From Gammaproteobacteria bacterium (GTDB taxonomy: Bacteria; Pseudomonadota; Gammaproteobacteria; GCA-001735895), in assembly GCA_030066085.1 (NCBI GenBank), contig JASJCI010000035.1, positions 1 to 64,000 of the forward strand: a stretch of DNA of 64,000 nucleotides, in the 5' to 3' direction. Each line of letters opens with the position of its first letter. Position 1 is the first letter of the stretch. A program made the translations under genes and the position numbers. Below are positions 1-64,000 of the stretch, in pieces. Under the pieces are notes generated by a model, which saw only the letters and a program-made list of their open reading frames with translations, ran no database searches and was not told the DNA's origin.

Positions 1-42
1 CTGGGCGATTATTTGTTTTCTTAGAAGCAACGACAAAGATGA

Positions 43-189
43 GGCTGCCCGCGGGATGAGTCTGCAAGAACCTCGCCTGGCCAGGGATGGTCTGGTCCGA
101 CACCTCGGGGCGAGAGCGTTACAGGGATGTACCGCCCCGAGCAAAGCTCGGGGCGGAGCGTTTCTTGCAGACTCATCCCGTGGGCAGCC
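43..189. repeat. Long imperfect palindrome (28-bp arms)
   Basis: Positions 43-70 and 162-189 are inverted copies of each other with one mismatch. The 91-nt interior contains a second stem (CCGCCCCGAGC near 132 against GCTCGGGGCGG near 146) and the string ACAGGGATGTA. A similar element with different arms but the same ACAGGGATGTA core lies at 58118-58226, so this is a dispersed palindromic element. Positions 1-42 and 190-256 show no gene. A role in transcription termination for the gene ending at 257 is possible but not shown. Confidence 0.75.
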
Positions 190-256
190 CGACTCGATTC
201 AGAAAGTTTTGATTGAAGACTCTGGAGTGTGTCGGGTCTTGTTGGTGGGGGCGGGA

Positions 257-1279
257 TCAGCGGCGACGGCGGCGGCGGTTGCTGCCGCGGGTGGCGACGC
301 GGTCCTGGCCCTCGGCCTGGGCCCGCGCGCCGGCGGTGATGTCGCCGAGGTCGCGCACTACCGTGTCGATGTCCGGCGTGGCACCTGGCGGCGTGTTGTC
401 GAGCGCGGCGCGCATCGCGGCGACGTGTTGCGGCGAAGTGCCGCAGCAGCCACCGACGATGCGCGCGCCCGCGTCGCGCGCGAGTACCGCGTAGCGGGCC
501 ATGATTTCCGGCGTGCCGTTGTAGACGATTTCGCCGTCGACGAACTCGGGCAGGCCGCAGTTGGCCTTGGCCACCAGCACGGTATTCTCGCCGTCGGTCA
601 GGTTGGCCCTGAAGTTCAGGATCGCGGCGACGACCTCGGCCGCGCCGATGCCGCAATTGGTGCCGCAGGCGTGCACGCCGAGTTCACGCTGCAACGCCAT
701 CATGTCGGCCGCGCCGACGCCCATCATGGTGCGGCCGTTGGTGTCGAAACTCATGGTAAACACGATCGGCAGCGCGGTCCGGCGCGCGCCCTCGACCGCC
801 AGCTGGACTTCCTCGCGCGACGACATGGTTTCGATCCAGAGCATGTCGGCGCCACCCTGCTCCAGCGCGAGAGCCTGTTCGGCGAAACCCTCTATCGCGT
901 CTTCCGGCTGCAGGTCGCCGAGCGGGGCGAGAATCTCGCCGGACGGGCCGATCGAGCCCGCGACCACGACCTCGCGCTCGCCGGCATCGACCACCTCGCG
1001 CAGGATGCGCGCGGCGGCGACGTTGAGTTCACTGACCCGGTGCTCGGCCTGGTGCAGCTTGAGCCGATAGCGCGTGCCGCCGAAACTGTTGGTCAGCACC
1101 AGGTCGGAGCCGGCATCGATGAAGCTCTGGTAATGCGCCGCGACGCGTTCGGGGTAGTCGACGTTCCACAACTCGGGCGCGTCGCCGCTTTGCAGCCCCA
1201 TGGCAAAGAAGTTCGTGCCGGTGGCGCCGTCTGCCAGCAGGGTGCCACGGGTCTGCAGCAGCTGCTCGAACCTGTTCAA
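257..1279 (-). CDS. Homocysteine S-methyltransferase family protein with a poly-Arg C-terminus
   Basis: This 340-residue protein matches the homocysteine-binding, zinc-dependent barrel found in betaine-homocysteine methyltransferase and in the first domain of MetH. The N-terminus has the expected DGATGTN stretch (residues 17-23). The zinc cysteines are Cys209 in GTNCG and Cys278-Cys279 in GGCCG. The family makes methionine from homocysteine and a methyl donor. MetH-type cobalamin, methyl-THF and activation domains are absent, so the donor must be a small molecule or a separate corrinoid protein. The last six residues are all arginine, which is unusual for the family and echoes the Arg-rich tails of the corrinoid partners at 24.8-31.3 kb. 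The start is TTG, overlapping the ispB stop (TTGA), so the two genes are probably translationally coupled. The family call is firm; the methyl donor is not known. Confidence 0.85.
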   Translation of the reverse strand: MNRFEQLLQTRGTLLADGATGTNFFAMGLQSGDAPELWNVDYPERVAAHYQSFIDAGSDLVLTNSFGGTRYRLKLHQAEHRVSELNVAAARILREVVDAGEREVVVAGSIGPSGEILAPLGDLQPEDAIEGFAEQALALEQGGADMLWIETMSSREEVQLAVEGARRTALPIVFTMSFDTNGRTMMGVGAADMMALQRELGVHACGTNCGIGAAEVVAAILNFRANLTDGENTVLVAKANCGLPEFVDGEIVYNGTPEIMARYAVLARDAGARIVGGCCGTSPQHVAAMRAALDNTPPGATPDIDTVVRDLGDITAGARAQAEGQDRVATRGSNRRRRRR

Positions 1280-2274
1280 TAGCTTCTTTCGACCGCGTAG
1301 TCGGCGAGGAACAGCAGCGCGTCGCGGTAGTCGCTCTCGGGCAGCTGCAATAACTGCTGCTTGGCGTCGTCGGCGTTATCGCGCGCCTGCTGCAGCGTGT
1401 AGTCGAGCGCGCCGGTGTCGACGATAGCCTGGTTGATAGCATCGAAATCGGCAGCCGACCCCTGTTCGATAGCGTTGCGGATCAGCGTTTTCTGTTTCTC
1501 GTTGCCGCGCTCGAGGGCGTGAATCAGCGGCAGCGTCGGTTTACCCTCGGCAAGGTCGTCGCCGACGTTCTTGCCGAGCGCGTCGACATCGGCGGCGTAG
1601 TCCAGCGCATCGTCGATCAGCTGAAAAGCGATACCTAAATGCCGGCCATAGTGCTGCAGGGCCTTGAGGCGGTTTGCGTCGACGCCGCCGAGCAGGCCGC
1701 CCAGCTGCGCCGCGGCTTCGAACAGGCAGGCGGTCTTGGCGTAGATCACGTCGTGGTAGCGTGCCTCGCTGGTGTCGGCATCGTTGATGTTCAGCAGCTG
1801 CATGACCTCGCCCTGGGCGATGGTATTGGTCGTGTCCGCGAGCAGCTCCATGATCGCCATCGAATCTGCCCGCACCATCATCTGGAAAGCGCGCGAGTAG
1901 AGATAGTCGCCGACCAGCACCGCCGCTTCGTTGCCCCAGATGGTGCTTGCGGTCTGTTTACCGCGGCGCATGTCGGAGTCATCGACGACATCGTCGTGCA
2001 GCAGCGTGGCGGTGTGAATGAACTCGATCACGGCCGCGAGCAGCGCATCCTGTTCGCCGTGGTAGCCGCAGGCGCGGGCGCTGAGCATGACCAGCATCGG
2101 CCGCAGGCGCTTGCCGCCGCTGAGGATAATGTGCTGGCTCAGCTGGTTGATCAGTACCACGTCGGAGGCCAGGTTATCGGTGATCACCTGGTTGACGCGG
2201 GTCATGTCGCCGGCCGTCAGATCGCGCAGGTCGTCGAGCGTGAAGGCGGCGGATGTAAGTGCTGCTTCGGACAT
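1276..2274 (-). CDS. ispB: Octaprenyl diphosphate synthase
   Basis: This 332-residue trans-prenyltransferase builds the polyprenyl tail of ubiquinone from isopentenyl diphosphate. It shows GGKRLRP (53-59), the first Asp-rich motif DDVVDD (94-99) and the second DDALD (221-225), all typical of long-chain all-E prenyl synthases. Length is normal. In many gammaproteobacteria ispB lies directly next to rplU, but here sat, zur and sulP separate them. The next gene in the same direction, a homocysteine methyltransferase, starts inside its stop codon. A sequence like a -10 box (GATACT on the minus strand) lies only 6 nt before the ATG, so the message may have almost no leader. The prenyl chain length is inferred from similarity only. 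Confidence 0.93.
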   Translation of the reverse strand: MSEAALTSAAFTLDDLRDLTAGDMTRVNQVITDNLASDVVLINQLSQHIILSGGKRLRPMLVMLSARACGYHGEQDALLAAVIEFIHTATLLHDDVVDDSDMRRGKQTASTIWGNEAAVLVGDYLYSRAFQMMVRADSMAIMELLADTTNTIAQGEVMQLLNINDADTSEARYHDVIYAKTACLFEAAAQLGGLLGGVDANRLKALQHYGRHLGIAFQLIDDALDYAADVDALGKNVGDDLAEGKPTLPLIHALERGNEKQKTLIRNAIEQGSAADFDAINQAIVDTGALDYTLQQARDNADDAKQQLLQLPESDYRDALLFLADYAVERSY

Positions 2275-2327
2275 AACGCGAGTATCGCAAAGACACCCGC
2301 CGCAGGCCAGCCTGTGTGGCCGCTAAG

Positions 2328-3512
2328 TTACAGGGACTGGTAGTACTTTATCAGGATCTCGGCTACTTCGGGGCGCGAGAATTCCTTCGGCGGCGCAATC
2401 CCCTCGCTCAGCATTTCGCGCACGCGCGTGCCCGACAGCAGGACGAAGTCTTCCTTGCTGTGATCGGGTGCTTCGCGCATCATGACCACGCGGCCGAGCT
2501 TGTTCGACCAGGCCGTGTGGTCGGCGCGGAAGATCTCGATGCCGAGCGCGCCCGCGGGCACCTCGGTGTCGAAAATCTCCTGCGCATCGAAGGCGCCGTA
2601 ATAATCGCCGACGCCGGCATGATCGCGCCCGATAATGAAATGGCTTGCGCCCATGTTTTGCCGAAAATAGGCGTGCAGCACGGCTTCGCGCGGACCCGCG
2701 TAAAGCATGTCGAAGCCGTAGCCGGTGACCATCGCGCTGTTTTCCGGGAAGTACAGGCGCACCATAGTGCGAATCGCGTCGTCGCGCACGTCCGCCGGAA
2801 TATCGCCGGGCTTGAGCTTGCCGAGCAACATGTGGATCACGAGCCCGTCGCAGTTCAGTCGATCCATCGCCATGTGACACAGCTCTTCGTGCGCGAGATG
2901 CATCGGGTTGCGCGTCTGGAACGCAACCACCCGCTGCCAGCCGCGCTGCTCGATTTCGCCGCGGATCTGTACCGCGGTGCGGAAGGTGTCGGGGAAGTCG
3001 GTCTCGAAGTAGCTGTAGTTCAGCACCTGGATCGGGCCGCTGATCGCTATCCGGCCGTGACCGTGGAACGCGGCAACCCCGGGATGCTCTTCGTCCAGGG
3101 TGCGATAGACCTTGTCCGTCATCAGCGCCATCTGTTCGTCGCTGACGGTCTCGATCGACTCCACCTGCTGGATCGCGATGACCGGGCTGCCGTCGACGTT
3201 GGGGTCACGCAGCGCGATGCGCTCCGCGCCGGCGAGGGCATCCACCGACTCGACCAGGTTGAGGATCGGCACCGGGAAAAAACGCCCGTCGGTAGTATGC
3301 ATGTCGCGCGCGCAGCCCAGCGCATCGGCGAGGTTCATGTAGCCCGCGAGCGGCGAAAAGTAACCGCCGCCGAGCATGACCGCGTTGGCCGCCGCGGCCG
3401 AGGAAATCTCGACCGAAGGCAGGTCGCGCGCTTCCTCGATCAGCGCGGCGCGGGTTGCGTCATCGGCGACGTAAAGAGGCTTGAGGGAATCACTGCCGAC
3501 TGGATTGATCAT
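2328..3512 (-). CDS. sat: Sulfate adenylyltransferase (homo-oligomeric ATP sulfurylase)
   Basis: The 394-residue protein is an ATP sulfurylase of the Sat type, which interconverts sulfate plus ATP with APS plus pyrophosphate. It has QTRNP (199-203) followed by HLAHEE, and GRDHAG (295-300), the nucleotide-binding and catalytic motifs of the family. This is the single-chain form used by dissimilatory sulfur bacteria and some assimilators, not the CysDN pair common in enteric gammaproteobacteria. I chose the ATG at 3512 because the conserved protein begins there; the open frame runs further upstream without family-like sequence. It is divergent from zur, and a SulP anion transporter follows zur, which suggests sulfate handling. 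No aprAB, cysC or cysH is present in the window, so direction of use is unresolved. Confidence 0.92.
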   Translation of the reverse strand: MINPVGSDSLKPLYVADDATRAALIEEARDLPSVEISSAAAANAVMLGGGYFSPLAGYMNLADALGCARDMHTTDGRFFPVPILNLVESVDALAGAERIALRDPNVDGSPVIAIQQVESIETVSDEQMALMTDKVYRTLDEEHPGVAAFHGHGRIAISGPIQVLNYSYFETDFPDTFRTAVQIRGEIEQRGWQRVVAFQTRNPMHLAHEELCHMAMDRLNCDGLVIHMLLGKLKPGDIPADVRDDAIRTMVRLYFPENSAMVTGYGFDMLYAGPREAVLHAYFRQNMGASHFIIGRDHAGVGDYYGAFDAQEIFDTEVPAGALGIEIFRADHTAWSNKLGRVVMMREAPDHSKEDFVLLSGTRVREMLSEGIAPPKEFSRPEVAEILIKYYQSL

Positions 3513-3769
3513 GTTGGTGCCCGTCGATTTGTATTTATAGTGCGAATGTAACGAGTGTGCCGGGTCGACGCAATCGAATCTGGTTGTGGCCGCATACAGA
3601 CCTTTTATCCCGCTTTCCGGCGGTGTTCGAAACCTGCCGGCACAGCCCCCGGGTGACGCAGGGTCGATGATGTCGCGGAATTGGCCGGTGGGGATGCACC
3701 CGGGTCGACGAGGGCAGGGCATAAACCGGCGACGCACGGGGTAAAACAACGGGACAGCATGATTTGGCC

Positions 3770-3782
3770 GTTATAATATAGC
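3770..3782 (+). promoter_or_regulatory. Candidate Zur box overlapping the zur -10 element
   Basis: GTTATAATATAGC differs by one base from GTTATAATATAAC, the core I know for Zur boxes in gammaproteobacteria. It contains a perfect TATAAT (3772-3777) eight bases before the zur ATG. Zur bound here would block RNA polymerase, giving autoregulation. The expected start of transcription, about 3784-3786, falls on or beside the start codon, so the zur mRNA may be leaderless. A good -35 box is not obvious (GGGACA at 3751). Confidence 0.5.
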
Positions 3783-3785
3783 GTC

Positions 3786-4277
3786 ATGTCGCATGAAACC
3801 CAGCCTCCGGGACTTGCGTTTCGGGATCACGATCACGAACGTTGTCGGCAGCAGCTGATGGCGCGCGCGCGTGAGCTTTGCGCGGCGCGCAAGCAGCGCC
3901 TGACGCCGCGACGGCGGCAGGTACTCGAAATTTTACTCTCCAGCCACCAGCCGCTCGGTGCCTACGATATCCTGGCGGCCATCAATCGCGACGGCGAAGA
4001 GGTTGCGCCGACGATCGTGTATCGCGCGCTGGAATTCCTGCTGCAGGCGGGCCTGATCCATCGTATCGAAAGCCGCAATGCCTTCGTCTCCTGCTCCGAT
4101 CCGGAAAACTGCGCGGCTGCTCAATTCCTGATCTGCCAGGATTGCGAGCGTGTTGCCGAACTGGCGGGTGACGCGGCCGGTCTGCTTGCCGGGGCGCAGG
4201 ATCTCGGGTTTTCGGTGGATCGATCGGTGATCGAAATCACCGGCCGTTGCGCGCAATGCCAGCAGCATGGCAGATGA
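3786..4277 (+). CDS. zur: Fur-family regulator, Zur type
   Basis: This 163-residue protein has the Fur-family winged helix (about residues 35-95, with RLTPRRRQVLEIL) and the dimer/metal domain. Two CxxC pairs, Cys117-Cys120 and Cys155-Cys158, form the structural zinc site. The long linker with extra Cys residues (Cys103, Cys109) and the ICQDC motif fit Zur better than Fur. Zur represses zinc uptake genes when zinc is plentiful. No znuABC genes are near; the neighbours are sat (divergent) and sulP (downstream), neither a usual Zur target. A near-perfect Zur box overlaps its own promoter. Fur or another paralogue remains possible. Confidence 0.8.
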   Translation: MSHETQPPGLAFRDHDHERCRQQLMARARELCAARKQRLTPRRRQVLEILLSSHQPLGAYDILAAINRDGEEVAPTIVYRALEFLLQAGLIHRIESRNAFVSCSDPENCAAAQFLICQDCERVAELAGDAAGLLAGAQDLGFSVDRSVIEITGRCAQCQQHGR

Positions 4278-4615
4278 TCCGCTGCCCCGGCGCGGCGGCG
4301 GTTGTCGCCATGCCCGCCAGCTGATCCCCGATCGCATCAACTTCGAACTCCAGGGGCCCCGGGCCACGGCTATTACCGACCCGCGGCACCACTGGCACAT
4401 GCCCGGCGCGGTCATGAAGCTGGTCATGGGTGTGCTGCCGATCGCGGCGATACCGGTCGTTCCGACTACCAGCCCGCGGTTTTACCCCGCGATAGAATGA
4501 TCGCGTTGGCCCGAGCCAGGCCGGGTGCGCGGCCGCGACGCTGTGCGGAAAACGGGATTGGCCACGTCCCCGGGATCGGCAGCGAACGCCAATCCGGTCT
4601 ATACCCTGTATATCT
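4278..4615. other. 338-bp gap between zur and sulP, no convincing gene
   Basis: A frame from an ATG at 4267, overlapping the zur stop, stays open for 77 codons to 4500, but its composition is not like the neighbouring proteins, it has no recognisable motif and the reverse strand is also open. I treat it as non-coding. An AT-rich patch at about 4600-4617 just before the sulP ATG may hold the sulP promoter. Confidence 0.4.
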
Positions 4616-6454
4616 ATGAGATTGACCTGGCAACAAGTGTTGCGCCGCCTGCCGCCGCGAAACCGGTTTTTCGCCTTCCTGCAGTGGGCGGGCGAGCTGC
4701 GCGATCGCCGCGTCCTGCACGCGGATATCGTCGCCGGCGTCACCGTCGCGCTGGTGCTGGTGCCGCAGTCGATGGCCTACGCTCAGCTCGCCGGTCTCGA
4801 GCCCTACTACGGGCTGTACGCATCGTTTTTGCCCGGTATCATTGCCGCGCTGTTCGGTTCCTCGCGCCAGCTCGCCACCGGCCCGGTGGCGGTGGTATCG
4901 CTGATGACCGCGTCGGCGCTGGAGCCGCTGGCGCTGGATCCGGCCAGTTACGTCAGTTACGCCATCATCCTCGCGTTCCTGGTCGGCCTGTTCCAGCTCA
5001 GCCTGGGCCTGTTCCGTCTCGGGGTGCTGGTCAACTTCCTGTCGCACCCGGTGGTTGTCGGCTTTACCAACGCGGCGGCGATCATCATCGCCACGTCGCA
5101 GATCGGCAAGCTGTTCGGTGTGTCCGTCGAACGCAGCGAGTATCACTACCAAACCGTCTGGAACGTGCTGGTCGAGGCGGCGTCGCAGACCCATGTCTAT
5201 ACCCTGGTCATGGGCCTGGTGGCGCTGGCGATCATGCTTGGCCTGAAAAAACTCGATCCGCGCCTGCCGAACGTGCTGATCGCGGTGGTGGTTACGACGC
5301 TGGCGGCCTGGCTGCTCGATTACGAGGCGGCCGGCGGTGCCGTGGTCGGCAGTATTCCGCAGGGCCTGCCGTTACCCAGGGTACCCGAGTTCGACCTGAC
5401 CGTGATGCTGCAGCTGCTGGGCACGGCCGCTATCGTGTCGCTGATCGGGTTCATGGAGGCGATTTCGGTAGCCAAGGCGATCGCCGCGCGCACGCGGCAA
5501 AGGCTGGATCCCAACCAGGAGCTGATCGGCCAGGGGCTCGGTAACTTCGTCGGCAGCTTTTTCCAGTCATACCCGGTTTCGGGATCCTTTTCGCGCTCGG
5601 CGGTCAACCTGAGCACCGGGGCGGTGACCGGTTTTTCCGCGGTGGTCACCGGGTTGATCGTCGCCGCCACGCTGCTGGTGCTGACGCCGCTGCTCTATCA
5701 CCTGCCGCAGGCGACGCTGGCCGCGGTGATCATCATGGCGGTGGTGAACCTGGTCAGGGTCGAGCCGATCGTGTACGCCTGGCGCGTGCAGCGCCACGAC
5801 GGTATCGTCGCGGTGGTCGTGTTCGGCCTGACGCTGATTCTCGCACCGCAACTCGAGTGGGGTATAGTCGCCGGCCTGCTGCTGTCGCTGGGGCTGTTCC
5901 TCTATCGCACGATGAAGCCGCGGGTGGTGTCACTGTCGCTGCACTACGACGGCTCCCTGCGCGACGCCGACCTCTACAACCTGCAGTCCTGCGACAGCAT
6001 CGCCGTGATTCGCTTCGACGGGGCGCTCTACTTCGCCAACACCGGTCATTTCGAGGACGCGATGCTGGAACGCGCGGCGAACAAACCCTGGCTGCGCTTC
6101 ATCGTGGTCGATGCGGAGGGCATCAACGAAATCGATGCGACCGGCGAGGAAATGCTGCACCTGCTCGCCCGGCGCCTGCACGCGGCCGGTGTCGAGCTGG
6201 TATTCGCGCGCGCCAAGAAACAGGTGCTCGACGTGCTGGTGCGCACGCGTTTCGTGGAGCATCTCGGCGAGGAACACTTCACGCGCCTGCGCAACCAGGC
6301 GATCGATTTCGCGCGCACGGAGATCGACTGCAACTGCGAACAGTGTCCGCTGCTGGTGGCGATGCCGCGCACCGAGCAGGACGACGAACTGATCTGCCCG
6401 GCGGCCGTGCGTGCGCGCGACGCGGCCGCTGCCGCCGAGCGCGACCAGGCCTAG
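4616..6454 (+). CDS. SulP-family anion transporter with STAS domain
   Basis: The 612-residue protein is an inner-membrane carrier of the SulP/SLC26 family, which moves sulfate, bicarbonate or similar anions. The first 420 or so residues are strongly hydrophobic, with family stretches such as VPQSMAYAQLAGLEPYYGLYAS and LATGPVAVVSL near the N-terminus. A cytoplasmic STAS domain follows (about 440-560, containing VVDAEGINEIDATG). The C-terminal end has a short Cys motif, CNCEQC, then a low-complexity tail. Placement after sat and zur favours sulfate, but many marine SulP proteins carry bicarbonate, so the substrate is open. The start is the ATG at 4616. Confidence 0.9.
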   Translation: MRLTWQQVLRRLPPRNRFFAFLQWAGELRDRRVLHADIVAGVTVALVLVPQSMAYAQLAGLEPYYGLYASFLPGIIAALFGSSRQLATGPVAVVSLMTASALEPLALDPASYVSYAIILAFLVGLFQLSLGLFRLGVLVNFLSHPVVVGFTNAAAIIIATSQIGKLFGVSVERSEYHYQTVWNVLVEAASQTHVYTLVMGLVALAIMLGLKKLDPRLPNVLIAVVVTTLAAWLLDYEAAGGAVVGSIPQGLPLPRVPEFDLTVMLQLLGTAAIVSLIGFMEAISVAKAIAARTRQRLDPNQELIGQGLGNFVGSFFQSYPVSGSFSRSAVNLSTGAVTGFSAVVTGLIVAATLLVLTPLLYHLPQATLAAVIIMAVVNLVRVEPIVYAWRVQRHDGIVAVVVFGLTLILAPQLEWGIVAGLLLSLGLFLYRTMKPRVVSLSLHYDGSLRDADLYNLQSCDSIAVIRFDGALYFANTGHFEDAMLERAANKPWLRFIVVDAEGINEIDATGEEMLHLLARRLHAAGVELVFARAKKQVLDVLVRTRFVEHLGEEHFTRLRNQAIDFARTEIDCNCEQCPLLVAMPRTEQDDELICPAAVRARDAAAAAERDQA

Positions 6455-6684
6455 CGCAAACGCCGTGTGCCGGGGCCCGCCCGGAGGCGATGCCTTCGTG
6501 GCTCGGGCGGCCGGCCAGGACTAATGTTCGCAGCCCGGATCGCGCCAGCCGCGAGGCCGTGCATGACCTGCTCTGCCGCGCTCGGAGGATCCCTCGACAG
6601 CGCGCCGCGACGGGGTTGCGCGAGGGTCGGACAGCAGGCAGTCACGGTGGCGGGAATGGGTTCTAAATCAATCGTTTGAAGGCA

Positions 6685-6713
6685 TTGACGGGCCCGGCGC
6701 AAGCGGCTAGAAT
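6685..6713 (+). promoter_or_regulatory. Sigma-70 promoter for rplU-rpmA
   Basis: TTGACG at 6685-6690 and TAGAAT at 6708-6713 are separated by 17 bases, a near-consensus vegetative promoter, 36 bases before the rplU ATG. The rest of the gap 6455-6684 shows no gene. Confidence 0.75.
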
Positions 6714-6748
6714 TCGGCCCCTTTTGAAAATTGCTTCGGAGTAACGCA

Positions 6749-7060
6749 ATGTACGCGGTCATCGCCACCGGCGGAAAACAGTACAAGGTCACCAAGGGCG
6801 AGATCCTGCGCGTGGAAAAGCTCGACGGCGACGAGGGTGCGAGCGTCGAGCTCGACCAGGTGCTGATGGTTGCCGACGGTGACAAGATCTCGGTCGGTAC
6901 GCCGACCCTGGACAAGGCGAAGGTAACCGCGACGATCCGTGCCCAGGGCCGCGGCGACAAGGTGGAAATCATCAAGTTCCGCCGGCGCAAGCACTCGCGC
7001 AGCCAGATGGGTCACCGCCAGAGTTACACCGAAATCGAAGTCACCGACATCAAGGCATAA
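6749..7060 (+). CDS. rplU: 50S ribosomal protein L21
   Basis: This 103-residue protein begins [14 protein letters not shown], the classic L21 start, and continues with the conserved lysine- and arginine-rich centre [10 protein letters not shown]21 binds 23S rRNA in the large subunit. An upstream in-frame start at 6731 was set aside because the conserved sequence begins at 6749, preceded by CGGAG. rpmA follows after 3 bp, as in most bacteria. Confidence 0.98.
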
Positions 7061-7063
7061 GTC

Positions 7064-7318
7064 ATGGCACACAAGAAAGCAGCGGGATCGACCCGCAACG
7101 GTCGCGATTCGGAAAGCAAACGCCTCGGCGTGAAGAAATTCGGCGGCGAAGCCGTGGTTCCGGGGAACATCCTCGTACGCCAGCGCGGCACCCGTTTCCA
7201 CGCCGGCGACAACGTCGGCTGCGGCAAGGACCACACGCTGTTCGCCACCGCGGCGGGCAAGGTCCAGTTTCGCGTCAAGGGTCCAAAAAACCGGACCTTC
7301 GTGAGCGTGGTGAGCTGA
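7064..7318 (+). CDS. rpmA: 50S ribosomal protein L27
   Basis: The 84-residue protein starts [16 protein letters not shown] and is an ordinary L27 without an N-terminal extension. The N-terminal tail of L27 reaches the peptidyl transferase centre. It is co-transcribed with rplU and ends before a strong intrinsic terminator. Confidence 0.98.
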
Positions 7319-7344
7319 GCGCAAACGCGTTCCAACAGCTTCGG

Positions 7345-7371
7345 AAAGCCTCGCTCCGCGAGGCTTTTTTT
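7345..7371 (+). terminator. Rho-independent terminator after rpmA
   Basis: AAAGCCTCG pairs with CGAGGCTTT around a five-base loop and is followed by a run of T to 7371. It separates rplU-rpmA from obgE. Confidence 0.9.
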
Positions 7372-7386
7372 ATGCCCGGGTGTTAA

Positions 7387-9514
<2,128 letters not shown>

Positions 9515-9516
9515 CC

Positions 9517-10053
9517 ATGACCCGTAAAGTAATTGCCTTCGCCGCGAGCAACAGTTCGCGTTCGATCAACAAGCAGCTCGTCACCTGGGCCGTCGGCCTG
9601 TTGCGCGACGCCGAGGTCGAAATCCTGGACCTGAACGATTACGAGCTGCCGCTGTTCAGCGTCGACCGCGAAGACCAGCTCGGCCAACCGCAGCTGGCGC
9701 GCGATTTCCTGCGGAAAATCACCGACAGCGACGGAATCGTCATTGCTTTCGCCGAACACAATGGCTGTTACAGCGTGGCCTACAAGAACCTGTACGACTG
9801 GGTATCCCGGATTCAGCCGAAGGTTTACCAGGACAAGAACATGGTGCTGCTGTCGACCTCGCCCGGCGGCCGCGGCGGCAAGTCGGTGATGGAGCTCGCG
9901 CTGGCGCAGATCCCGCGCTTCGGCGGCGACGTGCGCGCAAGCGTCACGGTGCCGAGTTTCGGCGATAATTTCGATGCCGACCGCGGGGTGGTCGTCAATC
10001 CCGATATCGCGGCCGAAATCGAGGCGGCCATGCAGCGGCTGTTCGCCACTTGA
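9517..10053 (+). CDS. NADPH-dependent FMN reductase family protein
   Basis: The 178-residue protein fits the flavodoxin-like NADPH:FMN/quinone reductase family: an N-terminal phosphate-binding ASNSSRSIN (10-18), the central EHNGCYSVAYKNLYDW segment and STSPGGRGG. It begins 2 bp after proB and ends inside the start of the next gene, so it belongs to the obgE-proB run. The natural substrate cannot be told from sequence. Confidence 0.88.
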   Translation: MTRKVIAFAASNSSRSINKQLVTWAVGLLRDAEVEILDLNDYELPLFSVDREDQLGQPQLARDFLRKITDSDGIVIAFAEHNGCYSVAYKNLYDWVSRIQPKVYQDKNMVLLSTSPGGRGGKSVMELALAQIPRFGGDVRASVTVPSFGDNFDADRGVVVNPDIAAEIEAAMQRLFAT

Positions 10054-10868
10054 GCAGTATCCTGTTTATCCCGCACGGCGGCGGACCCTTGCCGCTGATG
10101 GAGGATCCCGGCCACGCATCGATGAATGAATTCCTGCGCGGCTTCCCTGCCAGCATGGCGCGGCCGGAGGCCATCGTCGTGATCAGCGCGCACTGGGAAT
10201 CCGATGTGATCGCGATTACCGGCGCGGCCCAACCCCCGCTGCTGTTCGACTACTACGGCTTTCCACCCGAAACCTACGAGTATCGTTATCCCGCGCCGGG
10301 TAATCCCGCGCTCGCCGGACGTATCGCCGGACTGTTACAGGCGGCGGGAATCGACTCGCGGATCGATCCCGAGCGCGGGCTGGATCACGGCGTATTCGTA
10401 CCGCTGATGTTGATGTACCCGCAGGCCGATATTCCGTGCCTGCAGGTGTCGCTGTCGACGAGTCTCGATGCGGCCGAGCACCTGCGTATCGGCCGCGCGC
10501 TATCGGCATTGCGCGACGAAAACCTGCTGCTGCTGGGTTCCGGATTTTCGTTTCACAACCTGCAGGCAATCTTCGGCGGCGGCGTGGATGGCGACGATCC
10601 GCGTAACCTGGCGTTCGAAGACTGGCTCGCCGAAACCTGCAGCAGCGTCGAGCTCGGCGAGGCCGAGCGCGAGCGTCGGCTGGTCGAATGGGAACAGGCA
10701 CCGCACGCGCGCTACTGCCATCCGCGTGAAGAACACCTGCTGCCCCTGCACGTTTGCTACGGCATGGCCGGCGGTGCCGCGGAAACGGTGTTCCGGCAAG
10801 CGGTCAGCGGCTTCGTTGCCAGCGCCTACCTGTGGCGCCAGGCGGGTAGCGGAGCTCGGCAAGGCTAG
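10050..10868 (+). CDS. DODA-type extradiol dioxygenase (YgiD-like)
   Basis: This 272-residue protein starts SSILFIPHGGGPLPL after the initiator and has VISAHWES, LDHGVFVPL and LLGSGFSFHN, the metal-binding histidine stretches of the LigB/YgiD family. Members open catechol rings such as DOPA. The start is TTG inside a TTGA overlap with the previous gene. The 3' end overlaps the convergent EamA gene through a shared CTAG. Confidence 0.87.
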   Translation: MSSILFIPHGGGPLPLMEDPGHASMNEFLRGFPASMARPEAIVVISAHWESDVIAITGAAQPPLLFDYYGFPPETYEYRYPAPGNPALAGRIAGLLQAAGIDSRIDPERGLDHGVFVPLMLMYPQADIPCLQVSLSTSLDAAEHLRIGRALSALRDENLLLLGSGFSFHNLQAIFGGGVDGDDPRNLAFEDWLAETCSSVELGEAERERRLVEWEQAPHARYCHPREEHLLPLHVCYGMAGGAAETVFRQAVSGFVASAYLWRQAGSGARQG

Positions 10869-11872
10869 CCGCCGGATTCGCGCGCCTGCATCGACAGGCG
10901 TTCGGCGCGCAGCTTGAGGTCGGCCGCGTGGCGCTTCGCCAGGCTGCGCTCGCGATACCAGATGTAGAGGCTGCTCGAGATCAGGATGCCGACGCCGATC
11001 ACGGTAGTGGGCCCGGGCGCTTCCTGCCAGAACAGGTAGCCAAAGATTACCGCCCACAGGATATAGGTGAACTCGAACGGCGCGATCGCGCTCGCCTCGG
11101 CGAGCACGTAGGCGCGCGACAGGCAGTAGAAGCCGATCGCGGCGATGAACCCGAGCGAAATCATGAGGATGCCGTCGACCTGCGACGGCATGGACCAGTC
11201 GCGCACCAGGAACGCCAGTGACGGGTGGCTGGAGTCGATCGACAGCATTCCGGTTGCCAGCAACAGGGTCAGCGTACCGCTGGCGAGGGTGAAAACCACG
11301 ATCGCGTTGATGGCCATGGTCATGGGGTGGTCGTGACCGCCGAGGAAGCGGGTCATGACGGTCATCGACGCGTAGGTAATCGCGGCGAAGAAGGCGAATA
11401 CAACCGCCAGCGGGTTGAACGCACCGCTCGGCGACAGGATGATGATGACGCCGATGAAGCCCACCGCTACCGCCATCCAGCGGCGCGGGCCGACCTGTTC
11501 GCGCAGCAGCAGGGCCGACATCGCGGTCACGAACAGCGGCATGGTGAACGTGATCGAAACGACTTCGGCCAGCGGCATGGCCGCTACCGCGAGGTAATAG
11601 AACAGGTAGGAAAGAAAGCCGAGCAGGCTGCGCGACCAGAGCAGCAGCGGCCTTTTCGAGCGCAGCGGGATTCGGCCGTGCGCGAGGTGCACGAACAGCA
11701 GCAGTAGCAGGATGGCGACACAGCCGCGCACGAACACGATCTGCAGTACCGAGTAGGCGCCGCTGAAGTACTTGATGATCACGTCCTGGATCGAAAACAG
11801 GAACAGGCCGAATACGAGCACGATTGCGCCGTTGGCGGCATCGCCGCCGGATCTGGTCGATCTCGCTGCCAT
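10865..11872 (-). CDS. EamA/DMT-family transporter
   Basis: The 335-residue inner-membrane protein has about ten hydrophobic segments in two EamA repeats and is followed by a basic C-terminal tail. The family exports amino acids or other metabolites; the substrate is unknown. It is divergent from a LysR gene across 119 bp, so that regulator may control it. Confidence 0.85.
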   Translation of the reverse strand: MAARSTRSGGDAANGAIVLVFGLFLFSIQDVIIKYFSGAYSVLQIVFVRGCVAILLLLLFVHLAHGRIPLRSKRPLLLWSRSLLGFLSYLFYYLAVAAMPLAEVVSITFTMPLFVTAMSALLLREQVGPRRWMAVAVGFIGVIIILSPSGAFNPLAVVFAFFAAITYASMTVMTRFLGGHDHPMTMAINAIVVFTLASGTLTLLLATGMLSIDSSHPSLAFLVRDWSMPSQVDGILMISLGFIAAIGFYCLSRAYVLAEASAIAPFEFTYILWAVIFGYLFWQEAPGPTTVIGVGILISSSLYIWYRERSLAKRHAADLKLRAERLSMQARESGG

Positions 11873-11991
11873 GGCGCTCCCCCGGGGCTTGTTATCGACC
11901 CGAGTCTAGTGTGTCAGGCCTATTTGAAAAGTGAATTTTAATCGCTAGTATTATCGAAAAATCCGATTACGAATCAATCCCGGGGGCCGGC

Positions 11992-12858
11992 GTGAAAATC
12001 GACCACATCCGCACCTTTCTCGAGATTTCCAACTGCGGCAATTTCAACCGCGCGGCCGAGAACCTGCACGTGACCCAGTCGACCATCAGCGCCCGGGTCA
12101 AGGCCATGGAAGACCGTTTCGGCCGCAGCCTGTTCAAGCGCGGCCACGCCGGGGTCGAACTGACCCCGGCGGGCCAGCATTTTCGCGAGTACGCGCTCAA
12201 CATCCAGCGGCTGTGGCAGCAGGCGCAGCAGCATATCGCGCTGCCCGACAGCTTCAGCCACGGCATCGGTCTCGGTTCGCAGGTGAGCCTGTGGGACAGC
12301 CTGATCCTGAACTGGGTGCCGTGGATGCGGCGCAATGCACCCCATGTCGCGGTGCACGTCGAGGCCGATTATTCGCCGAGCCTGATGCGCCAGTTGTCGG
12401 ATGGTCTGCTCGATATCGGCGTCATGTACAGCCCGCGGCAGACGCCCGGACTGGTGATCGAGGACCTGCTGGTCGAAACCCTGGTGCTGGTCGCGACCGA
12501 TGAGCGCGAGGTGGTCGATGGCTGGGTCGAGGACTACGTATTCGTCGACTGGGGCGAGGAATTCCGGCGCCGTCACGGCGAGGTTTTCCCGGACATGGAC
12601 ACGCCGGCAATCTCGGTCGGGCTCGGTCCGCTCGGACTCGAGTACATCCTGCAAAACGGCGGTTCGGGTTATTTCCCGCTGCGGGTCGTGTCACCCCATA
12701 TCGAGCAGGGCAGGCTCTACCGGGTCGGCGCGGCGCCGGAGATGTCGCGCCCGGCCTACGTGGTCTATCCCGATTCGGCGCGTCACCGCGAGACCCTGGA
12801 ACTGGCCCTCGGCGGCCTGCGCGAACTCGCGCGCCAGTGGGAACAGAAACCCGGCTGA
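11992..12858 (+). CDS. LysR-family transcriptional regulator
   Basis: This 288-residue protein has an N-terminal winged helix (ISNCGNFNRAAENLHVTQST, residues about 11-30) and a periplasmic-binding-like effector domain. I used the GTG at 11992. The closest logical target is the divergent EamA transporter; the 119-bp spacer is AT-rich near 11930-11965. The effector is unknown. Confidence 0.9.
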   Translation: MKIDHIRTFLEISNCGNFNRAAENLHVTQSTISARVKAMEDRFGRSLFKRGHAGVELTPAGQHFREYALNIQRLWQQAQQHIALPDSFSHGIGLGSQVSLWDSLILNWVPWMRRNAPHVAVHVEADYSPSLMRQLSDGLLDIGVMYSPRQTPGLVIEDLLVETLVLVATDEREVVDGWVEDYVFVDWGEEFRRRHGEVFPDMDTPAISVGLGPLGLEYILQNGGSGYFPLRVVSPHIEQGRLYRVGAAPEMSRPAYVVYPDSARHRETLELALGGLRELARQWEQKPG

Positions 12859-12894
12859 CCCCGGACGAAACGACACAAAACCTCTAGCCCACAT

Positions 12895-12966
12895 CGTCAT
12901 CCCCGCGCAGGCGGGGATCTCCTGCGGTGCCGTTGTCACAAGATCCCCGCTTTCGCGGGGATGACG
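12895..12966. repeat. Palindromic repeat, GTCATCCCCGC family
   Basis: Two small hairpins, GTCATCCCCGC with GCGGGGATCT and AGATCCCCGC with GCGGGGATGAC, lie head to head so that the whole element is an inverted repeat. The same family recurs at 27942-28151, 29526-29674, 57262-57330, 57541-57581 and 57797-57822. It lies between a plus-strand and a minus-strand gene, as is usual for REP-like elements. Confidence 0.85.
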
Positions 12967-13030
12967 TTGTGGTGTAGTGGCAGGCCTGCCGGGCCCTGAG
13001 TGTTGCGTGATGCCGAGAGGAGTTTCGGCG

Positions 13031-13201
13031 TCAGGAAGCGAGTTCGATCATTTCGAATTCGTCCTTGCCCATGCCGCAGTCCGGGCACTGCCAGTCGTCG
13101 GGCACGTCTTCCCAGCGGGTGCCGGGCGCGATGCCGTCTTCCGGCCAGCCCTCGGCCTCGTCGTAGATATAGCCGCAAACCAGGCATTCCCAGCGTCTCA
13201 T
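13031..13201 (-). CDS. Rubredoxin
   Basis: The 56-residue protein has the two iron-binding knuckles CLVCG (near residue 6) and CPDCG (near residue 39) and the usual acidic body. It carries single electrons, for example to alkane hydroxylases or superoxide-removing enzymes. An ATG further upstream was rejected because it would add a basic, non-homologous N-terminus. No partner reductase is adjacent. Confidence 0.95.
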
Positions 13202-13407
13202 CGTTCCAGCTCGCATCCGTCTCGGTTGATTCGAAAAAACGGGGTACGCCATGCCGGCGCGGCTGGATCATTCCGCGGCGCGCCAGGCCGGCGTGCATCG
13301 GTGTGGCCGGCAGCAGGCGGAGTCTCGATTGTTGGCCGGGATATTCGCATGCAATCAGTCAGATCAGTCAGTGAAGGGGAATTGCGCGTCGCGCTGCCTG
13401 GCGGTGG

Positions 13408-13929
13408 CTAGCGGTACTCCCGGCCGAGCTTGACGTAGTGCTCCGCCACGTAGGCGAAGAATTCGATTTCACGATCGTTCAGGGGGCGCTTTTGCTGTGC
13501 CGGGTTGCCGAGATACAGGTAACCCGATTCCAGCCGCTTGCCGGGCGGTACCAGCGAACCCGAACCCAGCATGACCCGGTCCTCGATCACGGCATTGTCG
13601 GTGACGATCGAGCCCATGCCGATCAGGCACTGGTTGCCGATAGTGCAGCCGTGCAGCAGCACCTTGTGCCCGACCGTGACCTGGTCGCCGATGATCAGCT
13701 CGGCACCCTCGGGACTGAATTCGCCCTGGTGCGTGACGTGCAGCACCGAGCCGTCCTGGATATTGCTGTCGGCGCCGATGCGAATGCGATTGATGTCACC
13801 GCGAATCGCGGTCAGCGGCCAGACCGAGCTGCGGTCGCCGATGACGACGTCGCCGATCACGACCGCGGTCTCGTCGATATAGACTTCGTCGCCGATTTGC
13901 GGTGATTTGTCGCGAAAGTTGCGAATCAT
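13408..13929 (-). CDS. Gamma-carbonic anhydrase family protein (YrdA-like)
   Basis: This 173-residue left-handed beta-helix protein shows hexapeptide repeats (GDVVIGDRSSVWP, then LIGDQVTVGHKVLLHGCTIG). Histidines in the VTHQGE, TVGHKV and LHGC segments match the trimeric metal site. The YrdA/CaiE branch is often of unknown activity. It is divergent from ubiA across 63 bp. Confidence 0.9.
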   Translation of the reverse strand: MIRNFRDKSPQIGDEVYIDETAVVIGDVVIGDRSSVWPLTAIRGDINRIRIGADSNIQDGSVLHVTHQGEFSPEGAELIIGDQVTVGHKVLLHGCTIGNQCLIGMGSIVTDNAVIEDRVMLGSGSLVPPGKRLESGYLYLGNPAQQKRPLNDREIEFFAYVAEHYVKLGREYR

Positions 13930-13992
13930 GTTTCGTCTCGATTCGGGAAACGCGTATAGTAACGATTTTTTCGCATCTGGGCGTGAATTTCG

Positions 13993-14892
13993 GTGGCTAG
14001 CGACGGCATCAAGCTCCCGGGTCTGCCGGCCGACTGGTCGCGTAAACTCGCGCTTTACGGGCGCCTGATCCGCTTCGAAAAGCCGATCGGCAGCTACCTG
14101 CTGCTGTGGTCCGCGCTGTGGGCGCTGGCGATTGCGGGCGAGGGTGCGCCCGATCCCTGGATCCTGTTCGTGTTCGTCGCCGGCGTGTTCCTGATGCGCT
14201 CGGCGGGCTGCGCGATCAACGATTATGCCGACCGCGAAATCGACCTGCACGTCGCCCGCACCCGCGAGCGGCCGCTGACCGCCGGCCTGATCAGCGCACG
14301 CGAAGCGCTGGCCGTATTCGCGGTGTTCGGTCTGCTCGCCTTCGCGCTGGTTCTGACGCTGAATAAATTCACCATCCTGATGTCATTCGGCGGTATTGCG
14401 CTGGCCGCCAGTTACCCGTTCATGAAGCGCTTTCACTACCTGCCGCAGGTACACCTGGGCGCCGCTTTCGGCTGGTCGATCCCGATGGCGTTCGCGGCCG
14501 AACTCGGCGCGTTACCGAAGCAGGCCTGGTTGTTATACGTGGCCTCGCTGCTGTGGACCGTGGCCTACGACACGATCTACTCGATGGTCGACCGCGAGGA
14601 TGATCTGAGAATCGGCGTCAAGTCGACCGCGATCCTGTTCGGTGACTACGACCGCATCATGGTCGCCGCGCTACAGGTACTGTTCCTGCTGGCGATGGCG
14701 CTGATTGGCCGCGATCTCGGCTTCGGCCTGCCGTTTTACCTCGGCCTGGTCGCCGCGGGAGGATTCATGGCCTGGGAACAGTTCATGATCGCCGATCGCG
14801 TACCGGCGCACTGCTTCATCGCGTTTTTGAACAATCAGTGGGTGGGCGCCTGCGTATTCGCCGGTATCATGGCCCACTATTACACGCTTTGA
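13993..14892 (+). CDS. ubiA: 4-hydroxybenzoate polyprenyltransferase
   Basis: The 299-residue membrane enzyme attaches the polyprenyl chain, made by IspB, to 4-hydroxybenzoate in ubiquinone synthesis. The two Asp-rich sites are NDYADREID (about 76-84) and DTIYSMVDREDD (about 196-207), with nine or so membrane segments. It starts at a GTG. ubiC is not adjacent. Confidence 0.95.
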   Translation: MASDGIKLPGLPADWSRKLALYGRLIRFEKPIGSYLLLWSALWALAIAGEGAPDPWILFVFVAGVFLMRSAGCAINDYADREIDLHVARTRERPLTAGLISAREALAVFAVFGLLAFALVLTLNKFTILMSFGGIALAASYPFMKRFHYLPQVHLGAAFGWSIPMAFAAELGALPKQAWLLYVASLLWTVAYDTIYSMVDREDDLRIGVKSTAILFGDYDRIMVAALQVLFLLAMALIGRDLGFGLPFYLGLVAAGGFMAWEQFMIADRVPAHCFIAFLNNQWVGACVFAGIMAHYYTL

Positions 14893-14899
14893 GATTTGT

Positions 14900-14933
14900 G
14901 CAGGTCGGGCCGCGCAGGTCGGGCCGCGCAGGT
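14900..14933. repeat. Short tandem repeat, 14-bp unit
   Basis: GCAGGTCGGGCCGC occurs twice in direct tandem (14900-14913 and 14914-14927) with a third partial copy GCAGGT, between the convergent ubiA and GAF genes. Confidence 0.8.
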
Positions 14934-15377
14934 TCAGTCGGACAGGCGCGGCAGCAGGGTCGCGATCTGGCGAGCCAGTGTTTCGACCAGCGCCTCGTCG
15001 GACTCGCTGAAGGGTTCGCCGCGCTGTGCCATGCTGCTGAAATTGACGCATCCCCAGACTTCGCCGTCGATCTGAATCGGGGCGCCGATATAACACTCGA
15101 GCGGCAGCGAGCGGTAGAGCGGATGATGGCTCTCGTGTTCCTCGGGCGCCGAGTCGGAGCGCGTCAACAGGCGACCGGTTTCACAAACCTCGCGACAGTA
15201 GCAGTCGTCGAGGGCGAACTTTTCGCCGGCGACGAAAGCGCCCGAGTTCGAATCCACCGCGATCAGCTCGTAGCTCTTGCCGTCGATACGCGCGAGCACG
15301 CCGAGCGTGGTACCGAGCTCGTCGTTGACATGGCGTAACGAGTTGGTGACGCGATCTTTGAACTGGGTGACACGCAT
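14934..15377 (-). CDS. Stand-alone GAF-domain protein
   Basis: This 147-residue protein is a single GAF domain with the centre GEKFALDDCYCREVCETGRL and the C-terminal PFSESDEALVETLARQIA. No catalytic or DNA-binding domain is attached. The ligand is unknown. The same CREVCETG type of GAF segment is often joined to diguanylate cyclases; compare the GAF-GGDEF gene at 48925. A Fur-box-like palindrome lies 168 bp upstream. Confidence 0.82.
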   Translation of the reverse strand: MRVTQFKDRVTNSLRHVNDELGTTLGVLARIDGKSYELIAVDSNSGAFVAGEKFALDDCYCREVCETGRLLTRSDSAPEEHESHHPLYRSLPLECYIGAPIQIDGEVWGCVNFSSMAQRGEPFSESDEALVETLARQIATLLPRLSD

Positions 15378-15544
15378 GCTCTGACCTGGTAATTCCGGGT
15401 CTATAAATACTAGCGGTCTTGCGCCAGGACACTAATTGGAAATAACAATGCCTGGCAGCCGCGTGCGGCCTGTGCCTGCGCTGCGGCGAACGCTGGAGCT
15501 CGACAGGCGTTGCCTTGTTGCCGACGGGCGGTCGGTTATCGATA

Positions 15545-15557
15545 GATAATGATTATC
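15545..15557. promoter_or_regulatory. Fur-box-like palindrome
   Basis: GATAATGATTATC is a perfect 6-1-6 inverted repeat matching the core of the Fur consensus GATAATnATTATC. It lies in the 199-bp gap upstream of the minus-strand GAF gene. No promoter boxes could be tied to it with certainty. Confidence 0.45.
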
Positions 15558-15576
15558 GAAAACTCGTTAACGATGA

Positions 15577-16140
15577 CTAAAGCCATACCAGTGCGACGTA
15601 ACACCAGTAGCCCGCGTAAACCGCGAGGCCGGCCAGTACCCAGGGCCTGAATACCGGGTCGTGGCGATACAGCCAGGCGCCCGCGGTGACCACCGCTATC
15701 ATTTCGACGATGCTGGCCTCGAGGCCGTGATGGGCGGGATCCCAGTAGGACACCGGGCTTTCGAAACGCCATTCGGAAAACGGGAAAAAATGCCGATGCC
15801 CGTCGTCGTGATGCAGCGGCAGGTCACCGAGGGCATGCAGCAGCATGCTGGCGCAGAACGCCAACAGCAGCGGACGGCGCGCTTGCCAGCACAGCAGCGT
15901 GGCCAGCGCGATCAGCGGTATCGAGTTGAATGTATCGATCCAGTTTTGCCACCAGGGGCGGTAGTACTCGATCGCCCAGATCTGTCGCTCGCTGGTGCCG
16001 CGCAGCAGGTGCCAGGCGTAGAACAGGATGATAACCAGGTCGGGCACCAGTGCGCCGAGCACGATTGCGCCGGTTTTGCGATGTCCCGGCGCGCGTGCCA
16101 GCAGCACCAGGTTGACCATCGCATGCGCGGGCGTGTTCAC
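15577..16140 (-). CDS. YdjM/DUF457-like membrane protein, predicted metal-dependent hydrolase
   Basis: This 187-residue protein has four or five membrane segments and the polar motif HALGDLPLHHDDGHRHFFPFS (reading from about residue 95), typical of YdjM-like LexA-regulated inner-membrane proteins. The GTG at 16140 overlaps the LysR stop (GTGA), so translation is likely coupled. Function is unknown. Confidence 0.7.
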   Translation of the reverse strand: MNTPAHAMVNLVLLARAPGHRKTGAIVLGALVPDLVIILFYAWHLLRGTSERQIWAIEYYRPWWQNWIDTFNSIPLIALATLLCWQARRPLLLAFCASMLLHALGDLPLHHDDGHRHFFPFSEWRFESPVSYWDPAHHGLEASIVEMIAVVTAGAWLYRHDPVFRPWVLAGLAVYAGYWCYVALVWL

Positions 16141-17048
16141 CTGCCGGCGCCGGATTCGAAGGCGTTTTGCAGCCAGTTCTGCAGCTGTGCCAGCACCGCG
16201 TCCCCGGCGAGACTCTCCGGGTAGATCAGGTAATAGCCGAACTCCGTCGCGAGGCTGGCCTCGACCGGGCGCAGCAGGCGGCCGTCGCCGAGATGGTCGT
16301 CGACCAGGCCGGCCCAGCCCAGCGCAACGCCGAGACCCGCGCAGGCCGCGTCGATCACCAGCGGATAGTTGCTGATCTGCAGTCCGCGGTTCGCCAGCGG
16401 TTGCGCGCTGGCGCGGTCGCCGAGCCACAGGCGCCAGTTGATCCAGTTCCACTGGTTGTCGGCGAGATCGATCAGCTGTGCCCCCAGCAGCCACTCCACC
16501 CAGTCGTCGGCAGCGCGCGCATGGTCGTAGGCCGGACTGCAGACCGGGTAGATCTCTTCGTCGAGCAGGCGCAGCGCGCGGTAGCCCGGCCAGTTGCCGT
16601 CACCGTGCAGGATCGTGGCCTGCACCTCGCCGCCGACGATAGCCGACTCGGCATCGTCGATCACCAGCCGCAGGGTTACCTGCGGCAGCTCGCGGCGCAA
16701 TGCCGCGAGCCGCGGTCGCAGCCACAGGCTGGCGAACGAATGGTCGCAGCCGATCACCAGTTGCCGGCTGAACTCGACGTTGCGGATATCGGTCGTTGCG
16801 CCGGCCAGCTGTTTGAGTACCAGCGACACGCTGTGCTGGTATTCGCGCCCCTCGTTGGTCAGCTGCACCGCGCGGTGCGAACGCGTGAACAGGCGTACCT
16901 GCAGGCGTTCCTCGAGGCTGCGGATCTGCTGGCTCACCGCCGCCTGCGACAGGTGCAGTTCCTCGGCCGCGCGGGTGAAGCTCAGCAGGCGCGCCGCGGC
17001 CTCGAAGGCAATCAGCGGTTCGAGTGGCGGCAGGCGTTGCTTGAGCAT
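16137..17048 (-). CDS. LysR-family regulator, GcvA-like
   Basis: The 303-residue protein has the LysR helix-turn-helix (SFTRAAEELHLSQAAVSQQI, near residues 24-43) and an effector domain with ...WNWINWRLWLG. The layout and the start MLKQRLPPLEPLIAFEAAAR resemble GcvA-type regulators. It is divergent from the Rieske oxygenase across 112 bp, in which GATAAGCATAGTTTATC forms an imperfect palindrome. It therefore probably controls the oxygenase. Confidence 0.9.
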   Translation of the reverse strand: MLKQRLPPLEPLIAFEAAARLLSFTRAAEELHLSQAAVSQQIRSLEERLQVRLFTRSHRAVQLTNEGREYQHSVSLVLKQLAGATTDIRNVEFSRQLVIGCDHSFASLWLRPRLAALRRELPQVTLRLVIDDAESAIVGGEVQATILHGDGNWPGYRALRLLDEEIYPVCSPAYDHARAADDWVEWLLGAQLIDLADNQWNWINWRLWLGDRASAQPLANRGLQISNYPLVIDAACAGLGVALGWAGLVDDHLGDGRLLRPVEASLATEFGYYLIYPESLAGDAVLAQLQNWLQNAFESGAGR

Positions 17049-17160
17049 CTATCGATAAGCATAGTTTATCCAGTTCTATAAAATTTAACCGATTGTCGCG
17101 CATTTTTCATCAGGTATGATTATCCGAAAATCGAAACCAGTCGTCTCGAGGAGTCATGAC

Positions 17161-18291
17161 ATGAGCCCAGGCAGCGCGCGCAAGATCGACGCGGAAGTAC
17201 CTTTCGATCGCGATCCGGAACTGTCCTACACCATCCCCGCCCGCTATTACCTCGACCAGGAGGTGCTCGAGCAGGAGAAAGACGCGGTGTTTTATCGCAA
17301 CTGGTGGTATGCCGGGCACCAGAGCCAGCTGGCCGCAGCCGGCTGTTATCTCACGGTGCAGATCAGCGAACAGAACATTATCGTTATCCGCGATCGCGAC
17401 GGTGAGCTGCGGGCCTATTACAATGTCTGTCAGCATCGCGGCCACGAGCTGTTGTTCGGCAGCGGCAAGGTGCGCACGATTACCTGCCCTTACCATGCCT
17501 GGTCCTACGGTTTCGACGGTGAACTCAAGGCGGTACGCAATTCGGAGGGCATGGCCCAGTTCGACAAGTGCCGTTTCGCGCTCAAGCCGGTGCAGGTCGA
17601 GGTTTTCTGCGGTCTCGTGTTCGTCAACCTCGATCCGCAGGCGCCGCCGCTGGGGCAGCAGGCGGCCGGTCTCGAAAAAGAGATCCGCGAGTTTTGTCCG
17701 CGCGTCGACGAGGTGGTTTTTGCCCAGCGCGACGAGTATCGCGTCGCCTGCAACTGGAAGGTCATGATCGACAATTTCCTCGAGTGTTACCACTGCCATC
17801 CCGCGCACAAGGACTTTGTCAGCCTGGTCGACATGGACAGCTACCGGGTACACACGCACGATATCTATTCCAGCCACGTTTCCAACGCGGCCAAATCGAC
17901 CGAGAACAATGCCTATCATTTCGAAAAGGGCGAAGTCGACTTCGGTTATGCCGGCTGGTTCCTGTGGCCCAACCTGACGATCTGGATCTATCCCGGCGAG
18001 CCCAATATCTCGGTGCTGCAGATGAACCCGGATGGCGTTGCCAGTACGATCGAGTACCAGGACTGGTACCTGCCCAACCCGGAGCCGACGCAGCAGCAGC
18101 GCGATGCCATGGACTACCAGCGCGACGTGCTGCAGCCGGAAGACATAGGCCTGTGCGAAAGCGTTTTTCGCGGCCTGCAGTCGAAGGGTTACAACCAGGG
18201 CCGTTTCGTCGTCGATCCCGCGCGCAGCGAGCTGTCGGAGCACGGCGTGCATCATTTCCAGCAGCTGTACATGGACGCCATGTCGACCTGA
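17161..18291 (+). CDS. Rieske non-heme iron oxygenase, GbcA/CntA-like
   Basis: The 376-residue protein is the catalytic subunit of a Rieske oxygenase. The [2Fe-2S] ligands are Cys90-x-His92 and Cys109-x2-His112. The mononuclear iron site is Glu208-x2-His211-x4-His216 in DNFLECYHCHPAHKDF. This shape is shared by glycine betaine monooxygenase, stachydrine demethylase and carnitine monooxygenase, which remove N-methyl or quaternary amine groups with O2. I chose the ATG at 17161 because AGGAG lies 7 bases before it; an upstream in-frame start lacks this. The usual ferredoxin-reductase partner is not adjacent. The flavin reductase at 20500 is the nearest redox gene. Substrate is inferred from context. 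Confidence 0.85.
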   Translation: MSPGSARKIDAEVPFDRDPELSYTIPARYYLDQEVLEQEKDAVFYRNWWYAGHQSQLAAAGCYLTVQISEQNIIVIRDRDGELRAYYNVCQHRGHELLFGSGKVRTITCPYHAWSYGFDGELKAVRNSEGMAQFDKCRFALKPVQVEVFCGLVFVNLDPQAPPLGQQAAGLEKEIREFCPRVDEVVFAQRDEYRVACNWKVMIDNFLECYHCHPAHKDFVSLVDMDSYRVHTHDIYSSHVSNAAKSTENNAYHFEKGEVDFGYAGWFLWPNLTIWIYPGEPNISVLQMNPDGVASTIEYQDWYLPNPEPTQQQRDAMDYQRDVLQPEDIGLCESVFRGLQSKGYNQGRFVVDPARSELSEHGVHHFQQLYMDAMST

Positions 18292-18313
18292 CCCCGGACC
18301 CGCCGGCCCGGGT

Positions 18314-19246
18314 TCAGTTCGCGCCGGCTTCCCGGGCGAGGCGGGTTATCGCTTCGCAGACACGCGTAAAAGCCTCGCCAGCCCGCCGGCTCATGTGCCG
18401 TGCGCGCAGGTAGTCGTGGGTCAGTCCCGGTTCGTTGATCCACTCGGCCGCGATTCCCGCGGCGCTGAGCTTTTGCACGTAGAGATCGGCATCGTCGCGC
18501 AACGGGTCGATATCCGCCGATTGCGCGACGGTGGGCGGCAGGCCGCCGAAGTCGGCGGCGACCAGCGGGTAGTACTCGGCATCGCCAGCCGGAATGATGC
18601 CGTCCTTGCAGCGTACACCGCGATAGAAGCGAATGTCCGCGGTGGTCAGTAGCGGGGCTTCGGCGTTGTCGCGGTAGCTGGCGAGATCGAAGCAGTCACC
18701 GCCGAGCGACGGATAAATCAGCACCTGGCCCGCGGGCCGCGCGGCGGCCTGCCGCAGGCGGTGACCGAGCGCGGCACACAGCGTACCGCCGGCGGATACC
18801 CCGACCAGGATGCTGCGTCCCCGGTCGGCGGCGTGAAAACCGTCCTCGACATCGTCCAGTTGCACGGGGTGGTGGAATTCGGGGGCCAGCCGGTAGCCGA
18901 TCGAAACGAGTTCGTAGCCGCTGCGCGCGCATAATTCGGCGCAGATGTCGTCGTGCGAGTCGAGGCTGCCGAGGATGAAACCGCCGCCGTGCACGAACAG
19001 GATGCGCGTCGTTTGATCCGCCGGCCTGGCGCAGCGATAGCGTCGCAGCGGTACCGGGCCGTGGCGTCCGTCGATCCGGCTGTCGTCGGTGTCGATCCCT
19101 GCGGGGTAGGGGTAGCGAAATCGGTCGATGACATACTGGTAGTCGGCGCGCTGTTGCGCCACGCTGGTGGCGGTGGACAGGCGCGTCGCCGCGAGGTAGG
19201 AATCGATGAACGCGCGATAGTCCGGATCCAGGTCGAAGTTCGGCAT
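18314..19246 (-). CDS. Alpha/beta hydrolase, hormone-sensitive-lipase family
   Basis: This 310-residue hydrolase shows HGGGF (oxyanion hole), the nucleophile elbow GVSAGG, the acid in DPLRDD and the base in LTHDY, the complete triad of the HSL-type esterases. The usual elbow is GDSAGG; a Val replaces the Asp. The start at 19246 gives a normal family length; a longer frame upstream has unrelated sequence. Substrate is unknown; it is convergent with the Rieske gene. Confidence 0.85.
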   Translation of the reverse strand: MPNFDLDPDYRAFIDSYLAATRLSTATSVAQQRADYQYVIDRFRYPYPAGIDTDDSRIDGRHGPVPLRRYRCARPADQTTRILFVHGGGFILGSLDSHDDICAELCARSGYELVSIGYRLAPEFHHPVQLDDVEDGFHAADRGRSILVGVSAGGTLCAALGHRLRQAAARPAGQVLIYPSLGGDCFDLASYRDNAEAPLLTTADIRFYRGVRCKDGIIPAGDAEYYPLVAADFGGLPPTVAQSADIDPLRDDADLYVQKLSAAGIAAEWINEPGLTHDYLRARHMSRRAGEAFTRVCEAITRLAREAGAN

Positions 19247-19315
19247 GTGGGCTATATTAAGCGATAACAGCACCGCCGGCAGCACGCGTTTGCATTGCGC
19301 CGCAATGGGCGTACC

Positions 19316-20488
19316 ATGAATCGGATCATGAACCTCGGGCGTTACATTCCTGATCATGCCGTCACCACCGTGCCGGTACTTGCCGTGCTGTTCGCGGTCC
19401 ACTTTTTCTTCCTGCGCGCCGACCCGGTGGACGACAGGATCGAAGCCACCAGCGTCCATCCGAGCTTTTACCAGCACTGGCTGGGACAGGCCCCCGAGCG
19501 CGATTTCGATATCGACGCCGAACTCGAGCGGCTCAGTCTCGACGACGCTGCGCGCGATCGACGTATCCGTGAATTGCTCGAGGCAGGGCAATACCAGCAC
19601 GCGCGGACCCTGTTGCTCGAGATTGCCGCTGCCGCCGTACTGCAGGAAAACCAGCAGCGTCTCGGCGATACGCTGATGCTGCTCGGTGAAGTCGCGATTT
19701 ACCAGCAGGAGCTGGCGGCGTCCGAAATATACCTGCAGGAAGCGCTTTACCTGACCATGTCGCGCGACGATGCCGCCGGCACCGCGCGCTGTTACCAGCT
19801 GTTGGGCGAACTCAATATACGCGCGCGCGAACTCGCGCGTTACGCGGCCAACACCTATGACCAGCTATGGCAGGCGCGTAACATGATAGCGCGCGGCCTT
19901 TACCAGGGTGTCGGCGAAAGTCTGCAGCACGTGATCGAGCGCAATCTCGAGATCCGTCGCTATGGCGCGGCCGCCGATGCCTGGGAAGCACTGGCGGCGT
20001 TGCACGACAAGTTACACGATTCCTACCCGGCGCAGCGCGCGCGCATCGAGGCGGCCAGGCTGTTTGCCGCCACCGGCCAGGCGACCCACGTGCAGCGTTT
20101 GTTCGACGAGCTCGATCCCGCCGTCATCGGCGAGGCCGGGCTGGCCGAGGCCCGGGGCGATGTGGATGCGCTGTTCGAACAGCACCAGCAGGACCAGGTG
20201 CGCACGTCGCAGGCGCGCGATTACCAGATGCTGTATCACCACTACCTGCGCCTGGATCAGCCCGAGCGCGCCTGGCAGATGCGTATCCAGGCCAGCAAGA
20301 CGCTGGCCAGCACCAGCGACCGCGCGTTGTTCCAGCGCCAGGCCGATATCATCGCGGTGCTGTACAATTCGAACTTCGCAATGCAGCGCGCGCGCGAATT
20401 TCTCGGGCGGGCGGATTCGTTGTTCGATGAACAGGGAATCGCCGAATCGCGCGCGCAAAACCGCGCTCTCGAAGCCCGGATTTACTAA
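19316..20488 (+). CDS. Membrane-anchored helical-repeat protein, unknown function
   Basis: I do not recognise this protein by name. It has about 390 residues, one N-terminal hydrophobic segment (VTTVPVLAVLFAVHFFFL) and then an all-helical, TPR-like body rich in Gln, Ala, Leu and Arg (for example LLEAGQYQHARTLLLEI and YLQEALYLTMSRDDAAGTARCYQLLGE). It is probably anchored in the inner membrane with the helical part outside. ATG codons at 19316 and 19328 are both possible starts. It is 11 bp upstream of the flavin reductase gene, so the two may be expressed together. Confidence 0.65.
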   Translation: MNRIMNLGRYIPDHAVTTVPVLAVLFAVHFFFLRADPVDDRIEATSVHPSFYQHWLGQAPERDFDIDAELERLSLDDAARDRRIRELLEAGQYQHARTLLLEIAAAAVLQENQQRLGDTLMLLGEVAIYQQELAASEIYLQEALYLTMSRDDAAGTARCYQLLGELNIRARELARYAANTYDQLWQARNMIARGLYQGVGESLQHVIERNLEIRRYGAAADAWEALAALHDKLHDSYPAQRARIEAARLFAATGQATHVQRLFDELDPAVIGEAGLAEARGDVDALFEQHQQDQVRTSQARDYQMLYHHYLRLDQPERAWQMRIQASKTLASTSDRALFQRQADIIAVLYNSNFAMQRAREFLGRADSLFDEQGIAESRAQNRALEARIY

Positions 20489-20499
20489 GTTCCAGGCTG

Positions 20500-21438
20500 A
20501 TGTCCGCCCGCGATTCCAGTGAAATCGATACGCGCGATCTGCGCCGCGCCTTCGGTCATTTTGCCACCGGGGTTACCATCGTCACGACCATCGACGGCAA
20601 CGGCAACCCGGTCGGTTTCACCGCCAATTCCTTTACCTCGGTTTCGATCGATCCGCCGCTGCTGCTGGTCAACATCGCCACCGCCGCACACGGGTGCCCG
20701 GTGTTTACCGCGGCCAGGGGATTTGCGATCAACATCCTGGCGCACCGACAACGTGACCTGTCCAATCGATTTGCCTCCGCGGGCAGCGACAAGTTTGCCG
20801 CTGTCGACTGGCAGCCGGGGCCGGCCGGCGCGCCGATCCTGGATGGCGTGGTTGCCTGGTTCGACTGCCGCGCGTATCGCCAGGTAGAGGCCGGCGATCA
20901 CATCATTCTGATCGGCGAAGTCCAGGCCTACGACTACGGTTCGGATGCCCCGCTCGGTTTTTGCCGCGGCGCCTACGTGTCCTTCGGCCTGCCGCCGCAG
21001 ATGCTGCAGCTGGTGTCGTCGCCCGGCAAGCTCAACGTCGGCGCGATCGTCAGCGACGGCAGCAGCGTTCTGCTGGAACAGGTCGAGGGGGGAATGTTGC
21101 GACTGCCGGTAGCCGAAGCCGTGGGTGACGCCGACGATCGCTTCAGCCTGACCGGCAAGCTGGCGAGCGCCGGTATTCACGTCGAGCTGCCGTTCATCTA
21201 CTCCGCGTTTCACGACAACGGGACGCGCTTCGTCTATTACCTCGGCGAACTGCGCTCGGTGGAAGACGCGGAGGAAACCCGCGAGCTCCATTTCTGGGAT
21301 CTCGACGGCATCCCCTGGGATATGATCGGCGACGCCGCGGTTCGAATCATGCTCGAACGCTTCGTGCGCGAGCAGAAACTGGGGAATTACGCGATATATA
21401 TCGGCGATGCCGCCAAAGGCGAGATTTTCCCCGCCTGA
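20500..21438 (+). CDS. Flavin reductase domain fused to a Nudix-like domain
   Basis: The 312-residue protein has an N-terminal FMN-binding split-barrel reductase domain (residues about 10-165; FGHFATGVTIVTT and FTANSFTSVSIDPPLLLVNI are typical). The second half (about 175-305) looks like a Nudix fold (NVGAIVSDGSSVLLEQ, then ELHFWDLDGIPWDMI) but lacks the REVxEE Nudix box, so it should not hydrolyse nucleotides in the usual way. Such domains can bind flavin or nucleotides. It may feed reduced flavin to an oxygenase; the Rieske enzyme 2 kb upstream would be an unusual partner. The corrinoid operon follows after 172 bp. Confidence 0.8.
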   Translation: MSARDSSEIDTRDLRRAFGHFATGVTIVTTIDGNGNPVGFTANSFTSVSIDPPLLLVNIATAAHGCPVFTAARGFAINILAHRQRDLSNRFASAGSDKFAAVDWQPGPAGAPILDGVVAWFDCRAYRQVEAGDHIILIGEVQAYDYGSDAPLGFCRGAYVSFGLPPQMLQLVSSPGKLNVGAIVSDGSSVLLEQVEGGMLRLPVAEAVGDADDRFSLTGKLASAGIHVELPFIYSAFHDNGTRFVYYLGELRSVEDAEETRELHFWDLDGIPWDMIGDAAVRIMLERFVREQKLGNYAIYIGDAAKGEIFPA

Positions 21439-21508
21439 GCCCCTAAAACCCCTAAAATTCAGCCAATTATCCCGTTTTAACCGTGTCGCGTTAAGGCAAT
21501 GTGTTGTC

Positions 21509-21604
21509 GCTGGGGGGAGTGCGCCCCCTGGGTCCAGCTTCTATTCTCCTCGTTCATGGCGGGCTGTGGGTACGGCCTGTGGCACAGCCTGTGATAACGA
21601 GGAG
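21509..21604 (+). promoter_or_regulatory. Candidate RNA switch hiding the ribosome binding site of the corrinoid operon
   Basis: A 9-bp perfect stem joins CTCCTCGTT (21546-21554) to AACGAGGAG (21596-21604). The second strand includes GAGGAG, the Shine-Dalgarno sequence of the corrinoid gene at 21611. Inside it a second perfect stem joins GGCTGTG (21562-21568) to CACAGCC (21583-21589) with a 14-nt loop. A third hairpin upstream pairs GCTGG (21509-21513) with CCAGC (21534-21538) around a G-run and a C-run. No match to cobalamin, SAM, SAH or THF riboswitch cores was seen. The pairing is direct; the regulatory role is inferred. Confidence 0.65.
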
Positions 21605-21610
21605 CAGCGA

Positions 21611-22321
21611 ATGTCCGACGATTACGATGACGACGAGTACGAAGACGATCTGGATCTGAGCACCCTGCCGGACGACGAGCTTGTCGAGCAGATGCACGAC
21701 GACCTCTACAACGGTCTGAAAGAAGAGATCGCCGAGGGCACCGAGATCCTGCTCGAGCGGGGCTGGGACGCGAACAAGGTCCTCAACGAAGCGCTGGTCG
21801 CCGGTATGACCATCGTCGGCATCGATTTCCGCGACGGCATCCTGTTCGTACCGGAAGTACTGATGTCCGCCAACGCGATGAAGGCCGGCATGGAAGTGCT
21901 CAAGCCGCTACTGTCGCAGTCGGACGTTCCCTCGGTCGGTAAAATGGTTATCGGTACGGTCAAGGGCGACATCCACGACATCGGCAAGAACCTCGTGTGC
22001 ATGATGATGGAAGGCGCAGGTTTCGAAGTGGTCGATCTCGGCATCAATACCCCGGTCGAGGATTACCTCGCCGCGCTGGAAGAGCACAAGCCCGAAATCC
22101 TCGGCATGTCGGCGCTGCTGACCACGACCATGCCCTACATGAAGGTCGTGATCGACACGATGAAAGAGCAGGGTATTCGCGACGACTACATCGTGCTGGT
22201 CGGCGGTGCACCGCTGAACCAGGAGTTCGGCGAAGCCATCGGTGCCGATGCCTACTGCCGCGATGCCGCGGTAGCAGCGGAAACCGCCAAGCAGCTGGTC
22301 GCCGAACGGCGCGCGGGTTAA
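21611..22321 (+). CDS. Corrinoid (methyl-carrier) protein with acidic N-terminal tail
   Basis: The 236-residue protein carries methyl groups on a cobalamin-type cofactor in a MtbC/MtgC-like role. It has a helical cap (about 22-105) and a B12-binding domain with DIHDIG (120-125; His122 is the lower cobalt ligand), MSALLTTT (166-173) and VGGAPLN (197-203). The first 32 residues contain 16 Asp or Glu and no Lys or Arg, which the family does not need. I chose the ATG at 21611, with GAGGAG before it; the ribosome site lies inside a strong stem. It heads an operon with genes for methyl transfer, methyl-THF oxidation and corrinoid repair. Function class is firm, methyl donor not. Confidence 0.93.
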   Translation: MSDDYDDDEYEDDLDLSTLPDDELVEQMHDDLYNGLKEEIAEGTEILLERGWDANKVLNEALVAGMTIVGIDFRDGILFVPEVLMSANAMKAGMEVLKPLLSQSDVPSVGKMVIGTVKGDIHDIGKNLVCMMMEGAGFEVVDLGINTPVEDYLAALEEHKPEILGMSALLTTTMPYMKVVIDTMKEQGIRDDYIVLVGGAPLNQEFGEAIGADAYCRDAAVAAETAKQLVAERRAG

Positions 22322-22351
22322 TCGCGGCCGTCCGCCGGGTGATGCTCGATC

Positions 22352-22966
22352 ATGGCAAGCGATGCTCCGGTCCTGGTGATCACCTGCGCGGCGATCGCGC
22401 GTGAAGTCAACGAGATAAAGAAGCAGGGCCAGTGGTCGCAGATGGAGCTGCAGGCCATTACCGCCGACCTGCATTCCCGACCGGAAAAGATCCCGGCGGC
22501 GGTAGCCGCGAAGATCGATGCGGCGCGCGATCGCTACGAGCATATTTTTGTTGCCTACGGCGACTGCGGCACCAGCGGTGAGCTCGACCGGGTGCTGGAG
22601 GAAAAAGGCGTCAAGCGTTTACCCGGCGCGCATTGTTACGACTTCCTCGCCGGGCGTGAAACCTATGCGCGGATGCAGGAAGCCGAGCCCGGCACGTTTT
22701 ACCTGACCGATTTTCTCGCGCAGCATTTTCAGCGGCTGGTGATCGAGGTGCTTGGCATCGACCGGCACCCGGAACTGAAGGACATGTATTTCGGCAACTA
22801 CACGCGCCTGGTCTACCTCGCGCAGACCGATAACGACGAGTTGACCGAACTGGCGCGTGCCGCCGCCGCCGAACTCGGCTTGCGCTTCGAACGCGTGTTC
22901 ACCGGCATGGGAGAAATGGTGCCCGAACTGGATGCGGCCATGCGGGAGGCGCTGTGGCACAGTTGA
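22352..22966 (+). CDS. DUF1638 family protein
   Basis: This 204-residue protein belongs to DUF1638, a family that is often found beside MttB-type methyltransferases and corrinoid proteins. Visible conserved parts are ITCAAIAREV near the start, GDCGTSGELDRVL and GAHCYDFLAG in the middle, with three conserved cysteines that could bind metal or corrinoid. Function is unknown. It overlaps the next gene by 13 bp. Confidence 0.85.
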   Translation: MASDAPVLVITCAAIAREVNEIKKQGQWSQMELQAITADLHSRPEKIPAAVAAKIDAARDRYEHIFVAYGDCGTSGELDRVLEEKGVKRLPGAHCYDFLAGRETYARMQEAEPGTFYLTDFLAQHFQRLVIEVLGIDRHPELKDMYFGNYTRLVYLAQTDNDELTELARAAAAELGLRFERVFTGMGEMVPELDAAMREALWHS

Positions 22967-23268
22967 AGATCGTCTACTGGCGCGACATACCGGGCCAGGT
23001 CGTGATACGCGAGGGTCGCCGCAGTACCCGCCTGCGCCTGTCGCCGCGCTTTGCGCGCGCGATCGAACGCGCCGCGTACCGGCTCAAGAAGCACGACGAC
23101 AACGCGCTGTTCGATCCGTGGCACGACGTTGCCCAGCCGTTCGACGGCGACGTGCGCGAGCAGGCGCAACAACTCGTACGCAACCTCGAAATCGAGTATA
23201 CGGACGAGGTTCTCGAAACCCTGATACGGGCCAGCGGCGTCGACCAGAACCGCGGCCTCAATGCCTGA
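22954..23268 (+). CDS. Small virulence-factor-family protein (PF13769-like)
   Basis: The 104-residue protein begins MAQLKIVYWRDIPGQVVI and has a basic centre. This short family is annotated as virulence factor in databases for historical reasons and travels with MTHFR and corrinoid genes in proteobacteria. No catalytic motif is visible. It starts at GTG inside the end of the DUF1638 gene and overlaps the next gene by 8 bp, so it is a full operon member. A role as an assembly or adaptor protein is a guess. Confidence 0.7.
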   Translation: MAQLKIVYWRDIPGQVVIREGRRSTRLRLSPRFARAIERAAYRLKKHDDNALFDPWHDVAQPFDGDVREQAQQLVRNLEIEYTDEVLETLIRASGVDQNRGLNA

Positions 23269-23749
23269 TACGGGAGGCGCGGTGTACAAGGTACGTCAAT
23301 GGTCGGTCAGCAATGCGCGCAGGCTCGAGTGGCTTTACCGGACTTTCGAGCCGATGCTCGTCTGGTTGCACCCGCTGTTCAACGGCGTCGGTTACGGGCG
23401 CATGGAAAAGCCGGTGCGCGTGGTCGAGAAGGCGGTCAAGTCGTTCATGTTCGACTGCCAGATGTGCGGCAAGTGCGCGCTCAGCTCTACCGGCATGTCC
23501 TGCCCGATGAACTGTCCCAAGTCGATTCGCAACGGCCCCTGTGGCGGCGTGCGCGAAAACGGCATGTGCGAGGTCAAGCCCGAGATGCGCTGCGTCTGGG
23601 TCGAGGCCTGGCGCGGCAGCCAGCAGATGCGCGACGACCAGGCCATTCACCAGGTCCAGATCCCGGTCGACAACCTGCTCAAGGGCAGCTCGTCGTGGCT
23701 GCGCGTGGTGCGCGAGCACGTCGACGCCCGCGATGGAGCCTCGTCGTGA
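23261..23749 (+). CDS. Cys-rich methylene-THF reductase C-terminal domain protein (MTHFR_C)
   Basis: This 162-residue protein matches the MTHFR_C/MetV zinc-and-iron-sulfur-like domain. Eight cysteines form a cluster: Cys66, 69, 72, 81, 85, 94, 103 and 111, in the pattern CQMCGKC, CPMNC, NGPCGG. In acetogens MetV pairs with MetF and links it to an electron carrier. Here it overlaps metF by a GTGA junction, so a 1:1 complex with MetF is likely. A later GTG at 23282 is an alternative start. Confidence 0.85.
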   Translation: MPDTGGAVYKVRQWSVSNARRLEWLYRTFEPMLVWLHPLFNGVGYGRMEKPVRVVEKAVKSFMFDCQMCGKCALSSTGMSCPMNCPKSIRNGPCGGVRENGMCEVKPEMRCVWVEAWRGSQQMRDDQAIHQVQIPVDNLLKGSSSWLRVVREHVDARDGASS

Positions 23750-24765
23750 TCGCGCCCTGGGACGGCAGCCCCGGCGCACCGCTGCCGGAGAAGGAAGGCC
23801 ACGTGTCGCGCGGCCGTCTCGAGCGCGTGCTGCGCTCGGGCAAGTTCGCGGTCACCGCCGAACTGGCGCCGCCGGATTCGGCGCTGGCCGAGGATGTCTA
23901 CGAGCGCGCGCGGGTATTCGACGGCTGGGTCGACGGTATGAACGCGACCGACGGCTCGGGGGCGCATTGCCACATGTCCAGCGTCGCGATGTGCGCGCTG
24001 CTGACCAACGTCGGTTATTCCCCGGTACTGCAGATTTCCTGCCGCGACAAGAATCGCATCGCGATCCAGGGCGACGTGCTCGGTGCCGCCGCGATGGGTG
24101 TGTCCAACGTGCTGTGCCTGTCGGGTGACGGCGTACAGGTTGGTGATCACCCGGAAGCCAAGCCGGTGTTCGATCTCGACAGCATGTCGCTGCTGGAAAT
24201 GATCCGCATCATGCGCGACGAATCGCGTTTCCTGAGCGGACGCAAGATCACCTCGCCGCCGCAGCTGTTTCTCGGCGCGGCCGAAAACCCGGGCGCGCCA
24301 CCGGTGGATTTCCGCCCTTACCGGCTGGCCAAGAAGATCGCCGCCGGTGCGCAGTTCATCCAGACCCAGTACGTCTACGATGTCGAACAGCTGCGCGAAT
24401 TCATGGCGCGCAGCCGCGACCTCGGCCTGCTGGAGCAGTGCTTTATCCTGCCCGGGGTCGGTCCGCTGGCGTCGGCGCGCACGGCGTTGTGGATTCGCAA
24501 CAACGTACCCGGCGTGTTTATCCCGGATGCCGTCATCAAGCGCCTCGAAGGCGCCGAGGATCCGAAACGGGAAGGGCGGCGCCTGTGCGTCGAACTGATC
24601 CAGCAGATCCGCGAGATCGAGGGCGTCAGCGGGGTGCATATCATGGCCTACCGCCAGGAAGAATTTGTCGCAGAAATAGTCGAGCAGTCCGGCGTGCTCG
24701 AGGGCCGCGTGCCCTGGTATCCCGGTTGCGAGAAAAAATCCGAGCCGGCAGTGGGCTCGGCTTGA
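23746..24765 (+). CDS. metF: Methylene-tetrahydrofolate reductase, MetF family
   Basis: The 339-residue flavoprotein barrel interconverts methylene-THF and methyl-THF. It shows FAVTAELAPPDS near the start, NVLCLSGDGVQVGDHPEAKPVFDLDS in the centre and AGAQFIQTQYVYD. The start is a GTG overlapping the MTHFR_C stop. Because the operon feeds methyl-THF from demethylation, the enzyme may run toward methylene-THF here; that direction is inferred. Unlike other partners of the corrinoid protein it has no Arg-rich tail. Confidence 0.92.
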   Translation: MIAPWDGSPGAPLPEKEGHVSRGRLERVLRSGKFAVTAELAPPDSALAEDVYERARVFDGWVDGMNATDGSGAHCHMSSVAMCALLTNVGYSPVLQISCRDKNRIAIQGDVLGAAAMGVSNVLCLSGDGVQVGDHPEAKPVFDLDSMSLLEMIRIMRDESRFLSGRKITSPPQLFLGAAENPGAPPVDFRPYRLAKKIAAGAQFIQTQYVYDVEQLREFMARSRDLGLLEQCFILPGVGPLASARTALWIRNNVPGVFIPDAVIKRLEGAEDPKREGRRLCVELIQQIREIEGVSGVHIMAYRQEEFVAEIVEQSGVLEGRVPWYPGCEKKSEPAVGSA

Positions 24766-24797
24766 TCAACTGAATTGCAGCATTCGAGGAAAACAAC

Positions 24798-25721
24798 ATG
24801 ACCGAAACGGTTGTCAGCTCCGCTACCAAAGAACTCGTCATCGGCTTCGACCGGCCCTTTTGCATCATCGGCGAGCGTATCAACCCGACCGGCCGCAAGA
24901 TCATGGCCGAGGAAATGAAAAACGGCGATTACAGCCGGGTCGAAAGCGATGCCATTGCCCAGGTCGAGGCCGGCGCGCACATGCTCGACGTCAATGCGGG
25001 TATCCCGCTGGCGGACGAGCCGCGTATTCTCGCCGAGGCGATTCAGCTGGTGCAGGGCCTGACCGACGTGCCGCTGGCAATCGATTCGTCGATCATCGAT
25101 GCACTCGAAGCCGGCCTCGCGGTCTACAAGGGCAAGGCGCTGGTCAACTCGGTAACCGGCGAGGACGAAAGCCTCGAGCGGGTACTGCCGCTGGTCAAGA
25201 AACACGACGCCGCAGTGGTCGCGATCTCCAACGACGAAACCGGCATCTCGGAAGATATCGACGTGCGCTACAACGTGGCGAAGAAAATCGTCGAGCGTGC
25301 CGCCGACCATGGCATCAAGGCCTGCGACGTGGTCGTCGATCCGCTGGTCATGCCGATCGGTGCGATCAATACCGCCGGCCGCGAGGTGCTTAAACTGATT
25401 CACCGCCTGCGTACCGAGCTCAAGGTCAACACCACCTGCGGCGCATCCAACATCAGCTTCGGCCTGCCGAATCGCAACGGTTTCAACGGCGCCTTCATCA
25501 GCATGGCGATCCAGGCCGGCATGACCTCGGCGATCACCAACCCGCTGCACGGCGAAGTCGTCGCCGCCAGCCTCGGCGCCGACGTGATGCTGGGCAAGGA
25601 CCCGGACTGCGCGCGCTGGATTCGCAAGTTCCGCGAGCCGGCGCCCGAAGGTGCCGGTGCGGGCGGTCGCGGCACCGGCCGTCGTGGCACGGGCCGTCGT
25701 CGCGCGCGTCCTGCTGCCTGA
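24798..25721 (+). CDS. Methyl-THF:corrinoid methyltransferase (MtgA/AcsE-like) with Arg-rich tail
   Basis: This 307-residue protein has the dihydropteroate-synthase-like barrel of the pterin methyltransferases: GERINPTG (25-32), HMLDVNAGIP (61-70), AIDSS (94-98) and NTTCGASNISFGLP (211-224). The family exchanges methyl groups between tetrahydrofolate and a corrinoid protein. Residues 283-307 form an extra tail rich in Gly and Arg with seven Arg between 291 and 304. It lies 32 bp after metF and 19 bp before the RACo gene. Activity is well supported; direction is inferred. Confidence 0.9.
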   Translation: MTETVVSSATKELVIGFDRPFCIIGERINPTGRKIMAEEMKNGDYSRVESDAIAQVEAGAHMLDVNAGIPLADEPRILAEAIQLVQGLTDVPLAIDSSIIDALEAGLAVYKGKALVNSVTGEDESLERVLPLVKKHDAAVVAISNDETGISEDIDVRYNVAKKIVERAADHGIKACDVVVDPLVMPIGAINTAGREVLKLIHRLRTELKVNTTCGASNISFGLPNRNGFNGAFISMAIQAGMTSAITNPLHGEVVAASLGADVMLGKDPDCARWIRKFREPAPEGAGAGGRGTGRRGTGRRRARPAA

Positions 25722-25740
25722 TTCGACGCCGGGTCGAGCC

Positions 25741-27765
25741 GTGAGCACGGAAGAAGAAGTCAGCGTCCTGTTCATGCCGTCGGGCCTGCGCGGGCAGGTT
25801 CCGGTCGGTACTACCGTGCTGCAGGCCGCGCAGCGGCTCGGGGTCGATCTCGAGTCGATCTGCGGTGGCCAGGGCCAGTGCCGCAAGTGCCAGGTGTTGC
25901 CGCAGGAAGGCGAGTTTTCCAAGCACGGCATCACTTCGCGTAGCGAGCACCTGTCGCCGTTCACCGAAACCGAGCGCCACCACCAGTCGAAAAAACGCCT
26001 CAAGGAAGGCCGCCGCCTCGGCTGTAACGCGCGCATCCTCGGCGACCTCGTAGTCGACGTGCCCGAGGAAAGCCAGCAGCACAAGCAACACATCGCCAAG
26101 GCCGTTACCGCCTACGATATCCAGGTGCAGCCGGCGCTGCACCTGTTCACCGTGACCCTGCCCGAGCCGGACATGCATGCGCCGATCTCGGACAAGCGCC
26201 GCCTGCAGCAGGCGCTGGTGCAGGAACACGACCTGCCGGTCATGGACTGCGAACTTTCGCAACTGAGGCTGCTGCAGCCGGCGCTGGAAAAAACCGGCCG
26301 CCAGGTGACCGTCGCGGTTTACCAGTTCGAAAAGATCATCGCGGTCTGGCCCGGCGTCAAAACCGAGGTTTACGGACTCGCGGTCGACCTCGGTTCGACC
26401 ACGATCGCGGCGCAGCTGTGCAACATGGTCACCGGCGAAGTGGTCGCCACCGCGGATACGATGAATCCGCAGATCCGCTTCGGCGAAGACCTGATGAGCC
26501 GCGTTTCCTACGTAATGATGAACGAGGGCGGCGATGCCGCGATGACCGCGGTCGTGCGCGAAGCTTTCAACCAGCTGGCCAAACGCGCGGCGAAGACGGC
26601 CAGGATTTCGGTCGAGGATATCCTCGACATGACCGTGGTCGCCAACCCGATCATGCACCACCTGTTTCTCGGCATCGATCCGACCCCGCTCGGCGGCGCG
26701 CCGTTTACGCTGACCACCGACCAGACCCAGGTGGTGCGCGCGGCCGAGCTCGATATCCACCTGCACCCGGAGGCGCGCGCCTGCACGCTGCCCTGTATTG
26801 CCGGCCACATCGGCGCGGATACCGCCGGCGTTATCCTGTCCGAGCGCCCCGACCTCGCCGACGAGTACACGCTGCTGGTCGACGTCGGCACCAACGCCGA
26901 GATCGTGCTCGGCAACCGCGACCGCCTGCTGGCCGCGTCGAGCCCGACCGGTCCGGCGTTCGAAGGCGCGCAGATCACTTCCGGCCAGCGCGCCGCACCC
27001 GGCGCGATCGAGCGCGTGCGCATCGATCCGGAAACCCTCGAAGGCCGTTTCAAGGTCATCGGTTGCGAGGTTTGGTCGGACGATCCCGACTTTGCCGAAC
27101 AAAGCAAAAAAGTCGGCGTCAGCGGCATCTGCGGCTCCGGCATCATCGAGGTGGTGGCCGAAATGTACCTCGCCGGCGTCATCGACCAGGACGGCGTCAT
27201 CGGTCCCAAGCCGGGCGTCGATTCGGCGCGCATCGTCGAGGACGGCCGCACCTGGTCCTACCTGTTGCACGACGGCGAGCGCCCGATCCAGGTCACGCAG
27301 AACGACGTGCGCGCGATCCAGCTGGCCAAGGCGGCACTGCACGCCGGCACCCGCCTGTTGATCGATCGCATGGGGATCGACAAGGTCGATCGTATCGGTT
27401 TTGCCGGCGCCTTCGGCAGTCACATCGACGTCAAGTACGCGATGGTGCTCGGGCTGATCCCGGACTGTAATCTCGATAATGTCGGGTCGGTCGGCAACGC
27501 CGCCGGCACCGGTGCGCGCATCGCGCTGCTCAACTTCCCGTCGCGGCTCGAGATCGGCGAAATCCTGCCCAAGGTGGAAAAGATCGAAACCGCGATCGAG
27601 CCGAAATTCCAGGAATACTTCATCGAGGCCATGGCCATTCCGCACAAGGCCGATCCCTACAGTGAACTCGGCAAGGTGGTATCCCTGCCGGCACCCAAAC
27701 CGAAAGCCGAATCCTCCGATGGCGGTGATGCGCGCCGCCGCTCGCGCCGTCGCCGGCGCGCCTAG
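25741..27765 (+). CDS. RACo-type corrinoid protein reductive activator with Arg-rich tail
   Basis: The 674-residue protein has an N-terminal [2Fe-2S] ferredoxin domain with Cys41, Cys47, Cys50 and Cys95 (CGGQGQCRKC, then GCN), a linker, and an ASKHA ATPase domain (from about 205, YGLAVDLGSTTIAAQL). Such proteins use ATP and low-potential electrons to return oxidised Co(II) corrinoid to Co(I). The final segment has eight Arg in the last ten residues. I used the GTG at 25741; an ATG-like start upstream would lie inside the previous gene. It ends the corrinoid operon. Confidence 0.93.
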   Translation: MSTEEEVSVLFMPSGLRGQVPVGTTVLQAAQRLGVDLESICGGQGQCRKCQVLPQEGEFSKHGITSRSEHLSPFTETERHHQSKKRLKEGRRLGCNARILGDLVVDVPEESQQHKQHIAKAVTAYDIQVQPALHLFTVTLPEPDMHAPISDKRRLQQALVQEHDLPVMDCELSQLRLLQPALEKTGRQVTVAVYQFEKIIAVWPGVKTEVYGLAVDLGSTTIAAQLCNMVTGEVVATADTMNPQIRFGEDLMSRVSYVMMNEGGDAAMTAVVREAFNQLAKRAAKTARISVEDILDMTVVANPIMHHLFLGIDPTPLGGAPFTLTTDQTQVVRAAELDIHLHPEARACTLPCIAGHIGADTAGVILSERPDLADEYTLLVDVGTNAEIVLGNRDRLLAASSPTGPAFEGAQITSGQRAAPGAIERVRIDPETLEGRFKVIGCEVWSDDPDFAEQSKKVGVSGICGSGIIEVVAEMYLAGVIDQDGVIGPKPGVDSARIVEDGRTWSYLLHDGERPIQVTQNDVRAIQLAKAALHAGTRLLIDRMGIDKVDRIGFAGAFGSHIDVKYAMVLGLIPDCNLDNVGSVGNAAGTGARIALLNFPSRLEIGEILPKVEKIETAIEPKFQEYFIEAMAIPHKADPYSELGKVVSLPAPKPKAESSDGGDARRRSRRRRRA

Positions 27766-27941
27766 TAGCAATTGCCTGCAGGCCGAATCGCCTGGGTCGG
27801 CGCTATCCCGGTTCCGGTTGTTCCGTCTTGCGCCCGGAAATGTCCCTGCTTTACCCGTTGAAGTTCGGAAAGTGGGCGCTGACTGAGGCGACTCGAAAGG
27901 CAACCTCCGACCCGTACGAGACGCCCGCGCTATCGATGAAA

Positions 27942-28151
27942 GCGTCATTCCGCTTCGGCGGACCGCCGCGCAGGCGGGAATCTTATAACAGCGCCGCCAT
28001 TGCAAGATCCCCGCGTGCGCGGGGATGACGGTTTTGAGGTGGGACGCCTTTGGCTCGATCCGTCATTCCCGTGTAAACGGGAATCTGGTCATGGGGTGTT
28101 GGTCCCTGGGAGATCCCCGCCGCGCCGCGCAGGCATGCGCGGGGATGACGG
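27942..28151. repeat. Cluster of GTCAT(T/C)CCCGC palindromic repeats
   Basis: Two adjacent palindromic elements (27942-28030 and 28060-28151) carry the cores CGTCATTCC and GGGGATGACG. The stretch 28039-28151 has 109 of 113 bases identical to 29562-29674, in the same orientation, on the far side of the GlxA-family gene. The full gap 27766-28357 (592 bp) shows no gene. Confidence 0.85.
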
Positions 28152-28357
28152 CGTTGGGGGCGACAGCAAATGGCCGTTCGCAGATGCCGATAAATCGCTT
28201 GTTGCGTCGACCGGTTGAATCCACAACTGCTTGCGGAAGCTAACGATTTTGTAAGGAGCGTCCGCTCTCGGGTAACGGTCCGACTCCCTGATTCTCTTAA
28301 GCTTCAGTGTTGCGTTTGCGAAGGGGTCCCGGCTTTCACCGGGTTGATCCAGCAGAA

Positions 28358-29365
28358 TTAGTCGATAGTTTCGACCGTTTCGCCGGTGGCTCGCGCCTGC
28401 AGTTTGCGGCGCTCGTCGCGCGGGGGGATGCCGAACAAATCCCGGTAACACTTGCTGAAGTGCGGCGCCGAGATGAAACCGCAGGCCAGCGCGATATCGA
28501 CGATCGACTTGCTGGTCTGCAGCAACAGCAGGCGCGCGCGGTTCAGGCGCAAATTGAGATAGTATCGAGTCGGCACGCAGTTCAGATGCTTCTGGAACAG
28601 GCGCTCGAGCTGGCGCCGCGAAATACCGACGTAGTTGGATAATTCGTCGAGGCTGATCGGTTCCTCGATATTTGCTTCCATCAGGGTCACTGCCTCGGTG
28701 AGCTTCGGCTGGTTGGAGCCGAGCGCGAGATGCAGCGGCACGCGCTGACGGTCCTCTGAACTGCGGATGCGCTCGCACATGAACTGTTCCGAAATGCGGG
28801 TGACGAGTTCATTGCCGTGGCGCTCGTAAATCAGGTTCAGCATCAGGTCCAGCGAAGCCTGCCCGCCGGCGCAGGAGAAGCGATCGCGGTCGACGACGAA
28901 CAGGTCGTCGGTGACCTGCACGTTGGCAAACTCCTCCCGCAGGCTGGCGATGTTTTCCCAGTGAATCGTGCAGCGATAACCGTCCAGCAGCCCGGCACGC
29001 GCTAGCAGGTAACTCGCGGTGCACAGTGCGCCGATTCTGAGGTTGCTGCGCTTGGCCAGGCGTCGCAGCGAGAACTGCAGCTGTTTCGACCAGGCCTTGC
29101 CGATGTCGGAACCGCCGCAGACCAGCAGCAGCGACAGGTCGCCGGCGTTTTCGATACTGCCGTCCGGGGTGATTTCGATGCCATTGCTGGCCTGCACCGG
29201 CAAGCCGTCCGGGGTGTAGATGTGCCAGCGGTACAGCGTCTTGCCGCTCTCGCGGTTGGCCATGCGCAAGGGCTCCAGCGCCGACGAGAAGGCGATCATC
29301 GAAAAGCCCGGAACGAGCAGGAAACCTGCCTGCTCGGGCTTGGCGGCGACTTTGGTTTCGCTCAT
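28358..29365 (-). CDS. GlxA-family AraC regulator (GbdR/CdhR-like) 1
   Basis: The 335-residue protein has an N-terminal DJ-1/PfpI-like domain (about 12-190, with the ALCTASYLLARAGLLDG stretch) and a C-terminal AraC DNA-binding domain (about 225-320, ISLDELSNYVGISRRQLERLF). GbdR and relatives of this type sense glycine betaine, dimethylglycine or carnitine. It lies between the corrinoid operon and the MttB-family gene and is transcribed in the same direction as the latter. The gene is bracketed by near-identical 113-bp direct repeats. Confidence 0.9.
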   Translation of the reverse strand: MSETKVAAKPEQAGFLLVPGFSMIAFSSALEPLRMANRESGKTLYRWHIYTPDGLPVQASNGIEITPDGSIENAGDLSLLLVCGGSDIGKAWSKQLQFSLRRLAKRSNLRIGALCTASYLLARAGLLDGYRCTIHWENIASLREEFANVQVTDDLFVVDRDRFSCAGGQASLDLMLNLIYERHGNELVTRISEQFMCERIRSSEDRQRVPLHLALGSNQPKLTEAVTLMEANIEEPISLDELSNYVGISRRQLERLFQKHLNCVPTRYYLNLRLNRARLLLLQTSKSIVDIALACGFISAPHFSKCYRDLFGIPPRDERRKLQARATGETVETID

Positions 29366-29525
29366 GGGGGCTGATTGTACCGAACTGGCGACCTTTTTCG
29401 ATCGGGTTGCATCAAGGGGGCGCCATGCCGGGCGCTTACCAGGCCCGGCGCGCGGATGTTTTCTCGCCGGGACGCAAGGAGTTTAGATGGTTTTTCGAGA
29501 TTGAAGGTAATTGCCGAAGGCTCAT

Positions 29526-29674
29526 CTTCATCCCCGCTTGCGCGGGGTTGGCGGATTTGGAGTGGGACGCCTTTGGCTCGATCCGTCATTCCCGTGTAAA
29601 CGGGAATCTGGTCATGGGGTGTTGGTCCTTTGGAGATCCCCGCCGCGCCGCGCAGGCTTGCGCGGGGATAACGG
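29526..29674. repeat. Palindromic repeats, second copy of the 113-bp direct repeat
   Basis: A short GATGA-type hairpin (about 29526-29550) is followed by 29562-29674, which matches 28039-28151 at 109 of 113 positions. It lies in the 343-bp gap 29366-29708 between the GlxA gene and the end of the MttB-family gene. No gene is seen in the gap. Confidence 0.85.
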
Positions 29675-29708
29675 GTTTGGAGTGACGCGCCTGCGGCGCG
29701 CAGATTTT

Positions 29709-31277
29709 TTATACCATCGAGTCGGGCATCGAGTCCTTGCGCTGGCGGATGAAAGCCAGCAGGGCTTCGTCGACCGCGGGGTCCAGCGGCGGTGCCTCGT
29801 ACTCGTTGAGCAACTTCTTGAAGCGGGCGTTGCAGCGCTGCGCGTGATCCAGGCTGCCCTCCGATTCCCACTGCTCGAAGCTGTTGTTGTCGGTAATCGG
29901 CGACAGGTAAAACGCGTCCTTGAAGTTGTTCTGCGTATGCGTGCAACCGAGGAAATGTACGCCGGGTCCGACTTCACGAATCGCGTCCATGGCCTGGCCG
30001 TTCTCCGACAGGTCGACGCCGCGCATGAAGACCTCCATCATTGCCGCCTGGTCGGCGTCCATGATGAATTTCTCGTACCCCATCGCGAGCCCGCCTTCCA
30101 TCCAGCCGGCGGTATGCAGCACGAAGTTGACCCCGGCCATGACCGCCGGCAACAGGGTGGCAGACGCTTCGTAAGCCGCCTGTGCGTCGGGCAGCTTGGA
30201 TCCGCACAGGCCGCCGCCGGAGCGAAACGGTACACCCAGTCGGCGTGCCAGTGCGGCCATGGTATAGAGCACCAGCGCCGGCTCCGGCGTGCCGAAGGTC
30301 GGTGCCCCCGACTGCATCGACATCGAGCTGGCGAAGCTGCCGAAAATCACCGGCGCGCCCGGATTGACCAGCTGCACGAAAGTCATGCCGGCCAGCGCCT
30401 CGGCCAGCGATTGCGCCGCGGTCCCGGCGACGGTCACCGGCGACATCGCGCCGGCGAGGATGAACGGCGTGATGATGGTGGCCTGGTTGTGCTCGGCATA
30501 CACCTTGGCGGCACCCAGCATGGTGTCGTCGAAGGTCATCGGCGAGTTGGCGTTGATCAGGCTGGTGGCGTAAGTGCGCGGCCGTCCGGTTTCGCTGTCG
30601 ATGAAGTCGTCGCCGGCGATGATCTTGATCATCTCGATCGTGTCGAGCGCGCGTTCGGGTGCGGTTACCGAGCCCATGAAAGCCTTGTCGGAGTACTTGA
30701 TATGCGAATACACCATGTCGAGATGGCGCTTGTTGACCGGGATATCGACCGGTTCGCAAATGGTACCGCCGGAGTGGTGCAGGCTCGGCGACGCGTAGGC
30801 CAGCTTGACGAAGTTCTGGAAATCCTCGATGGTCGCGTAGCGCCGGCCCTTGTCGAGATCGAACACGAACGGGCTGCCGTAGGCCGGAACGAAAACCGTG
30901 TGATCGCCACCGATGCGGACGCTGCGCGCCGGGTTGCGCGCGTGCTGGGTGTATTCCGCGGGTGCCGATTGCTGCACGATTTCGCGGCACATGCCGCGCG
31001 CAAAGCGCACGGTGACGCCGTCGACCTCGGCGCCGCCGGCACGCAGGATATCGAGCGCTTCCGGCATGTCGCGGAACTCGATACCGACTTCCTCGAGGAT
31101 GGTGTCGGCGTTGTGCTCGATGGTTGCCAGGCCTTCCTCGTCCACGACCTCGAAACGCGGGATCTTGCGCGTAATGTAAGGCGCGCGGGCTGGCGCCGCG
31201 GCTCCTGCCGCTGCGCGTCGTGCATCGCGTCCACCGCGGCCGCGGCGGCCACGACCTGCTCGGGTATTGTCGCTCAT
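29709..31277 (-). CDS. MttB-superfamily (trimethylamine/glycine betaine) methyltransferase, non-pyrrolysine
   Basis: The 522-residue protein is a barrel methyltransferase of the MttB superfamily, which moves a methyl group from a methylated amine to a corrinoid protein. The frame has no internal amber codon, so it is the non-pyrrolysine (MtgB-like) branch. Visible family parts include LHHSGGTICEP near the first third, NANSPMTFDD, and HTAGWMEGGLAMGYEKFIMD. The N-terminus has an extra Gly/Arg tail (residues 5-31, nine Arg). It is divergent from the second GlxA regulator. Glycine betaine as substrate fits the context but dimethylglycine, carnitine or proline betaine are equally possible. Confidence 0.92.
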   Translation of the reverse strand: MSDNTRAGRGRRGRGGRDARRAAAGAAAPARAPYITRKIPRFEVVDEEGLATIEHNADTILEEVGIEFRDMPEALDILRAGGAEVDGVTVRFARGMCREIVQQSAPAEYTQHARNPARSVRIGGDHTVFVPAYGSPFVFDLDKGRRYATIEDFQNFVKLAYASPSLHHSGGTICEPVDIPVNKRHLDMVYSHIKYSDKAFMGSVTAPERALDTIEMIKIIAGDDFIDSETGRPRTYATSLINANSPMTFDDTMLGAAKVYAEHNQATIITPFILAGAMSPVTVAGTAAQSLAEALAGMTFVQLVNPGAPVIFGSFASSMSMQSGAPTFGTPEPALVLYTMAALARRLGVPFRSGGGLCGSKLPDAQAAYEASATLLPAVMAGVNFVLHTAGWMEGGLAMGYEKFIMDADQAAMMEVFMRGVDLSENGQAMDAIREVGPGVHFLGCTHTQNNFKDAFYLSPITDNNSFEQWESEGSLDHAQRCNARFKKLLNEYEAPPLDPAVDEALLAFIRQRKDSMPDSMV

Positions 31278-31434
31278 CGATAACTCCGGGTTGTCGTGAT
31301 CGATCGAAGTAGGTCAACCGCCAGAGTATCCGGCCTGCCCGCGGATCGGGCTGACCTGTGGGCGACCCTGAACTATGCGCCAGCGTCATCCGCTAATGCC
31401 CGGCGCGGTTGTTGTACCGGATAAATGGTTTAAA

Positions 31435-32433
31435 ATGAAAAGCTTAGGAAATTCCGGGAGTGACGTCATCGAGGCCGAGAGCGAATCCATCGGCATCCTG
31501 TTGATCGAGGGTTACCCGATTATTCCGTTCAGCTGCGTGGTCGATTCGCTACGCACCGCCAATCGGTTATCGGGGCAAGCTCTCTATCGCTGGGAGTATT
31601 ATGCGCCCGACGAGCAGCCGGTCAGCGCCAGCTGCGGAATCACCGTGCCGACCCGGCCACTGGCCGCGGCAAGCGATCTCGAAACCCTGGTCATCGTCGC
31701 GCCCAACACGGCGCAGCACTTCGACGATGCCAGTACCCTTAAACAGCTCAGGACCCTGGATCGGCAGGGCGTAAACCTCGGCTCCGCCAGTTCGGGCAGC
31801 TTCATCCTGGCGCGCGCGGGTTTGCTCGACGAGGTCCGCTGCACCATTCACTGGGAGAACATCCCGGTGTTCCGCGAACTTTACCCGCAGGTCGACGTGG
31901 CCTTCACGCTGTACGAAATCGCTGACCGGCGCTGCACCTGTTCGGGCGGCACCGCGGCGCTCGACATGATGCTCAAGCTGATCGAAAACCGGCACGGCCG
32001 CGACCTGGCGCTGCAGGTATCGCAGCAGTTTCATCACGACCGCATCCGCAGCGAGGTCGATTCGCAGCAAATGGCCGATCGCATCGACCTGGCAATGAAT
32101 GCGCCGCGCCTGATCGACGTGATCAACCTGATGGAAAACAATATCGAGGCGCCGCTGCCGCTGCCGGCCATCGCCGAGAAGTGTGGCCTGTCGTTACGCC
32201 AGATCGAGCGCCTGTTTCACAAGTACCGGGACATGACGCCGAGCCAGTACTACCTGTCGCTGCGCCTGAAGCACGCCAAGCAGCTCTTGCTCAACACCAA
32301 TCGCAGCGTGATCGATATCTCGATCGCAACCGGTTTCGAAACCCAGTCCTACTTCACCGCCTGTTACCGCAAGCATTTCGGTTCGTCGCCGCGCAACCAT
32401 CGTTCGCAGGTGGCAACCGGCAACAAGGGCTGA
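31435..32433 (+). CDS. GlxA-family AraC regulator (GbdR/CdhR-like) 2
   Basis: This protein of about 332 residues has the DJ-1/PfpI-like domain (SIGILLIEGYPIIPFS at the start, SASSGSFILARAGLLDEV in the middle) and an AraC domain (CGLSLRQIERLFHKYRDMTPSQYYLSLRLKHA). I prefer the ATG at 31435, just before the conserved part; ATG codons at 31375 and 31396 would add up to 20 residues. It is divergent from the MttB-family gene and the likely regulator of it. It is clearly a paralogue of the GlxA gene at 28358. Confidence 0.88.
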   Translation: MKSLGNSGSDVIEAESESIGILLIEGYPIIPFSCVVDSLRTANRLSGQALYRWEYYAPDEQPVSASCGITVPTRPLAAASDLETLVIVAPNTAQHFDDASTLKQLRTLDRQGVNLGSASSGSFILARAGLLDEVRCTIHWENIPVFRELYPQVDVAFTLYEIADRRCTCSGGTAALDMMLKLIENRHGRDLALQVSQQFHHDRIRSEVDSQQMADRIDLAMNAPRLIDVINLMENNIEAPLPLPAIAEKCGLSLRQIERLFHKYRDMTPSQYYLSLRLKHAKQLLLNTNRSVIDISIATGFETQSYFTACYRKHFGSSPRNHRSQVATGNKG

Positions 32434-32464
32434 GGGCACGGCCGACCGGGCTGTCGGGCCGGCG

Positions 32465-33379
32465 CTAGCCGAGCTTGCCGAAACCTCGCAGCGCGGACGC
32501 GCGGCCGATGAGTTCACGAAACTGCCGGTTGTCGTTGCGCTTGATCTCGGTGGCTTCGGTCAGCGCCGCCTGGAACTCTTCCGACTTGAGGATGGATACG
32601 TAGCGCTCGACGACATCGCCGGTCGGCGCGTAGGGCGGCTCGCAGGCGTGACGGTATTCCTGCGTCGCCACGCCGGTAATCTCGCTCGGCCCCGGGGTCG
32701 TGTCACACAGGTCGAACGCCATGTGCATGCTGTAGTTGCCGCTGGTCCTGCAGCGATGCGGTACGCCTGCGCGCACGTACAGGGCATCGCCGGGTTTGAG
32801 GTCGAACTCCTGCTGTACCGGGCCGAGCTGCGCGTCGCTCTGGTTCTCGATGTCGGCATAGCGACGCTGTTGCGGGGCGAACAATTGCCAGGTCTTGCGC
32901 CCGCCGAGCTGTACCACGAGTACGTCGTCGGCGTCGCAGTGGCCCGAGTAGGCTTCGTTATGCGGCTGTGAAAAGAACACCACGCTGTTACACAGCGCGC
33001 AGGGCAGGGAATCGTCGAGACGCGCGACGAAGCTGTTGATGCCCGGATCGAGAATATCGATGCCTTCGAGGACCACCGCGGCACCGGCCTTGATAGCGCT
33101 GTTCAGGCCCTCCTTGTCGATAAAGTCGAGCTGTCGGCGCTGCACGGTCTTGTAGAAGCTGGCTTTCTCCAGCTCGATACGCTTGCCCTTCAGGATGACG
33201 TGCAGCCACTCCGTGCGCAGCAGGGGATTATTGAGGTGACGATGCAGGTCCTGCAGGGTGAAAAACGACGGGTTCGAGATTGCGCCGCTGGCGAAGCCGT
33301 AAACCTCGGGCAGATCCTGCCGCTGGCGATGATAAAAATCGAGCAGTGCCTGCAGGTCCTTGTGGAGTTTCTGTTTCAT
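32465..33379 (-). CDS. JmjC/cupin-like 2-oxoglutarate oxygenase family protein
   Basis: The 304-residue protein has a double-stranded beta-helix centre with HCDADDV (the HxD iron pair) and a distal VPHRC histidine, the iron triad of JmjC/cupin-4 oxygenases such as ribosomal oxygenases RoxA/YcfD. The target is unknown. It sits 13 bp downstream of the start-proximal GMC gene direction break, on the same strand as the GMC gene that precedes it, so co-expression is not excluded. Confidence 0.78.
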   Translation of the reverse strand: MKQKLHKDLQALLDFYHRQRQDLPEVYGFASGAISNPSFFTLQDLHRHLNNPLLRTEWLHVILKGKRIELEKASFYKTVQRRQLDFIDKEGLNSAIKAGAAVVLEGIDILDPGINSFVARLDDSLPCALCNSVVFFSQPHNEAYSGHCDADDVLVVQLGGRKTWQLFAPQQRRYADIENQSDAQLGPVQQEFDLKPGDALYVRAGVPHRCRTSGNYSMHMAFDLCDTTPGPSEITGVATQEYRHACEPPYAPTGDVVERYVSILKSEEFQAALTEATEIKRNDNRQFRELIGRASALRGFGKLG

Positions 33380-33392
33380 CGGAGTCTCGTCG

Positions 33393-35060
33393 CTAGTTCG
33401 GTTCGGTTACAACAGGCCGGGAATCCTGGTTGGCGAAATGGAATCTTGCGAACCGCGGTGCACGGGTCTCGTTCCCCAGGATCAGGTCCGCCGCGCGCGC
33501 CGCGATCATCTGTGTCGGTGCATTGAGGTTACCGCTGACGATAGATGGCATGACCGACGCATCGACCACCCGCAAACCCTCGAGACCGTGCACGCGCAGT
33601 TCGCCATCAACTACCGCGTCGTCGCCATTACCCATGCGGCAGCTGCCGCTGGGATGATAATCGGTCGAGGCGGTGGCGCGGATCCAGGCCTCGATATCGC
33701 CGCGGCTGTTGACCTCCGGCGCGGGATCGACGCGCGCGCCGCGAAACGGATCGAAGGAACGCTGGTTGACGACTTCCTGGATACGGTCGAAGCCGTCGAG
33801 CATTTCGTCCAGGTCGCGCGTATCGCTCAGGTATTCGAAAAAAGCGGCGGGGCGCGCGGCCGGGTCGGCCGACAGCAGCTCGATCCTGCCCCGACTGAAG
33901 GGCCGCAGCTGGTCGACCTGCAGGGTAAAGGCCTGCGACATGGTCAGTTTGCGGCCCTCGAACTTTGCCGAAATCGGCGCGAAGTGATACTGCAGGTTGG
34001 GATACTCGATCGAATCGTCGCTGAACACGAGGCCGCCGGCCTCCCAGATGTTGGACGCGGCAAATCCCTTGTTGGTCGCGATCCAGCGCAGGCCGATCTT
34101 GAGCTTGTTCCAGGGACGCACGGACTCGTGGTAGGTGATCGGCCGGGTGCATTGCCAGGTACAGTGAATTTTCAGGTGGTCCTGCAGGTTGCGCCCGACG
34201 CCGGGCATTGCCTGCACGCTGGCGATATCGTGCCGGCGTAATTCCGCGGCCGGCCCGATGCCCGACAGCATCAGGATTTGCGGTGTCTTGATCGCACCGC
34301 AGGCGACGATGACTTCACGACTGGCGCGGGCTTGCCGCTGTCGTCCCCGGTGCCGATAGCGGACGCCGCGGGCGCGTTTGCCATCAAAATCGATACGTTC
34401 CACCAGCGCACCGGTGAGCAGGCGCAGGTTGGGGCGTCCGAGCGCGGGTCGCAGGTGGGCGACAGCGGCACTGCAGCGCCGGCCATTGCTGGTAGTGCTG
34501 TCGAGTCGTGCCAGGCCCTCGGGTTTATAGCCGTTGAGGTCGTCCGACACACCCTGCCCGGATGTTTCGCCCGCCTCGAGAAACGCGTCGAACAGCGGAT
34601 TTTCGAGTTTGGCGCGCGATACGCCGAGTGGACCGCTGCCGCCGCGCCATTCGTTCTCGCCGCGCTCGGAGGTTTCGCCGGCGCGGAAGTAGGGCAGGCA
34701 GTGGGCATAATCCCAGCCGTCGAGACCGTGTTCGCTGGCCCAGCGGTCGTAGTCGCGCGGATGCCCGCGCATGTAGACCATGGCATTGATCGAAGAAGAG
34801 CCGCCGAGCACGCGTCCTCGCGGCAGCTCGACGTTGCGCGCATCGAGCGCGGCCTCGTCCTCGCTCTCGTAGTTCCAGTTGATCGAGGGATCCTTGTACA
34901 CGCTGGATACACCTGCCGGGATATGGATCATCAGCTTGTTGTCCATCGGCCCGGCCTCGAGCACCAGCACCCGGTGTTCGCCGCTTTCGCTGAGCCGGTT
35001 GGCCAGCACGCAGCCGGCCGATCCCGCGCCCAGAATGATGTAATCGAATTCCTGTACCAT
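33393..35060 (-). CDS. GMC-family oxidoreductase (choline-dehydrogenase-like) 1
   Basis: The 555-residue FAD enzyme starts with the dinucleotide fold [17 protein letters not shown] and has the GMC signature GGSSSINAMVYMRG and the C-terminal DYHPSGSCRMG region with the catalytic His. Choline dehydrogenase BetA and related alcohol oxidases share these. The ATG at 35060 gives the usual BetA length. A second copy lies at 38969. No betaine aldehyde dehydrogenase is in the window, so choline is only one candidate. Confidence 0.88.
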   Translation of the reverse strand: MVQEFDYIILGAGSAGCVLANRLSESGEHRVLVLEAGPMDNKLMIHIPAGVSSVYKDPSINWNYESEDEAALDARNVELPRGRVLGGSSSINAMVYMRGHPRDYDRWASEHGLDGWDYAHCLPYFRAGETSERGENEWRGGSGPLGVSRAKLENPLFDAFLEAGETSGQGVSDDLNGYKPEGLARLDSTTSNGRRCSAAVAHLRPALGRPNLRLLTGALVERIDFDGKRARGVRYRHRGRQRQARASREVIVACGAIKTPQILMLSGIGPAAELRRHDIASVQAMPGVGRNLQDHLKIHCTWQCTRPITYHESVRPWNKLKIGLRWIATNKGFAASNIWEAGGLVFSDDSIEYPNLQYHFAPISAKFEGRKLTMSQAFTLQVDQLRPFSRGRIELLSADPAARPAAFFEYLSDTRDLDEMLDGFDRIQEVVNQRSFDPFRGARVDPAPEVNSRGDIEAWIRATASTDYHPSGSCRMGNGDDAVVDGELRVHGLEGLRVVDASVMPSIVSGNLNAPTQMIAARAADLILGNETRAPRFARFHFANQDSRPVVTEPN

Positions 35061-35162
35061 GGGCGCAGGATCGCAACCCTCGTCTCCCGGGTCAATCCTT
35101 GGATGGCCAAACCCGGGGCTATCGCCTATGATCGCGTCCTCGGGGAGCAAGGGCGGACGTTT

Positions 35163-36314
35163 ATGAGCGAAATTTACGACTTCGACCGCGAGATCGAACG
35201 GCGTGATACCAACAGCGCCAAGTGGGAGAAGTACCGCGGGCGCGACATCCTGCCGATGTGGGTCGCGGACAGCGACTTTGCCGTCGCGCCGCCGATCGTC
35301 GAGGCCATGCACCGGCGCGTCGACCATCCCGTGTACGGTTACGCGCACACCGCGAAGCCGCTGCAGGAATTGATTGCCGCGCGCATGCAGCGCCTCTACG
35401 ACTGGCAGGTTTCACCGGACTGGGTGGTGATGCTGCCCGGTATCGTGGGCGCGCTGCATCTCGCCTGCCGCGCCACCGGCCGTGCGGGTGAAGGCGCTTA
35501 CGTACCGCAGGTGATTTATCCGCCGTTTGCCAGGGCCCCGTCGTTTCACGGCATGCACAACCTGACGATGCCGATGACCTGGCGCGACGAGCGCCTGCTA
35601 CTCGATCTCGACTGGCTCGAGCGCCAGCCGGCGAAACCCGGCCAGATCCTGCTGTTCTGTAACCCGCAAAATCCCGGCGGCACCTGTTATCGCCGTGACG
35701 AACTCGAGCGTCTCGTCGCGCTGGTCGAGGACAAGCAGTGGATCCTGTGTTCCGACGAAGTACACTGCGACCTGGTGCTCGAGGCCGGCCTGCAACACAT
35801 TCCGGTCGCTTCCCTCGGGTCCGGCATCGAGCAGCGCAGCATCACGCTGATGGCGCCGAGTAAAACCTTCAATCTCGCCGGTCTTGGCTGCGCCTTTGCC
35901 ATCGTGCCGGAGCCGAAACTGCGCAAGGCCATGACGACCAATCCCTTTATCGTGCCGCATGTCAACGTCATCGGCCTGGCCGCGGCGGAAGCCGCTTACC
36001 GCCACTGCGACGAATGGAATCGCCAGCAGTGTATTTACCTGGCCGCCAACCGCGATCTGCTGCGCGAGCGTATCAACCGCCTGCCGGGCCTCAAACTCGG
36101 GCCGGTAGAGGCGACCTACCTCGCCTGGATCGACGTGTCGGCACTGGGCCTCGACGATCCTCCGGCGTTTTTCGAGGCTGCCGGCATCGGCATGTCACCA
36201 GGCAAGGACTTCGGTGATTCAGGCTACATGCGGCTCAATTTTGCCTGTCCGCGCAGTCGCCTGGAGCTCGCTATCGAGCGCATCGAGCGCGCGGTCGAAG
36301 CCCACCAGAACTAG
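35163..36314 (+). CDS. MalY/PatB-type PLP enzyme (cystathionine beta-lyase-like)
   Basis: This 383-residue fold-type I enzyme has the N-terminal WVADSDFAVAPPIVEAM, a CNPQNPGGTCY segment and the PLP lysine in APSKTFNLAG. MalY/PatB members cleave C-S bonds of cystathionine or related thioethers; some are aminotransferases. It is divergent from the GMC gene across 102 bp. The link to the methylated-amine genes is positional only; release of homocysteine or a sulfur compound is conceivable. Confidence 0.87.
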   Translation: MSEIYDFDREIERRDTNSAKWEKYRGRDILPMWVADSDFAVAPPIVEAMHRRVDHPVYGYAHTAKPLQELIAARMQRLYDWQVSPDWVVMLPGIVGALHLACRATGRAGEGAYVPQVIYPPFARAPSFHGMHNLTMPMTWRDERLLLDLDWLERQPAKPGQILLFCNPQNPGGTCYRRDELERLVALVEDKQWILCSDEVHCDLVLEAGLQHIPVASLGSGIEQRSITLMAPSKTFNLAGLGCAFAIVPEPKLRKAMTTNPFIVPHVNVIGLAAAEAAYRHCDEWNRQQCIYLAANRDLLRERINRLPGLKLGPVEATYLAWIDVSALGLDDPPAFFEAAGIGMSPGKDFGDSGYMRLNFACPRSRLELAIERIERAVEAHQN

Positions 36315-36512
36315 CGGCAGGCGCGATTTTCGGCGTTTTCGGGCGCTTTTACCGGGCTTTTCCCGGCCCGAACACGATGTCGTTATTGTCCCGGCTTTGG
36401 TCGTTCTAGCGCCGCGCGTCGAAATCGATTCGTCTATGCTTGTGTCCTGAGCAACAGCCCGCCACGGCTGGCGGATTTCTATTAGCAACTCGCAGACACA
36501 GCAGGTATCGAC

Positions 36513-37856
36513 ATGGCTATGCCCTCCCACGTGAAGTATCTCGTCATCGGCGCCGGCATTCACGGCCTCAGCACCGCCTATCATCTCGCGCAGCAATTGA
36601 AGGCAACCGGCCGCGGCGCTGGCAGCGACATCCTCGTGGTCGAAAAAGGCGGCATTGGCGCCGGCGCCTCCGGCATCGCCTGCGGCGTGGTGCGCAACAA
36701 CTATTACCAGCCGGCAATGCGCGAACTGATGGCGCACAGCGTCGGCGTGTGGGAAACCGATCCGGAAGGCTACAGCTACCATCCCGTCGGCTACATGCAG
36801 ATCAGCCCGGAGTGTATGCACGAAGACGTCGCCAGCATCGCGCAGCAGCAGAAGGAAATCGGTTACGAGTCGGTTTTCATCGAGGGCGAAAAGGACTCCG
36901 CGGACTACATGAAGACCCTGTTCGACGACTGGCAGGCCAAGGGCATCACCTCGGTGCTGCACGAAAAGCGCGGCGGCTATGCCAATAACACCAAGGCGGT
37001 TTATGGGCTTGCCAAAAAGGCCGAGGCCGAAGGTGTACGTATCTTGACCGGTTGCACCGTTACCGGCTTCAAGAGCGACTCGGCCGGTGGCGCGATCCAG
37101 GCGGTCGAAACCGACCGTGGCGAAATCGGCTGCGACCAGGTCGTGGTCGGCGCGGGTCCCTGGGCCAAGACGATCTGGGACATGCTCGAGCTGCCGAAGT
37201 CGGTCTCGATCAAGGGCGCCGACGGGCGCATGCACGAAAACGTGCCGATGTGGGTTTACTGGTCACTGCAGGAAGGCACGCTCGGGGTCGACCCGGAACT
37301 GCAGAAGACCAACGACGGCAGGTTCCCGCCGGTCATCCACGTCGACAGCGATCAGCCGCTGTACTCGGATTACGACGGCAGCCTGCTGACCGACCAGATG
37401 TGGGGTATCTACTACAAGCCGGACTTCCATTTTGGTGGCATCCAGGGTGGCGCCGCGCCGTACACGGTGGATACCGATCCGGACGAGGTCGCGGTCGATC
37501 CCTACGGCGTCGACTCGCCCGACTTTGTCGTGGGCGAGGATTTCGCCCACATGTGGACCTCGGCGCTGGCGCATTGCCAGAAGCGTTTCGAAGGGCAGAT
37601 GGTGCACTACAAGAACGAGCCCTCGGGCGGCATCGGCGCCTTCACGCCGGACAGCTTCCCGGTGTTCGATCGTTTTCGCGAAAACGTCTACCTGATCGCC
37701 GATTCCAACCACGGTTACAAGATGATCGGCGTGGGCAAGCTGGTCGCCGAGGAACTCTGCGGCCAGGACAGCGCGCTGCTCGAGCCGTTCCGGTTCTCGC
37801 GCTACGCCGCCGGCCGCCTGCACCCGGTCTCCAACAGCCCGTTCCCCTGGTCGTAA
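36513..37856 (+). CDS. FAD-dependent oxidoreductase, sarcosine oxidase beta-like
   Basis: The 447-residue protein is a DAO/SoxB-family flavoenzyme: YLVIGAGIHGLSTAYHLA at the N-terminus, GGIGAGASGIACGVVRNNYYQPAM, and the C-terminal IADSNHGYKMIGVGKL. Such enzymes oxidise secondary or tertiary amines such as sarcosine, dimethylglycine or proline. The alpha, gamma and delta subunits of heterotetrameric sarcosine oxidase are absent, so it may act alone. A strong candidate for a later step of betaine breakdown. Confidence 0.83.
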   Translation: MAMPSHVKYLVIGAGIHGLSTAYHLAQQLKATGRGAGSDILVVEKGGIGAGASGIACGVVRNNYYQPAMRELMAHSVGVWETDPEGYSYHPVGYMQISPECMHEDVASIAQQQKEIGYESVFIEGEKDSADYMKTLFDDWQAKGITSVLHEKRGGYANNTKAVYGLAKKAEAEGVRILTGCTVTGFKSDSAGGAIQAVETDRGEIGCDQVVVGAGPWAKTIWDMLELPKSVSIKGADGRMHENVPMWVYWSLQEGTLGVDPELQKTNDGRFPPVIHVDSDQPLYSDYDGSLLTDQMWGIYYKPDFHFGGIQGGAAPYTVDTDPDEVAVDPYGVDSPDFVVGEDFAHMWTSALAHCQKRFEGQMVHYKNEPSGGIGAFTPDSFPVFDRFRENVYLIADSNHGYKMIGVGKLVAEELCGQDSALLEPFRFSRYAAGRLHPVSNSPFPWS

Positions 37857-37876
37857 ACGACCAGGACCACGACGTC

Positions 37877-37947
37877 ATACCCGCGTACGCGGGTATCTCA
37901 AATTGGGGACGTACCCGATTTTCTCTCGAAAACGGGGTACGTCCCCA
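37877..37947. repeat. Two palindromes: a GTCATACCCGCG type and a TGGGGACGTACCC type
   Basis: Positions 37877-37896 are a perfect 20-bp palindrome with the arm ATACCCGCGT. TGGGGACGTACCC (37904-37916) and GGGTACGTCCCCA (37935-37947) are perfect inverted arms around an 18-nt interior. The element lies at the end of the SoxB-like gene, ahead of the convergent arsI gene. Confidence 0.85.
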
Positions 37948-38012
37948 GACGGGCTAGTGGACATTCCTGACTGCCTGGCGATGGCCTTCCGAGGCGACCC
38001 GGGACTGGCGGC

Positions 38013-38462
38013 TCAGCAGCAGGAATCCTCCGCCTTCTGCTCGTTGCCGCAGCATTCCCGCTCACCCTCGGGGGTCGGCACGAAGTCGCTGCCGTAGACC
38101 GGGCTCTCGCCGTGGGTGTAGAAGGTTTCCCAGGCGACGCGGTCCGGGTCGTAGATCCAGTTTTTCTCCGAGCGTGCGTAACAGCAGGTTGCGTCGGGCT
38201 GCGCCAGCACCGGTGCGCCGGCCTGCTGCAGTCGGCCCGCCACTTCGCCGAGTTCGTCCTCGCTGTCGACCTGGATACCGAGATGATCGACCCCGCCCTG
38301 GTCACCGCGCGTCGAAATCGAGAAATTGACCCGGGGATCGTCGAGCATCCACTTGGCGTAGTCCTGTTTTACGACCGTTGGTTCGACGTTGAACAGCGAA
38401 TTGTAAAAGGCGACCGACGCGTCGAGGTCGGTTACCGAAAGGCTGACGTGCAGGCGTTTCAT
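38013..38462 (-). CDS. arsI: ArsI-type C-As lyase (CadI/ArsI vicinal-oxygen-chelate protein)
   Basis: The 149-residue protein has the glyoxalase-like fold. His5, His60 and Glu112 sit where the ArsI iron ligands are expected, and the vicinal pair Cys93-Cys94 (ATCCYARSEK) matches the site that binds trivalent methylarsenical. The C-terminus has more Cys pairs (CCGN, SCC). The family cleaves methyl groups off organoarsenicals with O2. It overlaps arsR by an ATGA junction. No arsM, arsB, arsC or arsP is nearby. Confidence 0.85.
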   Translation of the reverse strand: MKRLHVSLSVTDLDASVAFYNSLFNVEPTVVKQDYAKWMLDDPRVNFSISTRGDQGGVDHLGIQVDSEDELGEVAGRLQQAGAPVLAQPDATCCYARSEKNWIYDPDRVAWETFYTHGESPVYGSDFVPTPEGERECCGNEQKAEDSCC

Positions 38463-38821
38463 GGCAAATCTCCGGTTCGGTTGGGCTGGCAGCAGTCGGG
38501 CGCGAGGCTGGCCAGCAGGGGTTCGATCGATGCATGATCGGCGCGGCAGCAGTCTTCCAGCAGGTAGGCGAGCAGGCCGCGCATACCGTCGAAATCGATG
38601 CGGTAGATGATCGAGCGGCTTGCGCGCCGCGACGTGACCAGGCCCGCGTTCTGCAGGATCGAAAGATGGGTCGACAGGGTGTTGTGCGGTACCCCGACCG
38701 CGCTGGCGATGCGGCCGGCGGCGAGGCCGGCTTCACCATGTCGGATCAGCAGTCGAAACACGCGCAGGCGGGATTCCTGCGCCAGCGCAGCGAGAATCGA
38801 GACGGCAGCTTTTATTTCCAT
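38459..38821 (-). CDS. arsR: ArsR-family repressor
   Basis: The 120-residue winged-helix repressor has the recognition helix near VGVPHNTLSTHLSILQNAG and Cys pairs at EDCC and PDCC in the C-terminal half that can bind As(III). It is the first gene of the arsR-arsI pair. A 24-bp palindrome overlaps its start codon. Confidence 0.9.
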   Translation of the reverse strand: MEIKAAVSILAALAQESRLRVFRLLIRHGEAGLAAGRIASAVGVPHNTLSTHLSILQNAGLVTSRRASRSIIYRIDFDGMRGLLAYLLEDCCRADHASIEPLLASLAPDCCQPNRTGDLP

Positions 38822-38843
38822 ATGTCGACGATAATCGACATAT
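38820..38843. promoter_or_regulatory. ArsR operator candidate
   Basis: ATATGTCGA (38820-38828) and TCGACATAT (38835-38843) are perfect 9-bp inverted arms separated by 6 bases. The palindrome overlaps the arsR start codon, a good position for autorepression, and lies 126 bp upstream of the divergent GMC gene. Confidence 0.7.
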
Positions 38844-38968
38844 TGTCTGCTGTCAACTCGGTGCCGGAGCTTTATGCGTTTTGACTGCTTCGACTACGCG
38901 CGGGGATTGACGCCGGCACGGAAAAGGAATATCTAGGACGATCTAGCGCTGCGAAAAACAACGACACC

Positions 38969-40636
38969 ATGGCAGATTCATACGATTACGTAATTATCGG
39001 CGCCGGCTCGGCCGGCTGCGTGCTGGCCAGCCGGCTCAGCGAAGATCCGAACGTGCGTGTCGCGCTGCTCGAGTACGGCGGCAGCGATCGCAGCGTCGTG
39101 ATCCAGATGCCGAGCGCGCTGTCGATCCCGATGAACATGAAGAAGTACAACTGGTTCTACGAGTCCGAACCGGAGCCCTTTCTCGACAACCGGCGCATGC
39201 ACTGCCCGCGCGGCAAGGTGCTCGGCGGATCGTCGTCGATCAACGGCATGGTCTACGTGCGCGGACATGCCTGTGACTTCGACCAGTGGCAGGAGCAGGG
39301 CGCGCGCGACTGGGACTACCGCCACTGCCTGCCGTACTTCCGCAAGGCCGACGACTGGGCTTTCGGCAGCGACGAGTATCGCAACCAGGGCGGGCCGCTG
39401 TCGGTCAACAACGGCAACAACATGCAGAATCCGATCTACCGCGCGTTCATCGAGGCGGGTGCGCAGGCCGGCTACATGAACACCGACGACTACAACGGTC
39501 GCCAGCAGGAAGGCTTCGGGGCGATGCACATGACGGTCAGGAACGGTGTGCGCTGGTCGACCGCCAACGCCTACCTGCGCCCGGCGCAATCGAGGCCGAA
39601 CCTGCGCGTCGTCACCGGCGCATTGACCCAGCGGATTCTGCTCGACGGCAAGCGCGCGGTCGGTGTCGAGTACACCCGCGGCGGCGCAAGCCGGCGTATC
39701 GACGCCACCCGCGAAGTGATCCTGAGCGCGGGTCCGATTGCGTCGCCGCACCTGCTGCAGCTTTCCGGTATCGGTCCGGGGCAGGTGCTGCAGGATGCCG
39801 GGATCGAGGTGCGGCACGACCTGCCGGGTGTTGGTGAAAACCTGCAGGATCACCTCGAGTTTTACTTCCAGTTCCGCTGCCAGCAGCCGATCACGCTCAA
39901 CGCCGAGCTGACCCCGTGGCGCAAGTTGCTGATCGGCAGCCGCTGGCTGCTGACCCGGACCGGGCTTGGCGCCACCAATCACTTCGAATCCTGTGCCTTT
40001 ATTCGCTCCAAAGCCGGCGTCAGGTGGCCGGATATCCAGTATCACTTTTTACCCGGCGCGATGCGTTACGACGGCAATGCCGCGTTCGATGGTCACGGCT
40101 TCCAGGTGCACGTCGGTCACAACAAGCCGCGCAGCCGCGGCTACGTGCGGGCGAAGAATGCGCGCGTCGGTGACAAGCCGTCGATTCGCTTCAACTACCT
40201 GCAGCACGAGGAAGACATCGAGGCGTTTCGCGCCTGCGTGCGGCTGACCCGTGAAATCATCGGCCAGCCGGCGATGAACGACTATCGCGGCGCCGAAATC
40301 CAGCCCGGCGAGGATGTGCAGAGCGACGCTGAAATCGATGCCTTCGTGCGCAGCGCGGTGGAGTCGGCTTACCACCCTTCCTGTGCCTGCCGCATGGGCG
40401 AGGACGAGCTGGCCGTGGTCGACTCCGAAACCCGTGTGCACGGCATCGAGTCACTGCGCGTGGTCGATTCGTCGATATTCCCGACCATTCCCAACGGCAA
40501 CCTCAACGCGCCGACGATCATGACCGCCGAGCGTGCCGCCGACCTGATCAAGGGCAAGGGTATGCTCGAGCCTTCCGATGCAGAGGTCGGCCTCGGCCAG
40601 GACTGGCAAACCCTGCAGCGCTCGGTATCAACCTGA
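38969..40636 (+). CDS. GMC-family oxidoreductase (choline-dehydrogenase-like) 2
   Basis: The 555-residue FAD enzyme has the dinucleotide fold [17 protein letters not shown], the GMC signature [17 protein letters not shown] and the C-terminal [11 protein letters not shown] segment. It is a diverged paralogue of the gene at 33393; in the active-site segment it has SCACRMG where the other has SGSCRMG. The substrate may therefore differ. A closest match to choline dehydrogenase is inferred from length and motifs. Confidence 0.87.
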
Positions 40637-40669
40637 TTGCGCGATCCTCGCCACGGTTGAATACGGCGT

Positions 40670-41476
40670 TTAGCCGGGTGTTGCAGCGGTCTCGTCGGAC
40701 TCGACTTTAAGCGGGTCGAATGCGGCCAGGTGCCACGGTCGCATCGCCATCAGCAGCCCCACGCTGAAACGCCTTTCCAGCGGCAGATCCTGATCGGCTC
40801 GATGCAGCTCGGTAAACTCGCGCGCCAGCCCGCGCAGTTTCCTGCGAATTATGTCGCAGGTATGCTCGCTGAGCAGGCCGAACTGGAACTGGCGTAATTC
40901 GAGATCGGCGCCGAAATCGGCATCGAGAAACTGTTGCTGAATTTGCCGCTGATAAAATCGTTCGATCGGACCGTTGGGCAGCCAGGTAAAATTTCCGTCG
41001 ATCAACAGCTTGACCCGGTTACCCGGCAGCAGCTCGATCAGCCCCAGCCGGTCGAGTCGCGCCAGGCAGCGAATGGTTTCGGACTCGTCGAGCCGGTAGT
41101 GGTGAAAAATCTCTTCGAACCCCATTCCGTTGCGCACGCTGACCGCCACCAGCAGCAACTTTATGTCGCTCACCAGCTCCTGTTCCTGTTGCTTGCTCAG
41201 GTGGCGGATTTTCTCGCGCGAAGCTTCGTGCAGGCGAAACAGGTCGCCCAGGTCCATGTGCATCATGCCGCAGACGATTTCGAGCCGCTGCAGGCTGAAC
41301 GAGCGAGTCGCGAACAGTCGCTTGACGTTTGCTTCACTCATATCCAGTTCGCGTGCGATATCGGCATAGGTGATGCGCGCTGCTCGCAGCGTGCGCTTCA
41401 GTGTTGACAGCAGGGCGTCTGAATGTTTCACGTCGAATTTCCGGAAAAGTATATTAATAATATCTTCATAGGGCAT
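40670..41476 (-). CDS. XRE-family helix-turn-helix regulator
   Basis: This 268-residue protein has a Cro/C1-type helix-turn-helix near the N-terminus (TYADIARELDMSEANVKRLFA, from about residue 36) and a longer all-helical second domain of unknown ligand. It is divergent from the VIT/vWA protein across an AT-rich 83-bp spacer and is the likely regulator of it. The position of the first Met is uncertain. Confidence 0.8.
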   Translation of the reverse strand: MPYEDIINILFRKFDVKHSDALLSTLKRTLRAARITYADIARELDMSEANVKRLFATRSFSLQRLEIVCGMMHMDLGDLFRLHEASREKIRHLSKQQEQELVSDIKLLLVAVSVRNGMGFEEIFHHYRLDESETIRCLARLDRLGLIELLPGNRVKLLIDGNFTWLPNGPIERFYQRQIQQQFLDADFGADLELRQFQFGLLSEHTCDIIRRKLRGLAREFTELHRADQDLPLERRFSVGLLMAMRPWHLAAFDPLKVESDETAATPG

Positions 41477-41559
41477 TTATCCTATACAAATAGAAAAATA
41501 GTTTAAATTAAATCTCTCATCATTATAACTGGCGCAGTCAAACGCAACGGGAGATTTAG

Positions 41560-43608
41560 ATGAAACCCCGCAAAGTGAGAACCGGATGGTCGATCCCGAT
41601 CCTGCTTGTCGGCGTGTTTTTCACCGGCCTGTCACAGGCGGCAGGCTTGCTGACGCCTGCCGATGGTGCGCTGGCCCCACTCGAAATCCGCGAGCATCAT
41701 GTCGACGTGGTGATCGAGGACGGTTATGCGATCACTACGGTCGAGCAGATTTTTCACAACCCGCATCCACGGGACCTGGCTGCGATTTACTCATTCCCGG
41801 TACCGGAAAAGGCGGCCGTGGCGGAGTTTACCGTCTGGATCGACGGCAAGCCGGTCACCGGCGAGGTGCTGGAAAAACGACAGGCGCGGCAGGTATACGA
41901 GGCGGAGAAAAGCGCCGGTCGTGATGCCGGCCTGATGGAGCAGGAAAGCTACCGGACTTTCGAGATACAGGTGTCGCCGATCCATGCCGGCCTGGATACC
42001 CGGGTTCGCTTCGCCTACATTCAGCCCGCGCATGTCGATACCGGTATCGGGCGTTATGTCTATCCGCTCGAGGAGGGCGGCGTCGACGAGCAAAAGCTGG
42101 CGTTCTGGACCGCGCAGGAGGTCGTACGAGACAAGTTCAGCTTTCAGCTGGAGCTGAGATCGGCCTACCCGGTTGACGCGCTGCGGATTCCCGATCGGCC
42201 GCAGGCCCTGATCACGCAACACGATTCCGGGCACTGGTCGGTCGATTTATCGTCGCCGGCGGTAGCCGCGGTCGAAGAGGCCGGCAATCCGATTACTCCC
42301 GGTCAGTCCGCGTTTTCACTCGACCGCGATCTCGTCGTCTACTGGCGACACCAGTCCGGATTGCCTGGCAGTGTCGACCTGGTTACCCACAAGCCCGACG
42401 CCGGTGGCCGTGGAACCTTCATGCTGACATTGACCCCGGGTGACGATCTGCAGCCGATTGTCGAGGGCAGCGACTGGGTCTTCATTCTCGACGTGTCCGG
42501 CTCGATGAGCGGCAAGTACCAGACCCTGGTTGACGGAGTGCAACAGGCGCTCGGCAAGATGCGTGCAAACGATCGTTTTCGAGTCGTGTTGTTCAACGAC
42601 TCGGCGCGCGAACTGACCAGTGGCTTTGTCCATGCCACGCCGGAAAACATCAGCCACTACGGCCAGGCCCTGCTGCAGGTTCAGCCGGGCAGCGGCACCA
42701 ACCTTTACGCCGGACTCAAACGTGGTCTTCGCAGCATGGACGCGGATCGCACCAGTGCCGTGGTCCTGGTAACCGATGGCGTGGCCAACGTCGGTGAAAC
42801 CCAGCAGCGCAAATTCATCGAGCTCGTGGCGAAGCAGGATATCCGCCTGTTTACCTTTATCATGGGAAACAGCGCCAACCGGCCGTTGCTCGAGGCTATG
42901 ACCGGAGCTTCGAACGGATTTGCCCTCAATATCTCCAACAGCGACGATATCGTCGGTCGAATTCTCGAGGCCGGCAGCAAGGTTACGCATGAAAGCCTGC
43001 ACGGCGTCAAACTCTCGCTCCGGGGCGTGAAGACTGCCGACCTGACGCCGGCGAAGATAGGCAGCCTCTATCGCGGTCAGCAGCTCGTCGTGTTCGGTCA
43101 CTACTGGGGTGATGGCATTGCCGACCTGCGCCTGGAAGGAAAAATCTCGGGCCGGGAAAAGGACTATTCCACCCGGGTCGAATTCCCGGCGACCACCGTT
43201 CTTAACCCGGAACTGGAACGCCTGTGGGCTTTTGCCAGGATCGAGGGCATGTCGACCGAGATCGCTGATTTTGGTGAAGATGCCGATTTACGGCAGGCGA
43301 TTACCGAACTGGCAATCGAGTACGGGCTCGTCACTGATTACACCTCGATGGTGGTGGTTCGCGACGAGGTTTTCGACGCGCTGGGTATCGAACGCCAGAA
43401 TCAGCAGCGCCTGCAGACCGAGAACCAGGCCCGCCAGCAGCGTGCGACTCAAGCGACACGCAACCACCGCGCCGACCAGTCGAAGCCCATGTTCAACTCC
43501 CCCCGTCCGAGCCATGGCGGCGCCGGGTCGGCCGGCAGCCTGCTGCTCGCTCTTTTCATCACTTTGATAGGCATCCGGTATGCCAGGGAGGTACGCCACT
43601 CGAAATAG
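41560..43608 (+). CDS. VIT and von Willebrand factor A domain surface protein with C-terminal membrane anchor
   Basis: The 682-residue protein has a signal peptide (about 1-27), a VIT domain (about 35-170, with YSFPVPEKAAVAEF), a vWA domain (about 305-480, MIDAS motif DVSGSMS) and a C-terminal tail of Gly/Ser, one membrane helix (LLLALFITLIGI) and a basic end (RYAREVRHSK). This is the layout of marine proteobacterial sortase-target and rhombosortase-like proteins, which are trimmed and attached at the surface. No sortase is adjacent. A Gln-rich linker precedes the tail. Ligand and processing enzyme are unknown. Confidence 0.85.
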   Translation: MKPRKVRTGWSIPILLVGVFFTGLSQAAGLLTPADGALAPLEIREHHVDVVIEDGYAITTVEQIFHNPHPRDLAAIYSFPVPEKAAVAEFTVWIDGKPVTGEVLEKRQARQVYEAEKSAGRDAGLMEQESYRTFEIQVSPIHAGLDTRVRFAYIQPAHVDTGIGRYVYPLEEGGVDEQKLAFWTAQEVVRDKFSFQLELRSAYPVDALRIPDRPQALITQHDSGHWSVDLSSPAVAAVEEAGNPITPGQSAFSLDRDLVVYWRHQSGLPGSVDLVTHKPDAGGRGTFMLTLTPGDDLQPIVEGSDWVFILDVSGSMSGKYQTLVDGVQQALGKMRANDRFRVVLFNDSARELTSGFVHATPENISHYGQALLQVQPGSGTNLYAGLKRGLRSMDADRTSAVVLVTDGVANVGETQQRKFIELVAKQDIRLFTFIMGNSANRPLLEAMTGASNGFALNISNSDDIVGRILEAGSKVTHESLHGVKLSLRGVKTADLTPAKIGSLYRGQQLVVFGHYWGDGIADLRLEGKISGREKDYSTRVEFPATTVLNPELERLWAFARIEGMSTEIADFGEDADLRQAITELAIEYGLVTDYTSMVVVRDEVFDALGIERQNQQRLQTENQARQQRATQATRNHRADQSKPMFNSPRPSHGGAGSAGSLLLALFITLIGIRYAREVRHSK

Positions 43609-43631
43609 ACAATATATGACCCTCCTTGTTG

Positions 43632-43659
43632 ACCCCGGGCCGAGAGGCCCGGGGTTTTT
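43632..43659 (+). terminator. Rho-independent terminator after the VIT/vWA gene
   Basis: CCCCGGGCC (43633-43641) pairs perfectly with GGCCCGGGG (43646-43654) around GAGA and is followed by TTTTT. Confidence 0.92.
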
Positions 43660-43700
43660 GTGTTTTCGCCGCAGCAGCGACTATGCTAGGAGGATGATGA

Positions 43701-43901
43701 ATGAGAAAACACGGCTCAAGATACGAGGCGCGGGTGGTCGCGGACGGTGTCAGTAGTGCCGAGCGCGAAAACCTGCTGGTCGAAATCAAGACGGACCTGG
43801 CCAGCATCCGGCGCCTGCTGTCGCAGCGTGACGAACTCCAGTCCGAACTGCAGCGCATGGACGAAGTCTACGATACCCTGAGCGCGCAGTACCGCTACTA
43901 G
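43701..43901 (+). CDS. Small coiled-coil protein, unknown
   Basis: This 66-residue protein has heptad-like spacing in ENLLVEIKTDLASIRRLLSQ and RDELQSELQRMDEVYDTLSAQ and many charged residues, so a short coiled coil is likely. AGGAGG lies 7 bases before the ATG, supporting translation. I recognise no family. It follows the VIT/vWA terminator and is convergent with oadB, with a GCGCCCT/AGGGCGC hairpin (43910-43942) between them. Confidence 0.55.
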   Translation: MRKHGSRYEARVVADGVSSAERENLLVEIKTDLASIRRLLSQRDELQSELQRMDEVYDTLSAQYRY

Positions 43902-43943
43902 CAAGCCGCGCGCCCTGCCCGGCGAACCCCGGCGAAGGGCGCG

Positions 43944-45077
43944 TTACCCCACGACCGCGAGCAGCACCCCGGCGGCTACCGCGGAACCGATGACCCCCGC
44001 GACGTTCGGCCCCATGGCGTGCATCAGCAGGAAGTTCTGCGGATTGGCCTGCAGGCCGATCTTGTTCGATACGCGTGCCGCCATGGGCACCGCCGACACG
44101 CCGGCCGAGCCGATCAGCGGGTTGACCTGGCCGCCGGTCACGCGGTACATGATCTTGCCCATGATCACGCCGGCCGCGGTACCGATCGAGAAGGCCACCA
44201 TGCCGAGGGCGAGAATACCGAGCGTCTCGGCGCTCAGGAACTTGTCCGCTTCGAGCTTGCCGCCCACCGACAGGCCGAGAAAGATCGTAACGATGTTGAT
44301 CAGCTCGTTCTGCGCCGTGCTCGACAGGCGGTCGACGACGCCGCATTCCTTGAGCAGGTTGCCGAAACACAGCATGCCGACCAGCGGTGTCGCCGCCGGC
44401 AGCAGGATCAGGGTCACGCCGAGCAGCAGCAGCGGGAACAGGATTTTTTCGCGCTTGCTGACGTGACGCAGCTGGGTCATTTTGGTCTGCCGCTCTTCCT
44501 CGGTGGTCAGTAGCTTCATGATCGGCGGCTGGATGATCGGCACCAGCGCCATGTACGAGTAAGCCGCCACCGCGATCGCGCCGAGCAGGTCCGGTGCGAG
44601 CTGCGAACCGACGTAGATCGCGGTCGGGCCGTCGGCGCCGCCGATGATCGCGATGGCCGCGGCATCGGCCATGCTGAACTCGATGCCGGGCACCAGGTTC
44701 ATCGCGATCGCCCCGAACAGCGTGAAAAAGATACCGAACTGCGCGGCGGCGCCGAGGATGATCAGGCTCGGCCGCGACAGCATCGGGCCGAAGTCGGTCA
44801 TCGCGCCGACACCCATGAAGATCAGCAGCGGGAACAGGCCGGTTTCTATGCCGGCGTTGTAGAGTATTCCGAGCAGGCCGTCGGGGCCGGCGATACCGGC
44901 CACCGGGATGTTGGCGAGAATACCGCCGAAGCCTATCGGTATCAGCAGCAGGGGTTCGAAACCCTTGGCGATCGCCAGCCAGATCAGCCCGCCGCCGACC
45001 GCGATCATCAGCAGTTGACCGAGGGTGAAGTTATACAGCCCGGTCGAATGCCAGAGCTCGAGCAGCCCCTGTTCCAT
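43944..45077 (-). CDS. oadB: Oxaloacetate decarboxylase beta subunit (Na+ pump)
   Basis: The 377-residue inner-membrane subunit couples decarboxylation of biotin-CO2 to Na+ export. It has about ten hydrophobic segments, the Na+-site regions [13 protein letters not shown] and the C-terminal [12 protein letters not shown]. It is the last gene of oadGAB, 13 bp after oadA. Confidence 0.95.
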
Positions 45078-45090
45078 AACCCGGCCGGTC

Positions 45091-46914
45091 TCAGCCGATG
45101 GTCAGCAGCAGTTGATCGGCCGCGATCGCGTCGCCCTTCTTGACCGCGATCGACTGCACGGTGCCGCCGCTGCTGGCGCGTACCTCGGTTTCCATTTTCA
45201 TCGCCTCGACGATCAGTACCGGGTCACCCTCGGCGACCTGCTGGCCGACGCTGACGACCACGTCGATGACGCTGCCGGCCAGCGGTGCCCGTACCTCGGT
45301 GCCGCCGCTTGCCGGCGCGGGCGCGGTGGCTGCCGCGGGTGGCGCTGCAACCGGCGCGGGCGCCGCCACCACCGGCGTCACCTGGCTGATGTCGGCGTCA
45401 CCGGGGCCGACCACGACGTCGTACTGGGTGCCGTTGACGCTGACGCGGTAACTGGCGACTTCACCCGCAGCGGCCGCTGGCGCCGGTTCGGCGGCTGCCA
45501 CGGGCGCTGCCGCCGGCTCCGGCTCGCTGCCGGGCGCGGGCTCGAACGCATCCGGGTTGCCGCGATTCTTGAGGAAATTGACGCCAACCTGCGGGAACAG
45601 CGCGTAGATCAGCACGTCGTCGATCTCGGCATCGGCCAGCGCAAAACTCTCCGCTTTCGCCAGTTCGCGTAACTCGCCGGTCAGCTTGTCCATCTCCGGC
45701 TCGAGCAGGTCCGCCGGGCGGCAGGTGATCGGTTCCTTACCCTCCAGTACCCGCGCCTGCAGCTCGGCATTGACCGGTGCCGCGGTGGCGCCGTACTCGC
45801 CGCGCAATACGCCCGCGGTTTCCTTGCTGATCGACTTGTAACGTTCGCCCGACAGGACGTTGATAACCGACTGGGTGCCGACGATCTGCGACGTCGGCGT
45901 CACCAGCGGCACGTAACCGAGATCCTCGCGTACCGACGGGATTTCCTTCAGCACTTCGTCCAGCCGGTCGCTGGCGTTTTGATCGCGCAGCTGGTTCTCG
46001 AGATTGGTCAGCATGCCGCCGGGCACCTGCGCGGTCAGGATGCGCGGGTCGACACCCTTGAGCGCGCCCTCGAACTTCGCGTATTTCTTGCGCACGTCGC
46101 GAAAGTAGAGCGATATCTCCTCGAGCAGATCGAGGTCCAGGCCGGTAGCCCGTTCGCTTTCCTGCATGATCGCGACGAAGGTCTCGGTCGGTGAATGACC
46201 GTAGGTCAGGCTCATCGACGAGATCGACGTGTCGATCATGTCAATGCCGGCATCGATCGCCTTCATCAGCGTCGCGGTCGACAGGCCGGTGGTGGCGTGG
46301 CAGTGCATCGCCAGCGGCACCGAACAGCTTTCCTTGATCCGGCTGACCATTTCCTCCGCGGTGTAGGGGTGCAGCAGCCCGGCCATGTCCTTGATACAGA
46401 TCGAGTGGCTGCCCATGTCTTCCAGGCGTTTCGCCAGGTCGACCCACAGATCGACGCTGTGCACCGGGCTGATCGTGTACGACATGGTGCCCTGCGCGTG
46501 TTTGCCGACCGCGATCGTGGCCTTGATCGCGGTTTCGAAGTTGCGCAGGTCGTTCATCGCATCGAAGATCCGGAACACGTCCATGCCGTTGGCGGCGCAG
46601 CGCTCGACGAATTTCTCGATCACGTCGTCGGCATAGTGGCGGTAACCGAGCGCGTTCTGGCCGCGCAGCAGCATCTGCATCGGCGTATTCGGCATCGCGG
46701 CCTTGAGCCGGCGCAGGCGCTCCCAGGGGTCTTCGCCGAGGTAGCGGATGCAGGAATCGAAAATGGCGCCACCCCAGGTCTCCAGCGACCAGAAACCGAC
46801 CCGGTCGAGCTTCTCGGCGATCGGCAGCATGTCTTCGATACGGACCCGGGTCGCCAGCAGCGACTGCGAAGCATCGCGTAACACCAGGTCGGTGATCTGC
46901 AGGGGGTTGGCCAT
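45091..46914 (-). CDS. oadA: Oxaloacetate decarboxylase alpha subunit
   Basis: The 607-residue subunit has a carboxyltransferase barrel ([14 protein letters not shown] at the start, [14 protein letters not shown] in the middle), an Ala/Pro/Glu linker and a C-terminal biotinyl domain with the biotin lysine in [11 protein letters not shown] used the ATG at 46914 because the conserved barrel starts there. oadG ends 1 nt before it. Confidence 0.95.
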
Positions 46915-46915
46915 G

Positions 46916-47140
46916 TCAGTTTCCTTTTTTTCTATGCTGATGGATGGCTGCGCTGATCGCCGCGAGGTGTTGCGGATCGACACCGCTGGCAACGACACCG
47001 GTTGGCGCCGTGACCTCCGCCGGCACGATCCTGGCCACGATGCTGATTAGCCCGATCAGCAACACCAGGATGATGAACACCGCGCCCATGCCGAGTCCGA
47101 GCAATTGCAGGCTTTCGATCAGGAGCGCATTGATATCCAT
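46916..47140 (-). CDS. oadG: Oxaloacetate decarboxylase gamma subunit
   Basis: This 74-residue protein has one N-terminal membrane helix ([20 protein letters not shown]) and a polar C-terminus ending in His-Gln-His-Arg, as in OadG, whose C-terminal histidines help bind zinc. It is the first gene of oadGAB. The ATG at 47140 gives the right length. Confidence 0.9.
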
Positions 47141-47249
47141 GGTCGAACGATTGGCACGCAAAAAGATCGGAAAGTATACTGCGCCGCGCGCCCGGGCGAA
47201 ACCGTTGAAATCCGCGCGCAGGCCCGGCGCTGCGCGGCCGCGGTGATTG

Positions 47250-48920
47250 TCAGCGCTCGCGGGCGCGCAGACCCTCGATCGTCAGCGTCGGTGTCAGCAG
47301 GTTGGCGTCGACGCGGATTTCGATCAGCGCCAGGCGCTCGCTGGCCAGCGCGCGCTCGAGAGCCGGCGCGAAGTCGGCGGTGGCGGTTACGCGCTCGGCG
47401 TGCGCGCCGTGCGCCTCGGCGAGGGTGACAAAATCCGGGTTGATCATGTCGGTGCCGATGACGCGCCCGGGGTACTCGCGTTCCTGGTGCATGCGGATGG
47501 TGGCATAGGTGCCGTTGTTGACCAGGATGACGATCACCGCCACGCCGTACTGCATCGCGGTTGCGAGTTCCTGCAGGTTCATCATCAGGTCGCCGTCACC
47601 GGCGATCGCTACCACCTGGCGCTCGGGGTGCCGCAGCCTGGCGGCGATTGCCGCCGGCAGGCCGTAACCCATGGTACCGCTGGTGGGGGCCAGCTGGTTG
47701 GGATAGCGACGGTAGCGAAAAAAGCGATGCAGCCAGCCCGTGTTGTTACCGGCGCCGTTGCACACGATTGCATCGTCGCGCAGGCGGGATCGCAGCTGGT
47801 GGAAAACCTCCGCCAGCTGCAGGTCACCGTCGACCACGATGCTCCGGTTCCAGTCCACGTATTGTGTCCTTAAAGCTGTCAGCCTGTGCATGCGTCCGGG
47901 CGCGGTCGCCGGCTGGCTGCCGGCCAGCATTTCGACGAAGCGCGCCGCGTGCGCGACGATGCCGAGGTCGACCTGGTAGACGTGTCCCAGCTCCTCGGCA
48001 GCCGGGAAAACGTGAATCAGCTTTTGCCGCGGCCGCGGGATATCGATCAGGCTGTAACCACCGGTCGTCATCTCGCCGAGACGCGCGCCGATTACGAGCA
48101 GGCAATCGGATTGCCTGACTGCGTCTGCCAGGCCGGGATTGACGCCGAGACCGAGGTCACCGACATAGTTGGGGTGATCGTTGTCGAAATAGTCCTGGCA
48201 GCGAAACGAGTTGACCACCGGCAGCTGGTGTGCCGCGGCGAAAGCCTGCAGGCGCTCGCGGGTCGCATCGCTCCAGCCGCTGCCGCCGATGATGATCAGC
48301 GGTCGTTCGGCCGCGTTGAGCATCTCCATGGCGGTTGCGATATCCGCCTGCGAAGGACTGGTCTGCAGCGGCTGCCAGGCCCCGGCGTCGGCGGCCTCGC
48401 TGCTGTCGGTCAGCATGTCCTCGGGCAGGGCCAGCGCCACCGGGCCCGGGCGGCCGCCGGTCGCCACGCTGAAAGCACGGTTGACGTACTCCGGTACGCG
48501 GTCGGCATCCTCGATCTGCGCGGTCCACTTGGTGACCTGGCCGAACATGCGGCGGTAGTCGATCTCCTGGAAGGCTTCGCGCTCCGCGTCCCGCCGCGCG
48601 ACCTGGCCGATCAGCAGGATCAGCGGGGTCGAATCCTGCATCGCGACGTGCAGACCGCCGCTGGCATTGGATGCGCCCGGTCCGCGGGTGACGAAACAGA
48701 CGCCGGGCCGGCCGCTGAGTTTACCGTCGGCTTCGGCCATGTAGGCCGCGCCGCCCTCGTTACGACAGACGACGAGGTCGATCTCGCCGCGGTCGTGCAG
48801 CGCATCGAGCGCGGCGAGGTAACTTTCACCGGGAATACAGAAAATGCGCTCCACCGAGTTCAGGCGCAAGGCGTCGATCAGCAGTTCGGCGCCGCTGCGG
48901 AGGGAAGGATTCTGGCTCAC
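47250..48920 (-). CDS. Thiamine-diphosphate enzyme, acetolactate-synthase-like
   Basis: The 556-residue protein has the three ThDP-family domains: an N-terminal domain with the catalytic Glu in CRNEGGAAYMAEADG, a central domain and a C-terminal domain with the cofactor motif GDGDLMMNLQELATAMQ...NN. It is close in size to acetolactate synthase large subunit, but no small regulatory subunit gene follows, so it could be a decarboxylase or carboligase of another type. The start is a GTG. It begins 4 bp after the GGDEF gene. Confidence 0.82.
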   Translation of the reverse strand: MSQNPSLRSGAELLIDALRLNSVERIFCIPGESYLAALDALHDRGEIDLVVCRNEGGAAYMAEADGKLSGRPGVCFVTRGPGASNASGGLHVAMQDSTPLILLIGQVARRDAEREAFQEIDYRRMFGQVTKWTAQIEDADRVPEYVNRAFSVATGGRPGPVALALPEDMLTDSSEAADAGAWQPLQTSPSQADIATAMEMLNAAERPLIIIGGSGWSDATRERLQAFAAAHQLPVVNSFRCQDYFDNDHPNYVGDLGLGVNPGLADAVRQSDCLLVIGARLGEMTTGGYSLIDIPRPRQKLIHVFPAAEELGHVYQVDLGIVAHAARFVEMLAGSQPATAPGRMHRLTALRTQYVDWNRSIVVDGDLQLAEVFHQLRSRLRDDAIVCNGAGNNTGWLHRFFRYRRYPNQLAPTSGTMGYGLPAAIAARLRHPERQVVAIAGDGDLMMNLQELATAMQYGVAVIVILVNNGTYATIRMHQEREYPGRVIGTDMINPDFVTLAEAHGAHAERVTATADFAPALERALASERLALIEIRVDANLLTPTLTIEGLRARER

Positions 48921-48924
48921 GGAA

Positions 48925-50361
48925 TTAGTCCTGGCCGAAGGTTATGAACTGGTTGCCGCCGCTGTTCTTGGCCGTGTACATCGCACGATCGGCGCTTTGA
49001 ATCAGCGTGTCCATATCATCACCGTGATCCGGGTAAAAAGCAATGCCGATGCTGGCGGATAGGGTTATGGCTTCGTCGCCGAGGCGAAACTCGCGCGCCA
49101 GTTCCAGCAGTATCTTGCGCGCGATGCCCTCGACGTCGGTGGCACAGCACAGTTCCACCGCGATCACCGTGAATTCGTCGCCACCGAGGCGTGCGACCGT
49201 GTCCGAGTCGCGCATGCAGGACATCAGGCGCTGCCCGACCAGGCACAGCAGTTCGTCACCCCGGTGATGTCCGAGCGTGTCGTTGACCTGCTTGAAGTTG
49301 TCGAGATCGATGAACATCAGGCCGAGCTGCAGGCGGTGGCGACGTGCCTTGCTCAGTTCCTGGCCCAGGCGCTCGCGCAGCAGGTTGCGATTCGGTAACC
49401 CGGTCAGGCTGTCGTAGTTGGCTTTCTTCCAGATCATGCGATCCGACAGATCGCGCTCGATCGCGATCGACGCGAGGATGGCCGATTCGGCGATCAACTG
49501 CCGTGCCACCTGTGAAGTCGACTGCGGCCAGGCCACGCAGATGCGGCCGAGCCAGTCGCCGTTGGGGCCCTGGATCGTTTCCGTACGGCAATGCCAGGTG
49601 CCGTCACCGGCGATGCGCGCCTCGCGCTTGCTCCAGTAGCGCCGCGGTTCCTCCGCGCTGCTGTCGCGCAGTTCGATGCAGGCGATCGAGTCGTTCGTCG
49701 ACTGTTCGATTTCGAAAGCGATCGACGCCAGCACCTCGTGCAGCGGGTAGCCGCGCGATATCAGTTCCAGGCTCTTGTTGCGCGAGCGCTCGTAACGTTC
49801 GTTGACGCGCAGGCGGCTCAGGGTTTCGATCAGCTCGCGCTCCGAGTCGCGCAGGCGGTTATTGAGCCCCTGCCAGTCCGGCAGGTTGATTTCCTTTTCC
49901 ACCAGCGCCGCCAGGTCGGCCAGCATGGCGAGGTCAGCGGCATCGAATTCGCGTGTATCGTAGCCGAGTACGCAGACCGTGCCGAGCACCGCGCCGTTGG
50001 CCGCGCGAATCGGTTTGCCGGCATAGCAGCGAATGCCGGGTTCGGCGGTTACCATCGGGTTGTCGCTGAAGCGCGCGTCGCGCGTCATGTCGGTAATGAC
50101 CAGGTGGTCGGACTGCAGGATCGTGTGACCGCAGAAGGAAACGGAACGCGGAATCTCGCTGACATCGAGGCCGACCGCGGCCTTGAGGCGAATACGATCG
50201 CTGTCGGCCAGCGAAATGGTCGCGACGGGCAGGTTCAGGCTGCTGGACGCGAGCCGCGCCAGGCGGTCGAAACGCTCCTCGCCGGGCGTTTCTAGCAATC
50301 CGAGGCCCCGCAGGGTCGCGACACGATGCGCCTCGTCCGCCGGATATGCTGGTTCCTGCAT
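48925..50361 (-). CDS. GAF-GGDEF diguanylate cyclase
   Basis: This 478-residue cytoplasmic protein has an N-terminal GAF domain (about 20-165), a middle region and a GGDEF domain with an intact GGDEF active site (in ARLGGDEFTVIA). The inhibitory RxxD site (RDSD) lies five residues before it. It should make cyclic di-GMP in response to a GAF ligand. It is upstream of the ThDP enzyme in the same direction. Confidence 0.93.
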   Translation of the reverse strand: MQEPAYPADEAHRVATLRGLGLLETPGEERFDRLARLASSSLNLPVATISLADSDRIRLKAAVGLDVSEIPRSVSFCGHTILQSDHLVITDMTRDARFSDNPMVTAEPGIRCYAGKPIRAANGAVLGTVCVLGYDTREFDAADLAMLADLAALVEKEINLPDWQGLNNRLRDSERELIETLSRLRVNERYERSRNKSLELISRGYPLHEVLASIAFEIEQSTNDSIACIELRDSSAEEPRRYWSKREARIAGDGTWHCRTETIQGPNGDWLGRICVAWPQSTSQVARQLIAESAILASIAIERDLSDRMIWKKANYDSLTGLPNRNLLRERLGQELSKARRHRLQLGLMFIDLDNFKQVNDTLGHHRGDELLCLVGQRLMSCMRDSDTVARLGGDEFTVIAVELCCATDVEGIARKILLELAREFRLGDEAITLSASIGIAFYPDHGDDMDTLIQSADRAMYTAKNSGGNQFITFGQD

Positions 50362-50531
50362 TGCGCTTGTCCCTCCCGGAGAATTCTTGTTTTGATTGTC
50401 GGCCGGCCCGCCAGGTTATGGCGCCGCTGCCACCGATCGCGTGCAGCGCAGGTTCATCTCGATCGGGTTCAAAGAGTATAGGCGAGGGTTGAGCAAAGTT
50501 CCGGAGAATCGACCTGCGGCGGCGACCGCGA

Positions 50532-50561
50532 TTGTCGCGTGAAACGTCGGGCGGCTAGAAT
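50532..50561 (+). promoter_or_regulatory. Promoter of the EamA transporter, possibly leaderless
   Basis: TTGTCG (50532-50537) and TAGAAT (50556-50561) are 18 bases apart. The predicted start of transcription falls at the ATG at 50568. Confidence 0.5.
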
Positions 50562-50567
50562 GCGCGC

Positions 50568-51437
50568 ATGTTTTCCATGCATGCCAGGGGTCTTATGATC
50601 ACCGCGGCCGGCGTCCTTGTGATATCCCCGGACGGCCTGCTGACGCGCCTTATTACGACCGATCACTGGACCATGATGTTCTGGCGCGCGATTTTCCTGG
50701 CTTTCGGCATGTGGCTGGCGTTGGGTTTCACGGCCCCGAACCGGGTCTGGCAACAGTACCGCAGCCTGCGCGGGCCGGGCCTGCTCAAGGTGCTGGCCTA
50801 TTCGTTCGGCACGATTTCGTTCATCTACGCCATCACCCATACCAGTGTCGCCAATACGCTCGTTATTCTCAGCACGACGCCACTTTTCGCCGCGCTGATC
50901 AGCCGCGTCCTGCTGCGCGAGCGCATCCGGCCGCGCACGCTGGTGGCGATTGCGCTGGTGGCGCTCGGTATCGCGGTCATCGGTTCCGGCAGCATCGATC
51001 AGCCGGGAAACCTGCTGGGTGACGCGGTCGCGTTACTCGGCGCATTTTTCCTGGCCCTGGGGTTCGTATTCGTACGCCGCTTCCCGCAGACCTCGACTTT
51101 TGCCGCGATCTCCTGCAGCGGCTTGCTGACCGCGTTGATCGTCCTGCCGCTGGCCGCGCCGCTGTCGCTGACCGCGGCCGACCTGGGGTACCTGATGATC
51201 ATGGGCCTTTACGTGGTGCCGCTCGGCACCGCGCTGATGTTCATCGGCCCGCGCTACATTCCGGCGGCCGAAGTCGGCCTGTTGATGCTGCTCGAATCCG
51301 TGCTCGGCCCGCTCTGGGTGTGGTGGTTGCTGGGCGAGGCGCCGGTCACGCAGACGCTCGCGGGCGGGGCCATCGTGTTATGCACGCTGGCGCTCAATAC
51401 CGTGCTGGCGCTGCGATCGCCGCGCGCGAACGCATGA
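50568..51437 (+). CDS. EamA/DMT-family transporter 2
   Basis: This 289-residue inner-membrane protein has ten hydrophobic segments in two EamA repeats. Substrate is unknown. It is unrelated in detail to the EamA gene at 10865. A TAGAAT box lies just before the ATG, suggesting a message with no leader. Confidence 0.85.
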   Translation: MFSMHARGLMITAAGVLVISPDGLLTRLITTDHWTMMFWRAIFLAFGMWLALGFTAPNRVWQQYRSLRGPGLLKVLAYSFGTISFIYAITHTSVANTLVILSTTPLFAALISRVLLRERIRPRTLVAIALVALGIAVIGSGSIDQPGNLLGDAVALLGAFFLALGFVFVRRFPQTSTFAAISCSGLLTALIVLPLAAPLSLTAADLGYLMIMGLYVVPLGTALMFIGPRYIPAAEVGLLMLLESVLGPLWVWWLLGEAPVTQTLAGGAIVLCTLALNTVLALRSPRANA

Positions 51438-51567
51438 TTGACGCGCCCAAGGTCGGGCATAAAGCTTTCCAATGGTGGCTGGCTTTCGATCGGGCAGACG
51501 ATATACTGCGCAATCCGTGCGGCCGGTGACGCCGTACAAGACAACATCAAATCAACGGGATACAACC

Positions 51568-53736
51568 ATGAGCGACCGAATCGAAGTCAGCGGCCTTAGC
51601 GTCGATCGCGGTATCTACGACCTGGTCGAGCGCGAAGCCCTGCCCGCAAGCGGTGTCGAATCCGCGGCCTTCTGGGAGGGTCTGGCCGGTATCGTGCGTG
51701 ACCTGGGCCCGGACAACCGGCGCCTGCTGCAGGTACGTGACGATTTGCAGGCGCGGCTGGACGACTGGAACAAGAACCACTACGGGCGTTTCGATCCCGC
51801 TGCCTACAAGGCATTCCTGCGGGACATCGGCTATCTCGTCCCCGAAGGCGAGAGTTTCCAGATCAGCACCCGGAACGTCGACGACGAGGTTGCGGTGGTT
51901 GCCGGTCCGCAGCTGGTGGTGCCGGTCGATAATGCCCGTTACTCGCTGAACGCGGCCAATGCCCGCTGGTACAGTCTTTACGATGCGCTCTACGGTACCG
52001 ATATCGTCCTCGAGGTCGAGGGCTGCAAGAAAACCGGCAGGTACAACCCGGTGCGCGGGCGCCAGGTCATCCAGTACGTGCGGGATTTCCTCGACCAGGC
52101 CGTGCCGCTGGCGGCGGGCAGCCATAACTACGCCGTCAGTTACCGGGTGCGTTCGGGCAAGCTGGTCGTCGTCATGGGTGACGGCAGCGAGACCGAGCTC
52201 GGCTGGCGCGAAAGTTTCGCCGGCTATCGCGGCGATCCCGATTCGCCCGAGGCCATCCTGTTCCGCCACAACCGGCTGCACATCGAGCTGTTGATCGGCG
52301 AGGGTTACTACATCGGCCAGGGCGACCTCGCCAACATCTACGATGTCCAGATCGAGGCCGCGATTACCACCATCATGGATTGCGAGGACTCGGTCGCGGC
52401 GGTCGACGCCGAGGACAAGACGCGCGTCTATCGCAACTGGCTCGGCCTGATGAAGGGCGACCTCAAGACCACCGTCATGCGCGGCGACGAAGCCATGGAG
52501 CGCAGCCTGAATCCCGACCGCGAATACATTTCTCCGCGCGGCGAGCCGCTGCGGTTGCCCGGCCGCAGCCTGATGTTCGTGCGCAACGTCGGCACCCACA
52601 TGTACACCGACGCGGTAACCTGTGACGGCGAGGAAATCCCGGAAACCTTCCTCGACGCGATGGTCACGGTGCTCGCCGCCAAGCATGACCTGCTCGGCAA
52701 CAGTGAATTCCGCAACAGCCGCACCGGCAGCATCTACATCGTCAAGCCGAAAATGCACGGCCCGGACGAAGTTGCCGAAGCGGTGCGCCTGTTCGAGCGG
52801 GTCGAGGATGCGCTCGGCCTCGAGCGCAACACGCTCAAGATCGGCATCATGGACGAGGAGCGTCGCACCACGGTCAACCTCAAGGAGTGTATCCGCGCCG
52901 CCAGCGAGCGTGTCGTTTTCATCAACACCGGTTTCCTCGATCGCACCGGCGACGAAATCCACACCAGCATGGAAGCCGACGCCATGATCCCCAAGAACGA
53001 GATCAAGTCTTCGACCTGGCTGCTCGCCTACGAGGACTGGAACGTCGACGTCGGCCTCGAGTGCGGCATGCGCAAGAACGGCCAGATCGGCAAGGGCATG
53101 TGGGCCGCGCCGGACAACATGGCGGCCATGATGGAACAGAAAATCGCGCATCCGCGCGCGGGCGCCAGCACCGCCTGGGTACCGTCGGCGGTTGCCGCCG
53201 CGCTGCACGCGATGCACTATCACCAGGTGCACGTCGGTACGCGCCAGCGCCAGCTGGCCAGGACGTCGCACGCGAGGCTCGACGACATCTTGACGCTGCC
53301 GGTACTCGACGGGCGCAAGATCAACCAGGGCGACCTGATCAAGGAGCTGGAAAATAATGCCCAGGGGATCCTCGGTTACGTCGTGCGCTGGATCGACCAG
53401 GGTGTCGGCTGTTCCAAGGTGCCTGACATCTCCGATGTCTACCTGATGGAAGACCGCGCCACGCTGCGAATTTCGAGCCAGCACATCGCCAACTGGCTGC
53501 ACCACGGCCTGACCGACGAAACCCGGGTGCGCGAGGTGTTCGAAAAGATGGCCGAGATCGTCGACCGGCAGAATGCCGCTGACCCGGAGTATCGCCCGAT
53601 GGCGCCGAACTTCGACGACAGCGTGGCTTTCCAGGCCGCGCTCGAGCTCGTGCTCCGTGGCCGCGAAATTCCCAACGGCTACACCGAGTTCGTGCTGCAC
53701 CCGCGCCGCCGCGAAGCCAAGGCGCGGGCGCGCTAG
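51568..53736 (+). CDS. glcB: Malate synthase G
   Basis: The 722-residue monomeric malate synthase condenses glyoxylate with acetyl-CoA to malate. The [18 protein letters not shown] stretch and the late [20 protein letters not shown] stretch are typical of isoform G, and the length is right. The ATG at 51568 starts the conserved protein. It provides an outlet for glyoxylate, which the aminotransferase and bhc-like genes also use. Malate synthase A and isocitrate lyase were not seen. Confidence 0.96.
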
Positions 53737-53748
53737 CGGAACCGGCGC

Positions 53749-54708
53749 CTAGCGCGGAGTCGAACGCCGGTTGAACTTGAGCGCGCCGCGCGCGCGCAGT
53801 TCGAGCGAGCGCATGCAGTAGAGGCAAAAGCGGTTGACCCTTGCGTCGAGGCCATGCTCCTCGGCCAGCCGGACCACGGTGCCGTTGAGGACGTCCAGTT
53901 CCGACGGCCTGCCCTTGACGATGTCGCGCTGCATCGACGTGGTCGAATTCGGCGGCATGCTCTCCAGCGTGCGGATGGTTTTTTCGACGCTGTTGGCGGG
54001 CAGCGAAATACCCATCGCGCGCGCGAGCTGATCGACCTCCTCGACCGCCTCGAGCAGCATTTCACGAGTCTCGTGCTGCGCGAGCAGCGCGCCGATCGGT
54101 GCGCGCGATACCGCGCCGAGCCCGCTCCAGGGCGTTACCAGCATGAACTTTTGCCACATCGCGACGTTGATATCCTCCGGGATACTCGCCTTGACGCCGC
54201 TGCAGTGATTGAAGATTTCCGCGAGGCTGTTGACCCGCGGATCCGGCCGGTTGTCGAGATGGCCGAAACGGATCAGTGGACTGGCGCCGGTATGCTTGAT
54301 GTGTCCGGGCGCGGCCAGGAATGACACGATGCCACAAAGTCCGCCGAGGACGTTGGCGGGATCGAGCGTTTCGCCGAGCCGCGCGGGCGCCTCGATGCCG
54401 TTTTGCAGCGGCACCACCAGCGTTTCCGGGCCGACCATGGGCAACATCGCCCTGGCCGCGGCGGCCACCTGGCCCGCCTTGACGCAGCACAGAACGTAGT
54501 CGACCACGCCGACCTTGCGCGGGTCGTCGGTAACCTCGACGCGGGGCAGGGTGAAATCACCGGCGATGCTGTCGACGCGCAGCCCGCGCTCGCGCATCGC
54601 ATCGAGGCTTTTGTTACGGGCGATAAAGGTGACGTCCTGCCCGATCTGTGCCAGGCGGCCACCGAAATAGCCGCCTACGCCGCCGGTACCGAAAACCGCT
54701 ATCCGCAT
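53749..54708 (-). CDS. Ketopantoate reductase (PanE/ApbA family)
   Basis: The 319-residue NADP-dependent reductase has IAVFGTGGVGGYFGG at the N-terminus and CCVKAGQ later, with the catalytic Lys in the family position near LVTPWSGLGAVSR. PanE acts in pantothenate synthesis, but paralogues reduce other 2-oxo acids. Divergence from the IclR gene with a shared operator suggests a role in the same regulon and perhaps another substrate. Confidence 0.85.
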   Translation of the reverse strand: MRIAVFGTGGVGGYFGGRLAQIGQDVTFIARNKSLDAMRERGLRVDSIAGDFTLPRVEVTDDPRKVGVVDYVLCCVKAGQVAAAARAMLPMVGPETLVVPLQNGIEAPARLGETLDPANVLGGLCGIVSFLAAPGHIKHTGASPLIRFGHLDNRPDPRVNSLAEIFNHCSGVKASIPEDINVAMWQKFMLVTPWSGLGAVSRAPIGALLAQHETREMLLEAVEEVDQLARAMGISLPANSVEKTIRTLESMPPNSTTSMQRDIVKGRPSELDVLNGTVVRLAEEHGLDARVNRFCLYCMRSLELRARGALKFNRRSTPR

Positions 54709-54848
54709 TGAAACTCCGCGTCAGTCGCGCTCAAAACCGTCATTATGGCTCAGGCAGCCGGTTTTTTGCGAATAAATCGGCGGCCGCTGCCGGGCATGCG
54801 ACCGCGACCGCTATCGGCGGCCTTGCCAGGTTGCGTTTGAAATTTGTT

Positions 54849-54867
54849 TTTGGAAAATATTTCCAAA
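54849..54867. promoter_or_regulatory. IclR-family operator
   Basis: TTTGGAAA (54849-54856) and TTTCCAAA (54860-54867) are perfect 8-bp inverted half-sites with a 3-base spacer, in agreement with the known IclR-family consensus TGGAAATnATTTCCA. The AT-rich 324-bp gap 54709-55032 between the divergent panE-like and IclR genes holds no gene; the operator can serve both. Confidence 0.72.
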
Positions 54868-55032
54868 TTATAAAAAATATGGAATAATGCGCGCCCTGTC
54901 ATGATATTGACGTTAAATCAACAACTTGTAGATCATTAACGGTTCCCCGAAAGAGAAACTGGAATAACGTTTTAAAACAATAGCGATGTTTTTTTCTGGT
55001 TTGGACGAGGCCGTGAATACAGATTCTGGCGC

Positions 55033-55866
55033 ATGAGCACACAGGTATCCCCGATTTCCCGCCGCCGCGGGCGCCCGCCGGGCCCCAACGGCCGCTCCAG
55101 CGATGGTCATAACCAGTCGCTCGCGCGCGCGTTGACGCTGCTCGAGCGCCTGTCGCAGGCGCCGGGCGGAATGAACCTGACCGACCTGTCGCAACAGCTG
55201 GGTATGCCGGTCGCAACCGTGCACCGCCTGCTCAGCACGTTCGAGGCGATGGATTTCGCCGAGCAGGACGAGGCCGGCCTGTGGTTCGTCGGCCTCAAGG
55301 CATTTACCGTCGGCAATGCCTTCCTGCATCGCCGTGACCTGGTGGGCAGCGCGCGTCCGCACATGCAGGCACTGGTCGACTACTGCGGAGAGACCGTCAA
55401 TCTCGGTATCGTCGACAACGGCGAAGCGGTTTTTATCAGCCAGGTCGAGTCCCCGGAAATGATGCGCATGATCGCGCGTCTCGGCAGCCGCTCGCCGATC
55501 CACGCCTCCGGCGTGGGCAAGGCAATCCTGGCGCACCTGTCGGAACGACGCGTGGCGCAGATCCTGGAGCGACGCGGACTGGCGCGCTTCACCGAGCGCA
55601 CCATCGACAGCCCGGCCGAACTGCGCGCGGAATTCGAGCAGGTCCGCCGCCTGGGTTATGCGCTCGACGACGAGGAACACGCGATCGGGCTGCGCTGCGT
55701 GGCGGCGCCGATCTTCGACGAAAACGGCCAGCCGCTGGCGGCCATTTCGCTGTCCGGCCCCAAGGCGCGCCTGGTCGATGGCCGTCTCGGCGAACTCGGC
55801 AGCGCGGTAGCGCAGACGGCCGCAGATATCACCGCCGTGCTCGGCGGTCGCAAACCGGTTTTTTGA
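55033..55866 (+). CDS. IclR-family regulator
   Basis: The 277-residue protein has a basic N-terminal stretch, a winged helix (about 25-90, LSQQLGMPVATVHRLLSTFEAM) and an IclR effector domain (about 105-270). Its gene lies 37 bp upstream of the class V aminotransferase and divergent from panE-like. The arrangement is comparable to bhcR of the beta-hydroxyaspartate cycle, an IclR-family regulator that senses glyoxylate. Ligand identity is inferred. Confidence 0.9.
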   Translation: MSTQVSPISRRRGRPPGPNGRSSDGHNQSLARALTLLERLSQAPGGMNLTDLSQQLGMPVATVHRLLSTFEAMDFAEQDEAGLWFVGLKAFTVGNAFLHRRDLVGSARPHMQALVDYCGETVNLGIVDNGEAVFISQVESPEMMRMIARLGSRSPIHASGVGKAILAHLSERRVAQILERRGLARFTERTIDSPAELRAEFEQVRRLGYALDDEEHAIGLRCVAAPIFDENGQPLAAISLSGPKARLVDGRLGELGSAVAQTAADITAVLGGRKPVF

Positions 55867-55903
55867 ACATCCATTCTTGAACTTGTAACGGGAGACGAGA
55901 GAA

Positions 55904-57172
55904 ATGTCCGCACAACCTGAACTGAACTACTCATCCGAGGCCGGGTTTACCGTCCCGCCGCGGCTCGAAATTCCGGACACGCTGGCGGCGGGACCCGGAC
56001 CGGGTAACACCGATCCGCGCGTGCTGCAGGCCTTCGCCGAGGCCGGGGTCGCCGATCACATGCAGGCCGACGTCGTGCGCGGCATGCGCGAGGCCAAGCA
56101 AATGCTGCGCGAGGTGTTCGGTACCAAAAACGCCTACACTTTCGCCGTCGTCGGCACCGGCTGGAGCGCGCTCGACTGCGCCTTCACGCCGATCCTGCCT
56201 GGTGACACCGTGGTGACTTTCGTCAACGGCACCTTCAGCGGTATCGACGATCTCAACATCCGCATGAAGGCATCCAGCCGCGAAGACCTGGCCGCCAGCC
56301 CGATGGATCCGAAACCCGCCAACGTGATCACCGTGCAGGTTCCGCACGGCCAGTCGGTCACCGCCGAAATCATCGAGGCCGCGCTTGCCGAGCACAAGCC
56401 CATGTGGGCCTGCATGGCGCACTGGGAAACCGGCAGCGGTCGCATCAACGACGTGCAGGGCTTCAACGACGCCTGCGCGAAGCACGACGTCATGGGTATC
56501 GTCGACTGCGTCTCGAGCCTCGGTATCGCCGATTTCGACATCGACGACTACCCGGCGATCACGACCTGGGCCTCGTGCCCGCAGAAGGGTATTCTCGGCC
56601 TGCCGCTGACCTACGCGCCGATCAGCTTCAACGATCGCGTGATCGACCTGATCAAGACCCGCGGTTGCCCGTCCTACGACCATCACCCGATCCTCGATGG
56701 CAAGCACTGGGGTATCGTCGACGGTGAAGACGTCGAGACCGCGGCCTACCATCGTACGCACTCCGGTTACGCGGTGGCATCGTTCCACGAAGCGCTGCGG
56801 CTGTTGCTGCAGCACGGCCGCGCACAAAAGGCCGCGGACTACGCGTTTTACGAGCAGGGGCTGCGCAACGCGGTCGAAAGCATGGGCTGCCGGGTCACGT
56901 CGAACATGACCAGCCTGGTGGTATTCAACCTGCCGCAAGCTTTCGAAGGACAGGAAAAGGACCTGGTCAACGGCTGCCGCGCCGAGGGTTTCGCGATCTG
57001 GCCGACGCTGTCCGAGCCGACCCAGATCCGTATCGGTATCCTGAACCAGCTGACCCCGGAAGCGATCAACGACATCGTCGGCCGTTTCGCCGACGCGATG
57101 ATCAAGCTCGGGGTAGAGATCGACAAGAACGTGATCATGGACGATCTCGACAGTTATCTCGCGAGCCGCTAA
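55904..57172 (+). CDS. Class V aminotransferase (alanine/serine/aspartate-glyoxylate type)
   Basis: The 422-residue fold-type I PLP enzyme has GPGPGNTDPRVLQAF (30-44), the cofactor Asp in VDCVSSLG (200-207) and the PLP lysine Lys228 in CPQKG. The family moves amino groups between glyoxylate and alanine, serine or aspartate. With malate synthase G, an IclR regulator and bhc-like genes near, it is a candidate for the aspartate-glyoxylate aminotransferase step (BhcA), but its sequence is not clearly BhcA. The GGAGACGAGAG region before the ATG is a usable ribosome site. Confidence 0.85.
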   Translation: MSAQPELNYSSEAGFTVPPRLEIPDTLAAGPGPGNTDPRVLQAFAEAGVADHMQADVVRGMREAKQMLREVFGTKNAYTFAVVGTGWSALDCAFTPILPGDTVVTFVNGTFSGIDDLNIRMKASSREDLAASPMDPKPANVITVQVPHGQSVTAEIIEAALAEHKPMWACMAHWETGSGRINDVQGFNDACAKHDVMGIVDCVSSLGIADFDIDDYPAITTWASCPQKGILGLPLTYAPISFNDRVIDLIKTRGCPSYDHHPILDGKHWGIVDGEDVETAAYHRTHSGYAVASFHEALRLLLQHGRAQKAADYAFYEQGLRNAVESMGCRVTSNMTSLVVFNLPQAFEGQEKDLVNGCRAEGFAIWPTLSEPTQIRIGILNQLTPEAINDIVGRFADAMIKLGVEIDKNVIMDDLDSYLASR

Positions 57173-57195
57173 CTGCAGGGCTCTGCTTCAGCCCG

Positions 57196-57222
57196 ACGCC
57201 GGCCTCGTGCCGGCGTTTTTTT
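57196..57222 (+). terminator. Rho-independent terminator after the aminotransferase
   Basis: ACGCCGGC (57196-57203) pairs with GCCGGCGT (57209-57216) around a 5-base loop, followed by a T-run. Confidence 0.93.
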
Positions 57223-57261
57223 ATGGGCTTTTGTGAGCAAAGCGAGCAATCACCCTATATT

Positions 57262-57945
57262 CGTCATCCCGCTTCGGCGGACCGCCGCGCAAGGCTGCGC
57301 GCCCCGGCGGGGATCTTGCGAAAACGCCATTGTCCCCGCCCGAGGGTGCCGGGCCGCCGTTACTATTTCCCGCGTCTGTCCGGGCGCCTGCGGCCCCCGG
57401 CCTTTAGGCCGCCGGAAATAGTAACGGCAGCCCTCGGCCACTAGCGTCCGGATTTTTTGGCGGACAGCCAGGCCCCATCGCGCTGGGCCGTCATTGCGAG
57501 ACCCGCAGTGCCGCAGCAATCTCCCGCAATAGCTACACCCCGTCATCCCCGCGCAAGGCTGCGCGCCCCGGCGGGGATCTTGCGAAAACGCCATTGTCCC
57601 CGCCCGAGGACGCCGGGCCGCCGTTACTATTTCCCGCGTCTGTCCGGGTGCCTGCGGCCCCCGGCCTTTAGGCCGCCGGAAATAGTAACGGCAGCCCTCA
57701 GCCACTAGCGCCCGGATTTTTTGGCGGATAGCCAGGCCCTATCGCGCTGGCCCGTCATTGCGAGACCCGCAGTGCCGCAGCAATCTCCCAAAACCGTCAT
57801 CCCCGCGCAAGCGGGGATCTTCCGAAAACGCCACAGTCCCCGCCCGAGGGCGCCGGGCCGCCGGTAGTATTTCCTGCGTCTGTCCGTGTGCCTGCGGCCC
57901 CCGGCCTTTAGGCCGCCGGAAATACTACCGACAGCCCTGCTCGTA
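57262..57945. repeat. Triple repeat (240-264 bp period) with covarying palindrome arms
   Basis: Three copies of a unit with GTCATCCCCGC-type ends, a 15-bp palindrome arm pair and a CGTCATTGCGAG...GCAATCTCC link. Arm pairs are 57356-57370/57414-57428, 57620-57634/57678-57692 and 57860-57874/57918-57932. Copies 1 and 2 share GCCGTTACTATTTCC with its exact complement; copy 3 has GCCGGTAGTATTTCC, and the other arm changes to match at both altered pairs (one mismatch elsewhere). The inner GGCC-TTTA-GGCC hairpin is kept in all. The stretch 57173-58304 contains no gene. Confidence 0.92.
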
Positions 57946-58117
57946 TTGTTCATGATTCGACAGGTTGATGCTTTTGTCTCAGTTCCGCGGCGCAGGCATT
58001 AGCGTTTCATCTTTACAAGAGGCGCGATAGTGCCTCCGTAAGTTACTAGAATCATGTAGTGCGCTGGAAATTCATTCGCTCCGCACATCTCTTCGACGGA
58101 AGAAGTACGATTGCGAA

Positions 58118-58226
58118 GGAGGGTGCCGGGATTTCCTGCGCGGGGCGTCGCGCGACAGGGATGTCGCGCGCGAGCCTACAGGGATGTATTTACGGCGTAC
58201 CCGCGCAGGGAATCCCGGTACCCTCC
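58118..58226. repeat. Long imperfect palindrome (27-bp arms), same type as 43-189
   Basis: Positions 58118-58144 and 58200-58226 are inverted copies with two mismatches. The interior has a GTCGCGCGAC/GTCGCGCGC stem and ACAGGGATGTA, the same core as in the element at 43-189. It lies at the 3' side of the RND permease gene. Adjacent gap 57946-58117 shows nothing recognisable. Confidence 0.85.
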
Positions 58227-58304
58227 CCGGCGCGATCTCGAAGCCTGGAGCAAGTGTGGTGCTGTATTGATGCCCTCGTAAACAGGTGTGGAGGCAAGCG
58301 GATA

Positions 58305-61300
58305 TCAGCGACCGGTATCGGTTAACGGGTCGGTAGTGCCCGCGGCCGGGTCCGCCGACGGCGGGCGACCGGCGAAGTTGAGGCAGGCCACGGTCAGCGC
58401 CGGCAGAAAAGTCAGCGTGACGATCGCGGTGCCGACCAGGCCGAACAGCACGATGACGCCGAGCCCGCGGTAGAGCTCGGTGCCCGCTCCGGGAATCAAT
58501 ACCAGCGGTGCCAGGCCGCAGACCGTGGTCAGCGTGGTCATCGCGATCGGTCGCAGGCGCACGGCAACCGCGTCACGCACGGCCTCGACCGCGTTCATGC
58601 CGGCCTCGCGAAAGTTCAGCATGGCCTGGTGCACGATCAGGATCGGGTTGTTGACCACGGTGCCCATCAGGATCAGGAAACCGAGCATCGTGATCATGTC
58701 GAACGGCTGCTGGATTGCATTCATACCGAGCAGCGGCAGCAGCGCGCCCGCCGCGTTCATCAGCCACAGGCCGACGATACCGGACGCGATACCGAGCGGT
58801 ATCGTGGTCATGATCAGCAGCGGGTAGCCCCAGTGCGCGAGGATGGCCACCAGCACCAGAAAGATGATCGCCAGCGCAATGGCATAGTTGGTGGTCAGTG
58901 ACTCGCGCGTGGCCTGCAGGGCATCGGTAGCGCCGGAGATCAGGATCTTGACGTTGCTCGGGATCTCACCGGCCTGCCGCAGGTGGCGCACCACGTCCTG
59001 CTTGACGATGCCGAGGCCGGTTTCGAGCGCGATGTTCTCCGGCGGAATGATCGACAGCGTGACCGTGCGTCGACCGTCGACGCGGCGGATATTGCTGGTA
59101 TCGACCGACTCGACGACCTGCGCCAGCGAGGATAGCGGCACCACCGCGTTGGCCGGCGTGTAAATCGGCAACTGCTCCAGCCGGTCCAGCGGTGTGCGCG
59201 CGCCATCGCTGCCGTAGAGGTAGATATCGATCTTGTCGTCTTCGATGAAAAACTCGTCGACGTAGGCGCCGTCGGTCAGCGCGGCGACGGTAAAACCCAT
59301 GTCGGCGCTGGACAGGCCGGTTTGCGCGAGCCGTTCCCAGTAGGGCCTGATCTCGACCATCGGCTGCGACAGGGTCAGGGACCTCGGCTGGGAACGGACG
59401 CGGGGCCGATCCATGACTTCGCGTGCGCGCGCCTCGATCGTGCCGGCGACGCGGTAGATCTCTCCCAGCGCCGGTCCCGAGATATCCAGCGTGATGCTGC
59501 GCGTGCCGCCGCTGTTGGAAGTGATGATGGAACCGCGCGTAACGAATGAGCGCATGCCGACATAGGATTCGAACTTGCGCTCGACGGCATCCATCAGGTG
59601 CCGGATATCGCCGGGGTCCTTGGTTTCCGCGATCACGAACAGGCGCGTGGCCTGCACGCTGACATTGAGATAGCGCAGCGCGGGCACCTCGGCATCGCCG
59701 CGCTGAAACGCAGCGGGTTCGTCTTGCAGGAATGGCAGCAGATAATCCTGCAGCTCGTTGGCGACCCGCGTCATGGTTTCGAGGTTGTAGCCGGTCGGTG
59801 GCGCGAGGTTGGCGAACATCTTGGGCTCCTCGCCCTCGGGCAGGTACTCGGCCGGCGGGGTCAGGTAAACGATGATCGCGGCGCACAGGCCGACCACGCC
59901 GGCAATCACGCCGACGCGGCGCGTGCCGCTCGCAATCATCCAGCCGACGCCGCCGGTGAGAGCATCGCGCCAGCGCGCGGGCCTTGCCTCGCTGAGCGCG
60001 GCACGATCGAAAACCTGCACCGCGGCGGCCGGGATCACCGCGATCGCGATCAGCATAGACGCGATGATCGACGCCGAGATCGCGATCGCGACGTCCGAGT
60101 ACAGTTGCCCCGCCTCCTGTTCGATGAAGGCGATCGGCACGAACACCAGCACCGTGGTCAGCGTCGATGCCAGCACCGCCGGCCACACGCGGCGCACGCC
60201 ATCGACCGCGGCCTGCCAGCGATCCAGCCCCCGCCGCCAGGCCTGTTCGATGCTCTCGAGCACGACGATGCTGTTGTCGAGCGTCATACCGATCGCAAAC
60301 GCGACACCCGCGAGTGAAATCACGTTGATCGTGCGCCCGGCGAGAAACAGACCGGCAAACGCGGCGATGGTGCAGACCGGGATGCCCATCACGCCGATCA
60401 GCGTGACCTTGAAGCGGCGCAGGAACAGGAACATGACGAAACTGGCGAGCAGGGCCCCGATCAGCAGGTTGGTCCAGACATTTTTCAGCGAGGATTCGAC
60501 ATAGCCGACGTCATCCGCCAGCAGTCGCATCTGCATCCCGGCCGGGTTCAGCAGGTCACGGTTGAGTTCGTCGACCAGCAGCATCATGCGGCGCTTGATG
60601 TCGATTACGTTGGAGCCGGCCTGGCGGCGCACCGACATGCCCAGCGCGGCGCTGCCGTTGGTGTAGAAGAAGCGGTTGATTTCGAAATGGCCGAGGCTGA
60701 CCTCGGCGACCTCGCCCAGTCGCAGGTGCGCGTCGCCGCTGGTATCGATGATGACCTGCTCGAGATCCTCGACATCGTCGAAGCGCCCGATAGTGCGCAG
60801 CAGGTAGCGCCGTTTACCGGACTCGATTTCGCCGCCGGAGACGTCACGATTGCGTTCCCGAATAGCGCGCCGGACCTGGTCCAGGGTCAGGTTGCGCTCG
60901 GCCAGGCGCGCCGGGTCGACGCGCACCTGGATCTGGCGCGGCGCGCCGCCGTAGGTCGAAACCTCGGAGACGCCGGGTACGGTTTCCAGGCGCGCGGCGA
61001 CGTTGTCGCGGACGTAATCCTGCAGCGGCGCCATGTCGAGATTGCGCGGGTTGCCGGGCAGCGGCGTGACGCGGAAGAACATGAACGAATTGGACGAAAA
61101 CGAGGTCGCGAAAATGCGCGGCTCATCGACATTGTCGGGGTAATCGGACACCCGGTTGAGCGCATTGATTACGTCGATCAGCGTATTGTTGAGATCGATA
61201 CCGAACGGGAATTCGAGCTCCATCCACGCGCGGCCGAAAGACGCCGACGACACGATGCGCTGCAGGCCCGGCACGCTGCGCAGCTGTTCTTCCTGCTCGA

Positions 61301-61487
61301 TCAGGATCTCCTTTTCCACGTCCTGCGGCGTCGCCCCGGGCCAGATCGTGCGAATTGAAATCGTGCGTACCTCGAGATCCGGGATCATCTGCACCGGGAT
61401 GCCCGAGGCGGCAACCAGGCCGAGCACGGTCACGATCAGGGTTGCGACCGCAACCAGGATACCGCGCCTGACGAGTCGTTCGAACAC
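58305..61487 (-). CDS. RND efflux permease (HAE-1 type)
   Basis: The 1060-residue inner-membrane pump has the N-terminal helix, two large periplasmic loops and the 12-helix core of the AcrB/MexB-like family; ...TLDNSIVVLESIEQAWRRG carries the conserved Asp of the proton relay near residue 405. It exports drugs or small organic molecules; the substrate is unknown. It follows the membrane-fusion gene by 4 bp. An outer-membrane TolC-like gene is not adjacent. Confidence 0.92.
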   Translation of the reverse strand: MFERLVRRGILVAVATLIVTVLGLVAASGIPVQMIPDLEVRTISIRTIWPGATPQDVEKEILIEQEEQLRSVPGLQRIVSSASFGRAWMELEFPFGIDLNNTLIDVINALNRVSDYPDNVDEPRIFATSFSSNSFMFFRVTPLPGNPRNLDMAPLQDYVRDNVAARLETVPGVSEVSTYGGAPRQIQVRVDPARLAERNLTLDQVRRAIRERNRDVSGGEIESGKRRYLLRTIGRFDDVEDLEQVIIDTSGDAHLRLGEVAEVSLGHFEINRFFYTNGSAALGMSVRRQAGSNVIDIKRRMMLLVDELNRDLLNPAGMQMRLLADDVGYVESSLKNVWTNLLIGALLASFVMFLFLRRFKVTLIGVMGIPVCTIAAFAGLFLAGRTINVISLAGVAFAIGMTLDNSIVVLESIEQAWRRGLDRWQAAVDGVRRVWPAVLASTLTTVLVFVPIAFIEQEAGQLYSDVAIAISASIIASMLIAIAVIPAAAVQVFDRAALSEARPARWRDALTGGVGWMIASGTRRVGVIAGVVGLCAAIIVYLTPPAEYLPEGEEPKMFANLAPPTGYNLETMTRVANELQDYLLPFLQDEPAAFQRGDAEVPALRYLNVSVQATRLFVIAETKDPGDIRHLMDAVERKFESYVGMRSFVTRGSIITSNSGGTRSITLDISGPALGEIYRVAGTIEARAREVMDRPRVRSQPRSLTLSQPMVEIRPYWERLAQTGLSSADMGFTVAALTDGAYVDEFFIEDDKIDIYLYGSDGARTPLDRLEQLPIYTPANAVVPLSSLAQVVESVDTSNIRRVDGRRTVTLSIIPPENIALETGLGIVKQDVVRHLRQAGEIPSNVKILISGATDALQATRESLTTNYAIALAIIFLVLVAILAHWGYPLLIMTTIPLGIASGIVGLWLMNAAGALLPLLGMNAIQQPFDMITMLGFLILMGTVVNNPILIVHQAMLNFREAGMNAVEAVRDAVAVRLRPIAMTTLTTVCGLAPLVLIPGAGTELYRGLGVIVLFGLVGTAIVTLTFLPALTVACLNFAGRPPSADPAAGTTDPLTDTGR

Positions 61488-61491
61488 GGGA

Positions 61492-62595
61492 CTAGTCGCC
61501 GCTCGCGCTGTCGACTTCGCGCGCGATCACGACCTGCCGGTCGCGCAGCGATTCATTACCGCGTACCACCACCCTTGCGCCTGCCGCCAGTCCGCTGGTG
61601 ATTGCGACCTGGCCGTCGAAACCGGGCCCGGTCGACACGCGTTGCTCGCGCACGCGCGTACTGTCGCCGTCCTGCTCCGCGATCCAGACCGTCACTCGCC
61701 CGTCGGGGTGGCGGATCAGCGCGTCGCGCGGCACGACGATACCGCTGGAGTCGCCCTCGATGCGCAGCAGCGCGCTGGCCGACATGCCGGGTGCCAGCCG
61801 CAGGTCCGACTCGAGCAGCGCGACGCGCAGCAGGAAGGTCCTGCTGACCGGGTCGGTTACCGGCACCAGGGTTGCGATACGCCCGGCGAAACTCTGCCCG
61901 GGAAAGGCGTCGAGTGACACCGTCAGGCGAGCCGACCGCTCGAGCCTGGCGTAGACCGACTGGGGCGCCTGGAAATCGATTACCAGGTTGTCGAGTGCCA
62001 CCAGTTCGACCACGGTCTGGCCGGGTTGAATCCATTCACCACGCTCGACATGCTTGCGGCTGACCAGCCCGGCGAAAGGCGCGCTCAGCTGGTGGCGCTC
62101 GATCTGCGCGGCCTGGCGCTGCTGCTCGGCTTGCGCGCGCCGCAGTTCGGCGGTATCGATACGTACCTCGGCGACCAGCGATTCGGTGACCGAGACGCTC
62201 TGGTTCTGACCCAGGCGGCGTGCCTCGGCCAGCCGCCGCTCGGCATCCTCGAGCTCGTGGCGTGCCTGCTCGGTCGAGGCCTGCGCCGCCGCCAGCGACA
62301 GGGTTTCGAGCTCGTCGTTGAGCCGCAGGATGACGTCGCCCGCGCGCACGCGGTCGCCCAGTTCGACCTGCACCGAATCGACCAGGCCGCTGACCTCGGT
62401 CGACAGTTCGGCCGTGCGCGGCGATACCACGCTGCCGCTCAGCGAAACCTCCTCGTACCAGGCGGACTGCTCGGCGACGCTGACCAGTACCACCGGGCCT
62501 TCCTGCTGGGCCAGGGCCGTGAACGCGAGCAGCAGGCTCGTCGCCGACAGGGCGCGAAGCGGACGTTGGAGGATCGACAGGAAGTTCGGGTTCAT
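61492..62595 (-). CDS. RND periplasmic adaptor (membrane fusion protein)
   Basis: The 367-residue protein has a signal peptide ending near AQQEGPV, a biotinyl-lipoyl-like first part (VSGLVDSVQVELGDRVRAGDVILRL), a helical hairpin and beta-barrel region (APFAGLVSRKHVERGEWIQPGQTVVEL). It links the RND permease to an outer-membrane channel. Confidence 0.92.
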   Translation of the reverse strand: MNPNFLSILQRPLRALSATSLLLAFTALAQQEGPVVLVSVAEQSAWYEEVSLSGSVVSPRTAELSTEVSGLVDSVQVELGDRVRAGDVILRLNDELETLSLAAAQASTEQARHELEDAERRLAEARRLGQNQSVSVTESLVAEVRIDTAELRRAQAEQQRQAAQIERHQLSAPFAGLVSRKHVERGEWIQPGQTVVELVALDNLVIDFQAPQSVYARLERSARLTVSLDAFPGQSFAGRIATLVPVTDPVSRTFLLRVALLESDLRLAPGMSASALLRIEGDSSGIVVPRDALIRHPDGRVTVWIAEQDGDSTRVREQRVSTGPGFDGQVAITSGLAAGARVVVRGNESLRDRQVVIAREVDSASGD

Positions 62596-62673
62596 CGGTT
62601 ACGCGCTGGTAATGCAAGACGCATAAACTAACACCCCGCCGGGCAAATGGCGATTACCAGGCGGCGGGCCGAT

Positions 62674-63822
62674 TCAGCAGGATCGTCCGCGAGCGCTGAC
62701 CGGCCACAGGCACTCGACCCGGCCGCCGCGAATGCCGACGTACCAGTCGTGCAGGTTACAGGTGGGATCGCAGTGCCCGGGCACCAGCCGGAGGCGATCG
62801 TTCAGCTGCAGCCGGTTGCCCGGATCGGCCAGCACGCCGTGTTCGTCGGAAATGTCGACGTATTCGATATCGTCGGCGCCGTGGACCCTGGGCAGGCCCG
62901 ATTCGGCGCTCATGACCTTGAGGCCGGCGTCGCAGACCGCGAATCCCGGGCGTGCCACCGACATCACCGCGGTCAGCACGAACAGGCTGTTGCTGAACTC
63001 GGCCAGCCCCCGGCCGTCGGCGTCGCGCACGCGCTGGTAGTCCGCGTCCATGAACACGTAGGAACCGCACTGCAGCTCGTTATAGACACCCGACCCGGCT
63101 TCGAACGGGTAACTGCCGGTGCCGCCGCCGGCAACGATGTCGCAGTGCAGGCCGGCGGCCGCCAGTGCCTCGACCGTGCTACGCGCCAGGTCGGTCGCGG
63201 CGGTGATTGCGCCGGCGCGCTCGGCATGATCGCGAATGTGCTGCGCGGCACCCTGGTAAGCCTGCAGACCGCTGAATTTCAGCCCCGCGGCGGCGTCGAT
63301 TTTACCCGCGATAGACACTGCCGCCGGGCCCGGCTGGACCCCGCAGCGGTGCGCACCGCAGTCGATTTCGAGCAGGCATTCGAGCGTCACGCCGTGCTTT
63401 TGCGCCGCCGCCGACAGCGCGTCTACATTGTTCGCGTCATCGACGCAGACCAGGATCCGGGCGCGCGTCGCAAGCGCTGCCAGGCGGTCGATCCTGGCCG
63501 GGTCGACGACCTGGTTCGAGACCAGGATATCGACGATGCCGCCATCGACCAGGGTTTCGGCCTCGGCGACCTTCTGGCAGCACAGCCCGCAGGCGCCGCC
63601 GTGTTCGACCTGGTAGCGGGCGATGTCGACCGAGCGGTGCGTCTTGGCGTGCGCGCGCAGGCGCACGCCCGCATCACTGAGCCGGTCGCGCAGGGTCGCT
63701 ACATTGGCTTCGAAGGCGTCGAGATCGACGATCAGTGCCGGTGTCGCGATCTCGTCCGTCGACATGCCGATGCGGGCAGGGATATCGAGTCCGACCACGG
63801 GTTCGACCTCGCGCGACGACAT
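62674..63822 (-). CDS. bhcC: PLP-dependent 3-hydroxyaspartate aldolase-like (DSD1/BhcC family)
   Basis: The 382-residue alanine-racemase-fold enzyme has the PLP lysine in RAHAKTHRSVD (about 56-66) and the C-terminal metal-binding LVPGHCDPTCNLHDWYVG. DSD1-family members include D-threonine aldolase and BhcC, which splits or forms erythro-beta-hydroxyaspartate from glycine and glyoxylate in the beta-hydroxyaspartate cycle. The similarity I see to BhcC, with WPVSARG at the end, and the adjacent dehydratase favour BhcC. D-serine or D-threonine turnover is an alternative. The ATG follows the stop of the dehydratase gene directly (TAAATG). Confidence 0.75.
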   Translation of the reverse strand: MSSREVEPVVGLDIPARIGMSTDEIATPALIVDLDAFEANVATLRDRLSDAGVRLRAHAKTHRSVDIARYQVEHGGACGLCCQKVAEAETLVDGGIVDILVSNQVVDPARIDRLAALATRARILVCVDDANNVDALSAAAQKHGVTLECLLEIDCGAHRCGVQPGPAAVSIAGKIDAAAGLKFSGLQAYQGAAQHIRDHAERAGAITAATDLARSTVEALAAAGLHCDIVAGGGTGSYPFEAGSGVYNELQCGSYVFMDADYQRVRDADGRGLAEFSNSLFVLTAVMSVARPGFAVCDAGLKVMSAESGLPRVHGADDIEYVDISDEHGVLADPGNRLQLNDRLRLVPGHCDPTCNLHDWYVGIRGGRVECLWPVSARGRSC

Positions 63823-64000
63823 TTATTTACACCCCGGGCATTGCCTGATATCGACGTTGCCGCCGGTCAGGATGACGCCGACGCGTTTGCCGGCGAAGCG
63901 CTCGCGGTGCTGCAGGATCGTCGCCAGCGCCACCGCCGACGAGGGCTCGATGATCAGTTTCATGCGCTGCCAGGTCAGGTACATCGCATCGATAATATCC
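63823..64000 (-). CDS. bhcB: Serine/threonine-dehydratase-family C-terminus, BhcB-like (partial at window edge)
   Basis: Only the last 58 residues lie in the window. They contain EPSSAVALATI and GVILTGGNVD, the C-terminal motifs of the fold-type II PLP ammonia-lyases (threonine dehydratase, serine racemase, threo-3-hydroxyaspartate ammonia-lyase). In BHAC loci bhcB is next to bhcC and converts beta-hydroxyaspartate to iminosuccinate. It directly precedes the bhcC-like gene with no gap. The rest of the gene and bhcD, if present, lie beyond 64000. Confidence 0.75.
   Translation of the reverse strand, partial: DIIDAMYLTWQRMKLIIEPSSAVALATILQHRERFAGKRVGVILTGGNVDIRQCPGCK

What the first reader, a model, noticed from the sequence alone, without database searches (positions are those of the whole stretch)
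21611..31277. Charge-complementary tails on the corrinoid protein and its partners
The corrinoid protein begins with an acidic tail (16 Asp/Glu and no Lys/Arg in residues 1-32). Three enzymes that must touch it carry Arg/Gly-rich extra ends: the MttB-family enzyme (nine Arg in residues 1-31), the methyl-THF:corrinoid methyltransferase (seven Arg in 291-304) and RACo (eight Arg in its last ten residues). DUF1638, MTHFR_C, MetF and the small virulence-factor-family protein, which need not bind corrinoid, lack such tails. I infer electrostatic docking that keeps the methyl carrier near its partners. This may be undescribed.
Basis: partly seen in the sequence, partly recalled or inferred. Interest (0 to 1): 0.85.

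Follow-up and report, generated by a model that had tools for sequence, protein, structure and literature searches.

The report
Charged tails on methyl-transfer enzyme set
In many bacteria a vitamin-B12 protein that carries methyl groups has a short acidic tail, while the unrelated enzymes expected to hand it methyl groups or re-activate it carry arginine-rich tails, which looks like an undescribed charge-based way of keeping one methyl carrier with its own partners.

Summary
In 81 loci found by similarity to this corrinoid protein, scored by a fixed rule, the acidic N-tail is in 81/81, the Arg tail on MtrH/MtgD in 57/57, RACo 50/52, MttB 30/31, MtgE 11/12; misses are threshold or start-codon cases. 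Pathway neighbours lack such C-tails (1 of 210); 21 of 980 other genes pass. Tails come as a set: every scorable part in 19/19 loci picked for tailed MttB, none in 15/15 picked for untailed MttB, and some genomes hold both kinds. Unresolved exceptions: G492, G496, G088, G464. The two tails modelled are predicted disordered. Best reading: the acidic tail is a shared docking tag for Arg-tailed partners, for tethering and partner choice. Binding is not shown; only 2 to 4 independent changes of the MttB tail separate the classes. The pathway (MtgBCD/E) is published; nine paper searches found no mention of the tails.

The parts
21611..22321 (+). Corrinoid protein (MtgC type), the methyl carrier
   Evidence: B12-binding_2 25-98 and B12-binding 111-219
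21611..21670 (+). Acidic N-tail, residues 1-20; residues 1-11 predicted disordered, then a conserved hydrophobic-D-L-x-x-L-x-D stretch
   Evidence: acidic tail in 81 of 81 loci
24798..25721 (+). MtrH/MtgD-type methyl-THF:corrinoid methyltransferase
   Evidence: Pterin_bind; PRK07535 over its cut-off
25638..25718 (+). Arg/Gly-rich C-tail, residues 281-307; 292-301 and 305-307 below pLDDT 50
   Evidence: 57 of 57 scorable loci
25741..27765 (+). RACo-type corrinoid activator (start codon uncertain; open frame from 25651)
   Evidence: RACo linker, middle and C-terminal domains
27661..27762 (+). RACo C-tail ending RRRSRRRRRA
   Evidence: 50 of 52 scorable loci
29709..31277 (-). MttB-family methyltransferase, no in-frame stop
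   Evidence: PF06253
31164..31277 (-). Arg/Gly-rich N-tail, residues 1-38
   Evidence: 30 of 31 MttB in 81 loci; 13 of 13 paralogues in this genome
257..1279 (-).
   Evidence: PF02574; PRK07534 over its cut-off
260..304 (-). MtgE C-tail: 8 Arg in the last 15 residues
   Evidence: 11 of 12 scorable loci
22352..22966 (+). DUF1638 protein, no Arg C-tail (control)
   Evidence: 0 of 74
22954..23268 (+). Virulence_fact-family small protein, no Arg C-tail (control)
   Evidence: 0 of 65
23261..23749 (+). MTHFR C-terminal-type protein, no Arg C-tail (control)
   Evidence: 1 of 37 passes
23746..24765 (+). MetF-type methylene-THF reductase, no Arg C-tail (control)
   Evidence: 0 of 34

Best explanation
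A hub-and-spoke docking code. The corrinoid protein is the methyl carrier that the MttB-family enzymes, the folate methyltransferase (MtrH/MtgD), the homocysteine methyltransferase (MtgE) and the activator RACo must visit in turn. It has a disordered acidic N-tail; each visitor has an Arg-rich tail at one end. The opposite charges give weak, multivalent, fast-exchanging tethering that raises local concentration, steers encounter and lets one carrier change partners, while folded surfaces do the productive docking. Because a second corrinoid set without tails can live in the same genome, the tails probably also help keep the two sets apart. Shown here: presence, conservation, partner restriction, occurrence as a set, predicted disorder of the two tails modelled. 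Inferred: binding, rate effect, insulation.
For: Four partner families carry the tail: MttB at the N-end, MtrH, RACo and MtgE at the C-end. By rule in 81 loci: corrinoid 81/81, MtrH 57/57, RACo 50/52, MttB 30/31, MtgE 11/12. As a set: of loci with at least two scorable part types, 61 of 64 fully tailed (3 threshold misses that still end in Arg runs), 19 of 19 tailed-MttB loci all, 15 of 15 untailed-MttB loci none. Both sets in one genome, clearest in G353: L208, four parts untailed; L216, four parts tailed. 13 MttB paralogues in G000 all tailed, with one full-length corrinoid match. Corrinoid protein acidic in 27 of 27 hits from 28 Pseudomonadota genomes with MttB. In genomes with untailed systems 27 of 27 MtrH and 22 of 23 scorable RACo outside the tailed sets have no tail. 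Background 21 of 980 against 97 of 121 for MtrH, RACo and MtgE with the same cut (the background covers 100 loci, the 121 genes 81). Charge is kept while sequence drifts: pairwise identity 0.36-0.44 in tails, 0.52-0.81 in cores. Arg is kept over Lys at lower GC: tail R/(R+K) 0.86 against core 0.61 in 16 loci of 45-55% GC, 0.80 against 0.62 in 3 loci under 45%. Tail charges anticorrelate: corrinoid with MttB rho -0.52 (n 42), with MtrH -0.35 (n 73). Predicted disorder. PDB homologues 2QNE, 9YCE, 2YCK, 1F6Y, 3ZYY and 1Y80 leave 2 to 15 residues beyond the aligned core at the relevant end, while 4YYC carries a basic N-end.
Against: No binding or complex evidence. RACo correlation weak (rho -0.21, p 0.09) and no correlation is corrected for descent. 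Few independent changes: 4 by parsimony, 2 forced by strong branches; the independent-pairs test cannot reach significance. The 81 loci were the best 80 hits of a search with this corrinoid protein plus the window, and one of its six seed peptides lies in the acidic tail, so 81/81 is partly selection. The tailed and untailed comparison loci were picked by where the MttB match starts. Arg-tailed MttB without a detected acid-tailed corrinoid protein: G492, G496, G088 (MttB fragment at a contig end). Acid-tailed corrinoid protein with only an untailed MttB and a fragment seen: G464. Under the looser rule, 2 of 15 untailed corrinoid proteins (L204, L205) count as acidic. DUF1638, linked to re-activation in the literature, has no tail. 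Phaeobacter Bmt works alone in vitro (PMC12366255), so an MtgE need not always visit the carrier.
Confidence: 0.6

Rival explanations
1. Condensate variant: the oppositely charged tails drive complex coacervation, so that the whole methyl-transfer set forms a dense phase rather than pairwise complexes.
For: Several Arg/Gly-rich tails against one acidic tail, composition kept over sequence; MttB homologues are oligomers (PMC9842639, passages), which would raise valency.
Against: Tails are short (median 15 to 40 residues) with modest net charge (about -6 and +5) and few aromatic residues in the C-tails.
Confidence: 0.13
2. The Arg tails bind another polyanion (RNA, nucleoid, polyphosphate, membrane lipid) and co-localise the enzymes; the acidic tail serves something else.
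For: Arg-rich disordered tails commonly bind RNA or lipids (general knowledge); not excluded by sequence.
Against: Would not explain why the acidic tail occurs with the Arg tails as a set or why a second set in the same genome lacks both, nor the charge correlation with MttB and MtrH.
Confidence: 0.12
3. The Arg tails dock on an acidic folded surface or on the conserved LxxLxD stretch at the start of the corrinoid protein's helical domain; the run of acidic residues only adds long-range steering.
For: Leu at -5, -2 and +3 in 97 of 97 tailed proteins and Asp at 0 in 94 of 97; residues 11-20 are modelled with more confidence than 1-10 (mean pLDDT 82 against 43).
Against: The free acidic run is also kept in charge.
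Confidence: 0.1
4. No function: the tails were fixed once in an ancestral gene set and kept by inheritance or GC-rich drift.
For: Few independent transitions.
Against: Four unrelated families have it; all six Arg codons are used (MtgE five); Arg is kept at lower GC; sequence drifts while charge stays; other genes of the loci rarely have it.
Confidence: 0.05

Closest known systems
MtgBCD/MtgE glycine betaine demethylase and split methionine synthase of Ruegeria pomeroyi and Phaeobacter inhibens (PMC12478193, PMC5764234)
   Same: Same kinds of part: MttB-family enzyme, separate corrinoid protein, pterin methyltransferase, homocysteine methyltransferase, RamA/RACo-like activator, DUF1638, metF paralogue; several MttB-type genes beside one mtgC
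   Different: Tails not mentioned in what I saw: results, discussion and a term search of PMC12478193 (arginine, tail, charged, disordered, acidic, N-terminal: 0 each), passages of PMC5764234. Substrate of this window's MttB unknown
Anaerobe-type MtgB/MtgC/MtgA and MttB/MttC with RACo/RamA
   Same: Same folds and reaction logic
   Different: No Arg or acidic tails in the homologous PDB chains checked or in the untailed loci; MttB-MttC docking uses the cap domain, core loops and dimerisation loop (PMC9842639, section 13 read)
N-terminal domain of MtaC on MtaB (2I2X)
   Same: N-terminal addition on a corrinoid protein that helps partner binding (PMC9842639, section 13 read)
   Different: A domain fitting a groove of one partner; here a short acidic tail and many partners
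Docking domains of polyketide and peptide synthases (PMC9113145, listing and start of abstract seen; charge pairing recalled)
   Same: Short terminal segments that order subunits
   Different: Pairwise between megasynthase subunits; here one hub tail for unrelated free enzymes

Membership tests
MtgBCD(E) aerobic-type corrinoid methyltransferase system | Separate corrinoid protein with both B12-binding domains | tested here: met
   but it scores under the cut-offs of both NCBIfam MtgC models (219.6 of 370 and 175.3 of 310)
MtgBCD(E) aerobic-type corrinoid methyltransferase system | MttB-family, MtrH/MtgD-type and MtgE/Bmt-type genes in the genome | tested here: met
MtgBCD(E) aerobic-type corrinoid methyltransferase system | RACo/RamA-like activator and DUF1638 near the corrinoid gene | tested here: met
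MtgBCD(E) aerobic-type corrinoid methyltransferase system | The set demethylates glycine betaine and makes methionine | not testable with these tools
   needs mutants or enzyme assays
Charge-tail docking system (proposed) | Complementary tails on carrier and partners, rare elsewhere | tested here: met
   background of acidic N-tails not measured properly
Charge-tail docking system (proposed) | Tails occur together or not at all | tested here: met
   exceptions G492, G496, G088, G464 unresolved; few independent transitions
Charge-tail docking system (proposed) | The tails bind each other | not testable with these tools
   no complex prediction or assay was available
Pyrrolysine trimethylamine methyltransferase MttB | In-frame TAG read as pyrrolysine; score over the TIGR02369 cut-off | tested here: not met
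   no stop inside; 270.5 bits of 525

The most novel reading that the evidence does not exclude
A charge address code: one acidic tail marks a corrinoid protein as the hub of a set, and any enzyme that gains an Arg tail, whatever its fold, becomes a client. In this genome that would be 13 MttB-family enzymes, a folate methyltransferase, a homocysteine methyltransferase and an activator on one carrier; in genomes with two corrinoid sets the tails would insulate them. Clients could then be recognised by sequence alone and new ones recruited by tail gain.
Probability: 0.45. Interest if true: 0.85.

Novelty: new variant of a known kind. Interest (0 to 1): 0.75.

Why it matters
How a methyltransferase picks its own corrinoid protein among similar ones is discussed as a notable, incompletely explained feature in PMC9842639 (section 13 read), and mtgBCD is reported as widely expressed in the ocean (PMC12478193). 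A short removable tag makes partner choice directly testable, would explain how one carrier could serve many demethylases, points to uncharacterised MttB-family enzymes as clients, and offers a design rule for organising soluble enzymes.

Tried and rejected
Chance or GC-rich low complexity: rejected. Mis-called ends: C-tails end at stop codons; N-tail starts are uncertain in some loci (L050, L219, L228, L229, L215 need a GTG or TTG start). My first tail-scoring script took Met codons inside the folded core as starts and was replaced. Reading the MttB tail as part of the conserved fold: rejected as general, since anaerobe-type homologues start after it; PF06253 itself includes the tail region (matches to tailed proteins start at profile 1-6, many untailed ones at 20-30). 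A single shared motif: GGRx(x)R is in 37 of 74 MtrH, 28 of 47 MttB, 13 of 71 RACo and 3 of 12 MtgE tails, so charge is commoner than the motif. Paper searches gave nothing useful; others gave unrelated papers.

In the set count I required a core score over 350 for the corrinoid label, which is partly circular; without it 2 of 15 untailed-locus proteins pass. One search left out loci with fewer than two scorable part types: 17 of 81, 1 of 20 and 5 of 20. It also scores MttB with a laxer start rule, under which 30 of 31 and 17 of 21 pass. In one search, 12 of 128 MttB rows with ambiguous starts were labelled by eye (11 tailed, 1 untailed). In one search, 12 of 128 rows had no corrinoid label and were left out, and some labels are by genome, not by neighbour. 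MtgE in wider genomes: 20 of 26 pass the rule, the other 6 end in Arg clusters by eye. One untailed-system RACo (L356) passes the rule.
Full report
What is there. The genes are those of a corrinoid methyl-transfer system: corrinoid protein, DUF1638, a virulence-factor-family protein, MTHFR C-terminal type, MetF, a pterin-binding methyltransferase, RACo, and divergently an MttB-family gene between two AraC-type regulators. The acidic tail proper is about residues 1-20, since the B12-binding_2 domain starts at 25.

Conservation. A search with the corrinoid protein kept the best 80 of 572 related stretches, from records titled Gamma-, Beta- and Alphaproteobacteria and Acidimicrobiia or Ilumatobacter (class names partly recalled). 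With the window that makes 81 loci. Scored by one rule: acidic tail 81/81; Arg tail MtrH 57/57 scorable of 61 genes, RACo 50/52 of 54, MttB 30/31, MtgE 11/12 of 13. The misses are L050 (start codon), L059 and L066 (end RRRRRRRG after acidic residues) and L070 (RRERRRRG). One of the six seed peptides of the search lies in the acidic tail, so the 81/81 is partly selection. C-tails of neighbours with the same cut: DUF1638 0/74, virulence-factor protein 0/65, MTHFR_C 1/37, MetF 0/34.

Predictions. Before looking I noted two tests: a fourth partner, the homocysteine methyltransferase MtgE, and the MttB paralogues. The genome has three PF02574 genes; the one in the window, at 257-1279 (-), ends in Arg and the other two do not. 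It has 13 MttB-family genes and one full-length corrinoid match; a second match is 28% identical over 84 residues inside a 1107-residue frame. All 13 MttB have Arg N-tails, including three distant ones (L093-L095).

Background. In 373 called genes of this genome 6 pass a strict C-tail cut, three of them MtrH, RACo and MtgE. In 100 loci 21 of 980 other genes pass a looser cut, against 97 of 121 MtrH, RACo and MtgE genes in the 81 loci. The N-terminal cut is less telling: 13 of 373 pass, MttB and the virulence-factor protein included.

Two classes. In 346 genomes of the phylum of an Ilumatobacter record, 57 have MttB; some matches start at profile position 1, others at 20-30, without the tail. 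I fetched 20 loci of each kind. Among loci with at least two scorable part types, 19 of 19 tailed-MttB loci have every part tailed and 15 of 15 untailed-MttB loci none (see Tried and rejected for the rule). G353 carries a complete set of each kind (L208, L216); G528, G410, G311 and G431 carry both kinds in part. L184, the untailed MttB that branches next to the main tailed clade, lies beside an untailed corrinoid gene. In genomes listed as untailed, acid-tailed corrinoid proteins turned up only in G326, G630 and G464 of 35; G326 and G630 then proved to have Arg-tailed parts too, G464 is unresolved. Of 22 tailed genomes 20 have a 72-80% identical corrinoid protein; G492 and G496 gave none. Of 28 Pseudomonadota genomes with MttB, 27 have it, all 27 acidic; G088 has only an MttB fragment at a contig end.

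Descent. On a tree of 128 MttB cores (98 tailed, 30 untailed) the tail needs 4 changes, 2 forced by strongly supported branches; a distant tailed clade sits among untailed ones and an untailed group inside the tailed half. For 116 rows with a corrinoid label, tail and acidic carrier agree in all (95 and 21), but the independent-pairs test has too few pairs to be significant.

Nature of the tails. Arg makes up 23-28% of tail residues with R:K of 479:10 (MtrH), 472:53 (RACo), 367:44 (MttB) and 73:6 (MtgE); Arg is kept over Lys also in lower-GC loci; all six Arg codons occur (MtgE five). Tails drift faster than cores but keep net charge of about +4 to +5 and -6. The corrinoid tail ends in a conserved stretch: hydrophobic, any, Leu, two any, Leu, any, Asp (Leu 97/97 at both places, Asp 94/97). 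AlphaFold2 gives pLDDT under 50 for corrinoid residues 1-11 and MtrH residues 292-301 and 305-307; RACo, MttB and MtgE were not modelled.

Mechanism. Most likely the acidic tail is a common tag that weakly tethers the Arg-tailed visitors to the carrier. This fits a carrier that must change partners and, in some genomes, avoid a second set. Binding is inferred. Rivals are a condensate, binding of another polyanion, docking on the LxxLxD stretch, and no function.

Known. The pathway is MtgBCD/E (PMC12478193: results, discussion and term search seen; PMC5764234 and PMC12366255: passages seen). Partner specificity of corrinoid proteins is discussed in PMC9842639 (section 13 read) without charged tails. 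Nine paper searches found no account of the tails; the library lacks most subscription papers and no supplementary files were read.

Noticed in passing
L083-L095 (own genome), 13 places listed: 13 MttB-family genes in one 4.39 Mb genome with one full-length corrinoid protein; several (by eye L084, L086, L094) lie beside FAD oxidoreductase frames of the dimethylglycine/sarcosine dehydrogenase type (recalled), suggesting many N-methyl substrates.
   Followed up: partly
window 21641-21682: A conserved hydrophobic-x-L-x-x-L-x-D-(D/E)-E-L stretch follows the acidic run in tailed corrinoid proteins (97 of 97 for the Leu residues) and is missing from untailed ones by eye; it may be a docking motif or a helix cap.
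   Followed up: partly
window 28358-29365 (-) and 31375-32433 (+): Two AraC-type regulators flank the MttB gene.
   Followed up: no
window 22954-23268: The small Virulence_fact-family protein (PF13769) accompanies this corrinoid system in most loci (67 gene hits over 83 sequences searched); its role is unknown.
   Followed up: no
window 17116-18291: A Rieske-type oxygenase by eye (recalled, not searched), possibly another N-methyl compound oxidation gene.
   Followed up: no
G347, G579, G494, G472 and others: Several MttB-family and some corrinoid frames in untailed genomes are reported with a TAG or other stop in or near the frame; TAG ones may be pyrrolysine genes.
   Followed up: no
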